Assembly (NCBI GenBank): GCA_937934745.1
Contig: CALGZC010000003.1
Span: forward strand, 1-64,000
Direction of reading: 5' to 3'
DNA: 64,000 nt
Source of the DNA: an uncultured Blastocatellia bacterium
GTDB taxonomy: Bacteria > Acidobacteriota > Blastocatellia > Chloracidobacteriales > Chloracidobacteriaceae
Shown here in pieces: positions 1 through 64,000 of the stretch. A program made the translations under genes and the position numbers. A model generated the notes under the pieces. It was not told the origin of the DNA and did not search any database. It saw only the letters and a program-made list of their open reading frames with translations. How positions within the stretch are numbered: the stretch's first letter is position 1; each line of letters starts with the position of its first letter.

Positions 1-2635
1 TCCCGTCCAGCACCGTCCCAGGCAGCGCCTCCGCCAACGCCGAGAAAATCCGATCCGCACGCCGCTGCGACGCCTCCAGCGCCGCCACCTTCTCGTCTAG
101 CGCCGCCTTCTTCCCCTCCACCTCCGCCTTCGCCGCCGCCAGCGCCGCCGTCCGCTCAGCCACCTTCGCTTCCAGCTCCTTGGCTCGCCGCTCCAGCGCC
201 CGCAGCCGCCACCGCGTCACCCCATACGCCAGCCCAACCGCGCACCCAACATACCCTGCCCACGCCCACCACCTCAGCCACCACGGCGCGGCGATGCGAA
301 ACCGCAGGCGCGCGGGCTGGCTTTCGCGCCCCCGCCCGTCACGCGCCCAGGCCGTAAAGACATATTCGCCGGGCCAGAGGTTGGTGAATGCCCGCCGCCG
401 CTCGGCAGTCCAGGCGGCAGGCTGCTCGTCAAAGCCTTCGAGCTGCGTTCGGTAACAGAGGCGCGAGGGCGCGGCGAAGACCGGCGCCGATAATTCAAAA
501 ACCAGATTGCGCGCTTGATAGGGAGCATTCAGCCCATCGGTCAGCGTCAGCGCGGTTGGCCCATCCGCTGTCGCCTGGAGAATTGGCGGCGGCGGCGGCG
601 GCGGCGGCGCGTCTAGCGCCGGATCGAAGACCGCGACGCCGTTGGGCGTCCCGCCCCAAATCCGTCCCAGATGATCGGTCATCGCCGCGCCGCCATTGAA
701 TTCGCCGCTCGGCAAGCCGTCTTCGGCGTCAAAGGTTTCAATCGCGAAATCGCCGCTCCCGCGATAGGTCAGTCGGGCGACGCCCTTATTAGTCAGGGCG
801 TACGCCCGGCGCTGGGCGTCAAAGCGGACTTGATAGACGGTGTCGTTTGGAAAGCCTGGCGTCGTCGCTTCAGACCAGACGCGAAACTTGAGGTCGTCCC
901 CTTGACCGGCGTCAAGCGCGATGACCAGCAGACCGCCGCCCTCCGTTCCGGCAAAAAGAAATTGCCGGCCGTCGGGAAACGTCATCGCCTGGAGGGTCAT
1001 GACGGTGTTGTTGGGTATGCTCGGACTCTGCCAGCCGCGCCACTGCCCGTTCGTCAGGCAGGCCAGCCCGGCGCCCTCCGTCCCGACCCACAGGCGCTTT
1101 TCCCCGTCGGGGCCGACGGTTTCGCAAACGCTGTGGAGCAGGTTGGTTGGCAACCCGTTGGCGACGTTGAAGACCGTCCACCGCCCATCCTCGAAGCGCA
1201 GCAGGCCCGCCCCGGCTGTCACCGCCCACAGGCCGCGCCGACCGCGCAGGCCATCTGATTCAAGAAAGGCGCGCGCGCTTGCGCGCTCCAGCCCGAGCAC
1301 ATCCCGAACCGGCGTCAATCGCCCGTCGCCCTGCTTGCGGAAAAGACCCGCCTGCGTGCCGATCCAGAGCGAGCGGCCGATGTCGGGATCGAAGGTTTCA
1401 TGCACGCTGAAGACTGTGTTGGTCGAGAGGCCATCCGCCGTCGTCAGTTGCCGCCAGCGCCCATCCGCATAGCCGATCAACCCTTTACCGCGCGTTCCGA
1501 ACCAGTAATTCGCCCCCCCGTCCGGGCGAGTCGCAGCGCACATGCCGTAGATGCTCGCGCCGGCCAGCAGCGGAACGTTGTCGAGCGTCGCCCAGCCCGT
1601 GAAAGCGATTTGCAGCAAGCCGCCGTCCGTTCCGACCCACAGCCCGATGTGCCGCCCTTCAGCGGCGGCCGGGAGCGGCAACAAGCTCCAGACGCTGACG
1701 TTGGGCAAGCCGTATGCGGCATCGAACGCCGTGATCGCATCGGAAGCCGGCGCCCCATCCGGCGCGGCGTAAAACAGCCCGTCGCCGTCGGTGCCGATCC
1801 ACAGCCGGCGCTCGCCGTTGGGCAGGATGGTTTCGGCAAGCGTCGTCACGCGGCTTCGGGCGGGCAGCGGGCGGCGCGTCCAAGCGTGGTCGCGCCGGCG
1901 CCAGAGCTGTCCATCGCTCCCGCCGACCCAGAGCGTCCCGGTCGCATCCACGAAACTGGCGAAGATGCTTCCAGCCGCGACTTCCGGCACAGACAACCAG
2001 GCTTGCCCGGCATACCGGAGCAGGCCGTCGGGCGTCCCGAGCCACACCGCGCCATCGGGCGTTTCAACCAGGCAAAGCGCGCGCGCGGCGGGCGGATTGC
2101 CCGGCAGCGGCGCGATGCGGCGCGTCGCCGGCTGCCAGCCGACCAGCCCGCGCTCCGTGCCAATCCAGAGCGCGCTGTCGGGACGCTCCAACAGGCAGTT
2201 GATCCGACCGGCGGGCAGTCCGTCCGCTTCGTCGTAGCTTTCCCAGGCGCCGTCCGGAAGCCGGCAGGCCAGCCCGCCATCCTGCCGCCCGAACCACACG
2301 CGCCCATCACGCGCAGCGAGGCATACGCGCAGGAAGTTTGACCGGCTGCGGTTGGGAACGGCGAAAGCTTTCCAGGCGCGCCCGTCAAAGCGCGCCGCGC
2401 CATCCTGTGTCGCCACCCAGAGGTAGCCGCTCGCGTCGGTCGCCAGGCTCATGGCGGAGACCTGCGGCAATCCGTCCCGGCCGGTGAACAGGCGCGTGAA
2501 CGGTCGCGGCGGAGGTTCACCGGCGGCGCGCCCGTCGCCGGATGGCAGGGCGTCGCCCGCGCTGACCGGCGACAGCCATAGCGCGACCAGCGCCGGAGAT
2601 AGGACAAGTAGCCAAAGCCAACGCAATAATGGCAT
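1..2635 (-). CDS. Two-component-regulator-type beta-propeller sensor with Y_Y_Y domain, one membrane segment and coiled coil (3' end outside window)
   Basis: One uninterrupted minus-strand frame runs from the ATG at 2635 off the left edge (878 codons seen). After a signal-like hydrophobic N terminus (MPLLRWLWLLVLSPALVALW) come many propeller blades with the typical motifs LWIGTERGLVGW, VWLGTPDGLLRY, LWVGTDGGLLQI and LWIGTQAGLF. A proline run (about 617-690 on the map) leads into a Y_Y_Y-like immunoglobulin fold (motif LEGFDEQPAAW and NLWPGEYVF), then a Trp-rich membrane segment (WWLRWWAWAGYVG) and a charged coiled coil with LEAKVAERTAAL. The last codons read ALPGTVLDG. In this family the propeller senses an extracytoplasmic signal and the coiled coil relays it to a cytoplasmic output domain, often a histidine kinase. 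The PGTVLDG ending resembles the start of acidobacterial Ser/Thr kinases (PGTVLDGKY), so a kinase output is my inference. The gene diverges from the dehydrogenase at 2704. Confidence 0.85.
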   Translation of the reverse strand, partial: MPLLRWLWLLVLSPALVALWLSPVSAGDALPSGDGRAAGEPPPRPFTRLFTGRDGLPQVSAMSLATDASGYLWVATQDGAARFDGRAWKAFAVPNRSRSNFLRVCLAARDGRVWFGRQDGGLACRLPDGAWESYDEADGLPAGRINCLLERPDSALWIGTERGLVGWQPATRRIAPLPGNPPAARALCLVETPDGAVWLGTPDGLLRYAGQAWLSVPEVAAGSIFASFVDATGTLWVGGSDGQLWRRRDHAWTRRPLPARSRVTTLAETILPNGERRLWIGTDGDGLFYAAPDGAPASDAITAFDAAYGLPNVSVWSLLPLPAAAEGRHIGLWVGTDGGLLQIAFTGWATLDNVPLLAGASIYGMCAATRPDGGANYWFGTRGKGLIGYADGRWRQLTTADGLSTNTVFSVHETFDPDIGRSLWIGTQAGLFRKQGDGRLTPVRDVLGLERASARAFLESDGLRGRRGLWAVTAGAGLLRFEDGRWTVFNVANGLPTNLLHSVCETVGPDGEKRLWVGTEGAGLACLTNGQWRGWQSPSIPNNTVMTLQAMTFPDGRQFLFAGTEGGGLLVIALDAGQGDDLKFRVWSEATTPGFPNDTVYQVRFDAQRRAYALTNKGVARLTYRGSGDFAIETFDAEDGLPSGEFNGGAAMTDHLGRIWGGTPNGVAVFDPALDAPPPPPPPPILQATADGPTALTLTDGLNAPYQARNLVFELSAPVFAAPSRLCYRTQLEGFDEQPAAWTAERRRAFTNLWPGEYVFTAWARDGRGRESQPARLRFRIAAPWWLRWWAWAGYVGCAVGLAYGVTRWRLRALERRAKELEAKVAERTAALAAAKAEVEGKKAALDEKVAALEASQRRADRIFSALAEALPGTVLDG

Positions 2636-2703
2636 GGTTATGCGGTTGGGCGACCAGCAGTGCGCCCGCTCATCATCTAGCGAAAGGCTCATCTCCAATC
2701 CGT

Positions 2704-3735
2704 ATGCCTCTGCGGCAAGCCATCCTTGTCGAAGCCTTTGGCGGGCCTGACGCGCTCCGCCTGGTGACAGAAGCGACGCCCGACCTCGGACCGGGTATGC
2801 TCCGCGTCGCGGTGGCGGCCATCGGCGTCAATCGCGCCGACATCCTGCTGCGCGCCGGAGCCTACCATGGCGCGCGTCCGCCGGCGCGTCCCGGACTCGA
2901 AGCGGCCGGCGTTGTGGTTGAATCACAGTCGGCGACCTTTCCCGTCGGCAGTCGCGTGGTGATTTTCGGCCACCGCGCTGGACTCTACGTGACCGAAGCG
3001 GTGGTTGGCGAGTCCGAAGTGGCTGCCGTCCCTGAATCGCTCCCAATAGAGACGGCTGCTGCGCTGCCGATCAACTGGCTGACGGCGTGGTATTGCCTGC
3101 GCCGCCTCATTGAGTTGCAGCCCGATGACACGCTGCTCGTGCCGGCGGCGGCGAGCGGCGTCAGCACGGCGGCCGTCCAGATTGCGCGGCGTATCGGCGC
3201 GAAGGTCATTGCGGCGGCCAGCACGGCGGAAAAGTTAGCCTTCGCCGCGCAGCTTGGCGCGAGCGTGACAGTCAACTACGCTGAGATCAACCTGGCGGAG
3301 GCCATCCGCGACATCACCGACGGACAGGGCGTGACGGCGTTTCTCGATACCGTCGGCGGCCAGACCTTTGCCGACGGTCTCAAGGCGCTAGCCCCATTCG
3401 GGCGCGTGGCGGCGCTGGCCAATGTGACGCTTGAGCCATCGCTCATCAACACCCGGGACTTCTACCCGAAAAACGCGCGGATTTACGGCTTCCAGTTGGG
3501 CAACTTGATGGCGGCCGGGCGCTACCCGGAGGCGCGCGCTGACCTTGAAGCGATTCTGGCGCGCGTGGCAGAGGGGACATTCACCGTCCCCATCGCGCAA
3601 GCCTTTCCGCTGGAAGACGCGGCGGCGGCGCACCGGCGGCTTGAAGGCCGGAATGTCCTCGGCAAGCTCTTACTCCTGACATCTTCCCCGGCCCTAAAAG
3701 CCCGCGATGCCGACGGCGCTCAGACGCAGCCTTGA
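2704..3735 (+). CDS. Zinc-independent MDR-family NADPH:quinone oxidoreductase-like protein
   Basis: The 343-residue product is a medium-chain dehydrogenase/reductase of the quinone oxidoreductase branch. The N-terminal GroES-like half has ILVEAFGGPDALRL and VNRADILLRAGAY, which in this family replaces the zinc-binding Cys residues of true alcohol dehydrogenases. The nucleotide-binding half has AAASGVSTAAVQIARRIGAKV and a later DTVGGQTF, as in QorA-type enzymes that reduce quinones or enones with NADPH. I placed the start at ATG 2704 because family homology begins there; the frame is open upstream to 2629 but without homology. It stands alone between a divergent sensor gene and a convergent protease gene. 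The substrate cannot be deduced. Confidence 0.88.
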   Translation: MPLRQAILVEAFGGPDALRLVTEATPDLGPGMLRVAVAAIGVNRADILLRAGAYHGARPPARPGLEAAGVVVESQSATFPVGSRVVIFGHRAGLYVTEAVVGESEVAAVPESLPIETAAALPINWLTAWYCLRRLIELQPDDTLLVPAAASGVSTAAVQIARRIGAKVIAAASTAEKLAFAAQLGASVTVNYAEINLAEAIRDITDGQGVTAFLDTVGGQTFADGLKALAPFGRVAALANVTLEPSLINTRDFYPKNARIYGFQLGNLMAAGRYPEARADLEAILARVAEGTFTVPIAQAFPLEDAAAAHRRLEGRNVLGKLLLLTSSPALKARDADGAQTQP

Positions 3736-3884
3736 GCTGCACCGAACTGACCACCGGACTGACTTCCCACCGGACTTACCTCCGGCCCTCTTTCGGCACC
3801 TACCCCCGGTTGCCTTGCGATCTATCCATCGGATCAGGCCCTGTCGCCTGCACTGCCGACCCTGCCAGGCCGCGTCGCTCCTGC

Positions 3885-4946
3885 TCAACGAATGTGAAAC
3901 ACACTTTGAACGACTTCCCCGTTGACCAGTTCGGCTTTCCGCCAGGAACTGTTGTCGTTGAGCCGAATCCACCGCCGTTCGTTGAGCATGTAGTGCCAGT
4001 CGGTGTCGTTTTGATAAAAGATTTGACTCGTCCGGCATTCGAGAATGTTGAGGATGCCGTTGTCGTGATAGTTCTGCTCATCAAAGTCGGTGATGGCCTT
4101 CTGGCCCATTTCGGAGTACATCTCATTGAGTTCGATGAGAAGATCGTTCAGTTCAAGATCGAGTTCACGGACGTTGAGACCGATGCGCTTCGCCTCGCGC
4201 AGCGTGATCGGATAGACGTGCGACGGGTACTCTGCATTGAGCGTATGGCTGATAGCTTTGGCTTTTTCCAAGTCGGTCATATGGTATGACAGAATCTCCG
4301 TACACAACCGCATTGACAGTGAACTGGCCCGATCGACCGCTCCGATGACCAGCGGATGAATGTACCTGAAAATGTTCTCATAGGGGTTTATGGTTTCACC
4401 GCGCGACTCCTGCCGCCACAGGGTGAGGATGCGGTTGAGTTCGTCGGGGCTGACGCGCACGCGCAGGTTGTCTTTGTCAATCGGCGACAGGTCATGGGTC
4501 AGCGCCGTATCCACGGCCGACAGGTGGGCGAGCGGTCCCATCAAAATTTCATCTGCCCCGAGGGCAATCATCGTTGCCGCCGACAAGCAGGCTAACGGAA
4601 CGGCAACTGTGACGTGGGCGGCAAAATGACGGAGCAGGTGCACAATCCGCAGCGACGCTGTACCGTCACCGCCGTCCGATTTGATGAACAATGTGACGCG
4701 ATCCTGCTTACCAATCCCCCGCAGCAACTCATAGAACCCGACAACGTCGTTTTGGCAAACCGATCCACCAGGCGAGTTCCAATACACTAAAAACGTCTCG
4801 CCGATCTGCGCCTCGATCCGCTTGACAATCGCCTGGGTTTGCGCCAACAGAATCGGGGGACGCACCAGCTCCGGTACACGGGTGGCCTTGCTCCCCGACT
4901 TTGCCGGTGTCTCCTGTTTTTCAAGCGCTCCATTCGTGTTGGCCAT
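3885..4946 (-). CDS. ClpP-like serine protease of the SDH/SdhA (serine dehydrogenase proteinase) family
   Basis: The 353-residue protein has the ClpP/crotonase-fold layout of the SDH_sah family: a strand ending in NSPGGSV (about 58-63), then FIKSDGGDGTASLRIVHLLR (88-107), then ACLSAATMIALGADEILMG (119-137), where Ser122 is the likely nucleophile by analogy with the SAGTMIA motif of the family. PLAHLSAVDT follows, as expected for the segment that supplies the other catalytic residues. Family members are ATP-independent proteases or peptidases; some are membrane-linked, but no membrane segment is visible here. The start is ATG 4946, which has AAAGGGA about 10 bases upstream; the frame continues further upstream but would run into the next gene. 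It follows the SRPBCC gene at 5033 on the same strand, 86 bases away, so the two are probably cotranscribed. Confidence 0.82.
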   Translation of the reverse strand: MANTNGALEKQETPAKSGSKATRVPELVRPPILLAQTQAIVKRIEAQIGETFLVYWNSPGGSVCQNDVVGFYELLRGIGKQDRVTLFIKSDGGDGTASLRIVHLLRHFAAHVTVAVPLACLSAATMIALGADEILMGPLAHLSAVDTALTHDLSPIDKDNLRVRVSPDELNRILTLWRQESRGETINPYENIFRYIHPLVIGAVDRASSLSMRLCTEILSYHMTDLEKAKAISHTLNAEYPSHVYPITLREAKRIGLNVRELDLELNDLLIELNEMYSEMGQKAITDFDEQNYHDNGILNILECRTSQIFYQNDTDWHYMLNERRWIRLNDNSSWRKAELVNGEVVQSVFHIR

Positions 4947-5032
4947 ACGGCAAATTCCCTTTGCCTGTTTTGTAGCCTGCCGGACGCAACACCGCGCCGC
5001 GCGTCTCGGTATCGGCTTATTACGCTCAGGCC

Positions 5033-5509
5033 CTAAGGGTTGGCTTCCGGCAGCCATTGTTCTTCAACTGCCCGCTTGAGCAAGGGCATTTTATGCCGCA
5101 TATCACGCTCGGCAATTGTCCGCCCAACAGCTTTCCATCCGACCAGCGTGAGGAAGTCCGGCTCGTGAAAGACCATTTGATTATAGACTTCCGTTTGCTT
5201 GCCGCGTGGCGTCAGGGTCCAGATGTCTTCACCTGACATTGCACCCATAAAGCGACTGACCAACTGCGTTGCCCCCTGATAGATAATCTCATATTCGACC
5301 GGACTAAGCCCGTGGGCGACAAACTCCACACGCAGCTTGGTGCCGACGCCGGACTTCCTACGACCAATGCGCGTCACCCGTGCTTCCGTTGGCGACCACA
5401 ACGGCAGCAAGTGTGGCTCGACAAGGTACGGGAAAATTGCCGCCGGCATCGCTCGAATCACCACCCGACCTTCCAAAACATCAACAACATTCATTGACAA
5501 CGTTTGCAC
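5033..5509 (-). CDS. SRPBCC/START-like domain protein
   Basis: The 158-residue protein resembles polyketide-cyclase/START-like (SRPBCC) proteins: an N-terminal strand (VVDVLEGRVVIRA), a helix with VEPHLLPLWSPTEARV, successive beta strands (GVGTKLRVEFVAHG, YEIIYQG, DIWTLTPRGKQTEVYNQMV) and a long amphipathic C-terminal helix (RDMRHKMPLLKRAVEEQWL). The fold binds a hydrophobic ligand in other proteins; nothing here identifies the ligand. The start may be ATG 5509 or ATG 5494 (MNVVDVL), as neither has a clear ribosome binding site. It precedes the SDH-type protease on the same strand and probably shares its transcript. Confidence 0.7.
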   Translation of the reverse strand: MQTLSMNVVDVLEGRVVIRAMPAAIFPYLVEPHLLPLWSPTEARVTRIGRRKSGVGTKLRVEFVAHGLSPVEYEIIYQGATQLVSRFMGAMSGEDIWTLTPRGKQTEVYNQMVFHEPDFLTLVGWKAVGRTIAERDMRHKMPLLKRAVEEQWLPEANP

Positions 5510-5636
5510 GCAGTGCGCACTACGGAATCACAACCCAGCACGGCTATCTTGGCACGACTCGGCAGAATGCTAAAACCGCACAGACCACTTACCTGAAAAG
5601 TAACTTGGCAGTACCGGACTGCAAAACCGGACCAAT

Positions 5637-5671
5637 AAAAAAAGTGCCCTGCAAGGCTTCCTGCAAGGCAC
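5637..5671 (-). terminator. Rho-independent terminator after the cold-shock gene
   Basis: An imperfect hairpin with outer arms GTGCC (5644-5648) and GGCAC (5667-5671) and inner TGCA/TGCA pairing is followed, on the minus strand, by seven T residues (A run at 5637-5643). It lies 34 bases past the stop of the cold-shock gene. Confidence 0.7.
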
Positions 5672-5704
5672 GCGAAACTGGAAAGGACGCGGAAGACTTG
5701 TGGG

Positions 5705-5914
5705 CTAGGTCGTCTTAACGACGTTTTCCGCCTGTGGCCCCTTTGGGCCGTTGACAATTTCGTATTCCACGATTTGCCCCTCACTGAGCGACTTGTAACC
5801 ATCCTCTTTGATGGCCGAATAGTGGACGAAAACGTCATGACCACCTGGATTCTCAATAAATCCATAGCCTTTGCTGTTGTTAAACCATTTGACCTTGCCC
5901 GTCGTACGCGACAT
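5705..5914 (-). CDS. Cold-shock domain protein (CspA family)
   Basis: The 69-residue protein is a complete single cold-shock domain, the usual length for CspA. It has both RNA-binding motifs, KGYGFIE (RNP1) and DVFVHYSAI (RNP2), preceded by GKVKWFNNS. Such proteins bind single-stranded RNA and DNA and act as RNA chaperones in the cytoplasm. The gene is monocistronic: a hairpin terminator follows and a promoter-like sequence lies at 6068-6096, which would give a leader of about 145 bases. A long untranslated leader is a typical feature of cold-regulated csp mRNAs, but cold control is inferred, not seen. Confidence 0.95.
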
Positions 5915-6067
5915 GGGGACTCCCTCCCGAAAACATACAGTTGGCGATACGCGGTTGAATAAACCGCACGTACCTCACGCCTCTCCACCGGTGCACTCGG
6001 CCAGCCCACAGGAGTGACGGCAGTTGGACAAAGTCAGCGGCGGGCAGGTTGTGCGTGAAGTAGCGCG

Positions 6068-6096
6068 AAAGTAACGTGTGAAAACACACACGTCAA
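6068..6096 (-). promoter_or_regulatory. Putative sigma-70-type promoter of the cold-shock gene, with palindromic spacer
   Basis: On the minus strand TTGACG (6096-6091) and TACTTT (6073-6068) are separated by exactly 17 bases. The spacer contains the inverted repeat ACGTGTG/CACACGT (6074-6093), which could be an operator. The stretch 5915-6067 between it and the csp start holds no gene that I can see and would be the mRNA leader. Confidence 0.4.
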
Positions 6097-6121
6097 TCAA
6101 TTTATATCAACGAGACAAAAC

Positions 6122-6158
6122 AAAAAACCGTCCGCCGTGACTCACCAGCGGCGGACGG
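6122..6158 (-). terminator. Rho-independent terminator after atpE
   Basis: A perfect 10-bp stem (CCGTCCGCCG 6128-6137 with CGGCGGACGG 6149-6158, 11-base loop) is followed on the minus strand by six T residues. It lies 25 bases after the atpE stop and closes the atp transcript. Confidence 0.88.
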
Positions 6159-6183
6159 CAGGACCGGCTTTGTTGTTCGAGGG

Positions 6184-6492
6184 CTAGAACCCAAGAAAAG
6201 CAGCGAGGAAGGTAAAGAGCACCAGGGTTTCAATCAGCACCATGCCGATGAGCATGGTGGTGAAGATACGTTGGCCGGCACCGGGATTGCGGGCCGTTCC
6301 TTCACAGGCGGCGGCAATCGCATTGCCGTCACCTAGTCCGCAGCCGACGGCGGCAATCCCAACGGCCAGTGCGCCGAGGGCAATCTTATACGTACCGCCG
6401 CCGCCGGACTCATCCGCCGCCAGCGCCGGCAACGACATCGCCATCAACAACGATGCCGTAGCCACAGTTCGCAGAAAAAGCTTCTTAGGCAT
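6184..6492 (-). CDS. atpE: F-type ATP synthase subunit c
   Basis: The 102-residue product is the proteolipid of the Fo rotor ring. Residues 1-26 form a signal-like hydrophobic leader ending in ALA, which makes it longer than the usual 75-85-residue c subunit; such leaders occur in several bacterial phyla. The mature part has the Gly-rich helix 1 (AVGCGLGDGNAI), the polar loop ARNP and helix 2 with the ion-binding Glu88 (GMVLIETLVLF). Whether the ion is H+ or Na+ is not decided; the classic Na+ pattern is not obvious. Start ATG 6492 has GGAGAG 7 bases upstream. It lies 253 bases after atpB, a wide gap for an operon, so an extra promoter or processing site is possible. Confidence 0.96.
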   Translation of the reverse strand: MPKKLFLRTVATASLLMAMSLPALAADESGGGGTYKIALGALAVGIAAVGCGLGDGNAIAAACEGTARNPGAGQRIFTTMLIGMVLIETLVLFTFLAAFLGF

Positions 6493-6745
6493 AGTGTCTC
6501 TCCAAAGGGTTAGGGATCGTCGGAAATGACGCCTCGCCCGCCTGCGCCTACGTTGATAAGTGCCATGTGGCCCGGGATTACAGCCTGCTACGTTGGGACG
6601 CGCAGCGTTCCAGCGACACACACCAAGACTGAGAGCGTAGTGCGAAGTCGGCGTTGGGCGCCGGTGAAAAAACTCCGGGAAAAACTCTACCTCAGGCAAC
6701 CTAGGCCTACGGTGTAGCTTGGCAGATGCGCTGCCCGGCAAACCG

Positions 6746-7534
6746 TCAAGCATGGGCCTGCTCGTCATCGTGGCCGTGGTCGTCATGCGGCACAGTTTCA
6801 CTGAGATAGATAATGGCCAACTGAACGAAAATAAACGTCTGTACGACAGCGACAAAAGTTCCCAACAACATGGGGAACACGGGAACAAGAATGTTGTAGA
6901 TGGTGCCAAAGGCAATGCCGAGTTGTTCATCAACAAACATGTTGATCATAAGACGCAGTGCTAACGTCGCCGGGCGAATGGCATTGCTGAACATTTCAAA
7001 GATAAAAATGATGCCGCCCATGATCGCCATCAGGCCTGCCGTCAGCCCACCTGTGAAATGCTTCAGGTAGCCGAGGCCCTGCTGCGCAAACCCCATAAAC
7101 ATGTAGTAGATAAACGTCATCAGCCCCAGCGCCAACGTTACGTTGAAGTTGGCCGTCGGCGACTCAAACAAAGGGAACAGGCCCATCAGATTCGAGGTGA
7201 GAATAAGCGCCGCAAGGGGGAGTAAATAGCTCAAATACTTGAAGCCGTATTTCCCGATGGCCTGCTCAACCATGTCGCGCACTTGCAGGACAATGATTTC
7301 GACCACCTGCTGTCCAAGACTGGGCTGATCCACTGAAGGCTTGCCAACCAACAGTTTGAAGCCGAAAACGCAAATTACGGCCGCAATGAGAAGCATGATC
7401 ACGTGACCCGGCAATTCCCGGTCTGAAAGTCCTGTCAAGTGGTGGATTTGCTCGACTAACCACGGATGTGGGTGTGCGGCCCCCTCATCGGCCACGGCCA
7501 GAAACAAAGGCAATGCTGTCGTGAAGACTGTCAT
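6746..7534 (-). CDS. atpB: F-type ATP synthase subunit a
   Basis: The 262-residue membrane protein forms the ion half-channels of Fo. It has about five to six hydrophobic helices, the segment LILTSNLMGLFP characteristic of subunit a, and the essential stator arginine at Arg194 within RPATLALRLMINM. The C terminus is His/Asp rich (HDDHGHDDEQAHA), an odd but harmless tail that could bind metal. It sits between atpI (23 bases upstream) and atpE. The genes for b, delta, alpha, gamma, beta and epsilon are not in the window, so the operon is split in this genome. Confidence 0.96.
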   Translation of the reverse strand: MTVFTTALPLFLAVADEGAAHPHPWLVEQIHHLTGLSDRELPGHVIMLLIAAVICVFGFKLLVGKPSVDQPSLGQQVVEIIVLQVRDMVEQAIGKYGFKYLSYLLPLAALILTSNLMGLFPLFESPTANFNVTLALGLMTFIYYMFMGFAQQGLGYLKHFTGGLTAGLMAIMGGIIFIFEMFSNAIRPATLALRLMINMFVDEQLGIAFGTIYNILVPVFPMLLGTFVAVVQTFIFVQLAIIYLSETVPHDDHGHDDEQAHA

Positions 7535-7557
7535 GTGTGGTCGCTCGCATCCCGGAA

Positions 7558-8007
7558 TTAGGCAGCCGGCTCACAGCGTTCCCCGTGCCATACCTGCACA
7601 AAGGCTTCCGCCACAACGGCCAGCGGTAGCGCGAAAAGGCCGCATACTACGGCAACCGCCATATCGGACGCAACCTGCACGACGAACCAGATCAGGGCGC
7701 CGATGACGACCCAGCGGAGAAAAAACTTCGCCATCTGAAGATGCGAGGGGCGACCGGTACCACCGGCCGTTGTCGCCGTGATCATGGCGTACAGGCTCTG
7801 ACGCATCCAGAGAAAATTGAGGTAAGACAGGCCGCCCCCGAGGGCCACACCACCACCAACACTCCACCCACAGACGGCTGTGCCAACCAACGCGGCCCCG
7901 ACCGTCACAACGCAGGTCACACGCCGAACTCGGCGTTCGATCATCGGCGGACTGACCACCGATTGTTCATCCGAAAACTCGGCCTTGGGCGGCGGTGCAG
8001 ACAACAT
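7558..8007 (-). CDS. atpI: AtpI-like ATP synthase accessory membrane protein
   Basis: The 149-residue protein has four predicted membrane segments (about 30-50, 52-70, 90-112, 115-135) in the pattern of AtpI/ATP synthase I, which helps assemble the c-ring or moves Mg2+. Sequence identity in this family is low, and the assignment leans on its place directly before atpB. Its start is 3 bases from the stop of the upstream response-regulator gene, so all of dnaE-N, the regulator and the Fo genes could be read through from one transcript. Confidence 0.72.
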   Translation of the reverse strand: MLSAPPPKAEFSDEQSVVSPPMIERRVRRVTCVVTVGAALVGTAVCGWSVGGGVALGGGLSYLNFLWMRQSLYAMITATTAGGTGRPSHLQMAKFFLRWVVIGALIWFVVQVASDMAVAVVCGLFALPLAVVAEAFVQVWHGERCEPAA

Positions 8008-8010
8008 CTG

Positions 8011-9405
8011 TCATCCTTCAACCGACTCAGACGCGGACGTCTCGTTCGGCTCAGACGCCGAAGTTTTCCCTGGACGACGCAATCCAAACTTGTCCAGCCG
8101 ATACTGTAAGGTGCGGAACGTCATTCCGAGCAGCTTCGCTGCACGGGTGATGTTCCAGTCGGTTCTTTCCATCGCCTGGAGAATTAGTGAACGCTCCACT
8201 TCTTCGACCGACACACCTTCCGATGGAAGTGAAAACGGGGCAGATTGTGCCGGTGCAGCTTCCAGGTCACCCGTTGCCCGTAAGATTTCCTCCGGTAAAT
8301 GATGGACGTCAATCGTATCCCCCTCACACATCAGGACGGCCCGTTTGATTGCCGATTCGAGCTGTCGGACGTTGCCAGGCCAGTCGTAAGCCTGTAGGAC
8401 GCGCAACGCTTCCGGCGTCACAGCATAGTGTGTGGCACCGCGCGCCTGCCGCACCAGAAAACGTTCAACCAGCAGTGGGATGTCATCGCGCCGATCACGC
8501 AGGGGAGGCAAGTGAATCGGAATCACGTTGAGCCGGTAATAGAGGTCTTCCCGGAAGGTTTTCTCCTTCACCATCTCTTCCAACGGACGATTGGTTGCCG
8601 CCACCACGCGGACATCAACACGGATGATCTTCGTCGAACCAACCCGCTGCACCTCACCCTCCTGAAGCGCGCGCAAAAGCTTAGCCTGGAGGGTGACGTT
8701 GAGTTCCCCGATCTCGTCCAGAAAGAGCGTCCCCCGGTCGGCGACTTCAAATAAACCTTTCTTTTCGGCAACGGCACCTGTAAAAGCGCCCTTTTCGTGA
8801 CCGAACAGTTCTGATTCAAGGAGGTTTTCATTGATGGCCGCACAGTTGACGACGTGAAACACTTCAGCCACCCGCGGGCTATGCCGATGGAGCGCACGGG
8901 CGACCAATTCTTTACCCGTTCCGCTTTCGCCTCGAACCAGAACGGTTTCATCCGAAGCTGCCACTTTGAGAATAAGCTTCTTGAGCTTCTGCATTGGCTC
9001 GCTAAAACCTATTAGGTCGTCATCCAACGCATCAAGGCGTGCCAGGGACTGTGCCACCACAGCCAGCAAACGTTCGCAGTCCAGGGGTTTTTCAAGGTAA
9101 TCCACTGCTCCCAAGCGCAGGGCATGTTTGACGGATTCAATTGAGCCGTGCGCCGTCATGAGGATCACCAGTTGCGACGGATCGGACTGGGTTAGGGCGC
9201 GCAGCAAGTCCAGTCCACTTTGCCCTCCCATTTTCAGATCGGTGAGTACCAAGTCGAAACGTTCAGTCTTGGTCACTCGCAGGGCAGCTTCGGCGCTCGG
9301 GGCCGTTGCCGTCCGGTACCCCTCGGCAGCCAGAATCATGTCGAGGATGTCACGCTGATTCTTTTCGTCATCCACAATGAGAATGCTGCGTTTCGACGGC
9401 CTCAT
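8011..9405 (-). CDS. NtrC-family sigma-54-dependent response regulator
   Basis: The 464-residue protein has the three NtrC modules. The receiver (6-120) holds the acidic pocket VDDE and phospho-acceptor Asp56 (LVLTDLKMGG). The AAA+ domain has Walker A GESGTGKE (159-166), the sigma-54 contact loop GAFTGA (206-211), Walker B TLFLDEIGE, and the arginine finger region REDLYYRLNV. A Fis-type helix-turn-helix closes the protein (WNITRAAKLLGMTFRTLQYRL, about 425-445). It activates sigma-54 promoters after phosphorylation. No histidine kinase gene adjoins it, so its signal is unknown. A consensus sigma-54 promoter exists in the window at pilA, but a link to this regulator is only a guess. It starts 4 bases after the dnaE fragment stops. 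Confidence 0.95.
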   Translation of the reverse strand: MRPSKRSILIVDDEKNQRDILDMILAAEGYRTATAPSAEAALRVTKTERFDLVLTDLKMGGQSGLDLLRALTQSDPSQLVILMTAHGSIESVKHALRLGAVDYLEKPLDCERLLAVVAQSLARLDALDDDLIGFSEPMQKLKKLILKVAASDETVLVRGESGTGKELVARALHRHSPRVAEVFHVVNCAAINENLLESELFGHEKGAFTGAVAEKKGLFEVADRGTLFLDEIGELNVTLQAKLLRALQEGEVQRVGSTKIIRVDVRVVAATNRPLEEMVKEKTFREDLYYRLNVIPIHLPPLRDRRDDIPLLVERFLVRQARGATHYAVTPEALRVLQAYDWPGNVRQLESAIKRAVLMCEGDTIDVHHLPEEILRATGDLEAAPAQSAPFSLPSEGVSVEEVERSLILQAMERTDWNITRAAKLLGMTFRTLQYRLDKFGLRRPGKTSASEPNETSASESVEG

Positions 9406-9409
9406 CTTG

Positions 9410-12112
9410 TCAGGCTCCTACCGGCACCTGGGCTGGCTCCGCCTTGACCACGGCGGGGTGGACATCTTCCCAGCTCTCCGACCGGTTCAGCGGATCATGA
9501 CAGGCATAAAGCGCTAGACCACGTTCGAGAATCTCCCGCAGGGGTAGGAAGGCATCGCTGCCATCTGGCAACCGGGTATAGAACTTGTGGTCCAATGTGC
9601 AGCGCAGCGTTCGCCCATCGTCCAGTTCGACTTCGACGACCTCTTTTTCACCGGTCGGAAAAACCTCGATCAGTTCATTGATCACCACCGACTGACCATC
9701 CCAACTGTAGGTTCTCAACCGCGCATCTGTCCGTGACCTGCCCTGTTCGGCCAGCGCCGCCACGGTCACGTATTCGCCCGTCACGGCATCGCGCACCATT
9801 GCATCGCCGGTCACGCACTTATTAAACGCATAGTCGGCAAAGCCTTCGAGTTGTTGCCAAAGCTTTTCAAGTTTCGCGCGGTCATGGCCGCGCTCAACGG
9901 CCTGAGCAATAAACTTGGCCCTGTGCGCATCGAGCTCCTCGCGCTTTTTCTTCCCCATGGCGCGGCGCACCAGGTCAGCCTCACCGAGTGAGTAGCCGGC
10001 TAAGCGCTGGAAAATCGCCATGATCTGTTCCTGAAAGACCGGCACACCGTAGGTGTTCTCCAGGACATCCTTCAGTTCCTTGAAGTCGTAGGTGACACGC
10101 CGCCGTCCATGTCGGCGCTCGATGTAGTCCTCCACCATTCCCGAATCGAGCGGGCCCGGCCGGTACAGTGCGTTAAGGGCAACGATGTCGTCCAAACCAC
10201 TTGGCTTGAGTCGCCGGGCAATTTCGCTGATACCATCACCCTCAAACTGAAACACAGCATCCGTCAGGCCGTCACTAAAGATCTTGAGCGCCGCCGGGTC
10301 GTCGGTGGGAATCGCCGTCAGGTCGGGGCGCTGCCCGGTTTCCTTTTCGATGTTGGCCAGACAGTCCTCGATGATGGTCAGCGTTGTCAGCCCAAGAAAG
10401 TCCATCTTGAGCATGCCGGCCTTTTCGAGGTCGGTCATGTTGTACTGCGTCGCAATGACTTCGACTTCACCGCGTTCGCGGTCGCGGGCCTTGGTTTTGA
10501 AGACGGGCACCAGCTCGTACACCGGGCGCGGTGAAATCACCACACCGGCAGCGTGAATGGACGAATGCCGTGCGCCGCCCTCCAGTCGCCGTGCCAAGTC
10601 AATCAGGCGCTTGACCTCCGGGCGTTTTTCGTAAGCTTCCCTCAACTCCGGGACCATCCTGAGCGCCTCGGCAATGGAAACATTGCGCCCGCGCTGGGGT
10701 GGTGGAATGAGCTTGGCGATTTTTTCAACCTCCGGGTAGGGCATTTCCAACACGCGCCCGACATCTTTGATGACCGCCCGCGAGGCCATTGTCCCGAAAG
10801 TCGCAATCTGCGAAACATTTTCGCGTCCGTACAACTGACTGACGTACTCAATGACCGCGCTGCGCCCACGCATGCAAAAGTCCACGTCAATGTCGGGCAT
10901 CGAAACGCGCTCCGGGTTGAGAAACCGTTCAAAGAGCAGGTTATGGGTGATCGGGTCCACATCAGTGATATGGAGGGCATAGGCGACCAGTGATCCAGCC
11001 GCACTACCGCGTCCCGGCCCAACGGGAATCCCGCGCTCTCGCGCATGGCGGATGAAATCCCACACGATCAGGAAATACCCCTCATACCCCATGCGCTCGA
11101 TGACGTTGATTTCGTACTCAAGTCGCGCCTGGTATTTTTGTGCGTCTGTGGGGCGAATCTGGCGCAGTCGCTCCTCAAGGCCACGGCGGGTGACGCTTTC
11201 AAAGTAACTCGTCAGCGTAAAGCCTTCCGGCACGGGGAACACAGGCAGGTAGTTGGGCGACTTGCCGAACTCAAAGGTGCACATGTCGGCAATCCGCAGC
11301 GTGTTGCGCAGTGCCTCCGGGTTTTCATTCCCCCACAGCGCCCACATTTCCTGGGGGCTTTTCACATAATGATCGGGTGAATAATGCCAACCTGCCTCGC
11401 GGAGCGGCTTGCCGGTCTTGAGGCACAGCAAAATCTGATGCGCTTCGTGATCGGCTTCTGTCAGAAAGTGGGCGTCGTTAGTGACGACCAACGGCACATC
11501 TAACCGGGCGGCCATCTCGGTCAGCGCGCGGTTGACTTTCGTCTGCTTTTCTTCAAAGCCCCGGTGTGACTGAAGTTCGAGGAAATAGTGGCCGCGTCCG
11601 AAGATTTCATTGTATTCGCCGATCTCACACTTGGCGCGCTCCGGTTTATCACTCAGAATGAGCGATGCCGGAACACCGGACATACAGGCAGACAGCGCAA
11701 CCAGTCCTGCGCGGTGCGCGTGGAGAACTTCTTTGTCAATGCGTGGATTGTAGTAGTACCCTTCGGTGTAGCCAAGTGACGCCAGCTTGACGAGGTTTTT
11801 GTACCCCGTTTCATCCTTCGCCAGCAGGATCAGGTGGTTCGTACCGCGCTCGCCATCCGTGTCGGGCCGGCCGCGGTCATGGCGCGAGCCACGGGCCACA
11901 TAGGCTTCCATGCCGATGATGGGCTTGACCCCAACCTTTTTCATGGCGGCCGCGAAGCCCATAGCACCGAACATATTGCCGTGATCGGTGACGGCTACCG
12001 CTGTCAAGCCCAGACGTCGGGCTCGTTCGGCCAGCGCACCGTGCTGAATGGCTCCGTCGAGCAAGCTGTAGTCAGAGTGCAGATGTAAGTGCACAAAATC
12101 CTGGGTCGCCAT
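9410..12112 (-). CDS. dnaE: DNA polymerase III alpha subunit, N-terminal fragment ending in an intein N-terminal half
   Basis: The 900-residue product begins as a normal replicative DnaE: PHP domain (HLHLHSDYSLLDG, 8-20), palm with the catalytic pair Asp407 and Asp409 in MPDIDVDF (405-412), PGRGSAAGSLVAY (367-378) and the fingers up to LEGFADYAFNK (ending at 765). In ordinary DnaE this is followed by SHSAAYA and about 400 more residues. Here Cys766 starts an intein splicing domain of 135 residues and the frame then ends with TGA at 9412-9410. The next gene starts 4 bases later in full coding density, so neither the C-terminal intein nor the C-extein is here. The protein could work only after trans-splicing with a partner made elsewhere. 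Start ATG 12112 has AGGAGAG just upstream. I see no frameshift or degeneration; the polymerase motifs are intact. Confidence 0.95.
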   Translation of the reverse strand: MATQDFVHLHLHSDYSLLDGAIQHGALAERARRLGLTAVAVTDHGNMFGAMGFAAAMKKVGVKPIIGMEAYVARGSRHDRGRPDTDGERGTNHLILLAKDETGYKNLVKLASLGYTEGYYYNPRIDKEVLHAHRAGLVALSACMSGVPASLILSDKPERAKCEIGEYNEIFGRGHYFLELQSHRGFEEKQTKVNRALTEMAARLDVPLVVTNDAHFLTEADHEAHQILLCLKTGKPLREAGWHYSPDHYVKSPQEMWALWGNENPEALRNTLRIADMCTFEFGKSPNYLPVFPVPEGFTLTSYFESVTRRGLEERLRQIRPTDAQKYQARLEYEINVIERMGYEGYFLIVWDFIRHARERGIPVGPGRGSAAGSLVAYALHITDVDPITHNLLFERFLNPERVSMPDIDVDFCMRGRSAVIEYVSQLYGRENVSQIATFGTMASRAVIKDVGRVLEMPYPEVEKIAKLIPPPQRGRNVSIAEALRMVPELREAYEKRPEVKRLIDLARRLEGGARHSSIHAAGVVISPRPVYELVPVFKTKARDRERGEVEVIATQYNMTDLEKAGMLKMDFLGLTTLTIIEDCLANIEKETGQRPDLTAIPTDDPAALKIFSDGLTDAVFQFEGDGISEIARRLKPSGLDDIVALNALYRPGPLDSGMVEDYIERRHGRRRVTYDFKELKDVLENTYGVPVFQEQIMAIFQRLAGYSLGEADLVRRAMGKKKREELDAHRAKFIAQAVERGHDRAKLEKLWQQLEGFADYAFNKCVTGDAMVRDAVTGEYVTVAALAEQGRSRTDARLRTYSWDGQSVVINELIEVFPTGEKEVVEVELDDGRTLRCTLDHKFYTRLPDGSDAFLPLREILERGLALYACHDPLNRSESWEDVHPAVVKAEPAQVPVGA
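9413..9817 (-). other. Split-intein N-terminal fragment (N-int) within dnaE
   Basis: The first intein residue is Cys766 (codon 9817-9815). Block A reads CVTGDAMVRD, the classic start of Hint-domain inteins. Block B reads GRTLRCTLDHKFYT, with the conserved T-x-x-H (Thr and His of TLDH) that activates the N-terminal splice junction. Blocks F and G (the C-terminal His-Asn and the +1 nucleophile) are missing, and there is no LAGLIDADG or other endonuclease motif. The N-int is about 135 residues, against about 102 in the best-known cyanobacterial DnaE N-int. The expected +1 residue of the missing C-extein is Ser (FNK/SHS), an allowed intein nucleophile. Confidence 0.92.
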
Positions 12113-12432
12113 GGCTCTCCTATGTCGGGGCCGGAAGTCTCGTCAGCCTAAACGCTGTCGGAGGCTACCGCTCGGCAGGGTATCGGTTTTTGCCGGGGGG
12201 TGCAAATCGCCCGCCGCATTTGGCACAGACCCGCCCCCCCGGCAGATAAGTATCTCCTAGGAAGCTGCATTGGCGCAGTTCATTACGCGAGGTGAGGCTG
12301 CCCTTTGTGCGCCAAGCGCAGCACCGGCTGACCCGGCGTTTCCCCACAAGCAGCTTCCCAAAAGCGGCTCGCCAAAAAGCAGCGGCGGAAACCTCAACCA
12401 AGCATCAGGCGCTGTCTGCTTTGCGCAAACAT
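12113..12432. other. Intergenic region between pilT-like gene and dnaE, with a long imperfect hairpin
   Basis: No convincing gene. Arms TGCCGGGGGG (12191-12200) and CCCCCCGGCA (12235-12244) pair perfectly over 10 bp, and inside them TGCAAAT (12201-12207) pairs with ATTTGGCA (12218-12225) with one bulge. There is no T run on either side in the right place for a terminator. A 78-codon minus-strand frame crosses this hairpin (12165-12401) but its composition is explained by the structure. The rest, nearest dnaE, probably holds its promoter. Confidence 0.55.
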
Positions 12433-14151
12433 TCAGGCGTTGGTGTTGACTAGATTCGATAAGAAGCTCACATCAAGGTTGTGGCGTTTGAGGAGGGCTT
12501 CAAAACCAGCCTTGTCCACAGCCTTGATGTAGGCCTCCTGCGGTTCAACCCGTTTGTTCTTGACGTGATCAAGGAGCGCATCGTTGAGCGTCACATTGCC
12601 TTTGGCCTTGCCAGTCTGCATCGCCGACGGGATTTGAAACGTCTTCCCCTCGCGGATCATGTTGGCAATCCCCGTGTCGCAGATGAGTGTTTCCAGCGCC
12701 GCAACACGCCCGCCGCCGATCTTCTTACACAGCGTCTGGGCAATAACGCCCTTGAGCGACTCCGATAGCATGACCCGAATCTGAGACTGACGGTCGGCAG
12801 GAAACTGGTCAATGATGCGGTCAACAGTCGAAGGTGCGGTTGAGGTGTGGAGCGTGCCAAACACAAGGTGACCCGTTTCAGCGGTTTCAATGGCAATGGA
12901 GATTGTTTCAAGGTCACGCATTTCGCCCACCAGAATAATGTCCGGGTCTTCACGCAGCGCTGCCCGTAGAGCATCTTTGAACGAGTCCGTGTGGTTATGA
13001 ACCTCACGCTGGTTGATCAGACATTGTTTGTTTTCGTGGACGAACTCAATCGGGTCCTCAATCGTAATAATGTGGTCACGGCGGTGGCGATTGATGAAAT
13101 CAATCAGCGCACACAGCGTTGTGGACTTCCCGCTGCCGGTCGGGCCGGTGACCAACACCAAGCCTTTGCTCAGAAAACACAGTTTGAGGATTTCTTTCGA
13201 CAGCCCAAGCATTTCCGCCGTCAGAATTTTGCTGGGAATGATGCGGAACACACCACCCATGCCCTTCCGGTCCATGAAAACGTTACAGCGGAAGCGGGCC
13301 GCGTCACCAAACTCATAAGCAAAGTCGGTGTCATGCCGGCGGTTGAATTCTTCGCGGTTTTTGTCGGGCATCAGCTCCCACAAAATTCGCTCCGTGTCGG
13401 CAGCCGTTAGGGGCTGTCCCTCGTGCCCCGGCATCACCACCATGTCGCCGTCCAACCGGAGCATCGGGGGCATGGATGCCGAAAGATGCATGTCTGACGC
13501 ATTGAGCTGGAGCTGCTTTTCAAACAGCTTATCGATCTCCAGCGGCCCACGCTTGCGTAAGTGGATTGCCGGCCCCTGCCCTGTCGTCGCCGGCGGTGGC
13601 GGCGGTGTGGTCGGGGTGACTGCCGGCTGCGGGGCTGCCGGGGTCACTGCCGGCTGCTTTCCCGACACCGAGCCTGAAAATGACATCCCGGCCGCAGGGG
13701 TCGGTGGACGTGGAACAGTGCGGGTGGGTGGCACCGGTGGTGGTGTCGGACGCGGTGGGGTGGGCGGCGGTGTCACGTTCCCTGACGGACGAACGGCCGG
13801 CGGCGTCATCGGTGTCGCCGGGGTTGCCGGCTTGGCGGTTACGGTCTCAACCGGGACAAACGAGACTTTCATCCCACCGCCTTCCTTGGTAATACACACA
13901 TCAAATGTTCCAGCGCCGTTGACATTTAGCCGGAAGTTCGTCGTCGGCTGACTCATCAACGCCGTTTTCTTGTCGTCCGGGATATGCGGTTGCAAGAGCC
14001 GATAAATATCAAACGGCGTCATCGGATTGCGGCTCAACTCGGTCGCGCCGGATGAGTTGAGCACCGTTGGCGCCTTCCCGGCCTGTAAAATGAGTTGATC
14101 CGCGCCCGCCATGCGCGGATCCTTTAGCATGCTTTCAATCGTCGCCGACAT
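12433..14151 (-). CDS. pilT: PilT-like type IV pilus retraction ATPase with an extra, degenerate N domain
   Basis: The 572-residue protein is about 200 residues longer than ordinary PilT (about 345-370). The C-terminal part (about 205-572) is a full PilT ATPase: N domain LQLNASDMHLSASMPPMLRLDG, Walker A GPTGSGKST (336-344), IEDPIEF Asp box, LREDPDIILVGEMRD Walker B and HLVFGTLHT His box. Such ATPases depolymerise pili at the inner membrane base. Residues 1-100 look like a second, decayed copy of the PilT N domain (ADQLILQAGKAPTVLNSSG matches ASDMHLSASMPPMLRLDG in spacing), joined by a Pro/Thr-rich linker (101-195). The start is ATG 14151, preceded by GGGGAGAGGGG; the frame runs upstream to 14229 without homology. 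No other pilus assembly genes adjoin; pilA is 34 kb away. Confidence 0.9.
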   Translation of the reverse strand: MSATIESMLKDPRMAGADQLILQAGKAPTVLNSSGATELSRNPMTPFDIYRLLQPHIPDDKKTALMSQPTTNFRLNVNGAGTFDVCITKEGGGMKVSFVPVETVTAKPATPATPMTPPAVRPSGNVTPPPTPPRPTPPPVPPTRTVPRPPTPAAGMSFSGSVSGKQPAVTPAAPQPAVTPTTPPPPPATTGQGPAIHLRKRGPLEIDKLFEKQLQLNASDMHLSASMPPMLRLDGDMVVMPGHEGQPLTAADTERILWELMPDKNREEFNRRHDTDFAYEFGDAARFRCNVFMDRKGMGGVFRIIPSKILTAEMLGLSKEILKLCFLSKGLVLVTGPTGSGKSTTLCALIDFINRHRRDHIITIEDPIEFVHENKQCLINQREVHNHTDSFKDALRAALREDPDIILVGEMRDLETISIAIETAETGHLVFGTLHTSTAPSTVDRIIDQFPADRQSQIRVMLSESLKGVIAQTLCKKIGGGRVAALETLICDTGIANMIREGKTFQIPSAMQTGKAKGNVTLNDALLDHVKNKRVEPQEAYIKAVDKAGFEALLKRHNLDVSFLSNLVNTNA

Positions 14152-14459
14152 GGCGCCCCTCTCCCCAAAAGCCTGGTATTCGGTGGTGAAGGCAAATCGT
14201 CTGCAACAAACGTCGGTTAGCGACCACAAATCTAGTCAGTGACGTACGGTGATGCAAGGCTGGTTTTGCATCTCGGCGCTACCAACGACCGCCGGAACGG
14301 CGTGCATCGTTGACGGGCAACCAGGTGACTGTCGCGGTAACTCCCCACGAAAATAGAAAACGTGCGGAATCTCGCACTGCCGGATATGTGCACTCCGCTA
14401 CAAAAGCAAGATTGAGTAGCATTGCGAAAACGCTCTACATCGAGGAGAAAACGGTCATC
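14152..14459. other. Divergent intergenic region between the pilT-like gene and the type I secretion genes
   Basis: Just over 300 bases without a supported gene. The plus-strand frame of the ABC transporter is open back to 14310, but that stretch lacks homology and the real start has its own ribosome binding site. It should carry two divergent promoters; I could not pick out a clear -35/-10 pair. Confidence 0.4.
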
Positions 14460-16280
14460 ATGGGTGATGCCGCGCCGACTGGCTTAGCAGGTGCATTCTC
14501 GGCTTCAAGTGGCATTGAACACGTCCACCCGACACCTGTGCAGCGGCTCTGGCGGTTGCTGGCGCTGGACGCACGTGACTTATGGGCAATCCTTGCCTAC
14601 ACGATGGTCGCCGGGCTGTTTTCCCTTGCTGTACCGATCACCGCCCAGGTACTTGTCAACAACATTGCACAGGGGCAGTCCCTTCAGCAATTGGTGGTGC
14701 TGTCTTCGCTCGTGCTGTTTTTTCTGAGCCTCGCCGGCATTCTCCGTCTTTTTCAGTTGGTACTGCTGGAGCGGTTACAGCAGCGGATTTTTGTCCGTGT
14801 TTCCATCAACTTGGGCAACCGCCTGCCGCGCGTCCAGCTTGCTGCCCTGACCGGTGAGTATGCCCCGGAACTGGTCAACCGCTTTTTCGATGTCATCAAC
14901 ATCCAGAAAGCGTTTGCTAAGCTGGCACTGGATGGACTCGATGCGGTGCTCAAAGTGTTTGTCGGACTACTCCTGCTGGCCTTTTACAGCACGACCTTAC
15001 TCGGGTTTGACCTCGCCGTGGTTGCCGCCGGGTTGTTCATCATTTTTGTCCTCGGCGTCAACGGTCTCCGAACAAGCATCCTGGAGTCAAAGAAAAAATA
15101 CAAAGTCGCCGCTTGGCTGGAGGAGTTGGCGCGCTGCCACATCAGTCTCAAGATGAGCGGCACGCTTGACTTCGTCGCCGAACGGACGGATGCCCTTTCC
15201 GTCGCTTATCTCAAAGCGCGCCGGGCGCACTTTGCGGTGCTGTTTCGCCAAGCAGTGGGGAATTATTTCTTCTACGCAATTGCCAGCGCTGGGATCCTGG
15301 CCATCGGCGGGTGGCTCGTCATCAACCGCCAGCTCACAATTGGACAACTCGTGGCAGCCGAAATCGTGGTGGTTTCAGTTCTGGCCGGGCTCGACAAAGT
15401 CATCAGCCAACTTGAGCACGTGTACGATCTGCTGACGGCGCTTGACAAAGTGGGGCATGTTGAGGACCTGCCCACCGAGCGCCTGACCGGTGTTGTCCTT
15501 CCGGTAACAGAGGAAGGTGTTTCGGTCATCTGCCGCAATGTTCGTTTCAGCTACCGGCCCGGCGTGGAAGTGTTGTCCGGCGTAGATTTAACCGTTCAGC
15601 CGGGCGAATGGGTCAGCGTCGTTGGGTTGAGCGGGGCCGGAAAATCCACCCTGATGGCGCTGATTTGCGGCTTGCTGGAGCCATCCCACGGAACGGTTGA
15701 AATCAACGGCGTAGATGTGCGCGATGTAAACCTCGACAACCTGCGCTTGATTGTCGGGATGGTAGGCGACCGCGAAGAAATTTTTGAAGGCACGATTGAG
15801 GACAACATTCGGGTTGGGGCCGATTGGCTGACACAAGAAGACATTCGCTGGGCAATTGACCTAGTGCAGCTCACCGACGAGTTGGCCGACCTCCCGCAGG
15901 GCCTCCAAACCCCCCTTGTGAGTGGCGGGTACAACCTGTCACGGGGGCAAGTGCAGCGAATTCTTCTGGCCCGCACCATCGCGCGGCGACCCAAGTTGCT
16001 GATCCTTGACGAAGCGTTCATGGGTATTGACGAACGCACCAAGCTGAAAATCCTTGACGCCATTTACAACCGCGCCTACCGGTGGACGATCATTGACATT
16101 TCACATGACTCAGAAGTGGTCGTTCGGTCATCCGTCATCCACGTTCTCGATAAGGGCGTCATTGTTGAAAGCGGCTCTCCGGAAGAGCTGTCGTGGCGGC
16201 GCAGTGGGGCCTTTGCCTCACTGTTTCCTGAAGTTTCACGCCAGCTCGTCGGGAAACGGCTCACCACGGGCAAGGGGTAA
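14460..16280 (+). CDS. Type I secretion ABC transporter (membrane and ATPase domains fused)
   Basis: The 606-residue protein has a six-helix exporter membrane domain (about 40-330) and a C-terminal ATPase: Walker A GLSGAGKST (389-397), signature YNLSRGQVQRI with Arg replacing the usual Gly of LSGGQ, Walker B LLILDEAFMGID, and the switch His in DISHDS. With the HlyD-like and TolC-like genes that follow it forms a complete tripartite exporter across both membranes. It lacks the N-terminal C39 peptidase of bacteriocin exporters. Start ATG 14460 has GAGGAGAAAA upstream. The substrate gene is not in the neighbourhood: no RTX or double-Gly-leader protein is visible, so cargo is unknown. Confidence 0.92.
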   Translation: MGDAAPTGLAGAFSASSGIEHVHPTPVQRLWRLLALDARDLWAILAYTMVAGLFSLAVPITAQVLVNNIAQGQSLQQLVVLSSLVLFFLSLAGILRLFQLVLLERLQQRIFVRVSINLGNRLPRVQLAALTGEYAPELVNRFFDVINIQKAFAKLALDGLDAVLKVFVGLLLLAFYSTTLLGFDLAVVAAGLFIIFVLGVNGLRTSILESKKKYKVAAWLEELARCHISLKMSGTLDFVAERTDALSVAYLKARRAHFAVLFRQAVGNYFFYAIASAGILAIGGWLVINRQLTIGQLVAAEIVVVSVLAGLDKVISQLEHVYDLLTALDKVGHVEDLPTERLTGVVLPVTEEGVSVICRNVRFSYRPGVEVLSGVDLTVQPGEWVSVVGLSGAGKSTLMALICGLLEPSHGTVEINGVDVRDVNLDNLRLIVGMVGDREEIFEGTIEDNIRVGADWLTQEDIRWAIDLVQLTDELADLPQGLQTPLVSGGYNLSRGQVQRILLARTIARRPKLLILDEAFMGIDERTKLKILDAIYNRAYRWTIIDISHDSEVVVRSSVIHVLDKGVIVESGSPEELSWRRSGAFASLFPEVSRQLVGKRLTTGKG

Positions 16281-16345
16281 ACACACACTCTCCTGGTTTA
16301 GACCAGGCACGCACGTCGGTTTAGACGAGAAAGGATACACGTTGT

Positions 16346-17833
16346 ATGGCTCAAACCGCCCGCCCCCTGAAAGCGGTTCCTGCGCCTTCCCCCGCCACGG
16401 TGTCACAGGCGTTACGGTTGGTCGAGTCCCCACGCCCAACGCAACCCCTAGCCTTTCTCTTGGTGTTGTTCCTGGTTCTGTCCGTTCTGGGACTGATCTA
16501 CGTTCCGTGGCAGCAATCCATTACAGGGGTTGGGCAAGTGATGATCTACTCACCCAATGACCGCCCGCAAAACGTTCAGGCGCAAATTCCAGGGCGCCTC
16601 AAAGGGTGGAAGGTCAAGGAAGGTGATTTCGTCGAAGCCGGGACGGTCATTGCCGAAATTGCCGAAATTGACGCCAAGTTCCTTGACCCGAATCAGCTTG
16701 AGCGTTTGGAGCGGCAACGCGAGTTTCTGATGGCGCAGCGCGAAGCCGCGCAGTCCCGGGCGGCAGCGCTTCAGCAACAGATTGCCGCGCTGACCCAATC
16801 TCGAAACCTAGCCATTCCGGCAGCCCGGGAACGCGTCCAACAGGCGTCGGACCGGCTGCGCTCGGCTGAACAGTCGCTCGAGGCTGCCAAACAGACGCTC
16901 CTGGCCAATGAGTTGAATTTTGAACGCATCCGCGATCTCAACAAGGGAAAAAAAGACGCCGATGGCAACTGGATCATTCAACCGGGACTGCGTTCTGACC
17001 GGGACTTTGAACTGGCGCGGCAAGCGGTGGAGACGGCGCGGGCCGATGTAGCGCGCCTGCAAGCCCTGCTGGATGCTGCCGTCCGTGATCTCAAGGTCGC
17101 CGAGCTGGATGCGCAGCGCATCGAAAATGACACCCTGGCCAGCATTAGCAGCGCCCAGAGTTCGTATGCTGCTGCGCAGGAAACCATTGCCTCACTCAGC
17201 AACAGCCTTCAGAAGCTCGACATTGACATCCAGAACTTCCGGCTGCGCGTCAGTCAACGGCAAGTTGTCGCGCCACGCGCCGGACAGGTTACCCAACTGC
17301 GCGCCGTCGGTGAAACCGAGACGCTCAAGGCGGGCGATGTCTTGTGTGTCCTCGTCCCGCGGGTTACGGAAGAAGAACAAGCCGTCGAACTGATCATCAG
17401 CGACTTTGATGCCCCCTTAGTTCGCATCGGCGATCCCGTTCGGTTGCAGTTTGAGGGGTTTCCCGCCGTTCAGTTTGTCGGTTGGCCGTCAATTGCGATT
17501 GGTACCTTTGGCGGTCGGATTGTCGCCATTGACGCCGTTGACGACGGACTGAATCGTTTCCGTCTCCTGGTCAAACCGGATTACGAAGCGATTCAGAACG
17601 GCAAGGACGATCCCTGGCCAAGCCTTGAGATTCTGCGCCCAGGCACCCAGGCCACCGGTTGGGTCATGCTGCGCGTCGTGTCGCTGGGCTTTGAACTGTG
17701 GCGGCAATTCAACGGTTTTCCGCCAATGTTTGACCGCAATCCGATTGAGCGGAAGAAAAAGCTGAAAGAGGAGAAAGCCAAAACCAAGGACAAGGGTAGT
17801 AAAAGTGACGGCGAGAGCACAGATGATAAATAA
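16346..17833 (+). CDS. HlyD-family periplasmic adaptor (membrane fusion protein)
   Basis: The 495-residue protein has a short cytoplasmic N terminus, one membrane anchor (about 35-53, LAFLLVLFLVLSVLGLIYV), a biotinyl-lipoyl half (NVQAQIPGRLKGWKVKEGDFVEAG), a long alpha-helical hairpin (about 120-300, heptad-rich with many Ala/Gln/Arg), the second lipoyl half (QVVAPRAGQVTQL) and beta-barrel domains. A lysine-rich tail ends it. It bridges the inner-membrane ABC transporter and the TolC channel. An AAAGGA lies upstream of ATG 16346. The last 11 bases overlap the TolC-like gene, showing tight coupling. Confidence 0.92.
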   Translation: MAQTARPLKAVPAPSPATVSQALRLVESPRPTQPLAFLLVLFLVLSVLGLIYVPWQQSITGVGQVMIYSPNDRPQNVQAQIPGRLKGWKVKEGDFVEAGTVIAEIAEIDAKFLDPNQLERLERQREFLMAQREAAQSRAAALQQQIAALTQSRNLAIPAARERVQQASDRLRSAEQSLEAAKQTLLANELNFERIRDLNKGKKDADGNWIIQPGLRSDRDFELARQAVETARADVARLQALLDAAVRDLKVAELDAQRIENDTLASISSAQSSYAAAQETIASLSNSLQKLDIDIQNFRLRVSQRQVVAPRAGQVTQLRAVGETETLKAGDVLCVLVPRVTEEEQAVELIISDFDAPLVRIGDPVRLQFEGFPAVQFVGWPSIAIGTFGGRIVAIDAVDDGLNRFRLLVKPDYEAIQNGKDDPWPSLEILRPGTQATGWVMLRVVSLGFELWRQFNGFPPMFDRNPIERKKKLKEEKAKTKDKGSKSDGESTDDK

Positions 17834-19370
17834 GCCTTGGCGCGCGGTCGTTGCCGGCCTTTGGCTTATGGCCCTTTCCGGCGCGCCGGCGGCAGCGCAG
17901 ACCGTAGCGCCGGGAATCGTCCTGACACCGACCGAAGATGATCGGCGGTTGGCCGCGGCCGTAGCGAGTGCTGCACCCCGGCCGCAGTCAGGACGACGGC
18001 CGGGCGTACTGGTGCCGCGCCCGGGGGGCGGGCCTTTGCCGCTGCTCCTTGAGCAGGTCTTTCAAATCATTGACGACCGCCACCCAAAGCTGCGCGGGTC
18101 TGTGATTGAGCGTCAGGTTGCCACGGCCAAACGCCTTGAAAAACAAGGCGCCTTCGATCCGATCCTGGCGATTTCAACCGATTACTTGCGCTACAACAGT
18201 TCATCCAAGCGCGGCAAGGTATCAGAAGCCTTCGGCATTGGCACGGAAGTCAACTTCCTGACACGTTCTGGCATTAAGTTTTTTGCTGCCTCAAACCTCA
18301 ACCTTGGCGCGACAAAATCACCCCTCTCGGCCACCGGTGATGCCGGTGAATACACTTTTGGTCTCAAGGTCCCCCTGTTCCGCGATTTCCGTGTCAACGC
18401 CAAGGCTGTCGGCGAACAGCAGGCCTTTCTGGGTGAAACCCAGGCCGAGATCGGTATCACACAAACTCGCCTGGAGCTGTTCCGCAAGGCTGCCGATGAT
18501 TATTGGAATTGGGTTGCGGCCAAACGCCGGCTGGATGTGGCGCGCAACTTGCTCAAACTGGCAGAAATCCGCAATGACGCCATCCGCCAGCGCACCATTG
18601 CCGGCGACCTCCCACCCATTGACGCAGTGGAAGCCGAACAGGAGGTACAGCGTCGCCAGGCTGCCCTTGCTAAGGCGGAACGTGACTTCCAAAAGGCGCA
18701 GTTCAAGTTGTCACTGTCCCTCTGGTTGGACGATGTGACAACACAGCCGCTGCCGGACGAAGGCAGTGTGTTGGACGTGACGCTACAACTCGAACCGACG
18801 GCAGTCACAGACGCCGAAATCCAGGATGCGATTCAACTGGCCCTACAGCGCCGTCCTGAGCTGCAGGCCATTGCCGTTCTCCGTGATGTCACACGCCTCG
18901 ATTTGGACTTGGCGCGCAATCAGCGGCGTCCGATCTTGGATTTCGCCCTGGTGCCCGGACGCGACCTCGGCCCAGGCGGCATTGGGACAACGCTCAAAGC
19001 CGGCTTTATTTTTGAACTGCCGCTCCGCCAGCGTACGGCCGACGGACGCATTGCCCAGGCACAGCTCAAACTCCAGAAGCTCGATCTCGAAGAGCGGACT
19101 TTGCGCCAGCAAATTATCACGGAAATCAATGACACAGCCTCGGCCATTAACACTGCCTGGCAGCGCTACCTGGCAACTAAACGCGAACTGGAAGCAGCCA
19201 TTGTGCTCGAACGCGGCGAAAATCAGCGCTTTTTGTTAGGCGACAGTTCGCTATTTCTGGTCAATCAGCGCGAACGGGCAACGGCCGAGGCGCGCAACAA
19301 GCTCATTGACGTCCAAGCCGAGTATGAGCAGGCGCGCACGGCGCTGCGGCTGGCGGCGATGCAGTTCTAG
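17823..19370 (+). CDS. TolC-family outer membrane efflux/secretion channel
   Basis: The protein is 515 residues from ATG 17823; a GTG at 17805 is an alternative. It has a Sec signal peptide (AVVAGLWLMALSGAPAAAQ) and the two long-helix repeats of outer membrane efflux proteins, each with strand-helix-helix layout (for example FDPILAISTDYLRYN and GTTLKAGFIFELPL for the beta strands; RLELFRKAADDYWNWVAAKRRLDVA for a helix). Trimers form a channel-tunnel through the outer membrane. The gene overlaps the adaptor gene and completes the secretion operon. A convergent gene follows after 247 bases, where a 6-bp GCGCAC/GTGCGC hairpin (19414-19434) without a T run is all I can see. Confidence 0.92.
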   Translation: MINKPWRAVVAGLWLMALSGAPAAAQTVAPGIVLTPTEDDRRLAAAVASAAPRPQSGRRPGVLVPRPGGGPLPLLLEQVFQIIDDRHPKLRGSVIERQVATAKRLEKQGAFDPILAISTDYLRYNSSSKRGKVSEAFGIGTEVNFLTRSGIKFFAASNLNLGATKSPLSATGDAGEYTFGLKVPLFRDFRVNAKAVGEQQAFLGETQAEIGITQTRLELFRKAADDYWNWVAAKRRLDVARNLLKLAEIRNDAIRQRTIAGDLPPIDAVEAEQEVQRRQAALAKAERDFQKAQFKLSLSLWLDDVTTQPLPDEGSVLDVTLQLEPTAVTDAEIQDAIQLALQRRPELQAIAVLRDVTRLDLDLARNQRRPILDFALVPGRDLGPGGIGTTLKAGFIFELPLRQRTADGRIAQAQLKLQKLDLEERTLRQQIITEINDTASAINTAWQRYLATKRELEAAIVLERGENQRFLLGDSSLFLVNQRERATAEARNKLIDVQAEYEQARTALRLAAMQF

Positions 19371-19617
19371 GTGGCAGTTCTAGGCGGCAACCACAACGGC
19401 GTTGGGCACAACAGCGCACTCACCGAAGGTGCGCAGCCCCCCACGGCGAAGCGGAGCCGACCGGCGTGCGGTCGCCGAGAGACGACGCCCATCAGGTTGC
19501 TGCGAAAGAGTATCCGGGTCGAGAACTACCCAATGCTCGGCAGCCGACTCCAAAAAAGCGACGCCACGCCGGCCGGCTCTTGTGACTGGGCCTTGGTCGT
19601 CGCCAAACAGTGAAGCC

Positions 19618-20907
19618 TCAGGCAGTCGGCAGGTCACTGCCCTGCACGATGCCCAACGGTTGGTATGCCCCCAAGCCCGGGAAGACCGTACTCAACTGTG
19701 GGTTCTGTAAGCGCCGCACCAGGATTTCCGCCAGCACCTGCCGGTAATCTGTCGTCACCGCCAGGTCGCCGCCATCCAGCGCGTTGTTGGCGAGGCCGGG
19801 CCACCGGCCAAACATCCGTCCACCGTTCACGCTGCCACCCAACACGAGCATGATGGAAGCGCGTCCGTGGTCGGTGCCGCCGCTCTGGTTTTCGCGCAGC
19901 GTCCGTCCGAACTCGCTCATGGCGACGAGCGTGACGCGCTGTCGGTAGCGCACCATGTCGTTGTAGAACGCCAGCAGGTTGCGGGCGAGTGAATCCACGT
20001 TGGTGGCATACGTGCCGGTGGTCAGGCCCTGGTTGTTGTGGGTGTCCCAACCGCCGACATCGAGCGTCGCGATCCGCAGCCCGACATCAAGCTTGATCAG
20101 CCGGGCGATGGTGATGAGCGCCGCGCCCAGCGAGCCGCTCTGGGTTTCAGGCTGCGCGTAACTCGCGCCGTTTTCAGGCGCGTAGGCCGGAATCGCTCCG
20201 CCGGTTGGCGGCCGGCCAATGGCGCTGTTGACCGACTGAATGGCATTGATGGCGTTAAAGCCTGCCATATGCAGGGCGGTCGTGCCGGTGTACATCCGCA
20301 TCATCGCCGGAAAGATGGTCGGGTCGCCGGGCAGCGCGAAGTTGGCGAGATTCGGCATGGCGATGGCGCTGCCACTGCCCCGCAGCGCGCCGGGCAAGCT
20401 GCTGGAAGCCGCGACGGTCGGTATCGCGCCGCCCTGCCCGCCGGAGCTGGTGATGTGGCGCGTCAGCCAGCCGGTCGGCTGCCGCGCCGTCGGCACGCCG
20501 CCTTCCATCAGGTTTTGCGCGTCGAAGTGGCTGCGGTTGGACACCGTCAGTCCCGTCGCGTGAACAATCGCCAGCGCGCCCGCTTGATACAGATCGAGCA
20601 ACGGCTGGGCGCTCGGATGGAGCCGAAAGTCCACGCCGTTGCCGATTGGATTGGCAAGCGGCAGTCCGGCATTGGCGCCGCTGTCGCGCAGGCGCAGATT
20701 CGACCGCAGGGCGACATAGTTCGGCTCGTTGACCGGCGCGGCAAAGTTCAGCCCGTCAATGCCGCCCCGTAGGTAAAGGACGACCAAAATTTCATTCGTC
20801 CCCGTGGCTTGCCCATACACCAGGCCGCCAATGCGGGCGACGCCCGTGGCGGCGTAGGCGGCCGCCAAGCTCGAACCCGCTACGAACTGACGTCTTGTCA
20901 ATGGCAT
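19618..20907 (-). CDS. DUF1501 family exported protein (twin-arginine signal)
   Basis: The 429-residue protein has a twin-arginine signal (LTRRQFVAGSSLAAAYAATG), then the DUF1501 features: LVVLYLRGGIDGLNFAAPVNEPNY near the N terminus, FDAQNLMEGG, LDVGGWDTHNNQG and MSEFGRTLRENQSGGTDHGRAS near the C terminus. The fold is related to the alkaline phosphatase/sulfatase superfamily, as the D-H and H-G-R motifs suggest, but no activity has been established that I know of. Start ATG 20907 has GAGGAG 9 bases upstream; ATG 20913 is too close to it. It follows the DUF1800 gene by 19 bases in one operon, the standard pairing in Acidobacteriota and Planctomycetes. Confidence 0.9.
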   Translation of the reverse strand: MPLTRRQFVAGSSLAAAYAATGVARIGGLVYGQATGTNEILVVLYLRGGIDGLNFAAPVNEPNYVALRSNLRLRDSGANAGLPLANPIGNGVDFRLHPSAQPLLDLYQAGALAIVHATGLTVSNRSHFDAQNLMEGGVPTARQPTGWLTRHITSSGGQGGAIPTVAASSSLPGALRGSGSAIAMPNLANFALPGDPTIFPAMMRMYTGTTALHMAGFNAINAIQSVNSAIGRPPTGGAIPAYAPENGASYAQPETQSGSLGAALITIARLIKLDVGLRIATLDVGGWDTHNNQGLTTGTYATNVDSLARNLLAFYNDMVRYRQRVTLVAMSEFGRTLRENQSGGTDHGRASIMLVLGGSVNGGRMFGRWPGLANNALDGGDLAVTTDYRQVLAEILVRRLQNPQLSTVFPGLGAYQPLGIVQGSDLPTA

Positions 20908-20926
20908 AAGCATTGGCTCCTCTCTT

Positions 20927-22633
20927 CTATCGCCACCAAAAGTCCGGCGACACGCACAGGCGCGCGACGGTCAGGTTGATGCGGGCGGTCACTTCCGCCG
21001 TCGTCCCTGACGGCGGCGCATCGGCTGACGCTGTCCCGCGCAGATACTCGATCAGCTCAGCGTAAACTTCCGGGCGCGCCGGACGCCCCAGAATGCGGTT
21101 GACAAAGTAATCCGCAATCTGGCGCGTCGTCGTCACATTGGGCGGCAAGCTGGCCCGCAGGTTGTGCTGGATGGCACTGTAGCCGTTGGTGAGCGTGACG
21201 GTGACATTGCGCCAACTGGCGCGAAAGGTATTTGTGCTGAGCCAGTAGGCGCTGACATCGGGGAAACCGTTCGGCGGCGGCCAGGCAAAGAGCTGCTGCC
21301 CGGCTTCCGCCGCCAATGAGTACGGCAGATAGCTCCCGCCGTTGTCGGCCAGGTTGGCGTCAATCGCGCGCAGGAAGGAGACTGTGTAGTCAAACGGGCG
21401 CTTGGTTTTCTCGCCCCAGGTTGCAGCAAACTCCGGCGACCGCAGGATCACCCGGACGACGCGTGCGATCTGATCGCTCGCGGTCAGGTTTTCCTGCCAA
21501 GCCACCACGGCGCGCTTGATCAGCTCCGGCGAGGGGTTATCGGCAACCAGCCGGCGGCACAGCTTGGCGCAGACGAACCGCGCCGTGCTCGGATTGGCCG
21601 CGAGCAAGTCCAGGATGCGCCGCCCCTGAAGCATTGGATCGGCGGAGGTCGCCGCCGGCAAGGGGACGTTGAGAACGGTTCGCGCGGCCGGGTCGTTCCA
21701 CTGCGGAACGAAGATAAACTGCCCGGTGTTGGGCAGCGTCACGTTGCCGACGCGCTGGCCGGCAGCAATTGTCCAGCCGGTCAGCGCGGCGGCAATCTGT
21801 CTGACATCGTTTTCGGTGTAGCCGGTTGAGACTTGCCCGGGGGGAAACACCGGCGCATTGGCAGGGTTCGGGAAGTAATTGCTTGCGCCGAGTGTGTGTA
21901 GCTCCAGGAGCTCGCGGGCGAAATTCTGATTCGGCGCAGTGTTCCGGCTGCTGACCAGGTTGAGGTAGTACATCATCGCGATGCTCTTGGTCACTTCTTC
22001 CAGCAGAACGCGGAAGTTGCCAAGGGCATGTTGCCGAAGCAGACGGTTGTACAGCGGCCAGGTCGCGTAGATGCGCCCGTTGGAGCGGGCGTCCACGTTG
22101 AAGTGGTCATGCCAGAAGTCCGTCAGGATTTCCCGCAGTTGCCACTTGCTGTACACGGCGCGCAACACGGTCTCGGCGCGCGCTTCCTCCAGCGGGCGGG
22201 TTCGCTCGGCAAACGCCATGGCAATGCCAAAGTCGCCGAGCGGCCATAGCTCGCTCAGCGGCTTGCTCAGCGCGGTCAGCGGGCGTAGCTCGTCAAGCGC
22301 CGGATAGCCATTGCCGGCGGCGTAGTTGATACGCAGTCGCGCGCTCTGACGCTTGGCGAGAAAGAGCGGGTCATCGGCGTCATTGGGGCGAAGCTGCTCC
22401 TCGACATAGGCTTCAAAGCCTATCGCCCGAATGCGGTCAAGGTCGCCTGGGCGGGGTCCAAAGCCCATGCGGTTGGCCGCGATCACTTCCACGGGCGGCA
22501 GGGCAGGGACGCCCGCCGCCTGCGCGGTGTTGCGGTAAGGCGCAGGTGTGTCATCAAGCGGCTCACCTGCGCCGACACGCTCCTTGATGACTTCACGGGG
22601 TGAAACAGCAGACAGTAAGGTAGCCGGGGGCAT
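20927..22633 (-). CDS. DUF1800 family protein, partner of DUF1501
   Basis: The 568-residue protein has the DUF1800 signature: an N-terminal ANRMGFGPRPGDLDRIRAIG, EILTDFWHDHFNV, YYLNLVSSRNTAPNQNFARE, ELLELHTLGA, DVRQIAAALTGWTI, and a C-terminal FAWPPPNGFPDVSAYWLS. The function is unknown; the family is predicted to be exported and to act with DUF1501, though I see no clear signal peptide after the chosen start. ATG 22633 has GGAG 9 bases upstream, better than the upstream ATG at 22675. The gene leads the operon. Confidence 0.9.
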   Translation of the reverse strand: MPPATLLSAVSPREVIKERVGAGEPLDDTPAPYRNTAQAAGVPALPPVEVIAANRMGFGPRPGDLDRIRAIGFEAYVEEQLRPNDADDPLFLAKRQSARLRINYAAGNGYPALDELRPLTALSKPLSELWPLGDFGIAMAFAERTRPLEEARAETVLRAVYSKWQLREILTDFWHDHFNVDARSNGRIYATWPLYNRLLRQHALGNFRVLLEEVTKSIAMMYYLNLVSSRNTAPNQNFARELLELHTLGASNYFPNPANAPVFPPGQVSTGYTENDVRQIAAALTGWTIAAGQRVGNVTLPNTGQFIFVPQWNDPAARTVLNVPLPAATSADPMLQGRRILDLLAANPSTARFVCAKLCRRLVADNPSPELIKRAVVAWQENLTASDQIARVVRVILRSPEFAATWGEKTKRPFDYTVSFLRAIDANLADNGGSYLPYSLAAEAGQQLFAWPPPNGFPDVSAYWLSTNTFRASWRNVTVTLTNGYSAIQHNLRASLPPNVTTTRQIADYFVNRILGRPARPEVYAELIEYLRGTASADAPPSGTTAEVTARINLTVARLCVSPDFWWR

Positions 22634-22977
22634 AACGGTCTCCGTAGGTGAATTGGCAGGTTGCACACCGGCCAACAGCTACACAATCAGGTAGCCAAAT
22701 CAAGTGTCGGTCAGTAAGTCAGCGTAGTTTGTCCCTTGTAAGAGATTCGTCCTCCGTAGAGGAAGGGCGCGTGAAAAAAGTTTGGAATTTTTTGACGCCC
22801 TCACAGCCAACAGTGTCGGTGGGCGGGCGACCTTGAGCCTGTAAACTTGAGCCTGTAAAGACGCTGGCTGAATAAGGATTACGCAGTTTGTAGCAGTAAT
22901 GTAGTGTGGGATCAGCCCCCTATCGCCGTGTTTTGGCACGCGCGGCAAGATAGTCTGAAGAAAGTCGAGTTTTTTCT
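22634..22977. other. Divergent intergenic region with a perfect 14-bp tandem repeat
   Basis: No gene seen. The unit CTTGAGCCTGTAAA occurs twice head to tail (22832-22845 and 22846-22859). It lies about 120-145 bases before the membrane protein gene at 22978, in a position where a regulator could bind, but may be simple slippage. Confidence 0.5.
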
Positions 22978-23598
22978 ATGTCGTCTGATGCAGTGTCGTC
23001 TGAAACGGTGCTGTCGCGTCCACGCCGCAACCTGCTGCCCTATCGGCTGGCGACGCAAATGGCGTTTGTTTTCATCCACGTCTTGCTCATTCGCGCGGCG
23101 ATTCCGAATCTAGCTTGGGCAATCTACGGGCTAATCTTCTGGGGCGTTCTGGTTTACCTCACGGCGCGGACGGGACGCTGGGTGTGCGCGTGGATTTGCT
23201 GGCTCGGTGGCATACAGGACATCTTCGCCCGCTTCGCCAAAGCACGTGTGACGTTCAATCCGCGCATTACGCAAATCGGCGTCCTGGTGATTGCCGTTCT
23301 GTGGGTGCCGCTGGCGTGGCTGTTTTGGCGCGATGCGATGACGGCGCGCGCCAGCTCGATGGGCTTTGACGCGGATAACCTCTGGTCACATACCCTGCAT
23401 CTGGGTTTGCTTACGTTTGTGGCAGGCAGCGTGTTTGTCCTGGGCAAGCGCGGCGCCTGCCGGTACTTCTGTCCGTTTGGCATCGTGGTGGACGGCTGTC
23501 GTAAGATACATCAAGCGCGTCCCTCAGGAAAACTGGTGCAGTTAGGACTAGGACGCCGCCGTGCAACGCCGCAAGCTGCGGCAGAGCACGAAACCTGA
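22978..23598 (+). CDS. Polytopic membrane protein with two Cys-X3-Cys iron-sulfur motifs (NapH/CcoG-like, Fer4_5)
   Basis: The 206-residue protein has four to five membrane helices and two membrane-edge cysteine motifs, WVCAWICWLGG (about 61-71) and GACRYFCPFGIV (about 159-170). These match the Fer4_5 pairs found in NapH, NosR and CcoG (RdxA), where they sit on the inner face and are linked to electron transfer or copper handling. It is shorter than those proteins and lacks the soluble 2x[4Fe-4S] domain (no CxxCxxCxxxCP). Its partner and role are not known. The zinc-ribbon gene at 23632 follows after 33 bases. Confidence 0.75.
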   Translation: MSSDAVSSETVLSRPRRNLLPYRLATQMAFVFIHVLLIRAAIPNLAWAIYGLIFWGVLVYLTARTGRWVCAWICWLGGIQDIFARFAKARVTFNPRITQIGVLVIAVLWVPLAWLFWRDAMTARASSMGFDADNLWSHTLHLGLLTFVAGSVFVLGKRGACRYFCPFGIVVDGCRKIHQARPSGKLVQLGLGRRRATPQAAAEHET

Positions 23599-23631
23599 AG
23601 CCGAAAAGGCTTCATGACGGGAGCCAGTGAC

Positions 23632-23931
23632 ATGATTTGCCATGCCTGCGGACGCGAAGTCCGCCTGTTCGGGCGGGTTGGCCGCCTTGACCGTTGCCAG
23701 GAATGCGGCGCCGATCTGCATTGCTGTCGCAACTGTCGCTTCTTCGATGCGGGCGCGCGCTATGAGTGCCGCGAACCGATTGCCGAGCCGATTCGCGATA
23801 AGGCAGCGGCCAATCATTGTGAACATTTCGCGCCGAACACAAAGCTGCCACTGACAGGGGTTTCCAAATCACGCACAGCGGCTGACGATGCCCGCAAGGC
23901 ATTTGAGCAGCTCTTCCAAAAGAAACGCTAG
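23632..23931 (+). CDS. Small Cys-rich zinc-ribbon protein of unknown function
   Basis: The 99-residue protein is packed with metal-site motifs in its first 70 residues: CHAC, CQEC, CCRNC, then YECREP and NHCEHF. At least two zinc or iron-sulfur sites are likely. The tail is a basic amphipathic helix (DDARKAFEQLFQKKR). I recognise the pattern DLHCCRNCRFFDAGARYECREP as a conserved uncharacterised family of Acidobacteriota and Deltaproteobacteria-type genomes, from memory only. Start ATG 23632 has GGGAG 8 bases upstream; the frame is open to 23614. Confidence 0.72.
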   Translation: MICHACGREVRLFGRVGRLDRCQECGADLHCCRNCRFFDAGARYECREPIAEPIRDKAAANHCEHFAPNTKLPLTGVSKSRTAADDARKAFEQLFQKKR

Positions 23932-23943
23932 TCCTGTGTGTCC

Positions 23944-23956
23944 TGGCACTGTGCCA
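23944..23956. repeat. Perfect palindrome upstream of the CBS gene
   Basis: TGGCAC-T-GTGCCA lies 14 bases before the ATG at 23970, between the stop of the zinc-ribbon gene and the ribosome binding site AAGGA. It could be an operator or a small hairpin. Confidence 0.4.
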
Positions 23957-23969
23957 TAAGGATTTCAGC

Positions 23970-24344
23970 ATGCGAGCTAAAGATTTGATGACCAATGATT
24001 TTGACTTCATAGCCGGCGAGGCGACGGTCCGGGCAGCGCTTGAGCTGATGAATCAAAGACACGTTCACTGCCTGATTGTTCTACCGCGCGACGAGTACGA
24101 TGGGCATGGCATCATCACCGACCGTGACATCGTTTACAAGGTGATTGCCACCGGCGGGAATCTCGATCGGGCGCATGTTCACCAAATCATGACCAAACCG
24201 ATGTTCTTCGTCGAACCCCTGCACGACATCCGCGCCGTGGCGCGTTTGCTGGCTGCCCACAAACTCACGCGGGCCCCGGTTGTCGAAGTCGGTAAGATTA
24301 TCGGTATTGTCTCAATTACCGACATTATCCGAAACATCCGGTAA
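23970..24344 (+). CDS. Stand-alone CBS-domain pair protein
   Basis: The 124-residue protein is one Bateman module, two CBS domains and nothing else: MRAKDLMTNDFDFIAGEATV starts the first, which ends at GIITDRDIVYKVIA; the second runs from VHQIMTKPMFFVEPLHDI to GIVSITDIIRNIR. Such modules bind adenine nucleotides and usually act through partner proteins. No partner is evident here. ATAAGGATTTCAGC before ATG 23970 gives a good ribosome binding site. Confidence 0.92.
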   Translation: MRAKDLMTNDFDFIAGEATVRAALELMNQRHVHCLIVLPRDEYDGHGIITDRDIVYKVIATGGNLDRAHVHQIMTKPMFFVEPLHDIRAVARLLAAHKLTRAPVVEVGKIIGIVSITDIIRNIR

Positions 24345-24462
24345 GGCGGCACGCCCGGCTCGGTTGTTCGGCGTACCAAGCACGCCCACGCAAACCAAGC
24401 AAAAACAAGGCGACAAGAGCTTGGCTCCTTGTGTATAGTTGCTCACTTCTACCCCAGAGCAG

Positions 24463-24502
24463 CCCTTGTGTCGGCACCGCACCACGGGCGCAAGGGTGCC
24501 GA
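24463..24502 (+). promoter_or_regulatory. Possible attenuator-like leader of glyQS with two competing hairpins
   Basis: CCCTTGTG (24463-24470) can pair with CGCAAGGG (24489-24496), and TCGGCACC (24471-24478) can pair perfectly with GGTGCCGA (24495-24502). The two right arms overlap at 24495-24496 and the helices are interleaved, so they compete or form a pseudoknot. The element ends 26 bases before the glyQS start codon. No T-box motif is present. Confidence 0.35.
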
Positions 24503-24528
24503 TCTGACGCCGAGGTAGTCCGCAGACG

Positions 24529-25980
24529 ATGGCGACGGTTGACATCGGAACGATTGTTTCGCTTTGCAAGCGACGTGGTTTTATCTTTCCAGCGAGTGAA
24601 ATCTACGGTGGACTTGGTTCGACGTGGGATTACGGCCCGTTAGGTGTCGAACTCAAAAACAACGTCAAGCGCGCCTGGTGGAAGGCCGTGGTCTATGACC
24701 GCAACGACATCGAAGGCATGGACGGCGCCATCCTGATGAACCGTCTCGTGTGGAAATACTCCGGTCACGAAGCGACCTTCAGCGATCCGCTTGTGGACTG
24801 CCGGGAATGCAAGGGCCGGTTTCGCGCCGATAAGCTTGATGAACTCGACTGCCCACGCTACAAACGCAAGGTCACGGCCTGCCACGCTCACCTTACCGAG
24901 CCGCGTGCCTTCAACCTAATGTTCAAAACCCAGGTCGGTCCCGTTGAAGAGGAAGCGGCACTTGCCTACCTCCGGCCGGAAACGGCGCAGAGTATTTTTG
25001 TCAACTTCAAAAACATTGTGGACTCCCGGTGGCGCAAAGTCCCGTTCGGCATCGCCCAGATCGGCAAAGCCTTTCGCAACGAGATCGTGCCGGGTAACTT
25101 CACCTTCCGTACCCGCGAGTTTGAGCAGATGGAAATCGAGTTTTTCTGCAAGCCCGGTACGGATGCAGACTGGCACGCGCACTGGATTGAAGAACGCTAT
25201 AACTGGTACATACGCTACGGCCTGCGGCGGGAAAACCTGCGGCGGTACGTTCAAAAGCCGGAGGAACTGGCGCATTACGCCCGCGCCTGCACCGACTTGC
25301 AGTATCGTTTCTTCCCTGAACGCGCTGACGAGGAAAAGCAGTGGGATGAGCTGGAAGGCATCGCCAACCGCACCGATTACGATCTGAGCGTACACTCGAA
25401 AGGCAAACAAGAAAAGTGGGGGCTGCACAACGAGCACTCGACACAGAGCCTGATGTATCGCGATCCGGTCACCAACGAGAAGTTCTTTCCCTATGTCATT
25501 GAGCCGTCAGCCGGGGCCGACCGAGCCACGCTGGCATTTCTGCTGGACGCCTACAGTGAGAAACCGGGCGCGGATGGCGAGCCACGGGTGGTGCTGAAAC
25601 TTCATCCGGCACTGGCACCGATCAAGGTGGCCGTTCTACCACTGGCACGCAACAAGTCGGAGCTGGTTGAAAAAGCTCAGGCAATCAAGGCCGACTTACA
25701 ACAGCACGGGATCCGCGCCGTCTATGATGACACAGTAGCCATTGGCAAGCTTTATGCACGGCAGGATGAAATCGGCACACCGTTTTGCGTCACGGTGGAC
25801 TACGACACGCTTGGCATCGGCAAAGCAAAGCCTGACGGTGCGCCGGAAGCGACGGCGTCTGCACCGGTGGCCCTCAAAGATACTGTTACGGTGCGCGACC
25901 GTGATACCTGGGAACAGGTTCGCATCCCGATCACAGGACTACGGGAGTTCTTCGCCGAACGGCTTGGTCCAGCTTTGTGA
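24529..25980 (+). CDS. glyQS: Glycyl-tRNA synthetase (single-chain, homodimer type)
   Basis: The 483-residue class II enzyme charges tRNA-Gly. It has the opening [32 protein letters not shown] typical of the alpha2 form, motif 1/2 elements ([26 protein letters not shown]), the glycine pocket [12 protein letters not shown] region, and motif 3 ([14 protein letters not shown]). The C-terminal anticodon-binding domain starts at about [17 protein letters not shown]. Length is normal for this form, which differs from the alpha2beta2 GlyQ/GlyS enzyme. An unusual structured leader lies just upstream. Confidence 0.97.
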
Positions 25981-26046
25981 AACAATGCTGGGGCGTCCCC
26001 GGGGACCGTTAGGCTCAATCCCAACATTCGTTCAAGGAGTGTTTGT

Positions 26047-26505
26047 ATGCAGAATCTCAAGCGATCATTGTCTCTCTGCGCGGTGGTGATGGCCGGTGCG
26101 TTGGCCGCGTGCGTGGTGAAAGACAATGTCCCGCCGCCGCCGCCGATGAAACCAAAAGACGAAAAGGTCAGAACGGTTGAACCGACTAAGCCGCCAACTG
26201 AAACGAGCGCCAAGCCGGCCGAAGGTGCGGAAGACCCGCTCATTGCCAAGGGGCGTGAGCTATACAACGGCAACGCCTGCGCCGGTTGCCATGGTGAAAA
26301 AGGCCAGGGTGTGTTGCCAAACGTACCAAAGTTTACCGATGCCGAATGGCAGAAGCAGGAAAAGGACGAAGCCATTGTGGCTTCCCTTAAGGGAGCGAAG
26401 GCGGCGCAGGGGATGCCGGCGTTCAAAGGTGGCAACGGCACGGATGAGGAACACAAGGCCCTGGTGGCTTACATTCGCTTCCTCGGCAAAGAAGCCGGCA
26501 AGTAG
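26047..26505 (+). CDS. Mono-heme c-type cytochrome lipoprotein
   Basis: The 152-residue protein begins with a lipoprotein signal (LSLCAVVMAGALAAC; lipidated Cys22), then a Pro/Lys-rich tether (23-60) and one cytochrome c domain. Heme binds at C78-A-G-C81-H82, and Met123 in GMPAF is the likely second axial ligand. It is anchored in a membrane on the periplasmic side and would carry single electrons. An AAGGAG-type site precedes ATG 26047. A second, degenerate cytochrome lies directly downstream. Confidence 0.93.
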   Translation: MQNLKRSLSLCAVVMAGALAACVVKDNVPPPPPMKPKDEKVRTVEPTKPPTETSAKPAEGAEDPLIAKGRELYNGNACAGCHGEKGQGVLPNVPKFTDAEWQKQEKDEAIVASLKGAKAAQGMPAFKGGNGTDEEHKALVAYIRFLGKEAGK

Positions 26506-26521
26506 GTGTGCCGGACACGCG

Positions 26522-27007
26522 ATGCCCGGCGAGAGGTCTCAGGTGGACGGCGGCCGGATCTGCTTCGGTTTGCCGTCACAACCACCAAACCCAACTGTTA
26601 CACCGAAGACACTGTCACCTACGGCTTCCACCCATTTAGCCGGCCGGCTCTTGTCAATCCTCTTGTCGAGCCTTTTGGCAGCGCTGACTGTTGGTGGAGC
26701 CGTCACTGTCGGTCAGCCAGGCGTGGTCGCTCCGGGAGGGGCCTCCGACGAGACGGCGGCCAAGCGCCTGGCGTGTGGCAAGCGACGCTACCACGATGCC
26801 GGCGCCTGCATCGCCTGCCTCGGCGCAGATAGGAAACCGACCGTACCCGAAGCACCGGACCTGACGGATACCGAGTGGCAGCGCAAGCGGACCGATGCCG
26901 ACTTGGCGACGGCAATTGGCAAGGGCAAGGGTACTATGCCACCGTTTAAAGGGTCGGAGGCCGACATTGAGGCGCTGGTGGCATACGTTCGCTCACTCGC
27001 CCGGTGA
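26522..27007 (+). CDS. Degenerate cytochrome c-like protein lacking the heme-ligand histidine (CXXCL)
   Basis: From the in-frame ATG at 26522 the product is 161 residues, with a hydrophobic export segment (about 43-62, LLSILLSSLLAALTVGGAV) and a cytochrome c-like domain that resembles its upstream neighbour (APDLTDTEWQRKRTDADLATAIGKGKG against VPKFTDAEWQKQEKDEAIVASLKG). The heme motif reads C96-I-A-C99-L100: the His codon is replaced by CTC at 26819-26821. Nearby positions are also odd (LACGKRRY, GADRKPT). Met139 is kept (GTMPPFKG). Without the His a covalent, six-coordinate heme is unlikely, so this is a decaying duplicate or a protein with a new role. The start is uncertain; TTG 26651 is another option. 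Confidence 0.65.
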   Translation: MPGERSQVDGGRICFGLPSQPPNPTVTPKTLSPTASTHLAGRLLSILLSSLLAALTVGGAVTVGQPGVVAPGGASDETAAKRLACGKRRYHDAGACIACLGADRKPTVPEAPDLTDTEWQRKRTDADLATAIGKGKGTMPPFKGSEADIEALVAYVRSLAR

Positions 27008-27055
27008 GCGGTGCAGTGGACGTGAGCCACCGATACCAGCTTGGAATTACACCCC

Positions 27056-28114
27056 ATGAAAGTAGGCATCGTCGGCTTCGCCGGCGCCGGTAAAACGACC
27101 GTGTTCAACGCGCTGACAGGGCTTGCGGCCGAGGTCGGCGGCTATGGCGGGAAAGACCGTCCGAACTTAGGGAACATCAAGGTACCCGATGCCCGTGTAG
27201 ATAAGCTGGGCGACATTTACCGCACCAGAAAACGAACCTACGCCGAGGTGGCGTTCGTGGATGTCGCTGGACCGTCCGAAGGGGCCCGTGCCGGCGGACT
27301 AGACACCGGGCTGGTTACTGCCATGCGCGACGTGGACGCGCTGGCGCATGTTGTTCGTGCCTTCCCTGACCCACTTGGAATGCGTCCGACCGACCCGGCC
27401 GCCGACATTGCTGCCTTCGATACCGAACTCATTCTGTCCGACCTCGTGCAGGTCGAAAATCGGCTGGAGCGGCTAAAAAAAGATCAGAAGGCGACCGTGC
27501 GCGAACGTGAGTTGTTTGCGCGGTGCAAGGCCGCGCTCGAGACCGAACAGCCACTGCGGGCGCTAGCCTTTGACGACGAAGAACGCCACCTGATGACCGG
27601 TTTTCGTTTCCTCTCGCTCAAGCCGCAGATGATTCTGCTCAACGTCGCCGAAGCTGATCTGACCGCTGGTGTTCCGCCTGCCGTTCATGAAGCGGCTCAG
27701 AAGCGTGCGATACCTACTGTCACCACCATGTGTGGACAGGTGGAAATGGATATTGCACAACTCGCGCCGGAGGAGCAGGGCGATTTCCTGCGCGATTTAG
27801 GCCTGGCAGCCCCGGCGCGCGACCGTTTTATCGTTGCAGCCTATGGGTTGCTCAACCTGATCAGCTTCCTCACCGCCGGCGAGGATGAGTGCCGTGCCTG
27901 GCCCATTCAACGCGGGACGAAAGCTCAGCGGGCCGCAGGCAAGATTCATTCCGACATCGAGCGCGGTTTTATCCGCGCGGAAGTCATAGCCTACACCGAC
28001 TTCATCACCTACGGGTCGGAAGCCAAATGCAAAGAAGCCGGCAAACTGCGGCTGGAAGGCAAAGACTACGTCGTACAGGATGGCGACATTATTCACTTCC
28101 GCTTTAACGTGTGA
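27056..28114 (+). CDS. ychF: YchF/OLA1-type P-loop NTPase
   Basis: The 352-residue protein has the YchF layout: P-loop GFAGAGKTT (8-16), switch/G3 VDVAGPSEGA, the NVAE form of G4 (LLNVAEAD) that favours ATP over GTP in the family, a helical insert, and a C-terminal TGS domain ending GKDYVVQDGDIIHFRFNV. YchF proteins bind ribosomes and affect stress translation. The P-loop here differs from the usual GLPNVGKST, marking a divergent subfamily. Start ATG 27056 begins MKVGIVGFAG; the frame is open 15 bases further. signal peptidase I follows 17 bases later. Confidence 0.88.
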   Translation: MKVGIVGFAGAGKTTVFNALTGLAAEVGGYGGKDRPNLGNIKVPDARVDKLGDIYRTRKRTYAEVAFVDVAGPSEGARAGGLDTGLVTAMRDVDALAHVVRAFPDPLGMRPTDPAADIAAFDTELILSDLVQVENRLERLKKDQKATVRERELFARCKAALETEQPLRALAFDDEERHLMTGFRFLSLKPQMILLNVAEADLTAGVPPAVHEAAQKRAIPTVTTMCGQVEMDIAQLAPEEQGDFLRDLGLAAPARDRFIVAAYGLLNLISFLTAGEDECRAWPIQRGTKAQRAAGKIHSDIERGFIRAEVIAYTDFITYGSEAKCKEAGKLRLEGKDYVVQDGDIIHFRFNV

Positions 28115-28131
28115 AATGTTGAGGCTTCACC

Positions 28132-28974
28132 ATGGCCGATGACGCACCCCAAGCGAAGCCGGATACTACGCCGGAGACCAATCGGACGAAACGCTCCGAG
28201 TTGCGGGAGTTCGTCGAGATGATCATCACAACGCTGATTATGGCGTTGTTTGGGATCACCTTCGTTGTGCGGTCGGTGAATGTTCCGACCGGCTCTATGA
28301 ACAACGCAATTTATTCCGGTGATTTTTTGCTCGTTAACAAATTCATTTTCGGCTACGAGGGTGGGATCCCACTGGACGGGTGGTTGCCGCACCGCCCGAT
28401 TCGGCGCGGCGACATCATTGTCTTCAAGTTCCCACAGAGTGAGGATCAGAACTACGTCAAGCGCGTTATCGGACTTCCCGGTGAAACCATCGAAATCCGC
28501 GGCCAGCGCGTGTACATCAACGGTCAGGAACTGCCCGAAACACGCATCATTGCCGAAAACGACCTCGAAGACGGCGGACGCCTCAATGTCCTAGAGGAAT
28601 ACCCGGCTGAAGGCGCGCAGTGGAAGGTCTACTACCGCCCCGGGTCGGATTTTGAGTACGCAGACCGGGAAGATGAACCGTTAGCCGAACCACCGCTGCC
28701 AAGCGGACGTTACCGCGACTACAAACATGAGCCCCACTACGGCATTGGACGACCATTCAAGATTCCCGAAGACTGCTACTTCACCTTGGGCGATAACCGC
28801 GACAACAGTCTCGACAGCCGTTACTGGGGCCCTGTGCCACGCGATTACGTCATCGGGCGGCCGCTGTTTGTCTATGCCTCATTTGACCCCAATCCCCAGG
28901 CATCGTTAGGTGAGCGGCTGAGTTCCTTCTTTTTCAAGGGGCGCTGGAAACGACTGGGGGCGTTGGTGAAATAG
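28132..28974 (+). CDS. lepB: Signal peptidase I
   Basis: The 280-residue membrane protease removes Sec and Tat signal peptides. One N-terminal membrane segment (about 26-46) precedes box B with nucleophile Ser55 (VPTGSMNNAI), box D with general base Lys110 (YVKRVIGLPGE) and box E (GDNRDNSLDSRYWGPV). An insert of about 60 residues lies between boxes D and E, within the normal range. A GAGG lies 9 bases before ATG 28132. It appears cotranscribed with ychF. Confidence 0.95.
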   Translation: MADDAPQAKPDTTPETNRTKRSELREFVEMIITTLIMALFGITFVVRSVNVPTGSMNNAIYSGDFLLVNKFIFGYEGGIPLDGWLPHRPIRRGDIIVFKFPQSEDQNYVKRVIGLPGETIEIRGQRVYINGQELPETRIIAENDLEDGGRLNVLEEYPAEGAQWKVYYRPGSDFEYADREDEPLAEPPLPSGRYRDYKHEPHYGIGRPFKIPEDCYFTLGDNRDNSLDSRYWGPVPRDYVIGRPLFVYASFDPNPQASLGERLSSFFFKGRWKRLGALVK

Positions 28975-29124
28975 CCGCAGTGACAAAAGCCCTGCCCGGT
29001 GTGCTCTGCCATCCGGCTAACAATGCCGGCTAAAAATTCCGTTTCACATCTTGTCCGCTGCAAAGTAGGTTGGAAACGAAGTTTCGGCTTCCATTTTTGG
29101 TTCTCCCCTGTGAGGTCGTGCCCT

Positions 29125-30225
29125 ATGATTGCTACGGAATCCGTCGTGCAGGAGACAAAGGCGGCGGCGGCGGACAAAAGCCTGATTAGTCCGCGTTTTT
29201 ACGTCACCGATTACAAAAAGATGAACGCACTGCGCTTCGACCACATGGCTGATGCCTTCAAAGCCATGCACAAGCGCTTCGCCGACGACCCTAATAAGCA
29301 CTTTTTCAAACGGGACGACGACCCGGATTTCGACCAGGACTTCTCACATCTTCCGAAGTCGTTTAAGGATTTTCTCATCCGTGGATGCATTGGCGAGTTT
29401 TCCGGCGCGCTCCTTTACAAGGAAATCGCCGACCGCATTGACGACCCCATCCTCAGCGATACCTACCGTCTGATGGCGCGCGACGAAGGACGACACAGTG
29501 GCTTTATTCGTCTGGCTCTGCGCGACATTAGCGCCGATCTCGATCTTCAGTTGCTTCAGGGTGAGAAGGAATTTGTCAGCATGCACCCGAAGCTGATCCT
29601 GTACACCACCTACCTATCTGAGGTCATCGGGTACTTCCGCTACATCAACATCTACTCACACCTCGAAGCACACCCTGAACATCGCTACCATCCGATCTTC
29701 AAGTACTTCGGTGGCTGGTGCCAGGACGAACTCAAGCATGGCGATTTCATCGGTCTCCAGCTTGAAGCTCAGAAGAACCTCTACCTGAACGGTGGCGTCA
29801 ACAGACTACTCATCCGCTTCTTCTCACTGGCAGTGTACGTCACCATGTGGTTGCGCGACCTCAAGGCACAGGACTTCTATGCCTCGATTGGGTTGGATTG
29901 GCGGGCGTATGACTTGAAAGTGATTCGGGAAACGAATGCCTACGCACAGCGCGTCTTCGGTTTCCGCCTCGATGTGGACAACCCTAAGTTCATCCGTATT
30001 TTGGATCGGATGGCCGAACGCTATGCGCGGATGATGGAGCGCGAAGCCGCCGGTGCCGGCAAAGCTGCACTTGTCCCGATCCAGATGGCGCTTACGGCCG
30101 ATTACCTGCGGTTGTTTGCGATGAAGGTCCGCACGGATGCCCCACCGCCGATCCCAGACTATCCGGTGACACCTGTTGTTAAGGGACTTTCTGTGAAGCA
30201 GAAAGGGCAACCGGCAACGGTGTAG
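29125..30225 (+). CDS. acsF: Aerobic Mg-protoporphyrin IX monomethyl ester cyclase
   Basis: The 366-residue protein is the diiron oxygenase that makes the isocyclic E ring of (bacterio)chlorophyll with O2. The paired ligand sets are visible: Glu91 with DEGRH (120-124), and Glu166 with DELKH (201-205), each E-x(29-36)-DExxH. Other landmarks are MNALRFDHMADAFKAMH and YFGGWCQDELKHGDF. The protein has no membrane helices beyond amphipathic ones, as usual. Its presence shows a phototroph living with oxygen; the anaerobic alternative would be the radical SAM enzyme BchE. I chose ATG 29125, where homology starts. A reductase gene starts one base after its stop codon. Confidence 0.96.
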   Translation: MIATESVVQETKAAAADKSLISPRFYVTDYKKMNALRFDHMADAFKAMHKRFADDPNKHFFKRDDDPDFDQDFSHLPKSFKDFLIRGCIGEFSGALLYKEIADRIDDPILSDTYRLMARDEGRHSGFIRLALRDISADLDLQLLQGEKEFVSMHPKLILYTTYLSEVIGYFRYINIYSHLEAHPEHRYHPIFKYFGGWCQDELKHGDFIGLQLEAQKNLYLNGGVNRLLIRFFSLAVYVTMWLRDLKAQDFYASIGLDWRAYDLKVIRETNAYAQRVFGFRLDVDNPKFIRILDRMAERYARMMEREAAGAGKAALVPIQMALTADYLRLFAMKVRTDAPPPIPDYPVTPVVKGLSVKQKGQPATV

Positions 30226-30226
30226 T

Positions 30227-31237
30227 ATGCCCACTGTCTTTGGCGTCGCGCTCCTGGGGAGCGGGCGCGTAGCACGCGCCCGCTTGCGTGAGCTTGATGA
30301 ACGCTACGACACGCGCGTGGCAGTTGTGGCTTCCCACAACTTTGACCGCGCCTACGAACTCGCCCTCCCTATTGCTGCGGCTGCCACCAACGATTGGAAG
30401 GCAGCCATTGCCCGCTCTGATGTGGATCTTGTCATGGTTTGTTCGACGAACCCATACCATGCGCCCATGGCGCGGGCAGCGCTGGAGGCCGGTAAGCCGG
30501 TCAGTGTGGATTATCCATTAGCCCTGTCCTTCACGGATGCGGAACAGTTAGTCGAGCTGGCTTATGCGCGAAGCGTCGTCCTCCACGTCGAACACATTGA
30601 ACTCCTGTCCGCCTGGTTTGAAACCTTCCGCAAGGCGCTTCCCCGACTAGGACGTCTCCATCGCCTGGCTTGGCGCAATGTCAGTTGTCGTCCGGCCGCA
30701 CCGGAAGACTGGACCTTTGACCGCGCCCACGGCTTCTCGCTCTTCCAGCAGGCCAGCATACCGAGCCGGATCATCACCTGTGTCGGCCAGGCAACGTGGA
30801 TTGAAGGGCAAGAAAGTTTTTCCGACGAAGACGGCACACGCTTCGGACGCCGCGCCACCCACCTGCGGTTTGGCTTTGGCGCAGACAGCATCGGCGAAAT
30901 TCAGGACATCCTGACACAGATTGACGAAGCCGGGCCGGTTGCCGAACTTGAAGCAGTCGGTGAAGGCGGAACCCTGGTGGGACGCCGACACCGCGAAGTT
31001 TGGTACACCGACCCGCAGGGCATCACAACCGCGCTTCCGATCACGCCGCGTTCGGGCTTGTTCGGGCAAGACATCGCCGCGTTTCTGGATGCCGTCACCG
31101 GGCAAGGGCAACCCTACGTTTCACTCGACCATGTACTGGCAGCCCTGCGCTTCGCTGCCGCTGCCGAGCGCGCTGTCCAGCGTGGTCGGCGCATCCTGGT
31201 CACGACGGGCGTTGAGACTCAAACAGACTGCACGTAA
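30227..31237 (+). CDS. Gfo/Idh/MocA oxidoreductase resembling cyanobacterial biliverdin reductase (BvdR)
   Basis: The 336-residue protein has an N-terminal Rossmann fold ([16 protein letters not shown]) and the Gfo/Idh/MocA C-terminal domain. Several stretches recall BvdR as I remember it: [11 protein letters not shown] against the family's EYPLALTY, the strictly placed LHVEHIELL, and [20 protein letters not shown] followed by [15 protein letters not shown]. BvdR reduces biliverdin to bilirubin with NADPH. The gene is coupled to acsF (one base between stop and start), so a role on a tetrapyrrole, or in reductant supply to the cyclase, is an inference worth testing. A sugar-type dehydrogenase remains possible. 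Its end overlaps the convergent rpsR gene by 19 bases. Confidence 0.8.
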
Positions 31238-31587
31238 GGTAGTAATGCAAGGTGCTTTGCGCGTTTGATGGCCCGGGCCAGGCGCCTTTGCATTGTCGGA
31301 TTCACGCCTGTCAGACGGCGTGGCAGAATGCGTTTGTTGTCGCCGATGAAACGCTCCAGAAGCTTAACATCCTTGTAGTCAATGTAGTCAATCTTGGCTT
31401 CTAGCAGCGGACACCGCTTCTTCCGCCGTCCCGTACGCCGGTTGCCGCCGGCGGCGCCTCGGTTGCTGCTGCTAGCAACACGGCGGCCTGCGCCGCCAGC
31501 GGCCTGCGCCGCCGGACGCCGTTCTGCCCCCTGACCAGCCTCAGCCGTTGCTTCAACCGATCCTGTTGTTTCTGAAAGTTCAGCCAT
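31219..31587 (-). CDS. rpsR: 30S ribosomal protein bS18 with long N-terminal extension
   Basis: Residues 56-122 are an ordinary bS18 ([39 protein letters not shown] and the basic [19 protein letters not shown]). The first 55 residues are a low-complexity Ala/Gly/Arg-rich extension, making the protein 122 residues against the usual 75 or so. bS18 binds bS6 and 16S rRNA in the platform of the small subunit. It lies apart from rpsF and rplI, its usual neighbours, unless they are elsewhere. The 3' end overlaps the bvdR-like gene on the other strand. Confidence 0.95.
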
Positions 31588-31702
31588 AGCGCTTTGTTGT
31601 CCTCCCTCTCATCACAAATCATGCCGGTCAGCGTCTGGCACAGCACTGCCAAGGTGACGCACCGACAACCCAACCGATTGGTGAACGATCTCAACAAGTC
31701 GC

Positions 31703-32809
31703 CTAGTGAATGACCTCTCCGGGTGGCAAGACGAGCTTGTCGAGAACCACACGAGCCTCTGTCAGACCGACTGACACCAGATGCTTGAGGTCGGCCCGCA
31801 ACTCGGCGACGGCGCGCAGGTCAAGTTCATCGCCGTGTAAACCGTCAACGAGATCATAGGCCGCCTGTGCCCGTCCAAGACCTAACAGGGTAATAATTTC
31901 CTCATAGCACATGTCATGCGGGTCGCCACCCTGCAGCCGTTCTTCCTCTAGGAGGTCGTACGCCTGCTGAAATGCTTCCCGCGACTCATCAAGCCGGTTG
32001 GCCAGGCGAAGCGCAATGCCGAGCTTGACGAAGCTCAACGGTACTTCCAGGCCATCTGCAATGGCTTCCTTGAGTTCCTGGGCAGCAGCCTGCGGCTCGC
32101 CGTTCGCCAGCAGTGCATTGCCAAGACCATACCGAGCCAGTGGGTTGTGGGGATCGAGGGCGACGGACTCACGGTATGCAGCGAGCGCCTCTTCGAGCCG
32201 CTCCATCGCCATCAGTAAATCGCCGAGATCAAGGTACACCCGTGGATCCTTTGGCGCCAGATCAAGGGCAATCCGAAACTGCTGCAGCGCCTCATCGTAT
32301 TTGTCTTGGTCGGCCAGCAAGCCGCCCAGTCCAAGGTAGTGCAACGGCTCATCGGGTCCAAGCTCGATAGCGCGGCGGTAGGCAACTTCGGCTTCGGGCA
32401 AGCGTCCGACTTCGGACAGGAAATTGCCGTAGTTGTAATGGCTCAACGCCTCGTCCGGTTCAAGCTGGAGCGCGCGCTTGAAATACTCTTCGGCAAGCTC
32501 AAACTCGCCTTCCTCAATGTAGAAAGCCCCCAACAAATGCAGTGGGCGCACATCGTTTGGAGACAAATGCTCAACTTTGCGCAAGTAGTCCACACCCTCG
32601 CTGTATCGCTCCGTATCGAGCAGCAGTGCGCCCAGCCGGATCAGGACCTCCGGTGACTGTGGCGCCAGGGCAAGCGCCTTCGTGTATGCCTCTTCGGCCT
32701 CATCCAGGTCACCTTCCTCGAGATAGGCATCACCTTTTTCCAGCAGTTTTTCTAGGGACGGCGTCGGCACTTTGGATGACGGCTTCGATTTACGTGATTT
32801 ACCAGACAT
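31703..32809 (-). CDS. Tetratricopeptide repeat protein
   Basis: The 368-residue protein is almost wholly TPR: about eight 34-residue units from residue 20 to about 290, for example AYLEEGDLDEAEEAYTKALALAPQSPE and AFYIEEGEFELAEEYFKRALQLEPDEA, followed by a less regular helical tail. It is acidic and begins with a short Lys/Ser-rich segment. No signal peptide or membrane segment is visible. TPR solenoids bind partner proteins; the partner is unknown. It lies between rpsR and a COG0523 GTPase on the same strand. Confidence 0.92.
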   Translation of the reverse strand: MSGKSRKSKPSSKVPTPSLEKLLEKGDAYLEEGDLDEAEEAYTKALALAPQSPEVLIRLGALLLDTERYSEGVDYLRKVEHLSPNDVRPLHLLGAFYIEEGEFELAEEYFKRALQLEPDEALSHYNYGNFLSEVGRLPEAEVAYRRAIELGPDEPLHYLGLGGLLADQDKYDEALQQFRIALDLAPKDPRVYLDLGDLLMAMERLEEALAAYRESVALDPHNPLARYGLGNALLANGEPQAAAQELKEAIADGLEVPLSFVKLGIALRLANRLDESREAFQQAYDLLEEERLQGGDPHDMCYEEIITLLGLGRAQAAYDLVDGLHGDELDLRAVAELRADLKHLVSVGLTEARVVLDKLVLPPGEVIH

Positions 32810-32868
32810 AAGTACGGGGGTGGATGCTCATAGAACAGGCATCCGGCAGAGGGTCAGGATGAACACGG

Positions 32869-33873
32869 CTACAGAATGGCCAAGGCGCGCCGCCGTGCTT
32901 CGCAGGCCGTCAGCTCTTGCGCCAGTCGCGCGTGATCTAACTGAGCGCCGATAAAGACAAGGTGCTCTTCGGGCGACGGTGAAAGGGTGACAGGGCGGAT
33001 GTAGAGATCGCCGTTGACGTACATCATCACCCACAGACCGTCTTCTCCGTCAAAGCGAACGAAGCCTTTTGCCCGCACGACATCCGGTGGCAGGTTTCGC
33101 ATAAAGTTCTCAAAGCGGTCGCGCACCAGCGGATGCAGCAACCGACATGATAGGGAGTGAAAATCCGTGTGGGCCTTGTAGTCGTCTTCACCAAGCGCTT
33201 GCAGCTTGGCGCGCATTGCCGCGCGGCGACGTTCGCGTTCAGACGGCTCGATATCCGCCAACAACCAATGAAAGTCGTCATCGCCGGCAACCTGCCCATG
33301 GGTTGCCAGATATACCGGCGCATCCGGGTTGTTCTCCGTAATATAGCGCCGGATTTCAGCGATCTGTTCCGGTGTTGCTTCGTCGGACTTCCCTATCACA
33401 ACAACATCGGCAAACTGTGTCTGGCGCTTGACAATAGCCCTCAACACCTTCGATAGGCGCAGGAAGTTTTTGGGGTCGGCCACCGTGACCATCTTTGCAA
33501 CGGTCACACGGTCAAGCAGGTGTGGTGCAGTGGCTTGGTCGAGGAGATCCACCGGGTCTGCTAACCCGGTCGCTTCCACAAAAATCATTTCCGGGCGGCG
33601 GGCGGCGACTTCGGTGAAGGCCTGAACGAAATCTTCACCGATCTGGCAACAAATACAACCGTCGCTCAACTCCATGACGCTGAAACCTTCACCCCGGAGC
33701 AACTCGCCATCAATGCTGATGTCGCCGAACTCGTTCATGAGAACGGCAACTTTCCGTCCCCGGCGACGCAGGTGGTGTAAGACGGCCAGCAACAACGTCG
33801 TCTTCCCACTACCGAGAAAGCCGGCAATAATCACGGCGGGAATCGGCGACGAAGCAATCGTGACAGACCCCAT
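32869..33873 (-). CDS. CobW/COG0523 family G3E GTPase (metal chaperone)
   Basis: The 334-residue protein has the G3E features: Walker A GFLGSGKTT, Walker B region MIFVEATGLADP, the metal-binding CXCC motif in DGCICCQIG and the NKSD-like VIGKSDEA (NK replaced by GK). The CobW_C domain follows (HPLVRDRFENFM and RAKGFVRFDG). Family members load zinc, cobalt or iron-type metals into client proteins using GTP. No Zur box or client gene is visible nearby, so the metal is undecided. I prefer ATG 33873 over 33879 since AAAGGA then sits 7 bases upstream. Confidence 0.9.
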   Translation of the reverse strand: MGSVTIASSPIPAVIIAGFLGSGKTTLLLAVLHHLRRRGRKVAVLMNEFGDISIDGELLRGEGFSVMELSDGCICCQIGEDFVQAFTEVAARRPEMIFVEATGLADPVDLLDQATAPHLLDRVTVAKMVTVADPKNFLRLSKVLRAIVKRQTQFADVVVIGKSDEATPEQIAEIRRYITENNPDAPVYLATHGQVAGDDDFHWLLADIEPSERERRRAAMRAKLQALGEDDYKAHTDFHSLSCRLLHPLVRDRFENFMRNLPPDVVRAKGFVRFDGEDGLWVMMYVNGDLYIRPVTLSPSPEEHLVFIGAQLDHARLAQELTACEARRRALAIL

Positions 33874-33966
33874 AACCATTTCCTTTCGGGTACGTAGAAA
33901 ACCTGACCTCAGAAGACCGAGCATTGTACCACTCCAACCGTGGCCTCACCAAGGCACGCGGTGGCA

Positions 33967-35400
33967 TTATGCGCCAACCCGTTGGAGATGAACCAGATTG
34001 TTCACAGGCAAGCCCTTGATCTTTCCGGCCAGGACGACCAACTGTTCCCCGTGCTCAATCCAGCCGAGACGTAGGAGCATCTCCACGCCGGCAGTAAACA
34101 ACTGACCCATATCGCTCGGATTTGGCATAAGCAGCGGCTCAACGCCCCACACCGCAGAAAGCTGTTGATAGACACCGACATGCATTGTGATTGCCGCAAT
34201 ACGCTGCTTCGGACGCAGTAAGGCCAGCGCCCGCGCCATCTTGCCGCCTTCAGTAAAAACCGCAATGACACGCGCGCCGATATTTTCCGCTGCAAAAACG
34301 GCTGCTTCGGACAGCGCCCGCAGTGAAGAAGACCCCTGTAAGCTTACAAATGATTTGCTCATGCCGGCCCGCCAGGACTGCTGCCCGGCGAAGGCTTCTT
34401 CGGTGTAGTCCACAATCCGGCGCATGGTGCGAACAGCTTCGACCGGATATTTTCCGGCGGCCGATTCGGCCGACAGCATAACCGCGTCCGTCCCATCGAG
34501 AATGGCGTTGGCCACATCGGAGGCTTCGGCGCGCGTCGGACGTGGATTCTCAACCATAGACTGGAGCATCTGCGTCGCCGTGATGACGATGCGCCCCTTG
34601 CGATTTGCGTGACGAATGATTTCCTTCTGGAAAATCGGAACACGCTCAGTTTCGGCTTCAACCCCCAGGTCGCCGCGCGCCACCATGACGCCGTCCACAA
34701 TATCGAGGATTTCATCAAGGTGGCTGAGCGCTTCAGGTTTCTCAATTTTGGCAATGAGTGGCGTCCCCCCCCCCAGCTCCACAATGTAGTTCTTGCACTG
34801 TCGGCAGTCTTCCGCCGAACGCACAAAAGACAACGCTACATAGTCCACCCCTTGCGCAAGACCAAACCGCAGATCGTCGCGGTCTTTGTCGGTCAGTGAC
34901 GGCAACGAAGTCGGAATACTGGGCAGATTAATGCCTTTACGTTCGCCCAGCACGCCGCCGTTGAGGATCAAACACTCAACATCGCTACCGTGAATGGCGG
35001 TGACACTCAACTCAATGAGGCCGTCGTCAATCAGAATCCGGTCACCCGGTTTGGCATCATAGGCCAAACTGCTGTAGCTGCAACTAATGCGCTCGGCATT
35101 GCCGGGAATGTCCTCCGGCGTGATGACAATGCGGTTGCCCGTCACCAGGAGGACCGGTTCGCCGCCAATCAGTCGTCCGGTGCGGATTTTAGGTCCACAC
35201 AGGTCAAGTAAAATTGCCAGCGGCTGGTGGAGTTCACCGGCTAGCTGGCGCAGCAAGCGGATCACCTCGGCATGGCCATCGTGTGTACCGTGCGACATAT
35301 TGATACGGGCCACATTAACGCCGGACGTAAGCAATGTACGAAGCACTTCTGGCGTGCATGAAGCCGGGCCGATGGTAGCTACAATTTTGGCGCGCGCCAT
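33967..35400 (-). CDS. pyk: Pyruvate kinase
   Basis: The 477-residue enzyme makes pyruvate and ATP from phosphoenolpyruvate and ADP, the last step of glycolysis. It begins AKIVATIGPAS and has RINMSHGTHDGH, the catalytic Lys region LIAKIEKPEAL, the Mg2+ site MVARGDLGVE and the signature ITATQMLQSM with NAILDGTDAVMLSAESA. A normal C-terminal regulatory domain follows (IGARVIAVFTEGG). It is a single gene with about 90-120 bases on each side. Confidence 0.97.
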   Translation of the reverse strand: MARAKIVATIGPASCTPEVLRTLLTSGVNVARINMSHGTHDGHAEVIRLLRQLAGELHQPLAILLDLCGPKIRTGRLIGGEPVLLVTGNRIVITPEDIPGNAERISCSYSSLAYDAKPGDRILIDDGLIELSVTAIHGSDVECLILNGGVLGERKGINLPSIPTSLPSLTDKDRDDLRFGLAQGVDYVALSFVRSAEDCRQCKNYIVELGGGTPLIAKIEKPEALSHLDEILDIVDGVMVARGDLGVEAETERVPIFQKEIIRHANRKGRIVITATQMLQSMVENPRPTRAEASDVANAILDGTDAVMLSAESAAGKYPVEAVRTMRRIVDYTEEAFAGQQSWRAGMSKSFVSLQGSSSLRALSEAAVFAAENIGARVIAVFTEGGKMARALALLRPKQRIAAITMHVGVYQQLSAVWGVEPLLMPNPSDMGQLFTAGVEMLLRLGWIEHGEQLVVLAGKIKGLPVNNLVHLQRVGA

Positions 35401-35520
35401 AGATCATCCGCTTTCCTTCATCGAGTGGATACACTCAGTGGCCGGAGCATAGCGCATCGGCGCGCGCCGATCACCCTCCGGTCAAGGCCAGGGCAGGTTA
35501 TTCCTGTGTAGCGTCACGGT

Positions 35521-36684
35521 TTATTCGGCGTAATAACCTTTCCGGGCAAATACGCGCCAGTCTTTGGTCTCCCCACCGGAACGTTTGATTTTCACGGTAA
35601 TACTACGAAAGCTCCCATCACGAGATGGGTGAGAGGGGCTGTAAGTGACGATGTACTGGTGGCGTAAATCCGTCTCAATTTGCTGAAATGCTGTGGCGTA
35701 GTCGGCCAGCTGGCGGGGAAAGAAAGCTCGCCCGCCGGTTGCTTCACACAACCGCTCGAGTGTCCGCCGATCCAGGCCGGTGAAGGTAATCCCACCGAAC
35801 CCGTTTGGAACCCCTCCCGGAATGCCGACGGCATAGACCTGGACATCCGAGCGCAACGCCATGTCAATCGCCTCGCTGAGTTTGTACTGACTGGTTGTGT
35901 CCTCTCCATCGGTCAGCAGGATCATCACCCGGCGTCCGGCTTCGCGCGGCAGTATTTCACCGGCAACGACATACACCGCGTCAAACAGGCTCGTGCCAGT
36001 TAGCGAGGGGTCAAGCGGCGGTGTGCCACCATAAACATAGCCGCTAGGCTCAAACCGCACATCGTCAACGGCGCGTTCCAGTGCGGTCACATTACCGGTG
36101 AGTTTGTGGCGTATCTCGATGTCGCGGCGAAACGTGATGATGCTCGCTAAATCCTTTTCCGGGCGTAGCACCTGACGCAGAAACGCCTTGGCAGCCGTTC
36201 GTTGCTCGGCAATGCTGTACTGTTGGCTGCCGCTGATGTCAAACACCAAGGCAAAGGTCAACGGCAAGTCGCTTTCGCGGGTAAACGAAAAAATCTCCTG
36301 CGGCTTACCATCCTCCAGTACTTGGATGTCCTGCGGCGTCAAGTCATTGATATAGCGATTGCGCTTGTCCACAACGGCAAATGGCACCGAAACGAGCTGG
36401 GTTTGAATACTGACGACATCATCTGGTGTCGCTGCACCGGTGCCGGTCTCCGGCGGCACGGCAGATGGCGGACGCTGCAGTTCGGAAGAAGGCGCGGCGG
36501 AAGACTCGGCCGGTGCAGGAGGTCTCGGTTTCGGGAGTTCATACTGCCGCGGAGCCCGCTCCCGCTTCCGCCCACTTTGCGCGGCAGACGGCAACGAGAA
36601 GGCAATCACCAGGGCGACCACTGTGGGGACGGCAGCCAGTCCCCAAATCAGCTGCCGGCACCGTAGTAACGGTACTGTTCTCAC
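35521..36684 (-). CDS. Exported VWFA-domain protein (acidobacterial type)
   Basis: From GTG 36684 the product is 387 residues; GGAAGG lies 8 bases upstream, and a signal peptide follows at once (LIWGLAAVPTVVALVIAFSLPSAAQ). A Pro/Ser-rich stretch leads to LVSVPFAVVDKRNRYINDLTPQDIQVLEDGKPQEI, then a von Willebrand A domain with an intact metal site (DISGSQ, TGTSLFDAV, LLTDGEDTT). The C terminus has YIVTYSPSHPSRDGSFRSI. This architecture is abundant in Acidobacteriota; the function is unknown but binding of a surface or envelope partner is likely. The frame is open upstream to ATG 36762, without homology. Confidence 0.85.
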   Translation of the reverse strand: MRTVPLLRCRQLIWGLAAVPTVVALVIAFSLPSAAQSGRKRERAPRQYELPKPRPPAPAESSAAPSSELQRPPSAVPPETGTGAATPDDVVSIQTQLVSVPFAVVDKRNRYINDLTPQDIQVLEDGKPQEIFSFTRESDLPLTFALVFDISGSQQYSIAEQRTAAKAFLRQVLRPEKDLASIITFRRDIEIRHKLTGNVTALERAVDDVRFEPSGYVYGGTPPLDPSLTGTSLFDAVYVVAGEILPREAGRRVMILLTDGEDTTSQYKLSEAIDMALRSDVQVYAVGIPGGVPNGFGGITFTGLDRRTLERLCEATGGRAFFPRQLADYATAFQQIETDLRHQYIVTYSPSHPSRDGSFRSITVKIKRSGGETKDWRVFARKGYYAE

Positions 36685-36773
36685 CTTTGCTTCCTTCCCG
36701 CTCCCAAATGTCGCGGGGCCTGACCCACCCACAGGAGCGCTGCGAACTGCGCCGCAAACCATTCCCCTGCTTA

Positions 36774-37973
36774 CTATTCTATGATGAAACGCTCATCAGG
36801 AAAGGGATGTAAGTTGTACTCACTAGCCATACTGCGGGCGTAAGCGCCGGCATCGGCGACCGCCAGCCAGTCCCCTTCTTGTACGTCGGTTAGCTCAATG
36901 CCCTGCGCCAAAAAGTCGGACGACTCACACAGCGGCCCAACTACATCGACCGTGTGCGCCGGCATGGGACGCCGGACCAAGGGCAAAATGCGGTGGTGCG
37001 CTTGGTACAGGGCCGGGCGAATGAGGTGATGCATACCGGTATTGACAATGACAAAGGTCTTGTAGGGGGTTGTTTTGACGTATTCTACCCGGGTCAACAA
37101 AATGCCGCAGCGCGCCACAAGGAAGCGCCCCGGCTCAAAGAGAACCTCCTCCGCCATACCCATCACACCCTGCCGCACCACTGTAGCATAGCGTGCGAAA
37201 TTGACCGTTTCGCGGTGCTCATCTCCGGTGTCATAGTAAATGCCAAAACCGCCGCCGACATCAAACGTGGCCAGGGCGAAACCGTGTTCGCGCATTGCAT
37301 TGACCAGCGGGCGTGTGTTGCGTAGCGCTACAGCGAAGTTCTCAACGTCAACAATCTGCGAGCCGATATGCAGTGACACACCGACAACCTGCACCCAACG
37401 GCCGGCTTGCTGAGCCAGCGCCAAACACGCCATCACCGCCTCGGCGTCAATCCCGAACTTATGACTCCGAAAACCGGTCGCAATGTAGGGATGTGTTTCG
37501 GCATCGACGGAGGGATTGAATCGGAAGGCCACGCGCGCCGGCCGGCGCAATGCCTCGGCTAAGGCGATGATCCGGCGCATCTCACCGACCGATTCGACGT
37601 TGATCTGCTTAATGCCGGCGCTAATCGCCAACCGTAGCTCTGCCTCCGACTTGCCAACACCTGAAAAAATAATCCGCTCCGGCGGCATGCCGCACGCTAG
37701 CGCCCGCCGCAACTCGCCCCCCGAAACAACGTCCGCCCCGCCGCCCAGCTCAACGATGCGCCGCAGGAAGATCGGGTGGGCATTGGCCTTCACGGCGTAG
37801 TGAATCGTATGGCGGAGGTCGGCAAACGCGGCTCTAAAATCTTCATAGCGTTTTGTAAAGTGACGTAGGTCGTAGAGATAACAGGGGCCCTCCAACGAGG
37901 CCACGACCTCCGTCAGACAGATGCGCCGGTCAAGACCAAACCACAGTCGGTCATTGATGTAATCAAGTAGCAT
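36774..37973 (-). CDS. lysA: Diaminopimelate decarboxylase
   Basis: The 399-residue PLP enzyme makes L-lysine from meso-diaminopimelate. The PLP lysine is Lys62 in YAVKAN, the phosphate-binding glycines are in DVGGGFGI, and GPLCESSDFLA provides the substrate-side Cys and Glu. SLHIGSQI and FEPGRFLVA are also standard. It belongs to the fold III decarboxylases, and the CESxD motif favours LysA over ornithine or arginine decarboxylases. ATG 37973 or ATG 37988 may start it. Confidence 0.9.
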   Translation of the reverse strand: MLLDYINDRLWFGLDRRICLTEVVASLEGPCYLYDLRHFTKRYEDFRAAFADLRHTIHYAVKANAHPIFLRRIVELGGGADVVSGGELRRALACGMPPERIIFSGVGKSEAELRLAISAGIKQINVESVGEMRRIIALAEALRRPARVAFRFNPSVDAETHPYIATGFRSHKFGIDAEAVMACLALAQQAGRWVQVVGVSLHIGSQIVDVENFAVALRNTRPLVNAMREHGFALATFDVGGGFGIYYDTGDEHRETVNFARYATVVRQGVMGMAEEVLFEPGRFLVARCGILLTRVEYVKTTPYKTFVIVNTGMHHLIRPALYQAHHRILPLVRRPMPAHTVDVVGPLCESSDFLAQGIELTDVQEGDWLAVADAGAYARSMASEYNLHPFPDERFIIE

Positions 37974-38006
37974 GCAACACCCAAACATGCGCCCGGCGCT
38001 GTTTGC

Positions 38007-38411
38007 CTAGTACCGCCCCGTTGCATCCGAAGCTTCAGCATTGACTTCCCAGTTGTAGGTGTACACGAAAAAGTTAATCGGCTCGGTATATTGGACGTTG
38101 AGAATGACCTTGCCGCCTTGCCGCTTCAACGTAAACTTTGCATCTTCAGGCACTTGAAACTCATTGCTGATCTTTGACCACTGGGTTTCAAGCTCTTTCT
38201 CCGTGATGAATCCCTTGGCCCCAATTGCGTGTTTACGCGCCAGTTCGGCCAGCTCATTTTTGACATTCTGTTCACGCCAATAAACCGGCAAGATCTTGAA
38301 CAGAATAAAACCAATGATGGCAACGACCGCCAACACACCAAAAAATTGAGCCTGGGCGTCACCACGCTCATTCTTTCGCGCCGGACAACGCAGCTTGTTG
38401 TGTCTGCTCAT
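38007..38411 (-). CDS. Small single-pass membrane protein, possibly DUF4845-like
   Basis: The 134-residue protein has one membrane helix (about 23-42, FFGVLAVVAIIGFILFKILPVY) after a basic N terminus and a soluble C-terminal part with a helix (NVKNELAELARKHA) and beta strands (AKFTLKRQGGKVILNVQYTEPI). The layout resembles DUF4845 proteins, which sit beside signal peptidase or pilus genes in other bacteria; I am not sure of the match. Start ATG 38411 has GGAGGGG upstream. It is followed by lysA after 33 bases. Confidence 0.65.
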   Translation of the reverse strand: MSRHNKLRCPARKNERGDAQAQFFGVLAVVAIIGFILFKILPVYWREQNVKNELAELARKHAIGAKGFITEKELETQWSKISNEFQVPEDAKFTLKRQGGKVILNVQYTEPINFFVYTYNWEVNAEASDATGRY

Positions 38412-38725
38412 GCAGAACGTCCCCTCCTGGCCGTTCACGAATACGGCCCGAACCGTAGATAAACCTTGTGCCGTAGACGTTTGTCACCGTTTTTGCCATT
38501 TGTTGTTGGTTGCCCTGTATCATACCCGGCGAACTAACCTGTGCCTAGTCCTGAACCCACTACCTATCAGTTTTTGCAAGTCAATTTTTGCAAGCGATGG
38601 TTTCGTTTTGAGACGTACACTTACCTTGACCTTGGTTGAGCTGTCCGCCCATAATTTCACTGCTCTGCGTTGCGTACCGCCGCTTCTCCCCGTCGGCGTT
38701 GATTTCTTTCCGTCACTATGAACTC
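38412..38725. other. Divergent intergenic region with near-perfect 14-bp tandem repeat
   Basis: No gene seen. TCAGTTTTTGCAAG (38567-38580) is followed at once by TCAATTTTTGCAAG (38581-38594), differing at one base. The pair lies 32 bases upstream of the -35 of the resB promoter, the right place for an activator site. Confidence 0.5.
38626..38655 (+). promoter_or_regulatory. Sigma-70-type promoter of resB
   Basis: TTGACC (38626-38631) and CATAAT (38650-38655) are separated by 18 bases, each matching five of six consensus positions. Transcription would start near 38662, about 64 bases before the resB ATG. Confidence 0.5.
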
Positions 38726-40360
38726 ATGAACGTCTCCACCGAAACACCAGCAGGTCCGGCCGAAATTGCACCGGTTACAGCCCCTGCACCGCCATCTACC
38801 CCACGCCGGCTCCCCGCCGGTTCACGCCGCTCCTTGGGGGAACGCATCCTGCACAGGACACTACAGTTGCTCAGTTCCGTTAAGGTCGGTGTGTTTCTTC
38901 TGGGCGTCCTGATTGTTGCCTCGGTGTTGGGAACGGTGATTATCCAAAAGGGCACTACCGGGTTTGCGGAATACTATGCCAGCCTTCTCCCGGCTGAGCG
39001 GGAGTTATACGGCTTTTTGGGGCTGTTTGACATCTATCACACCCGCTGGTTTAACCTGCTTTTACTCACGGTCAGCCTCAACATCGTTCTGTCCTCGATG
39101 GACTACTTCCCGGCAGCCTGGCGTTATGTCAGTAAGCCCATCGTCAAGATCAACCAGGCGTTTGTCGGCCGCCAACCGTTTCGGCAGGTCGCCATCGCCC
39201 AACCCGAACTCGTAGCAGCACTCAAAGCGGCGGCAGCGGCACAGCTGCAGCCCTGGATGTACCGCTTGCTGCCTGTCGGGGCGGTGTACCGGGTTGTCGA
39301 AACAACCAGCCCCCACACCGGCAGTGTGACGATCCTGACCGAGTGCCATGCCTGGAACCGGTTGACCGCCTATGGGGTTCATTTGGCGCTGCTGACGATC
39401 TTCGCCGGTGCATTAGTTGGAGGTCTCTTCGGCCACAAGGGCACGGTGCGGATGGTACCGGGGCAGGCGGCAAATACTTTTGTGAGCTTTGGTGCGCCGG
39501 ACGAGCCGGCGCAGGCATTTGCCATGCCTTTCACTCTGGTGTGTACGGACATCGAGCAGAACCTCCTCGATCCGCGCAAGCCTGACTTGAGCGCTGCCAA
39601 CACGCTTGATTGGCACACACGTGTCCTCATCAAGGACACCGAGCGACAGGTGGAAATTCCGGCGCACATCCACCTCAACCACCCCTTTGACTACCGTGGT
39701 TACCGTTTTTTCCAAGCCAGCTTTGATAATTTTGGCAGCGCCCGTACGGTGACAGTTGCACTGCGTTCAACTGCAGGTGATGTGGACACACGCGCACATA
39801 CCGTCGGCCGCGAGCCAACTGATATTCCCGGCCTCGGCCGTGTCCGGCTGGCGGATTTTATCCCCGACGTCACCTTCCAGGGCGGACAGGTACGCAGCGC
39901 CAGTGGTGAGTACCGACGCCCGATGGCCGTCCTGGACGTTCTTGGCGACAACCCACGTCAACTCTACGCCTTCCCCAGTGAAATACTGGAAACCCTTGGC
40001 AACGCCCCTTTCCTGAAGGCAAAAACGGAAACTGAAAACGTACGCCTAGTCCTGACCGACTTTGAGAAGGTATCGAGCGGTCACATCCTACAAGTTCAGT
40101 ATGATCCCGGTGTCACAACTGTTTATCTCGGCTCGGCACTCCTGATTGTTGCGCTCTGGCTGGTATTCTTCTTTGCGCACCAACGGCTCTGGATTCTCGT
40201 TGAACCGTTGCCGGACGGTGCGACGCGCATTAGCCTAGCCGGCAGCACCAATCGAAATCGCCTTGCCTTTGAAAAACGATTTCAAGCGGTGGCAACACAA
40301 CTCATGGCGGCATCCAGCGTGGCGACGCTGGCAAATTCTTCGGCGCTGGACGCCCTGTAA
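38726..40360 (+). CDS. resB: ResB/Ccs1-type cytochrome c biogenesis protein
   Basis: The 544-residue membrane protein has the ResB layout: N-terminal Pro-rich cytoplasmic tail, helices at about 52-72 (VGVFLLGVLIVASVLGTVI) and about 107-127 (WFNLLLLTVSLNIVLSS), a third near LTAYGVHLALLTIFAGALVGG, a large periplasmic part, and a last helix near VYLGSALLIVALWLVFFFAHQ. ResB works with ResC/CcsA to move heme and attach it to apocytochromes c in system II. No ccsA is adjacent. It fits the cytochrome c genes seen at 26 kb. A VWA gene starts within ten bases of its stop. Confidence 0.88.
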   Translation: MNVSTETPAGPAEIAPVTAPAPPSTPRRLPAGSRRSLGERILHRTLQLLSSVKVGVFLLGVLIVASVLGTVIIQKGTTGFAEYYASLLPAERELYGFLGLFDIYHTRWFNLLLLTVSLNIVLSSMDYFPAAWRYVSKPIVKINQAFVGRQPFRQVAIAQPELVAALKAAAAAQLQPWMYRLLPVGAVYRVVETTSPHTGSVTILTECHAWNRLTAYGVHLALLTIFAGALVGGLFGHKGTVRMVPGQAANTFVSFGAPDEPAQAFAMPFTLVCTDIEQNLLDPRKPDLSAANTLDWHTRVLIKDTERQVEIPAHIHLNHPFDYRGYRFFQASFDNFGSARTVTVALRSTAGDVDTRAHTVGREPTDIPGLGRVRLADFIPDVTFQGGQVRSASGEYRRPMAVLDVLGDNPRQLYAFPSEILETLGNAPFLKAKTETENVRLVLTDFEKVSSGHILQVQYDPGVTTVYLGSALLIVALWLVFFFAHQRLWILVEPLPDGATRISLAGSTNRNRLAFEKRFQAVATQLMAASSVATLANSSALDAL

Positions 40361-40369
40361 ACAGTGACT

Positions 40370-43300
40370 ATGGCCGAATCTCAGCTCCGAGCCAAGCTCC
40401 GCCAGTTGTTTAGAGGTAGTGATGCGACCGAAGCGGAGCAAATCGTGCCCCGCTTGGCCGGTATTCCCACCGAGTGTCTTCTGTTTCTGACCGGCATCGG
40501 CGCGGGACTGGCCGGGTTATCCCCCCGTACGGCGCTCGAGTTTTTTCGGGTGACGCCGGAGGTGGCTGCGCAACTCACCGCGTTGGAATTACAAGCCTGG
40601 GGCGAATGTGGTAAGCGCATCGCCGCGACCAACGTCGAGGTCGCATGTGATTTTTTTCGCGCCAGCCCACATGTCTTGGAAGCGCTCCCGGCTGCCTACC
40701 GACTCAGCGCCGTCACCGTGACAACACGCCAGAGTACGCTGTCGAGCCGCGCAGCGGTCGAGACCTTCAAGCTGTTTCCAGCGGTTATTACCCAACTGGA
40801 CAGTTTACCGGCGCTGCCGCACTTGCTCGCCATTGTGAGCGAGGTCGCCCGTCATTCAGTACGGCACAGTCAGGACCTACTGCGCCAAGCGCCGGCCGTA
40901 ATTGCCCACATCCGTGCGTTTGACACACCCGACCAAGCCCTGCTCCGGCAGCTCCTTGACCTGACGGCCGTATTCGCCTACCGGGCCGGCGGAACGGCGG
41001 CTGAGTTTTTCCTGGCTACGCCGGGATTCCTCACCGACCGCACCCACCCGCACTTAAATTTGCTACTGGAGCACACACAGGTGTTTCTGGAACGCAGCGG
41101 CGGCTTGGCACTGCACTACCTACGGGCGGCAACGGCAGTCGTCCAGCAAACCGGGCGCCCTGGCTATGACGCTTGGCAGCCGTTGGCACTCGCCATGTGT
41201 GCGCAAGGCAACAACAACAGTTACCAGTTTCTCAAACTGACGCCAGAAGTCGTCAGTGTGTTGGCGGCGGCCAAAACCGGAAACCATCTGCGTGCGGCAT
41301 TTTTGCTGCTGTGTGATACCGTCAAAACCATTGACCAGTTCGACCGCCTAACGGCCCTGGAGTGTTTTAAGTCGGCCCCGCTGGCGCTTCGCCAGTCGAG
41401 TATCGAGCGCTTTCGCGACTGGGCGCTGGCTGGCATCACCCGCTGCCGGCAGGACGGCCGGGTGGCAAAAGCCTACTACGGACTCCAGTCGCGTGCGAGC
41501 CGCGAGGCGCTCAACGGGAGCGCACAACCACCTAGCGTCACGTTGGACACGGTGGCGACCGTTCTCCGCCTGTACGTCGAAGGGCTGACTGGTCGCTCCG
41601 TCACAATTGCCCCTTTGTCGAATACGCCGGAGCAAGCGCCGCTGGGGGACGGCCAGGTTATTCAACTGCCGCACTGCGTGAGCGACTTTGAGGACGAGGA
41701 ATCGAACTTTCGGCTCTACAAGGTCCTCGCTGCTCACGGTGCAGGACAGATTGAGTACGGTACCCACGCCACCAACACCTCGGAGTTGCTGGCGCTTCTG
41801 CAGGAATTTCAACTGGCTTTTAGCCCTGACGGTTCCCGCGCGACGCAGGCAGGGCCGGTCACATACCGCACAGTGCTCAGGCAGTTCCCCGACCCGGAAA
41901 CGGCAACGCACCTCTTCACCATTCTTGAGAACGGGCGTATTGACCGCCGGTTGCGGCGCGACTACCGTGGTCTCCGCCGCGACCTTGACTTCATCGCAGA
42001 CCGCCTTCGTGCGACACGTCCACCGGTGCGACAACTCCCGCCGGAACGGCAGTGGATCGAAGTGTTGTTTCGGCTCGCCCTGTGCGGTGGTGTAGATGAT
42101 GCCACACGCCGGGAATTGTCAGTTGTGGTGACAACGCTCGAGCAGATCACGACGGCCTACCTTGACACCCCGACAGCGGCACTAACGGATACCCTGTGGG
42201 CAACCCGGCGCATCTACGAACTCCTGGAGCAGCTTCAATCGGCTGACTCAGCCGAAGCATCTGTGGCACAACCCAGTCAGCAACCCGACGATGCGCCCGG
42301 CGAAACGGGCGCCGGCGAAGTCAGCGAACCACGCTCCGCGATACTCACAGCGGCGCAGCCGACGCAGGCTGGGCACAGTTTAGAACGCTGGGCGCAACAG
42401 CACGCTGCGCCGCCGGCAGAGAACTTGGCAGCACACTGGCTACGTGATGGGGTCACTGCCAACGAACAGCCCTTGGAAGCCACCGATCGGGCGTTTTTGT
42501 ACGATGAGTGGGATCGTGAACTGGGTGACTACCGGGTTGCTTGGTGCCGTGTTATTGAACGCCATCCGGTTCCCGGCACACGGGCATTTGTCGAGATGAC
42601 ACGCACCCGTTACCGGGGCCTCATCGCTTCCATTCGCCATCAGTTCCAACTGATGAAGCCGGAGGCCCTCCACCGCATCACCGGCGAAGTGGATGGCGAA
42701 GCCTTTGACCTGGATGCAGTCATTGACCGCCAAATTGATCGGCGCGCCTCCCTCTCCGGCAACGAACGGTTGTATGTCAAGCACCTACGGCGGAGCCGTA
42801 GCGTTGCCGTCGCATTTCTCCTTGATATGTCGAGTTCAACTGCACGCACCATGACGCGCCACCCTCAGATGCCGTACAGCCGCCCAGGGCGACGCATCAT
42901 TGATATTGAAAAGGAAGGGCTTGTCATCATGAACGAAGCCCTCGAAGCCGTCGGCGACAGCTACGCGATCTACGGCTTTACCAGCGAGGGGCGGCGCAAT
43001 GTCCGCTTCTACGTTGTCAAGGACTTTGATGAACGCTACAACGCCGACATTGAAGCACGTATTGGCGGCATCACCTACCAAAACAACACCCGGTTGGGCG
43101 CAGCAGTACGGCATGCGGCGGCAAAACTGCGCCTCTGCGAGGCACGCACTAAGCTGCTTATTTTGCTGTCTGATGGTCGTCCATACGACCATGACTACGG
43201 CGACGCCCGCTATGCACGCGAAGACACGAAGCAGGCCCTAGGTGATGCGCGTCAAGCCGGCATTACGCCGTTTTGTATCACCATTGAGCGTAACGCCGAC

Positions 43301-43405
43301 CACGAACTCAAGGAGTTGTACGGCAATGTCGGCTACACGGTCATTGACGATGTACTTAGCCTGCCGGAGAAACTACCCGGGATTTACCGCCGGCTAACGA
43401 CCTGA
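40370..43405 (+). CDS. NorD-like VWA protein with eight N-terminal ~37-residue helical repeats
   Basis: The protein is about 1011 residues (ATG 40370; GTG 40364 is an alternative). The N-terminal third has eight repeats of the pattern A-x-x-FF-+-x-(T/A/S)P-x-V-x-x-x-L: [86 protein letters not shown] and [11 protein letters not shown], mostly 37-38 residues apart. A middle part contains [12 protein letters not shown] and a disordered acidic stretch. The C terminus is a VWA domain like that of NorD, with metal site DMSSST (about 819-824) and [20 protein letters not shown]. NorD-type proteins act with MoxR AAA+ ATPases to activate enzymes; no such ATPase is nearby. Confidence 0.82.
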
Positions 43406-43433
43406 ACCGGTGTCGACAGGACACCTGACGGCG

Positions 43434-43907
43434 ATGGTAGTTGTTTCGGGTGGACAGACCGGCGTAGATCGGGCAGCGCTTGATGCAGCGCGCCAGGTTG
43501 GTTTGGCCTGCGGGGGTTGGTGTCCAAAGGGTCGCTGGGCCGAAGACGGTCCACTGCCGGACGTGTATCCGTTGCTTGAAACCCCGACGGCTGCCCCGGA
43601 GCAGCGCACCGAATGGAACGTCCGGGACAGCCACGCAACACTGATCTTGATTGAGGATGAACTCAGCGGAGGAACGGACTTGACCGTGCAGTGCACGCTG
43701 CGGCTGCGCCGACCATGCGCCCTGATCACCCTCCAACTGCCTGAAGCAGCGCAACTGGTCTTCGCCTGGATTCAGACCGTGCGTCCGTTGCGCCTCAACG
43801 TTGCCGGACCACGGGAAAGCGAAGCTCCCGGCATCTATGCCTGTAGCTACAGGCTCTTGACGCAGGTTTTCCACTCGGTAAAAGTCTCGTTGCCCCTGTC
43901 GCCATAG
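43434..43907 (+). CDS. Putative molybdenum carrier protein (YpsA/SLOG-like Rossmann)
   Basis: The 157-residue protein starts [18 protein letters not shown], which is the Gly-rich nucleotide loop of the molybdenum carrier/YpsA-like group, then [39 protein letters not shown] and [12 protein letters not shown]. Related proteins bind molybdate-pyranopterin compounds or nucleotides; the name rests on family resemblance only. A GTG at 43410 would add eight residues outside the fold. It stands between the VWA gene and an ABC ATPase gene on the same strand. Confidence 0.75.
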
Positions 43908-43942
43908 ACTCCAAACGTTCTTTCGTCCCACCACTGACCGTG

Positions 43943-44896
43943 ATGCTCACTACACAACCGCTGCTTCAGGTGGAGCGGCTTGTCAAGCATTTCCCGGTCT
44001 CCGGCGGCGTTGTCAAAGCCGTTGACGAAGTGAGCTTGACGTTGCACCCGGGCGCAACCTTTGGATTAGTAGGAGAATCCGGCTGCGGGAAGACGACCGT
44101 CGGGCGCACCATTTTACGACTTATCGAGCCATCAAGTGGCAGAATCATTTTTCAGGGACGCGATTTATTAGCACTCAAACCGGCAGCGCTGCGCCAAGTG
44201 CGCCGTGATATGCAGATCGTTTTTCAAGACCCTTATGCATCGCTCAACCCACGCCTGCGCATCGGCGACGCCATTGCCGAACCACTCATCATTCACAACA
44301 TTGGAACACCGCGGTCGCGGCGCGAACGGGTGGCAGAACTGCTGCGCATTGTCGGACTCGATCCCGATTACGCCACCCGCTACCCACACGAGTTCTCTGG
44401 CGGCCAACGGCAACGTGTGGGCATTGCACGCGCACTGGCGCTAGAGCCGCCGTTCATCGTCGCCGATGAGCCGGTTTCGGCGCTGGATGTCTCGGTCCAG
44501 GCGCAGATCATCAACCTATTGGCCGATTTGCGCGAGCAATTTCGTTTGACCTATCTGTTCATTTCACACGGCTTAGCCGTAGTAGAACACTTTTGCACCG
44601 AGATCGGTGTGATGTATTTGGGTAAACTCGTGGAGGTGGCGCCGACGAGTCAGTTGTTTACGCAACCGCGCCACCCCTACACCCAGGCGTTGCTGGAAAG
44701 CATTCCGGTTCCCGACCCAACCTGCCGCAAAGGGCATGCGCCCTTGGCCGGGGACCTGCCGAGTCCACTATCCCCGCCGTCAGGCTGCGGATTTCATCCG
44801 CGGTGTCCGATTGCGGTGGCAGAATGTCGTCACTGTGCCCCGCCACTTCGTGACAGCGGCGACGGTCATCAGGTCGCCTGCTGGCTTGCGAGATAA
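43943..44896 (+). CDS. Oligopeptide/dipeptide ABC transporter ATPase (OppF/DppF type)
   Basis: The 317-residue ATPase has Walker [10 protein letters not shown], the Q-loop [10 protein letters not shown], signature [10 protein letters not shown], Walker [14 protein letters not shown] and switch His [10 protein letters not shown]. The C-terminal oligo/dipeptide domain follows ([17 protein letters not shown]) with a Cys cluster [21 protein letters not shown], typical of OppD/OppF, where it can hold an iron-sulfur cluster. The permease, binding protein and second ATPase are not here, so this subunit must join a transporter encoded elsewhere. GTG 43940 or ATG 43943 starts it. Confidence 0.93.
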
Positions 44897-45109
44897 AGCA
44901 ACGGTCGGTACGGGCCTGCGATGCCAACAGTAGTGGCCAAGAGTATTTGGCATCTTGTTTTCCCCGCGCAACCTGCGTGTGTCTTGGTGAGGCATCCAAA
45001 CGTTCTTTCCCTGGACATCTCGTTCGGCCTTATGAACAATTGGCAGCAAGCCGGGTGCATTGTTCTGAGTTCCAGCAGGTTTTTTTGATTACCAAAGGAG
45101 CTTGTGCAC

Positions 45110-46672
45110 ATGCTGACTTATGCCGCGGTGTTTTTGATGACCCTCACGGTGGCATTTATCCTGACGCCTATCATTCGGAACGCAGCTTGGTCTTGGAAGT
45201 CACTCATTGACACTCCATCTGCTGAGCGCCATGTTCATACCGTACCGATTCCACGGGTTGGGGGCATCGCCATCTTTGCCGCTTTTTTACTCGGCATTGC
45301 CACGGCTCTTGTACTCGAATGGGTACCAAAAGAGGCAGCGGCACTCTCCTTCCAATTTCTTCTCCCCTGCCTTGCTATGTTTGTCCTTGGCCTGGTGGAT
45401 GACATCCGGCGACTGCGGGCCGGGGTGAAGTTGGGACTTGAAATTGTCATCGCTGCCTGGTTCTACTTTGCCGTCCAGGGCATCGCTGCCCTACCGAATC
45501 CGCTGACAGGTGGGGTGATCGAACTTGGCATCTTTGGACTGCCGATGACCGTCCTCTGGCTGGTCGGCATCAGTAACGCTTTCAACCTCATTGATGGCGT
45601 GGATGGCCTTTCGGCCGGAGCAGCACTATTTTCAACGTTGACACTGGCTTACGTTGCGGCAGCCAATGACAATGTGCCACTCGCAATTTTTCTCTCGGCC
45701 CTGGCCGGCAGCACGGCCGGCTTTCTGAAGTACAACTTCAACCCGGCGACGGTCTTTATGGGGGACTGTGGCAGCCTTTTCATCGGCTTCACCCTCGCCG
45801 GACTGGCGATTTTGTACGCCCAGAAGTCGGTGACCATTGTGACGGTGGCCATTCCACTGTTGGCTTTCGGACTGCCGATCATGGAAACCGCACTGTCCAT
45901 CGGGCGGCGCTTTCTGGCCGGCAAGCCGATCTTTGAAGCCGACCGCCGGCATATTCACCACCAACTGTTGGCGCGCGGTTACTCCCAACGAACAACCACA
46001 ATTCTACTTTATGGATTATGCGCTTTTTTCGCGCTCGTGAGCCTGCTTGCCTATAACTCGCCGAATCGCCTGCTGGGCTTGATTCTACTCACATTGGGGA
46101 TCGTCATCTGGATTGCCGTTCAACATCTGGGCTATCACGAGTTCGGCGAAATCGGGCGCATTCTTCAGCGGTCACTTAACCAACGAAGTATCATTGCCAA
46201 TAACATCCGGATCCATCATTTGACCGAGGCACTGATGCGTTCGGAAAGTTTTGAAGAACTCTACATCCACCTCGCCGAATTCCTTAAGTCCACAGACTTT
46301 GTGCGCGGGGAACTTCATCTGCCACTCAAGTACATTTGGCATGTCCAGGAACATCAGGACTTCTGCTTTGCCCGACGCGGCAACTCTATGATTGCTACTT
46401 GGACGACTGAACATACTGCCGGTGAGAAGGGCTTTGTCGGACAACTCATCGTGGATCTGAAGTTTGAAGATGGACGTCGTGGACGCCTTGAGCTGCACTG
46501 TGCTCTAGAAAATCCTGTGCTCTTCGACATTAACTTGCTTTTTACCAAGTTACGCACTGTCTTCGAACAGGTGGTCTGGCGTTTAGCGTCTGCTACCCCT
46601 GAACCCTTTCATCTCTCTGAAGAACTCTCTGACTCAGGGAGCATTTTGCTTCCCAAAAGCCTATCATCGTGA
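45110..46672 (+). CDS. WecA/TagO/MraY-type polyprenyl-phosphate sugar-1-phosphate transferase with C-terminal extension
   Basis: The 520-residue membrane protein has about ten helices and the family motifs: DDIRRLRAG, NLIDGVDGLSAG (Mg2+ Asp residues), FMGDCGSLFIGF and the basic loop EADRRHIHHQLLARGYSQR. It would move a HexNAc-1-phosphate onto undecaprenyl phosphate to start O-antigen or exopolysaccharide. After the last helix (about 340-360) come about 155 extra residues (HHLTEALMRSESFEELYIHLAEFLKS onwards) that do not belong to the core family and look like a soluble sensor or GAF-like domain. ATG 45110 has AAGGAG 9 bases upstream. It overlaps malQ by four bases. Confidence 0.88.
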   Translation: MLTYAAVFLMTLTVAFILTPIIRNAAWSWKSLIDTPSAERHVHTVPIPRVGGIAIFAAFLLGIATALVLEWVPKEAAALSFQFLLPCLAMFVLGLVDDIRRLRAGVKLGLEIVIAAWFYFAVQGIAALPNPLTGGVIELGIFGLPMTVLWLVGISNAFNLIDGVDGLSAGAALFSTLTLAYVAAANDNVPLAIFLSALAGSTAGFLKYNFNPATVFMGDCGSLFIGFTLAGLAILYAQKSVTIVTVAIPLLAFGLPIMETALSIGRRFLAGKPIFEADRRHIHHQLLARGYSQRTTTILLYGLCAFFALVSLLAYNSPNRLLGLILLTLGIVIWIAVQHLGYHEFGEIGRILQRSLNQRSIIANNIRIHHLTEALMRSESFEELYIHLAEFLKSTDFVRGELHLPLKYIWHVQEHQDFCFARRGNSMIATWTTEHTAGEKGFVGQLIVDLKFEDGRRGRLELHCALENPVLFDINLLFTKLRTVFEQVVWRLASATPEPFHLSEELSDSGSILLPKSLSS

Positions 46673-48219
46673 CGACTTATGTGTGGCTGCGCGCTTGCGG
46701 TCTGCTGCTTCATCCGACTTCTCTTCCCGGGCCTGACGGCATCGGCGTGCTTGATGGCCACGTTGAACACTTTCTTGATTTCCTGACAGCCGCGGGCCAG
46801 ACCTACTGGCAAATCCTCCCTCTTGTCCCAACCGGCTATGGGGACTCCCCGTACGCCGGGCTGTCGGCCTTTGCCGGGAATCCGTTGCTCATTGCTGCCG
46901 AAACCCTCGTTGAGATGGGGCTGATTCCACGTGAGCGTTTGCACACCCGTCCTCAGTTTCCTGCCGACCGTGTAGACTACGGCACCGTTATCCCGTGGAA
47001 ACAGGCATTGCTGGCAGAGGCATTTGAGCGGTTTGCTACCGGCGCTCCAACCGCCTGGCGAACCGACCTGGAGACATTCTGCCGCACTGAGGCCTACTGG
47101 CTGGATGACTATGCACAGTATCGCGCCCTAAAAGACGCCCACGACAACCGTCCCTGGCATACCTGGCCAACTGCGCTGCGCGACCGCGACCCGACGGCGC
47201 TTACGAGCGCCTTGCGTGAACTCGGCAAGGCTGTCGCCGCCCAACAGTTTCAGCAATGGCTTTTTTTCAAGCAGTGGCAGCGGGTTCGTACCGCCTGCCG
47301 GAAACGCGGCATTCGTATCATCGGCGACGCACCGATCTTCGTCGCTTATGATTCGGCGGATGTCTGGGCTAACCGCGCACTGTTCAAACTCGACGCGGAC
47401 GGTCGTCCAACACACGTCGCCGGTGTTCCACCTGACTACTTTAGTCCCACAGGTCAACGCTGGGGTAATCCGCTCTACAACTGGCAGCGAATGGCGGCAG
47501 ACGGCTTCACGTGGTGGCTGTCCCGCATGCGCCACCTGTTCGGGTTGGTGGACGTTGTTCGCCTCGATCACTTCCGAGGTTTTGCTGCCTGTTGGAGCAT
47601 CCCGGCCAAAGCGCCGACTGCCGCCACCGGTCGGTGGGTCAAAACACCGGGACATAAGCTCTTCACCGCGATGAAAAAAACCTTCGCCCTGCTCCCCATC
47701 ATCGCCGAAGACTTGGGAGTGATTACCCCTGACGTGACGCGCCTGCGCGACGATTTTGGATTTCCCGGTATGCGCGTACTCCAGTTTGCCTTCGGTGGCG
47801 ACCCCCAAAGTCACGACCTACCGCACAACCACGTTGTAAACGCCGTTGTCTATACCGGCACCCACGACAACGATACAACTGTCGGCTGGTATGCCAGCCG
47901 CCCCGGCGTCAGCTCAACCCGTGAAGCGGAGACCATTGAGCGTGAACGGGCCTTCTGCCGGAGGTATCTCAACAGTGACGGAGTGGAAATTCACTGGGAT
48001 TTTATTCGCGCAGCCTACGCAAGTGTGGCGCATACGGCCATTGTGCCGGTGCAGGACGTCCTCGGCTTGGGCAGCGAAGGACGGATGAACCTCCCGGCCA
48101 GCGAGCGCGGCAACTGGGCGTGGCGTTGTCAAGTAGACAACCTGACAACGGCAAAAGCAACACGCTTACGTGAGCTGGCGTGGTTATACGGTCGGTTACC
48201 TAGCAACACCGCTTTGTAG
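46669..48219 (+). CDS. malQ: 4-alpha-glucanotransferase (amylomaltase)
   Basis: The 516-residue GH77 enzyme transfers maltodextrin segments in glycogen and maltose metabolism. The start GTG at 46669 overlaps the upstream stop (GTGA). It begins RACGLLLHPTSLPGPDGIGVLDG and has SPYAGLSAFAGNPLLI, the nucleophile Asp in VDVVRLDHFRGF, the acid/base Glu in IIAEDLGVI and the third Asp in TGTHDNDTTVGW. The length and motif order are standard for the short bacterial form. Confidence 0.95.
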   Translation: MTTYVWLRACGLLLHPTSLPGPDGIGVLDGHVEHFLDFLTAAGQTYWQILPLVPTGYGDSPYAGLSAFAGNPLLIAAETLVEMGLIPRERLHTRPQFPADRVDYGTVIPWKQALLAEAFERFATGAPTAWRTDLETFCRTEAYWLDDYAQYRALKDAHDNRPWHTWPTALRDRDPTALTSALRELGKAVAAQQFQQWLFFKQWQRVRTACRKRGIRIIGDAPIFVAYDSADVWANRALFKLDADGRPTHVAGVPPDYFSPTGQRWGNPLYNWQRMAADGFTWWLSRMRHLFGLVDVVRLDHFRGFAACWSIPAKAPTAATGRWVKTPGHKLFTAMKKTFALLPIIAEDLGVITPDVTRLRDDFGFPGMRVLQFAFGGDPQSHDLPHNHVVNAVVYTGTHDNDTTVGWYASRPGVSSTREAETIERERAFCRRYLNSDGVEIHWDFIRAAYASVAHTAIVPVQDVLGLGSEGRMNLPASERGNWAWRCQVDNLTTAKATRLRELAWLYGRLPSNTAL

Positions 48220-48322
48220 ATTGACGGGGAAGCACCGGGATCCAGCAGTAAGCTGCGCGACTTGTCTTACAACTGTGCGTGGCTACCTCAAGAGCCATCA
48301 TTACTTCTCAGCTACCGGCACA

Positions 48323-48350
48323 CAAAAGCGAGGGAGCGATAGCTCCCCCG
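48323..48350 (-). terminator. Probable rho-independent terminator after pilA
   Basis: A 10-bp stem with one A/C mismatch (48327-48336 with 48341-48350, loop GATA) is followed on the minus strand by TTTT (48326-48323). It lies about 30 bases after the pilA stop. The T run is short, so efficiency is uncertain. Confidence 0.55.
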
Positions 48351-48377
48351 CCGGTCACTACCCCAGTCCGGGCAGTC

Positions 48378-48875
48378 TTAGTTGCCGATGGGTGAAGAGT
48401 TCGAGTTGGCCAACTGGTTTGAGGCATCTGACGAACGAATCACACCCGTCTCGTTGATGAAGAATGACCGGTTGCCCGTACGCGCAATACCGGTCGACTG
48501 GGACGGCCGGTTACGCACTGAGTAGAGTGCAGCCGATGTGGAGCTCTTCGCGGATACACCGTAGGTTTCGAGTAGGAAGCCGCTCTTCGGGGTCTGAGTA
48601 GCATTTACAACGGTCTCGTCGAGCATCCCCACCTCGTTGGTAGCCGAACCACCCAACAGGGAAAACGGTGAAGCAAAGTTCCCCCGGCCGATGCCTGACT
48701 CATAGGTCGCGTTGGCAGAGTGAATGTTGCGGAGTGTTTGCTGCGCCGAAGCATCGTTCGCACTGCGGCGGGCAGCAAGCAGGTTCGGAACGGCAATCGC
48801 CGCGATGATGCCGATAATGGCAACGACGATCAGCAGCTCGATGAGTGAAAAACCTTTTTGCTTCTTGAGGTTCAT
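48378..48875 (-). CDS. pilA: Type IV major pilin-like protein
   Basis: The 165-residue prepilin has a short basic leader and the cleavage and methylation motif KKQKG/FSLIELLIVVAIIG, with the Glu at mature position 5. The hydrophobic helix continues to AAIAVPNLLAARRSAND, followed by AQQTLRNIHSANATYESG and a Ser/Asn-rich variable head. Only a few Cys are expected; I see none, so the usual C-terminal disulfide loop is missing. It has an AAGGAG site before ATG 48875 and a sigma-54 promoter upstream. It could be a minor pilin or pseudopilin. The PilT-like gene is far off at 12.4 kb. Confidence 0.93.
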   Translation of the reverse strand: MNLKKQKGFSLIELLIVVAIIGIIAAIAVPNLLAARRSANDASAQQTLRNIHSANATYESGIGRGNFASPFSLLGGSATNEVGMLDETVVNATQTPKSGFLLETYGVSAKSSTSAALYSVRNRPSQSTGIARTGNRSFFINETGVIRSSDASNQLANSNSSPIGN

Positions 48876-49009
48876 AGCAGATTGATCTCCTTGGCGGTAA
48901 GTTGGCGCATAGCCAGAGTAGTCACCCTGTACAACAAGGTATGGAAGTCCTGTGGCTCAATGCCGTCAAGCGCTGAACTTGGAGCACGGAGTCTTTGCCC
49001 CTAAAGTTA

Positions 49010-49025
49010 TGCAAGCCTTATGCCA
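49010..49025 (-). promoter_or_regulatory. Sigma-54 (-24/-12) promoter of pilA
   Basis: On the minus strand TGGCATAAGGCTTGCA fits the consensus TGGCAYRNNNNTTGCW at every fixed position. The start of transcription would be near 48999. Sigma-54 control of pilA through PilR is well known in Proteobacteria; a PilR-type activator would bind upstream. Confidence 0.8.
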
Positions 49026-49171
49026 AGGCTCACTACGGCTTCGCGACACAGTACGGATCACCGAAGCGTCTGCCCAAACCGCTCCAATCGGTGAACACGT
49101 GGCACAGCTCTCACAAAGACATCACATAGCCTGGTCGGTTTTGTGTTATTGAAGCTGTTGGGCATTCGCAT

Positions 49172-49207
49172 GTCTGTTGGTCGGTGACACTTTGTGTCAC
49201 CAACAGA
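49172..49207. repeat. Strong inverted repeat, possible activator site
   Basis: GGTGACAC (49183-49190) and GTGTCACC (49194-49201) are perfect arms around TTT, extended by TCTGTT/AACAGA outside with a 5-base bulge. The centre is about 190 bases upstream of the predicted pilA start site and also 68 bases before cysQ. It carries TGTC/GACA elements of the kind used by NtrC-like activators. Confidence 0.55.
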
Positions 49208-49259
49208 CTACAGATTTTGTCACTCAAGCGACGGATCAACTACGTTTCCCCTGACGCTC

Positions 49260-50093
49260 ATGGATACGCTCAAAGCCGAAGCCGATTTTGTCCGCCACCT
49301 TGTCCGTGAAGCCGGGCAGTGCATCCTAGCCGACCGCCGGCAGGAATTGCGTGTCAGCTACAAGGATCATGGAGAGCCGGTCACCGAGACCGATCGCACC
49401 GTCAACACATTTCTCGTGACCGAGTTGCGGAAGCGCTTTCCCCACGATCTCATTGTTTCAGAGGAAGAGCAGGACGACGAACCTGCCCGCCGAGCAACGG
49501 CTCGGCGGGTGTGGTTTGTCGATCCGATTGACGGCACAAAGGAATTTCTTGCCGGACACGACGAGTTTTCGGTCATGGTCGGACTGTGCGTGGAAGGCAT
49601 ACCCACAGTTGGTGTTGTCCATCAACCACCTACGGCGAAAACTTGGTACGCGACGCCGCAGGGTGCCTGGCTTGATGCACCGGGTGAACACCGGCGGCTT
49701 ACGGTCTCAACCGTGGCCGACATCCCGGCCATGACATTGGCGATAAGTCGCTCACATCGCAACCGCTACCTGACTGCCGTCATCGAGCGCCTTGGCGTCC
49801 AGAAGGTAATTGTCTCCGGCAGTGGCGGTCTCAAGGTGGGCCTCTTAGTTGAGCAACGCGCAGACCTTTTCATCAGCGCCTCAACACAGGCCAAATTGTG
49901 GGATACGGCTGGACCCGAAGCAATTCTCCGCGCCGCCGGGGGTATTATGACCGACTTTCAAGGACAGCCCCTCGACTATCGCCGACCTGACCTCCACCAT
50001 CGTACGGGACTTGTCGCCGATAACGGGGTTCGACATGCCGCCGTCATCGCTCGTATAAAGGACATTTTTCCCCGCAGAGGTAAGATTAACTGA
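49260..50093 (+). CDS. cysQ: 3'(2'),5'-bisphosphate nucleotidase / inositol monophosphatase family
   Basis: The 277-residue Mg2+-dependent phosphatase has [12 protein letters not shown], the metal Glu in IVSEEEQDD, the signature [16 protein letters not shown] and the C-terminal [18 protein letters not shown]. The DPIDGTKEF form with Lys-Glu-Phe is typical of CysQ, which recycles phosphoadenosine phosphate from sulfate assimilation, rather than of plain inositol monophosphatase. Start ATG 49260; a GTG at 49194 lies inside the inverted repeat and is less likely. kdsA follows after 4 bases. Confidence 0.86.
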
Positions 50094-50097
50094 ATCT

Positions 50098-50916
50098 ATG
50101 GCCACTCAGCTTTTCTCCCCTGACCAAGTGCAGCAGTGTTTTTTCCTGATTGCCGGCCCCTGTGTGATCGAAAATGAGGACCACACGCTGCGTCTGGCCG
50201 AGGCCATCGCGCATCTCACCCGACGTCTGGGTATCCCCTATGTTTTTAAGGCTTCGTTTGACAAAGCCAATCGTACCTCGCACCTGTCGTTTCGCGGGCC
50301 GGGCATGGAGGAAGGGATTCGCATTCTTCGGCGCGTCAAAGAGACCCAGGGTGTACCAGTGTTGACCGACATCCATGAAACCCATCAGGCGCGCCCGGTC
50401 GCCGAAGTCGCGGATGTCCTTCAGATCCCAGCTTTCTTATGCCGGCAAACCGACCTGCTACTTGCCGCAGCGGCAACCGGGCGCACCGTCAACGTCAAGA
50501 AGGGCCAGTTTCTTGCTCCCTGGGATATGCGCCATGTGGTTGATAAACTGCGTGCAGCCGGCGCTTCCGACATCTGGTTGACGGAGCGCGGCACATCTTT
50601 CGGCTACAACAACTTGGTCGTAGACATGCGCAGCTTTCCCATCTTGCGTGAGTTTGGTTGTCCGGTTGTGTTTGACATCACGCACAGCCTCCAGCGTCCC
50701 GGCGGCCGCGGGGTGGCTTCCGACGGGGATGCAGCGTTCATTCCACCACTGGCGCGCGCCGGCGTTGCCTGTGGCGTTGACGGCCTGTTTATGGAAGTTC
50801 ACGATGACCCACCGCGCGCTCTAAGCGATGGGCCTAATGCGCTGCCCCTTGCGCAACTCCCTCACTTACTCCGCCAGCTGATGGCGATTGACCACGCACG
50901 CCGGGCAACGATGTGA
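50098..50916 (+). CDS. kdsA: 3-deoxy-8-phosphooctulonate synthase, metal-dependent class
   Basis: The 272-residue enzyme joins arabinose 5-phosphate and phosphoenolpyruvate to make KDO 8-phosphate for lipopolysaccharide. It has [57 protein letters not shown] and SLQRPG. Residue 22 is Cys (GPCVIE), where the metal-independent E. coli type has Asn, so this is a metal-dependent (class II) enzyme. It shows that the cell makes an LPS core. Confidence 0.95.
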
Positions 50917-50959
50917 CGGTTGCGTGAGACGTGCAGTGGGTGTCGTGTTTGCGCCGGGC

Positions 50960-51006
50960 CGGCGACCATGATAAACCACAGGGCCCTATCATGGGGGCCG
51001 TCGCCG
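50960..51006 (+). ncRNA. Structured leader element upstream of ribH
   Basis: CGGCGAC (50960-50966) pairs with GTCGCCG (51000-51006), and directly inside CATGATA (50967-50973) pairs with TATCATG (50987-50993). A 3' internal bulge GGGGCC separates the two helices. It lies about 60 bases before the ribH start. The FMN riboswitch motifs are not present, so its role is open. Confidence 0.35.
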
Positions 51007-51067
51007 TTGGTTTGGTCGAGTTCGCCGAGCAGTGGCAGTTTAGAAAGCAGCGGGTCAAGAACGCTTT

Positions 51068-51565
51068 ATGTCTGAAACAGTGCGCGAAGTGCAGGGGAAA
51101 CTCGTCGCCGACGGCCTGCGGGTGGCGTTTGTTGTTAGCCGGTGGAATGATTTTGTCGTCAACCGCCTGCTGGCCGGTGCCCTTGACACCTTTGAGCGGC
51201 TGGGTGGAAGACGCACCCAATGCGCTGTCGTCCGGGTACCAGGCTCGTTTGAAATACCGCTGACCGCCAAAAAACTCGCGTTGACCGGCGAGTGGGATAT
51301 GCTGGTTTGCCTGGGCGCGCTCATTCGCGGCGAAACACCACACTTTGAATATATTGCGGCCGAGGTCACGAAAGGCATTGCTACGGTTTCACTGGAAACC
51401 GGCGTTCCGATCACCTTTGGTGTCATTACTGCCGACAGCCTTGAACAAGCGATTGACCGCGCCGGGATGAAAGCCGGTAATAAAGGTGTCGAAGCCGTCA
51501 TGGCAGCCGTTGAGTTGGCGAATTTGCTCCGCTTGATAGACGCCCGGCACACAACGCACGCCTGA
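51068..51565 (+). CDS. ribH: 6,7-dimethyl-8-ribityllumazine synthase
   Basis: The 165-residue enzyme condenses the pyrimidine and dihydroxybutanone phosphate to the riboflavin precursor. It has VVSRWNDFVVNRLLAGA, VPGSFEIPLTAKKLA, the catalytic His92 in GETPHFEYI, and FGVITADSLEQAIDRAG. It probably forms a 60-subunit shell, as most do. Start ATG 51068. nusB follows after 45 bases, the common ribH-nusB pair. Confidence 0.96.
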   Translation: MSETVREVQGKLVADGLRVAFVVSRWNDFVVNRLLAGALDTFERLGGRRTQCAVVRVPGSFEIPLTAKKLALTGEWDMLVCLGALIRGETPHFEYIAAEVTKGIATVSLETGVPITFGVITADSLEQAIDRAGMKAGNKGVEAVMAAVELANLLRLIDARHTTHA

Positions 51566-51610
51566 TCCCACTTCGAGCCGCCCTGTGCGGCTGTCAGCTC
51601 CTCGATCACT

Positions 51611-52081
51611 ATGGGTTCACGACGACGTGCGCGTGAGTGCGCGCTACAAATGCTGTTTCAGTACGACCTCAGTCAACCATCCCTGACCGATCTCTTCGAG
51701 AGCTACTGGAATGAACTCACGGAACTCAAGGCGGAGCATCAGGTGGATGTGCCGAACTTTGCCAATCGGCTTGTATCGGGTGTGATCAACCATCTTGCGG
51801 CGATTGATTTGCTTATCAGCCGACATACCGAGCACTGGCGCATTTCCCGGATGGCGGTTGTGGACCGGAATATCCTCCGCTTGGCAGTGTACGAGTTTCT
51901 GCACGAACCGGAAACGCCGCGTGCCGTCGTTATCAATGAAGCGATCGAAATTGCACGCCGCTTCAGCACGCCGGAGGCGACGCAGTTCATCAACGGCATC
52001 CTGGACGCGATCAAACGCGAGCTTGAAACAACAACCTCGACGCCGCCTAGCCCACCTGCGGCGCCGTCGGCCTTACGTTGA
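51611..52081 (+). CDS. nusB: Transcription antitermination factor NusB
   Basis: The 156-residue helical protein starts SRRRARECALQMLFQYDLS and has ISRMAVVDRNILRLAVYEFLHEPETPRAVVINEAIEIARRFSTPEATQFINGILDAI, both standard. NusB with S10 binds boxA RNA and prevents termination in rRNA operons. The Pro/Ser/Thr-rich tail (about 140-156) is an extension. Confidence 0.96.
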   Translation: MGSRRRARECALQMLFQYDLSQPSLTDLFESYWNELTELKAEHQVDVPNFANRLVSGVINHLAAIDLLISRHTEHWRISRMAVVDRNILRLAVYEFLHEPETPRAVVINEAIEIARRFSTPEATQFINGILDAIKRELETTTSTPPSPPAAPSALR

Positions 52082-52112
52082 TTTCAAACGGCGCCTGGCC
52101 TACCTTTTGAAT

Positions 52113-52134
52113 TAGATGTTTACTAGATGTTTAC
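52113..52134 (+). repeat. 11-bp tandem duplication at a start region
   Basis: TAGATGTTTAC is present twice in immediate succession. Each copy carries an ATG (52116 and 52127) in a different frame; the second opens the next gene and the first opens a frame that stops after about 25 codons. Confidence 0.7.
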
Positions 52135-53221
52135 CCTCACCGATTTTGCGCGTCTTACGCGAGCGTCCAAACGAGGTCGCACACTTATGACAGGGATGAA
52201 GTTCCGCCGTTCCTGTGACCAATGCGGCGTCACCTTTTTTTCCACCGACCGCAAAGCGCGGTTTTGTCAGAAACATCAGCCGCGACGAGTTGCGCACAAC
52301 ACGACCGGACGCACCGCACCACCGACCTCAGCAACGCCCAAACTGGCAAAGGCTGTCATAGGGGCACGTCCTCCGGTTGGGTTATCCGGCACACAACGCC
52401 AGAAAGGTGTCACCCGTCAGCGGCAGCCGCAAATTCGTACGCTGACACCAGAACTACGTGCACGGATCGCGTCGGCTTTCCAACATATGCAGACCGTCCC
52501 CGGCAGCGCCATTCCACTCGATGCCAAACACCTGGAGCGCCATCTCCGTCAGATCCACACCGCCATTTCGCAGCAATTGTGGGTCAGCCGGGCGGTTGTC
52601 TCCCAGGTCATTCAAGAACTGCGCACAGCCCTCGCCGTCGCCTCTATCGAACTGACCCCGGAGCAAAAAGAACAGGCCATTGCCATGTACCGCCGGTTTA
52701 TTGAGACCGGTGAACGACCGGCCGGCGGTCGGCGGCGGTTCATCGCCCAACAGCTCGGTGTCAGCCTAGACTCGGTTGTGTTGGTCATCCGCCACTGGGC
52801 GCAGTCCCAATACGCCCAATCCCCGACGCCGAAGCCGACCCGCCAGCAACTGTTCCTCATAGAGAAGGCTTTCTACCGACACCTCACCGAAGGTCACGAA
52901 CCTTATGAGGATTTCCCAGAAGTCATCGCACAAGAACTCGGCTTTGTCACGCCCTACCAGGTTCTTCGCTGGATTGACGTGCTGTACGACAACAGCAAGT
53001 TTCCGCCAGACCTGCCGGAAGTAACCCCAGAGCAGCGGGCTGCCGTCCTGGAGGAATATCACGCATACTTACGCCAGGACGCACCACCGGAAAACTCCCT
53101 CCACAACACGATTGCCGAGAAGGTCGGCGGCCTTTCGCCCCGGCAGGTACACAAGGTCCTTTACGACTACCGAGTCGAGCTACGTCGGCAGTGCCTTGAG
53201 CGAACACTGGTCTCTGCCTGA
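52127..53221 (+). CDS. Unrecognised protein: zinc-knuckle plus four HTH-like tandem repeats
   Basis: The 364-residue protein matches no family I know. Cys30, Cys33, Cys47 and His50 (SCDQCGVTFFS, FCQKH) could bind one zinc. A Thr/Arg/Gln-rich linker (55-105) is followed by four units of about 55-65 residues (starting near 106, 176, 237 and 299), each opening with a T-x-E/Q-(L/Q)-R type helix (LTPELRARIASAF, LTPEQKEQAIAMYRRF, PTRQQLFLIEKAFYRHL, VTPEQRAAVLEEYHAYL) and closing with a short HTH-like stretch (VSRAVVSQVIQELR, VSLDSVVLVIRHW, VTPYQVLRWIDVL, LSPRQVHKVLYDY). A nucleic-acid-binding role is an inference. The start may be ATG 52127, 52187 or 52196; the zinc motif lies after all of them. 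It follows nusB by 45 bases. Confidence 0.7.
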   Translation: MFTLTDFARLTRASKRGRTLMTGMKFRRSCDQCGVTFFSTDRKARFCQKHQPRRVAHNTTGRTAPPTSATPKLAKAVIGARPPVGLSGTQRQKGVTRQRQPQIRTLTPELRARIASAFQHMQTVPGSAIPLDAKHLERHLRQIHTAISQQLWVSRAVVSQVIQELRTALAVASIELTPEQKEQAIAMYRRFIETGERPAGGRRRFIAQQLGVSLDSVVLVIRHWAQSQYAQSPTPKPTRQQLFLIEKAFYRHLTEGHEPYEDFPEVIAQELGFVTPYQVLRWIDVLYDNSKFPPDLPEVTPEQRAAVLEEYHAYLRQDAPPENSLHNTIAEKVGGLSPRQVHKVLYDYRVELRRQCLERTLVSA

Positions 53222-53244
53222 GCTGGATTGCATTGACGACCGCC

Positions 53245-53937
53245 ATGAAGCGCAAATCTCGTCGGTGCTGGTGGGTTATCCTTGCAACCTGTCTCCTGCT
53301 CCCACTGTTGCTGGTACTCAGCAACGCCTGGGTGGTGATCTCAACGCAGGCGCGAGTTTTCAGCCACCCAGCTCAAACCCCGGCTAACCACGTCGGATTG
53401 GTCTTGGGGACGGCGAAGTACCTTCCAACCGGCGGGATCAACCCCTACTTCCAAAACCGTGTGCAGGCAGCGGCGGCACTCTACCATGCCGGCAAAGTCA
53501 GACATCTGATCCTCAGCGGCTCGAATCAAACCACCGCATACGATGAGCCGACCGAAATGCGCAAATGCCTACGTAGCCTCGGCGTTCCCGATGCAGCTAT
53601 GACCTCTGACTATGCCGGACGCCGGACCCTTGACTCCGTTGTTCGCGCCCGCGACATTTTTGGCCAAACTCGTGTCACGATTATCTCCAACGAGTTTCAC
53701 GTCTACCGGGCGCTTTTTCTCTGCGACCGCTTTGGCCTGACCGCCATCGCCTACGGCGCCCCCGATCTTCCCTGGCCGCTCTCAATGCGAACACGGCTGC
53801 GCGAGTACGGCGCACGCTGCAAGGCCGTGCTGGATGTCTATGTTTTAGGGACACAACCCCGCTTTCGCGGTGCTCCCATCCCGCTGCCGCCTGCCCTTGA
53901 AGCAGCAGCTACTGTGGTGTCCGCCGTTCCACAATGA
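53245..53937 (+). CDS. SanA-like DUF218 membrane protein
   Basis: The 230-residue protein has one N-terminal membrane helix (about 9-30, WWVILATCLLLPLLLVLSN) and a DUF218 domain: GLVLGTAKYLPTGGINPYFQNRV, RHLILSGSNQTTAYDEPTEM, RRTLDSVVRARDIFG and IISNEFHVYRALFLCDRFGL. SanA in E. coli affects envelope permeability to vancomycin; ElyC and YdcF are relatives. The active centre is periplasmic or cytoplasmic depending on topology, which I cannot fix. ATG 53245 (TTG 53233 upstream). The 3' end overlaps the convergent P450 gene by 29 bases. Confidence 0.86.
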   Translation: MKRKSRRCWWVILATCLLLPLLLVLSNAWVVISTQARVFSHPAQTPANHVGLVLGTAKYLPTGGINPYFQNRVQAAAALYHAGKVRHLILSGSNQTTAYDEPTEMRKCLRSLGVPDAAMTSDYAGRRTLDSVVRARDIFGQTRVTIISNEFHVYRALFLCDRFGLTAIAYGAPDLPWPLSMRTRLREYGARCKAVLDVYVLGTQPRFRGAPIPLPPALEAAATVVSAVPQ

Positions 53938-55297
53938 CCCGGACGCCGTGTTTGGGTCGGAGCGTGAACACCGTATCGAATTCAATCGGATGACCCGGTA
54001 CAAGGCGCACGCGATACCGTTGTACAAGCAGCGCCAACACCAGGGTTGCTTCCATCAGGGCAAACTGGCTGCCGATACATACCCGCTGACCACCGCCAAA
54101 GGGAAAGTAAGCAAACATCGGACGCGCAGCGACACGGGCCGGCGTAAAACGCTCCGGGTCAAAGCGTTCCGGATCCTCCCAGAAATCCGGGTGGCGGTGT
54201 GTCAGAAACTGATTCAGAGCCACCAAGGTTCGCCCCGGAATATGGTAGCCGCCGATTTCGTCATCGTGGATGGCTTCACGCGGGAGTCCCCACGCGGGAG
54301 GATATAGCCGCATTGTCTCTTCGATCACCATCCGGGTGTAGGGCAGCTGCTTCAGATTGTCGGCCGTCGGCGATGCGCCGCGTAGCACGCCCGAAACCTC
54401 ATCGTACACCTGTTCGGCGACTACCGGTTCCTGGGTCAACACATACACCGCCCACGTTAGCGTGATGGCCGTGGTTTCATGGCCGGCCAGTAGCAGCGTG
54501 ATGACTTCATCGCGCAGTTGTTGGTCGCTCATGGCCGAGCCGGTTTCTTCGTCGCGCGCAGCCATCAACATTGCCAGCAAATCCAACGGCGGATTGGGCG
54601 TTTTTCGACGTGCTTCGATGATTTGATACACCACTGTGTCCAGTCGTCGGCGCGCTGCCTTGAAGCGCAGATTGGCCGGCGTCGGCACCCACAGCGGCAC
54701 GGGCAGTGTTGGGCGCATCTTAAGGCCGACAAAGTCAAAAGCCAGGCGCAGGTTGCGCCCGAAGGTGTCGGCCGTATCACTGACCGGCGTTGAGAACAAC
54801 GTCAAACCGGCGATGCGCAACGTCAGCGCGGCCATATCCTGCGCGATATCGAAGGCCTGCCCCTGCGCCGCACGTGCGTCCCAATCCGGGAAAAACTTCT
54901 CAGTTTCTTTGACCATCGTGGCAACGAAACCGAACAGCGCCTGCCGGTGAAATGCAGGCTGCATAAGCCGGCGCTGCCGCCGCCAAAACTCGCCGTCGCT
55001 CGTGAGCAAACCGTTGCCCGTGATCAAACCGATCGGGCCGTCAAAAACCTTTCCCTTCCGGTAGTTGTGCTGGTTACGCAACAGCACGTGCTCGACGTAG
55101 GCTGGATGCAGTACCAAGTGCCAGTAGAGGCCCGGCAGTCCGCGAAACCGGATGATGTCGCCCAGTTCGTAGAACATGCGTGTGTAGAAACCCAGCAAAT
55201 CCCGGCGTACGGGTAGGAAGCTTCCAAGTAGCCAGTGCTGCGCTTTGGGCATGGGCGCGTACCGCTTGCCTGCAGATGTGGACACAGTGAGTTCCAT
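53909..55297 (-). CDS. Cytochrome P450 monooxygenase
   Basis: The 462-residue P450 has the I-helix AGHETTAIT, the K-helix EETMR, and the heme loop FPFGGGQRVCIG with Cys407 as the thiolate ligand. It resembles the class of soluble bacterial P450s close to CYP102/CYP4-like enzymes that hydroxylate fatty acids or terpenes, and it has no fused reductase. A ferredoxin partner must come from elsewhere. The substrate is unknown; carotenoid or hopanoid oxidation would suit a phototroph, but this is speculation. Start ATG 55297 has GGAG 10 bases upstream. It follows pyrE on the same strand, 41 bases away. Confidence 0.94.
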   Translation of the reverse strand: MELTVSTSAGKRYAPMPKAQHWLLGSFLPVRRDLLGFYTRMFYELGDIIRFRGLPGLYWHLVLHPAYVEHVLLRNQHNYRKGKVFDGPIGLITGNGLLTSDGEFWRRQRRLMQPAFHRQALFGFVATMVKETEKFFPDWDARAAQGQAFDIAQDMAALTLRIAGLTLFSTPVSDTADTFGRNLRLAFDFVGLKMRPTLPVPLWVPTPANLRFKAARRRLDTVVYQIIEARRKTPNPPLDLLAMLMAARDEETGSAMSDQQLRDEVITLLLAGHETTAITLTWAVYVLTQEPVVAEQVYDEVSGVLRGASPTADNLKQLPYTRMVIEETMRLYPPAWGLPREAIHDDEIGGYHIPGRTLVALNQFLTHRHPDFWEDPERFDPERFTPARVAARPMFAYFPFGGGQRVCIGSQFALMEATLVLALLVQRYRVRLVPGHPIEFDTVFTLRPKHGVRVIVERRTPQ

Positions 55298-55338
55298 GCG
55301 GTGGTCTCCGATGCGCTGCCGACAATAACGGCGACTGC

Positions 55339-55926
55339 CTACGTGGACTTGAAGGTACGACTCCCAGGCTTGACAAGCGGGACGCCGGCCCGGCACAGCA
55401 GACAATCGGCAGGATGATAGGTCGGAATCGTCAGCGCCATCAACGCGGCAAAGCGAACCCCAAGGTCCGCCCGCCCGCCGCTGCGGTCAATCAGGGCGCC
55501 GACGGCGACCACCTGCGCACCGTACTGCGCCACAACCCCCATGGTCTCGCGCGTCGAGCCGCCCGTCGTGATGACATCCTCGACGACCACGACGTTCTCT
55601 CGCGGGGTGATTTCAAAGCCACGCCGCAGGGTCATCTCCCCTTGCTCGCGCTCGGTGAAGATGCACCGCACGCCCAGCGCCCGCGCGACTTCATGGGCAA
55701 CAAGAATACCGCCAATGGCCGGAGCAACGACAACCTGGGGCAATGCGCCAAGGCGTCGGAGCTGTGCCGCCAGGGCAGATCCGACCCGTTCCGCCGCCGA
55801 CGGAAATTGAAGCAGGCGCGCACATTGCACGTACTGGGGGCTATGAAGGCCTGAACTCAGTAGGAAGTGACCGGATAACAATGCCCCGGTTTCCTGCAAC
55901 AGGCGAGAGACATCAGACGGTTCCAT
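55339..55926 (-). CDS. pyrE: Orotate phosphoribosyltransferase
   Basis: The 195-residue enzyme makes OMP from orotate and PRPP. It has ALLSGHFLLSSGLHSPQYVQC, the PRPP-binding motif VVVVEDVITTGGST, and IGGILVAHEVARALGV with EREQGEMTLRRGF, the loop carrying the catalytic Lys/Arg. The C terminus has a DCLLCRAGVPLVKPGS motif found in the longer PyrE form. Start: ATG 55926 (MEPSDV) or ATG 55971; neither has a clear ribosome binding site, and homology begins near the first. Confidence 0.92.
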   Translation of the reverse strand: MEPSDVSRLLQETGALLSGHFLLSSGLHSPQYVQCARLLQFPSAAERVGSALAAQLRRLGALPQVVVAPAIGGILVAHEVARALGVRCIFTEREQGEMTLRRGFEITPRENVVVVEDVITTGGSTRETMGVVAQYGAQVVAVGALIDRSGGRADLGVRFAALMALTIPTYHPADCLLCRAGVPLVKPGSRTFKST

Positions 55927-56011
55927 TCGCGGCTTTACTGCCGGCGGCCCTTGGCCGCCACGGGTCGGCATGTTTCAAGATTGGACTCAACCGTATCCTT
56001 TTCTCTGACCG

Positions 56012-57226
56012 ATGTCCATGACCACCGCAGTTTTGCCATCCCCGCCCCAACTCAGCCGTGTTGCGCCCGAATCCGACACCCTGCTCGGGGTGTACATCCA
56101 CTTCCCCTTCTGCACCACAAAGTGTACCTACTGCGCTTTTGTGACGCGGAGCTACGTCGCCGACCTTGCGGAACGCTACGTCGGCGCGCTGGAAACCGAG
56201 TTGCAGTGCTTTCCCACAACCTGCGCCACCCTACCGCTGAACTTTGCGACCCGCCGCGCCGACACGCTCTACATCGGTGGAGGTACGCCTTCCCGCCTGA
56301 CGCCGCACCAACTCGAACGACTTCTGAAGGCTTGCCGTGCCGTCTTTGATTTGACGCCTGACGCTGAAATCACGGTCGAGGTCAACCCAGGCGATGCCAC
56401 TTATGAGCGACTTGCTGCCTACCGTGCCCTGGGTGTCAACCGACTTAGCCTAGGCGTGCAGTCGTTTTTCGACCCAGACTTAGTCTTGACTGGCCGCGAC
56501 CACGACGCCAACGCTGCCCGACAAGCATTTCAGGCGGCGCGCCGTGCCGGGTTTGACAACCTGAGCCTCGATCTAATTGCCGGTCTTCCCGGCCAAACAG
56601 GCGTAACGTGGCGCGCCAACCTGTCTGAGGCCCTGGCGCTTATGCCGGAGCACTTATCGCTGTACCTGCTGGAAGTGAAAGCGCACACAACACTGGCCCG
56701 TCAACTCGCTGCCGGCCGACTGACCGTTCCCGATGACGACTTGGCTGCCGAACTATACCTCACAACGCTGGATGTCCTGACACAAGCCGGTTTTGAGACG
56801 TATGAAATCTCCAACTTTGCCCGTCCAGGCTATCGTGCACGCCATAACCTCAAGTACTGGACGGATATGCCTTATGCCGCGTTTGGCGTCGGCGCCCATG
56901 GCTACGACGGATCTGAACGTTACTGGAACGACGACCGGCTAGAGAACTACCTCCTGCAGGTAGAGCAAACAGGCTCAGCCGTGGCTGGGCGTACCCAGCG
57001 CACCCCACAGGAACGTTGGCAGGAAGCCGTGATCCTGGGGCTGCGCCTGTCCGACGGTGTGTCACTTCAGGTGCTACGAAAACGCTACGGCGTTGATCTG
57101 CATGACTACAGAGCTGCCATCTCCGAACTCCAGGTCACCGGACTGCTCACCGTCACCTCCGACCGGTTGTACCTGACGCCACGCGGGCGGTTGTTGTCCA
57201 ATGAAGTTTTCCTGGCGTTTTCCTGA
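56012..57226 (+). CDS. hemW: HemW-type radical SAM heme chaperone
   Basis: The 404-residue protein has the radical SAM cluster C34-x3-C38-x2-C41 in YIHFPFCTTKCTYCAF, the SAM-binding YIGGGTPSRL, VEVNPG and LSLGVQSFFD, and the C-terminal HemN domain (YEISNFARPGYRARHN, YWNDDRLENYL). It is shorter than HemN and lacks its N-terminal extension. HemW delivers heme to membrane cytochromes; many are misannotated as coproporphyrinogen III oxidase. This fits the cytochrome c biogenesis gene set of the window. Confidence 0.9.
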   Translation: MSMTTAVLPSPPQLSRVAPESDTLLGVYIHFPFCTTKCTYCAFVTRSYVADLAERYVGALETELQCFPTTCATLPLNFATRRADTLYIGGGTPSRLTPHQLERLLKACRAVFDLTPDAEITVEVNPGDATYERLAAYRALGVNRLSLGVQSFFDPDLVLTGRDHDANAARQAFQAARRAGFDNLSLDLIAGLPGQTGVTWRANLSEALALMPEHLSLYLLEVKAHTTLARQLAAGRLTVPDDDLAAELYLTTLDVLTQAGFETYEISNFARPGYRARHNLKYWTDMPYAAFGVGAHGYDGSERYWNDDRLENYLLQVEQTGSAVAGRTQRTPQERWQEAVILGLRLSDGVSLQVLRKRYGVDLHDYRAAISELQVTGLLTVTSDRLYLTPRGRLLSNEVFLAFS

Positions 57227-57352
57227 TGGATGAACGACATTCACGATAGCGCCGTTTGGCGGCGACCGATTCCGGTGCGTCCGTCACACCGGATCGTTCC
57301 CGCGCCGCCCCAGCTGTTGATGCATCCCTTGTGCTTGGTAAGGACCTTCTCT

Positions 57353-57694
57353 ATGACGCAGAGAGTCAACGTGTTGTGCGTCCGTACAGCCGACGGACGT
57401 ATTGAGCCGCTCGCCGGTCAGCAACTTGACATTCGCCAAATTTTTGACAATGCGCTGCCTATCTTTGAACGTGAAGAAGCCAGCGTCTCCTTTTTAGCGC
57501 GGTATGTACCGCCGAGTTCGGATGAGTTTTTTGTGACGCGCTATGAAGCCATCGGTGACGTCCGTCAGTTTGCACAGCGTCACAACCTCAAGCTCTGGCT
57601 TGACCCACAATGCGATTTCGAGGGGAATCTCATTCCAGAATCCGGCATCAAGGGCGATCCGGAGCGCATTGCCGGTATTGTTTTGAAACGCTAG
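57353..57694 (+). CDS. Small conserved-looking protein of unknown function
   Basis: The 113-residue acidic protein is not one I recognise. It starts MTQRVNVLCVRTADGRIEPL at ATG 57353, preceded by AAGGA 8 bases upstream; the frame extends to 57230 but that part is basic and low in homology-like character. It has mixed alpha/beta content with FLARYVPPSSDEFFVTRYEA in the centre and ends GDPERIAGIVLKR. No signal peptide, Cys pairs or membrane segment. It follows hemW by about 125 bases. Confidence 0.6.
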   Translation: MTQRVNVLCVRTADGRIEPLAGQQLDIRQIFDNALPIFEREEASVSFLARYVPPSSDEFFVTRYEAIGDVRQFAQRHNLKLWLDPQCDFEGNLIPESGIKGDPERIAGIVLKR

Positions 57695-58076
57695 CGGTCC
57701 TCCGGCAACCACCCTGGGACGCAGCGGGGACGCACGGTCTTGCTGGCCCGGAGTACCACCGGCCAAACGCGGCACGCTCATCGCCGGAACATAGCCTGCC
57801 GACGACCTGTTCCGGGGACGGCAAACACGGACCGCCGGCAGACAGGAAGCCAAAACCTGGGGCACTGGCTTCGGCTGGGGCAGTTTCCTGACGCCATCCA
57901 GGCAAAAACGCACCGTTTGACCACCCTGCCTGCAAGTCGGCGTCAGGCATGAAGCATTGCGCCCCGGCATAAGCTCCGGAGATGAGACTTGCTCCGGCTC
58001 TCCCAAGCGGTTAAATCATGTCGGCCTGGTGTGCATCCACCGGCCATTGCTCGCGGTGATGAGAAGCTCTGGCCCG
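57695..58076. other. GC-rich intergenic region with several nested inverted repeats
   Basis: No gene is supported. CTGCCG (57796-57801) pairs with CGGCAG (57836-57841); GAAGCCA (57846-57852) pairs with TGGCTTC (57866-57872); CAGGAA (57843-57848) can pair with TTCCTG (57885-57890), competing with the last. The block 57796-57890 could be a structured RNA. I could not match it to RNase P, SRP RNA, tmRNA or a B12 riboswitch. Confidence 0.45.
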
Positions 58077-58949
58077 ATGTCCACGGTGTTGCGCGACGTC
58101 AAAATCACTCTCGACATGATCAAGATTGAGCACACGGTGTTTGCATTACCGTTTGCCTTTTTGGGGGCCGTGTTGGCGGCGCGCGGACTGCCTAACCTGA
58201 GGCAGCTCTTCTGGATCACGGTGGCGATGGTCGGAGCGCGCAGTGCGGCAATGGCCTTTAATCGCCTGGTGGATGAACCATACGATGCTGCCAATCCGCG
58301 AACGGCAAACCGAGCCCTCCCGGCCGGTTTGGTCAGCCGCCAGTTTGTCGTAGCGTTCACGGTGGTTTCGGCGGTGCTGTTTCTCCTGGCGGCGGCGATG
58401 CTCAACCGGTTGGCGCTGTGGTTGTCGCCGGTCGCCCTCGGGTCGGTACTCCTGTATTCCTACACCAAACGCTTGACGGCCCTGTCACATATCGTTCTGG
58501 GTTGGTGTCTGGCAATGGCGCCGTCCGGTGCCTGGGTTGCCGTGCGGGGTACGTTAGACGGGACGGCCGTCCTGCTTTCGCTGTGCGTTTTGCTGTGGAC
58601 GGCCGGTTTTGACATTCTGTACGCCTGCCAAGACTATGACTTTGACCGCCGGCACCCAGACTTGCACTCGATTCCTAAGTCACTCGGTGTTGCGCGGGCG
58701 CTGGGCGTTGCGCGTGCCCTCCATGCCGCGATGTTTGGGGCTCTCGTCCTACTCGTTGTCGTGGCCGGACTCGGCTGGCTGGCGTTGGTGGGGGTTTTGG
58801 CCACTGGCGGCTTGCTGATTTACCAGCACCGACTGGTCAGCCCAACCGATCTATCGCGTTTAGACGCTGCGTTTTTTACGACCAACGCTTTCGTCAGTGT
58901 GATCCTGTTTCTGACACTGGGTGCCGACGTGGCATTACTGAGTCGGTAG
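58077..58949 (+). CDS. UbiA-family prenyltransferase (4-hydroxybenzoate/MqnP type)
   Basis: The 290-residue membrane protein has about eight helices and both Asp-rich prenyl-diphosphate motifs: [21 protein letters not shown] and [20 protein letters not shown]. The residues around them (NRALPAG and [12 protein letters not shown]) are those of UbiA and MqnP. It attaches a polyprenyl chain to an aromatic acid for quinone synthesis; since Acidobacteriota use menaquinone, a futalosine-pathway role (MqnP) is more likely, but this is inferred. It is not BchG/ChlG, whose motifs differ. The start could be ATG 58059 or 58077. Confidence 0.85.
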
Positions 58950-59282
58950 TCTCCAAGCCGGCTGCTGGCCGGAGAAGGCGCAAACCACCTGCTTAGCCGG
59001 AGGTCGGCGATTCTTTGAGTCGCGCCTGAATGCCGCCGGTTTGTTGCCTGTCATGCGATCGCGCCGAGGTTGCCCATTTGCCTGCAACGATCTGCTCACC
59101 GTCCAGGGCAGCTGTCCAACATCAACAGTTTCAAAAACAAAACGTTGACGAATGGACGGCGATTAGCAAAGCTACGCCGGCCATCTGTACGTTATGGCAC
59201 ACTATCCGCCAGACGTTCCGGCGGCGGCTAAACGGGGCCGCCTCACCGAGCGTCGGCAGTGCACTATTGAGCGGAGTCGGTT
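58950..59282. other. Intergenic region before the acyl-CoA ligase genes
   Basis: No gene is supported. At 59195-59210 TGGCACACTATCCGCC resembles a sigma-54 promoter but lacks TT at -13/-14. The right part has GGCGGC/GCCGCC arms (around 59220-59246) just upstream of the sucC-like gene. Confidence 0.35.
59195..59210 (+). promoter_or_regulatory. Weak sigma-54-like promoter candidate
   Basis: TGGCAC with GC at the right distance matches the -24 box fully and the -12 box only at GC. The predicted start would lie about 60 bases before the gene at 59283. Confidence 0.25.
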
Positions 59283-60515
59283 ATGAATCTCTACGAATAC
59301 GAAGGCAAATCGCTGCTCAAGAAGTACGGCATCCGTGTCCCGGAGGGGATCTTCATCAACGCCCCCCAAAACGCCGGCAGCATTGAAGCCTTCGTCGAGG
59401 AAGTCGGCGAGGTGGCTGTCAAGGCACAGGTTTTGGCCGGCAAGCGCGCCAAAGCCGGCGGAATTCGCTTCTGCAAAACGGCCGAGGGGGCGGAATTGGC
59501 CGTCGAACTGCTGCTGCACACCACGATCCATGGGTCGGAATCGGTCGGCGTCCTCGTTGAACAACGGCTCTCGATTGTGGGGGAGTATTACCTTGCCCTG
59601 ACCTTTGATGGTTGGTATCGCGCACCCGTCGTCATGCTGAGTCAGCAGGGTGGCGTGGACATTGAGGAGATCAGCCAGAAAAACCCAGAAGCAATCATCA
59701 TCCGTCCGATTGACTCGATTTTTGGTTTACCGGAGTGGAAAGCGCGTGAGATTGCAGCCGAAGCTGGTTTCCGTGAGGAGCGCATGCGGAAGATGGCCGA
59801 CCTGATGGTCCGCGCTTACCGCTGTTTTCGCGAAAATGACATCCGGTTGCTTGAAATTAATCCCGTCATCGAGACGCCCAAGATGAACTTTTTTGCCGCC
59901 GATGCGGTCATCATCCTCGACGACGACGCCATGACGCGCCACCGTGACTTCAACTACCCGCCACGCGGTGGGCTGGGACGGCCGCTGACCCAGCGCGAAC
60001 TTCAGGCTAAACTCATTGACCAGAACGACTACCGGGGCGTCGCAGGCAAGTACATCGAACTCGACGGCGACATTGCCATGATGAGCGCTGGCGGTGGCGG
60101 CTCGATCACCAACATGGACGCGCTGATCAGCTATGGCGGCCACCCGGCCAATTACACCGAGTACGGTGGCAACCCGCCGGCCGAGAAGGTTGAGAAACTC
60201 ACGCGGGTTGTCCTATCCAAGCCGGGCCTCACGGCCTGCTGGCACGTCGGCGCCGTCGCCAACAACACCCGCGTAGACATCACCATGGAGGGGTTCATCG
60301 CCGGACTCCGCGCCATTCGACCGCCTTTCCCGATTGTCGTCCGGCGCGGCGGCCCTGGTTGGGAAGAAGCACGTGCGGCATTGGAGCGGGCGCGGGAAGA
60401 ACTCCACTTGGACATGACGATTTTTGGACCTGAAATGCCGATGACGGAAAGTGCCAAGGTGGTGATCCAGAAAAGTGAGGAGTACAAAAACAAACTGCGT
60501 ACGTTGAATTGCTAG
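59283..60515 (+). CDS. Succinyl-CoA ligase beta-like subunit (ATP-grasp; divergent, ATP-citrate-lyase-like C terminus)
   Basis: The 410-residue protein has the ATP-grasp start NLYEYEGKSLLKKYGIRVP, KAQVLAGKRAKAGGI, VLVEQRLSIVGEYYLAL, RLLEINPVIE and the ligase domain GDIAMMSAGGGGSITNMDALISYGGHPANYTEYGG. Compared with ordinary SucC the C-terminal third is unusual (TACWHVGAVANNTRVDITMEGFIAGL in place of FGGIVRCDLIA), closer to ATP-citrate lyase or citryl-CoA synthetase. The pair with the alpha subunit at 60554 could make succinyl-CoA or another acyl-CoA. Start ATG 59283 has GGAG upstream. Confidence 0.82.
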   Translation: MNLYEYEGKSLLKKYGIRVPEGIFINAPQNAGSIEAFVEEVGEVAVKAQVLAGKRAKAGGIRFCKTAEGAELAVELLLHTTIHGSESVGVLVEQRLSIVGEYYLALTFDGWYRAPVVMLSQQGGVDIEEISQKNPEAIIIRPIDSIFGLPEWKAREIAAEAGFREERMRKMADLMVRAYRCFRENDIRLLEINPVIETPKMNFFAADAVIILDDDAMTRHRDFNYPPRGGLGRPLTQRELQAKLIDQNDYRGVAGKYIELDGDIAMMSAGGGGSITNMDALISYGGHPANYTEYGGNPPAEKVEKLTRVVLSKPGLTACWHVGAVANNTRVDITMEGFIAGLRAIRPPFPIVVRRGGPGWEEARAALERAREELHLDMTIFGPEMPMTESAKVVIQKSEEYKNKLRTLNC

Positions 60516-60553
60516 CGCACACCGGCAGATACGAGTGAAATGAGGCAGTGTTT

Positions 60554-61468
60554 ATGGGCATTCTAGTTGATGAAAACACGCACGTTGTCGTTCAGGGGAT
60601 TACCGGGCGGGAAGGCTCGTTTGTCACACGGGAAATGCTGCGCTACGGCACGCAGGTCCTGGCCGGTGTGACACCCGGCAAGGGTGGAGAGAAAGTTCAC
60701 GGTGTACCGGTGTACGACACACTCAAGCAGGCTTTGACAGAGCACCCCACGATCAATACTTCACTGGTGTACGTCCCACCGTTATCCGCAAAGGATGCGG
60801 CAATCGAGGCAATCAGCAACGGCATCCGGTTGGTCAACATTATTACGGAGCGCGTACCTATCCACGACACCGCCGATCTGTACTCCTACGCACTCAGCAA
60901 AGGAACGCGCGTTGTCGGCCCGACTTCGGTCGGCATTTTGACGCCCGGTAAGTGCAAGCTCGGTCCTATCGGCGGAACAAACCCGGACTTCCAGTTCAAG
61001 CCCGGAAGGGTCGGGATCGTCAGCAAATCCGGCTCAATGACAAGTGAGACGGCCTGGGTGCTCTGCCAGGCAGGGTTCGGGATTAGTACTGCCCTCAGTG
61101 TGGGCGGCGATGTCATTGCCTGTTCAACCTTTGCCGATATTCTCCCCCTGTTCGAGGCCGACCCGGAAACCGACGCCGTTGTGCTCTTCGGTGAACCGGG
61201 TGGCGTTTACGAAGAGCAGGCGGCCCAGTTGGTCAGAGAAGGCGGCTTTACGAAGCCACTCATTGCCTTCATTGCAGGCAAGTTCGCCGACATGATGCCA
61301 TCTGGGATCACGTTCGGTCATGCCGGTGCCATTATGGAGCGCGGTTTGGGGAGTCCTCGTCAGAAGGTTGAGGCGTTGCGCGCAGCCGGCGTCCTTGTTG
61401 CAGATGTTCACCATGAGATTGCTACACTGGTCGCCGAAGCACTAGGGCGGCACGCAGCGACGGTGTAG
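60554..61468 (+). CDS. sucD: Succinyl-CoA ligase alpha subunit
   Basis: The 304-residue subunit binds CoA and carries the phosphohistidine: the Rossmann part has VVVQGITGREGSF and GPTSVGILTPGKCKLGPIGG, and the active His is in GITFGHAGAIM. VNIITERVPIHD and VVLFGEPGG are also typical. The partner is the beta-like gene upstream, 38 bases away. With it the pair completes the TCA-cycle step, though an unusual beta partner leaves the acid substrate open. ATG 60554 has GAGG 8 bases upstream. Confidence 0.93.
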   Translation: MGILVDENTHVVVQGITGREGSFVTREMLRYGTQVLAGVTPGKGGEKVHGVPVYDTLKQALTEHPTINTSLVYVPPLSAKDAAIEAISNGIRLVNIITERVPIHDTADLYSYALSKGTRVVGPTSVGILTPGKCKLGPIGGTNPDFQFKPGRVGIVSKSGSMTSETAWVLCQAGFGISTALSVGGDVIACSTFADILPLFEADPETDAVVLFGEPGGVYEEQAAQLVREGGFTKPLIAFIAGKFADMMPSGITFGHAGAIMERGLGSPRQKVEALRAAGVLVADVHHEIATLVAEALGRHAATV

Positions 61469-61624
61469 GAGGATCGAAGCAGCCGAGTGGGCAGCGGAGC
61501 CGTCAAGGCGTGGTTTGTGAGGGATAGTTGCCAGTGATTGAAACGCCGTGTTATACCTGCATTTTTCCACGCAGCTGCTGTTCCCCAACCGCCGCTGGTT
61601 GTCATTCCTGTTGGAGGCTTTCCT

Positions 61625-62410
61625 GTGAAAATTGCGGTTTGCATCAAGGCCGTACCAGAAACAGATACGCGCATCAGAATCGCGGCGGACGGCCGTTCCA
61701 TTGACCGGACAGACGTTAAATTCATTATCAGCCCTTATGATGAATTCGCCCTGGAAGAGGCTGTGCGCCTCAAAGAAGCGAAGGGGGGACAGGTTGTGGC
61801 CGTGTCACTCGGCGGTGACGAAGTGCCCAATCTGCTGCGCGAGGCGCTAGCGCGTGGCGCGGATGAGGCGCTGCATATTTCAGGTGACGGCGTTGCCGTT
61901 GATGACCCGCTGTGCGTCGGCAAGACGCTGGCGGCCGCCCTTAAGACGCTCACACCAGACATTGTCTTTTTTGGCAAACACGGCGTCGGCGGCGACAACC
62001 AGCAGGTCCACGCCATAGTGGCAGAGAAGTTAGGGTGGCCGCAGGTCACGGTTGTCACAAAGCTCGAAATCGGTGACGGGCGGTTGCGCGCCGAGCGTGA
62101 GATTGAAGGGGGCATCGAAGTTGTCGAGACGCCGTTGCCGGCCGTCATCGGAGCGCAAAAGGGTCTCAACGAACCACGGTATCCAAAACTGCAAAGCATC
62201 ATGCAGGCGAAGAAAAAGCCGCTGGTAATCAAGACCTTTGCCGATTTTGGGCTGACGGCGGCCGAAGTCGGTCCAGAAGCTGCCGGGCTGATGATTACGG
62301 CGCTGCGTTTGCCCCCGCCACGTCAGGCGGGGCGCAAAATTACCGGCGACCCTGCCCAACAGGTAGGTGAACTCATGGCGGCTCTACAAAATGAGGTCAA
62401 GGTTATCTAG
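61625..62410 (+). CDS. etfB: Electron transfer flavoprotein beta subunit
   Basis: The 261-residue subunit begins KIAVCIKAVPETDTRIRI at GTG 61625, which has GGAGG 6 bases upstream, and has SPYDEFALEEAVRLKE, FGKHGVGGDNQQVHAIVAEKLG and the AMP-binding loop region LPAVIGAQKGLNEPRYP. EtfB holds AMP and, with EtfA, passes electrons from acyl-CoA or other dehydrogenases to the quinone pool or a bifurcating partner. etfA follows after 75 bases. Confidence 0.94.
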   Translation: MKIAVCIKAVPETDTRIRIAADGRSIDRTDVKFIISPYDEFALEEAVRLKEAKGGQVVAVSLGGDEVPNLLREALARGADEALHISGDGVAVDDPLCVGKTLAAALKTLTPDIVFFGKHGVGGDNQQVHAIVAEKLGWPQVTVVTKLEIGDGRLRAEREIEGGIEVVETPLPAVIGAQKGLNEPRYPKLQSIMQAKKKPLVIKTFADFGLTAAEVGPEAAGLMITALRLPPPRQAGRKITGDPAQQVGELMAALQNEVKVI

Positions 62411-62485
62411 GGTGGCACAACAATCAACGGACGACCGGTTGTTGCCTTCACGGACGGGAGCCTTTTCTGAGGAGATCGGCATCGT

Positions 62486-63469
62486 ATGACGAGTGGTGTC
62501 TTGGTGTTTGCGGAGCAACGCGATGGTGTTTTCAAGAAAGCTACCTATGAGGCGTTGTCAGAAGGACGGCGGGTGGCAGTCAAGTTAGGGCAACCGATGT
62601 CCGCCGTTGTCATCGGTGCCAATATCGGCCATCTGGCCAATGAGGCGGCCCATTATGGCGCTGACACAGTGTACCTGGCCGACACGGCACCGTTGGCAAA
62701 GTATTCGACGGACGGCTACACCAAGGTTCTGGTCGAGGCGATTCAGGCCGCGCAGCCTTCTGTCGTGCTGGCCCCGGCGACGGCCATGGGGAAGGACTTA
62801 CTACCACGTGTGACGGCACGGCTCGACGTCGGCCTGGCTTCAGATGTGACGGAAACACACGTGGCAGATGGTGGATTCAGCGTTGTGCGTCCGGTTTACG
62901 CGGGCAAAGCCTATGCGACAGTTGCGTTTCGCCGCTCACCGGCAGTCGCGACGCTGCGTCCGAATGTGTTCCCGGCTGCGGCGCCGGACACCGGCCATAC
63001 GGCCGAGATCATCCCAATCGGCGCCACTATTGTGGATGCCATACAGGCTAAAGTCACCGATATTCTGGCCGCGGCCAGAGGCAAGATTGAGCTGACCGAG
63101 GCGAGCATCGTCGTTTCCGGTGGACGTGGCATCAAGGGGCCGGAAAACTACTATCTGATTCAGGAGTTGGCCGATGCCCTCGGCGGGGCGGCCGGCGCAT
63201 CGCGCGCCGTAGTGGATGCCGGTTGGGTCGATCACTCGCACCAAGTCGGGCAGACTGGCAAAACCGTCAGCCCAACGCTTTACATCGCCTGTGGCATCTC
63301 CGGTGCGATTCAGCACTTGGCCGGCATGTCGTCTTCCAAGTTTATCGTGGCAATTAACAAAGACCCAGAAGCACCGATTTTCAAGATTGCCGACTATGGC
63401 ATTGTCGGTGACCTGTTTGAGGTCGTGCCACGCCTCACGGCAGAGGTCAAGCAGATGCGCCAGACTTAG
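62486..63469 (+). CDS. etfA: Electron transfer flavoprotein alpha subunit
   Basis: The 327-residue subunit has VLVFAEQRDGVFKKATYEAL at the N terminus and the FAD site in the C-terminal half: SGGRGIKGPENYYLIQELADALGG, SRAVVDAGWVDHSHQVGQTGKTVSP and YIACGISGAIQHLAGM, with INKDPEAPIFKIADYGIVGD. It binds the FAD that does the electron transfer. It forms a heterodimer with EtfB; no EtfQO-type gene is in the window. GGAGATC precedes ATG 62486. Confidence 0.95.
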   Translation: MTSGVLVFAEQRDGVFKKATYEALSEGRRVAVKLGQPMSAVVIGANIGHLANEAAHYGADTVYLADTAPLAKYSTDGYTKVLVEAIQAAQPSVVLAPATAMGKDLLPRVTARLDVGLASDVTETHVADGGFSVVRPVYAGKAYATVAFRRSPAVATLRPNVFPAAAPDTGHTAEIIPIGATIVDAIQAKVTDILAAARGKIELTEASIVVSGGRGIKGPENYYLIQELADALGGAAGASRAVVDAGWVDHSHQVGQTGKTVSPTLYIACGISGAIQHLAGMSSSKFIVAINKDPEAPIFKIADYGIVGDLFEVVPRLTAEVKQMRQT

Positions 63470-63514
63470 CCACTCCGGCGCAGCGACGACACATATTGTA
63501 CGAGGCGATAAGTC

Positions 63515-64000
63515 ATGATTTGTCCAAATTGCGGGGCGCAAAATCGTGACGACGCAAAGTTCTGTAAATCCTGCGGTACCCCACTGAGGACGCTCGCACC
63601 CGGCGCGAAAAACAGTCTAGCGACAGTGGCCGGCGGTTCTTCTACGGAGGCCACGATGGTCATTGGGCTTGAGGCTGTATTTCTTTCGGGGCTGCGCAAG
63701 GGGGAGCGCGTCACCATCACCACGTTTCCGGCGACCATCGGTCGCGATCCGAACAGCGTCCTGCCCTTGGCACTCCAAGACCAACTTGCCTCAACGCGCC
63801 ATGCACAAATTCTGCGTGAAGGTGACGGCTACCTCCTGCGGGACGTAGGCAGCAGCAACGGCACCTACCACAACGGACATCGCATCAAAGAAGTCTGGCT
63901 CAAGCACGCGGATGTTATTGAGTTCGGTGTTGGCGGGCCGCAGGTGCGCTTTGATTTTATCCGTCAGTCACCAACCCCACACAAGGCGGTTGACCCCTGT
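63515..64000 (+). CDS. Zinc-ribbon plus FHA-domain protein (3' end outside window)
   Basis: 162 codons are visible from ATG 63515, open to the right edge. The first 25 residues form a zinc ribbon (MICPNCGAQNRDDAKFCKSCG). A linker rich in Ala/Thr leads to an FHA domain: TTFPATIGRDPNSVLPL, LASTRHAQI, YLLRDVGSSNGTYHNGHRI and DVIEFG, with the phosphothreonine-binding Arg, Ser and Asn in place. FHA domains bind phospho-Thr on partner proteins, so a Ser/Thr kinase is expected somewhere. It follows etfA by 45 bases. Confidence 0.9.
   Translation, partial: MICPNCGAQNRDDAKFCKSCGTPLRTLAPGAKNSLATVAGGSSTEATMVIGLEAVFLSGLRKGERVTITTFPATIGRDPNSVLPLALQDQLASTRHAQILREGDGYLLRDVGSSNGTYHNGHRIKEVWLKHADVIEFGVGGPQVRFDFIRQSPTPHKAVDPC

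What the first reader, a model, noticed from the sequence alone, without database searches (positions are those of the whole stretch)
9413..9817. DnaE cut off inside an intein: a probable split-intein replicase
The polymerase frame ends in a well-formed intein N-terminal domain (Cys1, block A, block B with TxxH) and stops 4 bases before the next gene. No C-terminal intein or C-extein follows, and no decay is visible. This is the pattern of trans-splicing DnaE, best known in cyanobacteria; seeing it in an apparent acidobacterial phototroph is unexpected. If the genome has two replicons, the halves may sit on different ones.
Basis: partly seen in the sequence, partly recalled or inferred. Interest (0 to 1): 0.92.

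Follow-up and report, generated by a model that had tools for sequence, protein, structure and literature searches.

The report
Split-intein DNA replicase in Chloracidobacterium
In this phototrophic acidobacterium the gene for the main DNA-copying enzyme is broken in two distant pieces, each carrying half of a self-splicing protein element that should stitch the enzyme together, an arrangement best known from cyanobacteria, and its relatives show several intermediate forms of such a break.

Summary
Window 9410-12112 (-) is a DnaE N-half ending in a 135-aa intein N-fragment (FNK|CVTGD...TLDH). The same genome encodes, on another contig, a 40-aa intein C-fragment fused to the DnaE C-half (...FINGILTAN|SHSVCYG). 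No other replicase gene was found. All seven genomes of the genus carry the two separate genes. In the three two-contig genomes both halves lie on the larger contig, 0.7-1.4 Mb apart, so the "different replicons" idea is not supported. Both fragments are under purifying selection; the IntN tail drifts. The contiguous form of a relative is modelled as a Hint fold closest to Ssp DnaE. Trans-splicing is inferred, not shown. The insertion site (FNK|SHS) is four residues downstream of the cyanobacterial site, so this is a different allele. Relatives in the class show other states at this site: contiguous; a three-gene layout with a free-standing LAGLIDADG nuclease overlapping both halves; the same with the nuclease deleted to a 22-codon remnant; and one with a Uma2-type gene instead. 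Phages carry comparable fractured dnaE genes. Verdict: real; a new variant of a known kind.

The parts
9818..12112 (-). DnaE N-extein, 765 aa: PHP, polymerase and finger domains, ends ...LEGFADYAFNK
   Evidence: single DnaE N-half in the genome
9413..9817 (-). Intein N-fragment (IntN), 135 aa, Cys1, block B CTLDH; conserved core about 9494-9817, fast-evolving tail 9413-9493
   Evidence: TIGR01445 E=4.6e-9, profile match to cyanobacterial split DnaE inteins in the PDB 2.8e-12, pN/pS 0.27 core versus 0.75 tail
9410..9412 (-). Stop codon of the N-half; 4 bases before the next ORF start at 9405
8011..9405 (-). Downstream NtrC-type response regulator: neighbour, not part of the intein; shows that no C-half follows. 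Adjacent to the N-half also in G003 and G006

Best explanation
The window holds the N-half gene of a split replicase. Two separate genes, dnaE-N::IntN (window 9410-12112) and IntC::dnaE-C (G000 contig C11, 46739-48055), make two proteins. The acidic IntN (net -10) and basic IntC (net +2) should bind each other, fold into one Hint domain and trans-splice: Cys1 attacks the FNK|C bond, the acyl chain moves to Ser+1 of SHS, the terminal Asn of IntC cyclises, and the exteins are joined as ...FADYAFNK-SHSVCYG..., giving an intact alpha subunit of about 1,163 aa. Shown here: both halves, their junction residues, their conservation across the genus, purifying selection on both fragments, absence of another replicase gene in this genome, and a predicted Hint fold for the fused cis homologue. 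Inferred: binding, splicing, and need for it in the cell. Evolution (inferred): the intein is a mobile element at the FNK|SHS site of dnaE. In related families its homing endonuclease is a separate cistron overlapping both halves, which leaves the intein split in adjacent genes. Loss of the nuclease gene then leaves a bare split pair, and in the ancestor of Chloracidobacterium one half was moved elsewhere on the same chromosome. The confidence given is for the split, trans-splicing replicase; the evolutionary route is rated separately in the section on the most novel reading.
For: C-half found in the same genome with IntC MSLREINIVRVTPAGTAPTYNLTMRAPYHNYFINGILTAN|SHSVCYG. One replicase only. 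All 7 genus genomes have one N-half ending in IntN and one IntC-led C-half; three two-contig genomes place both on C1, far apart. Gene order around each half is conserved in the genus. pN/pS: IntN core 0.27, IntC 0.21, C-extein 0.21, N-extein 0.11, IntN tail 0.75. IntN acidic and IntC basic in all 15 loci. The cis homologue in G008 fuses both parts in one 1,670-aa ORF; its model has pLDDT 90 and hits the Ssp DnaE intein first (TM 0.83). Evolution: G343, G510, G486, G489, G490 have IntN / LAGLIDADG ORF / IntC with overlapping ends, and this nuclease gives strong hits in just those five of 162 class genomes; G018 keeps only MPRTAWNKRLTPEIEERITRYL* of it. Between G510 and G489 exteins are 54% identical but IntN 77% and IntC 75%, pointing to lateral movement.
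Against: No splicing has been observed; two halves could in principle work as a non-covalent complex. The block F position 4 residue, usually Asp (PMC4031507), is Asn (TYN) in all 15 acidobacterial loci (alignment), and the penultimate His is Ala; the latter also occurs in cyanobacterial DnaE inteins (own knowledge), the former is an oddity. The own genome is a 73-contig assembly, so the distance between halves is measured only in relatives. For the evolutionary order: the role of G008 (never split, or re-fused) is unresolved, the extein and intein trees have weak deep branches, and the direction fractured-to-dispersed rests on parsimony and one remnant.
Confidence: 0.92

Rival explanations
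1. The two DnaE halves work as a non-covalent two-subunit polymerase; the intein pieces are relics that no longer splice.
For: No splicing assay; block F:4 is Asn rather than Asp (alignment); DnaE domains fall cleanly on either side.
Against: Both fragments keep Cys1, TxxH, block F His, terminal Asn and Ser+1 in all loci and evolve under constraint, while the IntN tail does not. The same sequence family is present in nuclease-bearing, apparently mobile copies that must splice to be tolerated.
Confidence: 0.05
2. Assembly or sequencing artefact: one normal dnaE with an intein broken by misassembly or frameshift.
For: The own genome is a draft in 73 contigs.
Against: Each half sits inside a contig of over 93 kb with conserved neighbours; six congeners, three of them in two contigs, show the same two genes, with shared synteny where checked.
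Confidence: 0.01
3. The split DnaE was acquired from cyanobacteria living in the same hot-spring mats.
For: Cyanobacterial split DnaE inteins are the closest solved relatives (E 2.8e-12; Foldseek rank 1) and share the dispersed layout.
Against: The insertion site differs by four residues (FNK|SHS against Y|CFNK); Npu DnaE falls outside the acidobacterial clade on a long branch (weak support); the nearest relatives found are in other acidobacterial families and include nuclease-bearing and contiguous forms; the exteins group with other acidobacteria.
Confidence: 0.04
4. On the evolutionary route only: the contiguous intein (as in G008) is the ancestral state and Chloracidobacterium split it independently of the fractured, nuclease-bearing forms.
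For: G008 is in the same family as Chloracidobacterium and sister to G009 in the extein tree; deep intein branches are poorly resolved.
Against: Its sister G009 is split with a Uma2 gene between the halves; IntC starts at an equivalent Met-led position in all split forms; G018 shows directly that a nuclease cistron can be lost to leave a bare split pair.
Confidence: 0.4

Closest known systems
Cyanobacterial split DnaE intein (Ssp, Npu DnaE; Wu et al. 1998, Caspi et al. 2003)
   Same: Same host enzyme, dispersed genes, IntN of 100+ aa and IntC of about 36-40 aa, Cys1, charge-complementary halves, closest solved fold and profile.
   Different: Inserted four residues downstream (FNK|SHS, Ser+1 instead of Cys+1), different phylum, low sequence identity (about 24% in the structural match), and relatives with a free-standing nuclease or a contiguous form exist at the same site.
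Fractured genes with split inteins and an intervening homing endonuclease (Dassa et al. 2009; paper not held, known from memory and citations)
   Same: Relatives G343, G510, G486, G489, G490 and phage contigs L099, L160, L161, L163, L164 have IntN-gene / nuclease gene / IntC-gene.
   Different: Here in a cellular replicase, with LAGLIDADG_3 or Uma2 genes rather than the Vsr-like type; Chloracidobacterium itself has no nuclease and dispersed halves.
Contiguous DnaE mini-inteins
   Same: G008 carries a contiguous 160-aa version at the same site.
   Different: One ORF, cis-splicing; Chloracidobacterium is split between blocks B and F, the usual natural split position, which coincides with the endonuclease position (PMC11923092).

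Membership tests
Naturally split intein (class 1) | IntN with nucleophile at position 1 and block B TxxH at the end of one gene | tested here: met
   Cys1, CTLDH; TIGR01445 4.6e-9
Naturally split intein (class 1) | IntC with block F/G, terminal Asn, and Ser/Thr/Cys+1 at the start of another gene | tested here: met
   ...YHNYFINGILTAN|SHS; F:4 is Asn and the penultimate residue Ala, so two usual but not universal residues differ
Naturally split intein (class 1) | The two extein halves join into one complete host protein without overlap | tested here: met
   N-half covers model positions to 752 and C-half starts at 752 of PRK05673; intein-free relatives read FNRSHS or FNKSHS
Naturally split intein (class 1) | Hint fold | tested here: met
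   Model of the contiguous homologue, pLDDT 90, PDB matches to inteins E 6.6e-10; the split pair itself was not modelled
Naturally split intein (class 1) | Protein trans-splicing activity | not testable with these tools
   needs expression or mass spectrometry
Cyanobacterial DnaE split intein allele | Insertion at Y|CFNK of DnaE | tested here: not met
   inserted at FNK|SHS, four residues downstream (cyanobacterial site from own knowledge)
Cyanobacterial DnaE split intein allele | Groups with cyanobacterial DnaE inteins in a tree | tested here: inconclusive
   one cyanobacterial sequence (Npu, letters from memory, fragment seen) on a long branch with weak support
Fractured gene (IntN / nuclease / IntC) | Free-standing endonuclease gene between the halves | tested here: not met
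   absent from the genus; met in five other class members and in phages

The most novel reading that the evidence does not exclude
Dispersed split replicase genes can arise from a mobile fractured intein: a homing-endonuclease gene carried as its own overlapping cistron breaks the intein while it spreads, its later loss leaves a bare split pair, and the halves then drift apart. The class that contains Chloracidobacterium preserves each step, as a second origin of a dispersed split DnaE independent of cyanobacteria.
Probability: 0.5. Interest if true: 0.88.

Novelty: new variant of a known kind. Interest (0 to 1): 0.8.

Why it matters
How an essential replicase gene came to be permanently split is hard to study in cyanobacteria; reviews only propose a break in a mini-intein (PMC7765530). 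Here one bacterial class holds empty, contiguous, nuclease-bearing fractured, nuclease-deleted and dispersed states at one site, so the route can be tested directly. It also gives a new set of natural split inteins with Ser+1, some from thermophilic hosts, of practical use for protein ligation.

Tried and rejected
A match in a phage record (MT835790) lies in a different, contiguous ORF that is not DnaE. The Chloracidobacterium thermophilum intein in a published table (PMC4071816) is rir1-b, not DnaE. The idea that the halves sit on different replicons was rejected. A cyanobacterial source was considered and judged unlikely. Dassa 2009 and Caspi 2003 could not be read, so statements about them rest on memory and citations. 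A Desulfonema DnaE in two adjacent frames (PMC6390638) was checked: its authors say it is not the split-intein case.

Full report
OBSERVATION. The reverse-strand frame at 9410-12112 is the N-terminal part of DnaE with PHP, polymerase and finger domains. It continues through ...LEGFADYAFNK into CVTGDAMVRDAVTGEY..., a 135-residue intein N-fragment with Cys1 and the block B CTLDH, recognised by TIGR01445 at 4.6e-9 and found once in the genome. Nothing resembling a C-intein follows in the window.

THE MISSING HALF. A generic DnaE C-extein query found one place in the same genome, contig C11 47540-47935. Its ORF, read from the conserved ATG, is MSLREINIVRVTPAGTAPTYNLTMRAPYHNYFINGILTAN|SHSVCYGILAYRTAYL...: 40 residues of C-intein and 398 of C-extein with the HhH and OB domains. 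Joined at FNK-SHS the two exteins match the uninterrupted sequence of intein-free relatives (FNRSHS in G271 and G350, FNKSHS in G010). PF07733 occurs once in the genome, so this is the only replicase found.

CONSERVATION. All six other genomes of the genus have the same two genes. In the three genomes of two contigs (3.7 Mb, larger contig 2.64-2.68 Mb; by size these look like complete Chloracidobacterium genomes, own knowledge) both halves are on the larger contig, 1.43, 1.44 and 0.72 Mb apart. Flanking genes of each half are shared among the genomes compared, so the separation looks ancestral to the genus. Among these genomes mean pN/pS is 0.11 for the N-extein, 0.27 for the IntN core, 0.21 for IntC, 0.21 for the C-extein, and 0.75 for the IntN tail beyond residue about 112. 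The two intein pieces are thus kept by selection while the tail is not. IntN is acidic and IntC basic in every case, as in known split DnaE inteins (own knowledge).

FOLD. The related genome G008 carries the same intein as one piece. Its model has mean pLDDT 90 and pTM 0.83; the first PDB match is the Ssp DnaE intein (E 6.6e-10, TM 0.83, 24% identity), followed by other inteins. Profiles of the family also find cyanobacterial DnaE inteins first.

RELATIVES AT THE SAME SITE. Strong IntN matches occur in 15 of 162 genomes of the class and show five layouts. (a) Contiguous: G008. (b) Fractured: in G343, G510, G486, G489 and G490 the DnaE-IntN gene is followed by a 268-270-aa LAGLIDADG_3 ORF and then IntC-DnaE. 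The nuclease start codon lies inside the IntN tail in another frame, and its stop overlaps the IntC ATG (TTTATGA or TCTATGA). This nuclease gives strong hits in just those five genomes. (c) Nuclease lost: in G018 the two genes are 21 bases apart and the overlapping frame reads MPRTAWNKRLTPEIEERITRYL*, the first and last residues of the nuclease joined. (d) A Uma2-family gene sits between the halves in G009, ending in TAATG with the IntC start. (e) Dispersed: the genus of the window. Members of a neighbouring family in the same order (G271, G350) have an empty site.

MOBILITY AND ORDER. Between G510 and G489, from different families, exteins are 54% identical but IntN 77%, IntC 75% and the nuclease 61%; an intein more alike than its host protein indicates lateral transfer. 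Within the window's own family the exteins are more alike than the inteins (for example G000-G008 67% against 52%), as expected for vertical descent without homing. This fits a cycle in which the nuclease-bearing split form spreads and nuclease-free forms are inherited. The order is inferred: deep branches of the intein tree are weak, and whether G008 was never split or was re-fused is open.

PHAGES. IMG/VR contigs carry dnaE with the same site, split in the same way: L099 and L160 with a nuclease of the DUF559/Vsr-like kind between the halves, L161, L163 and L164 with LAGLIDADG-type ORFs (that of L164 shortened) and Ser1 instead of Cys1, plus contiguous forms L120, L162, L165. The acidobacterial nuclease is related to the phage ones (1.8e-13 in a small pairwise set) and to PHROG 4645 endonuclease (3.9e-49). 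The phage inteins form their own clade, so a direct phage source is not shown.

KNOWN OR NOT. In the held library no paper was found that describes a split intein in Chloracidobacterium or other Acidobacteria; the one published Chloracidobacterium intein seen is in ribonucleotide reductase. Many subscription papers and the intein registries could not be read, so priority is not proven. The kind (split intein, split DnaE, fractured gene) is known; the allele, the host group, and the series of states at one site appear new.

CAVEATS. Splicing is not shown. Asn at block F:4 and Ala before the terminal Asn deviate from the usual residues. The window's own genome is a draft. The cyanobacterial sequence in the tree was written from memory, with part of it visible.

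Noticed in passing
L033 (dnaE ORF 1563-6575, -), L032 (3466-7392, -), L081/L091: G008, G009 and G510 carry a second, contiguous 341-418-aa intein earlier in dnaE (FG|C...HN|C(T/V)YQEQ); in G008 it has an in-frame LAGLIDADG domain. Absent from Chloracidobacterium.
   Followed up: partly
L099 3311-6230; L160; L161; L163; L164: Phage dnaE genes fractured at the same FNK|SHS-type site with Vsr-like or LAGLIDADG nuclease genes between the halves; several use Ser1 instead of Cys1.
   Followed up: partly
L032 2727-3440 (-): A Uma2-family (PF05685) gene occupies the place of the homing endonuclease between split intein halves in G009, and its stop overlaps the IntC start; possibly a new kind of intein-associated nuclease.
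   Followed up: no
IntC, all 15 acidobacterial loci; own genome L004 about 6937-7056 (-): Block F position 4, usually Asp, is Asn (TYN) throughout, including the nuclease-bearing copies; most of the phage relatives have Asp.
   Followed up: no
L040 (G006): G006 IntN has an extra insertion of about 15-20 residues between blocks A and B.
   Followed up: no
L033 about 2860-2935 (-): In contiguous G008 the out-of-frame reading of the linker (SPPAAWKHLVNTL) weakly resembles the nuclease start, which might be a re-fusion scar.
   Followed up: partly
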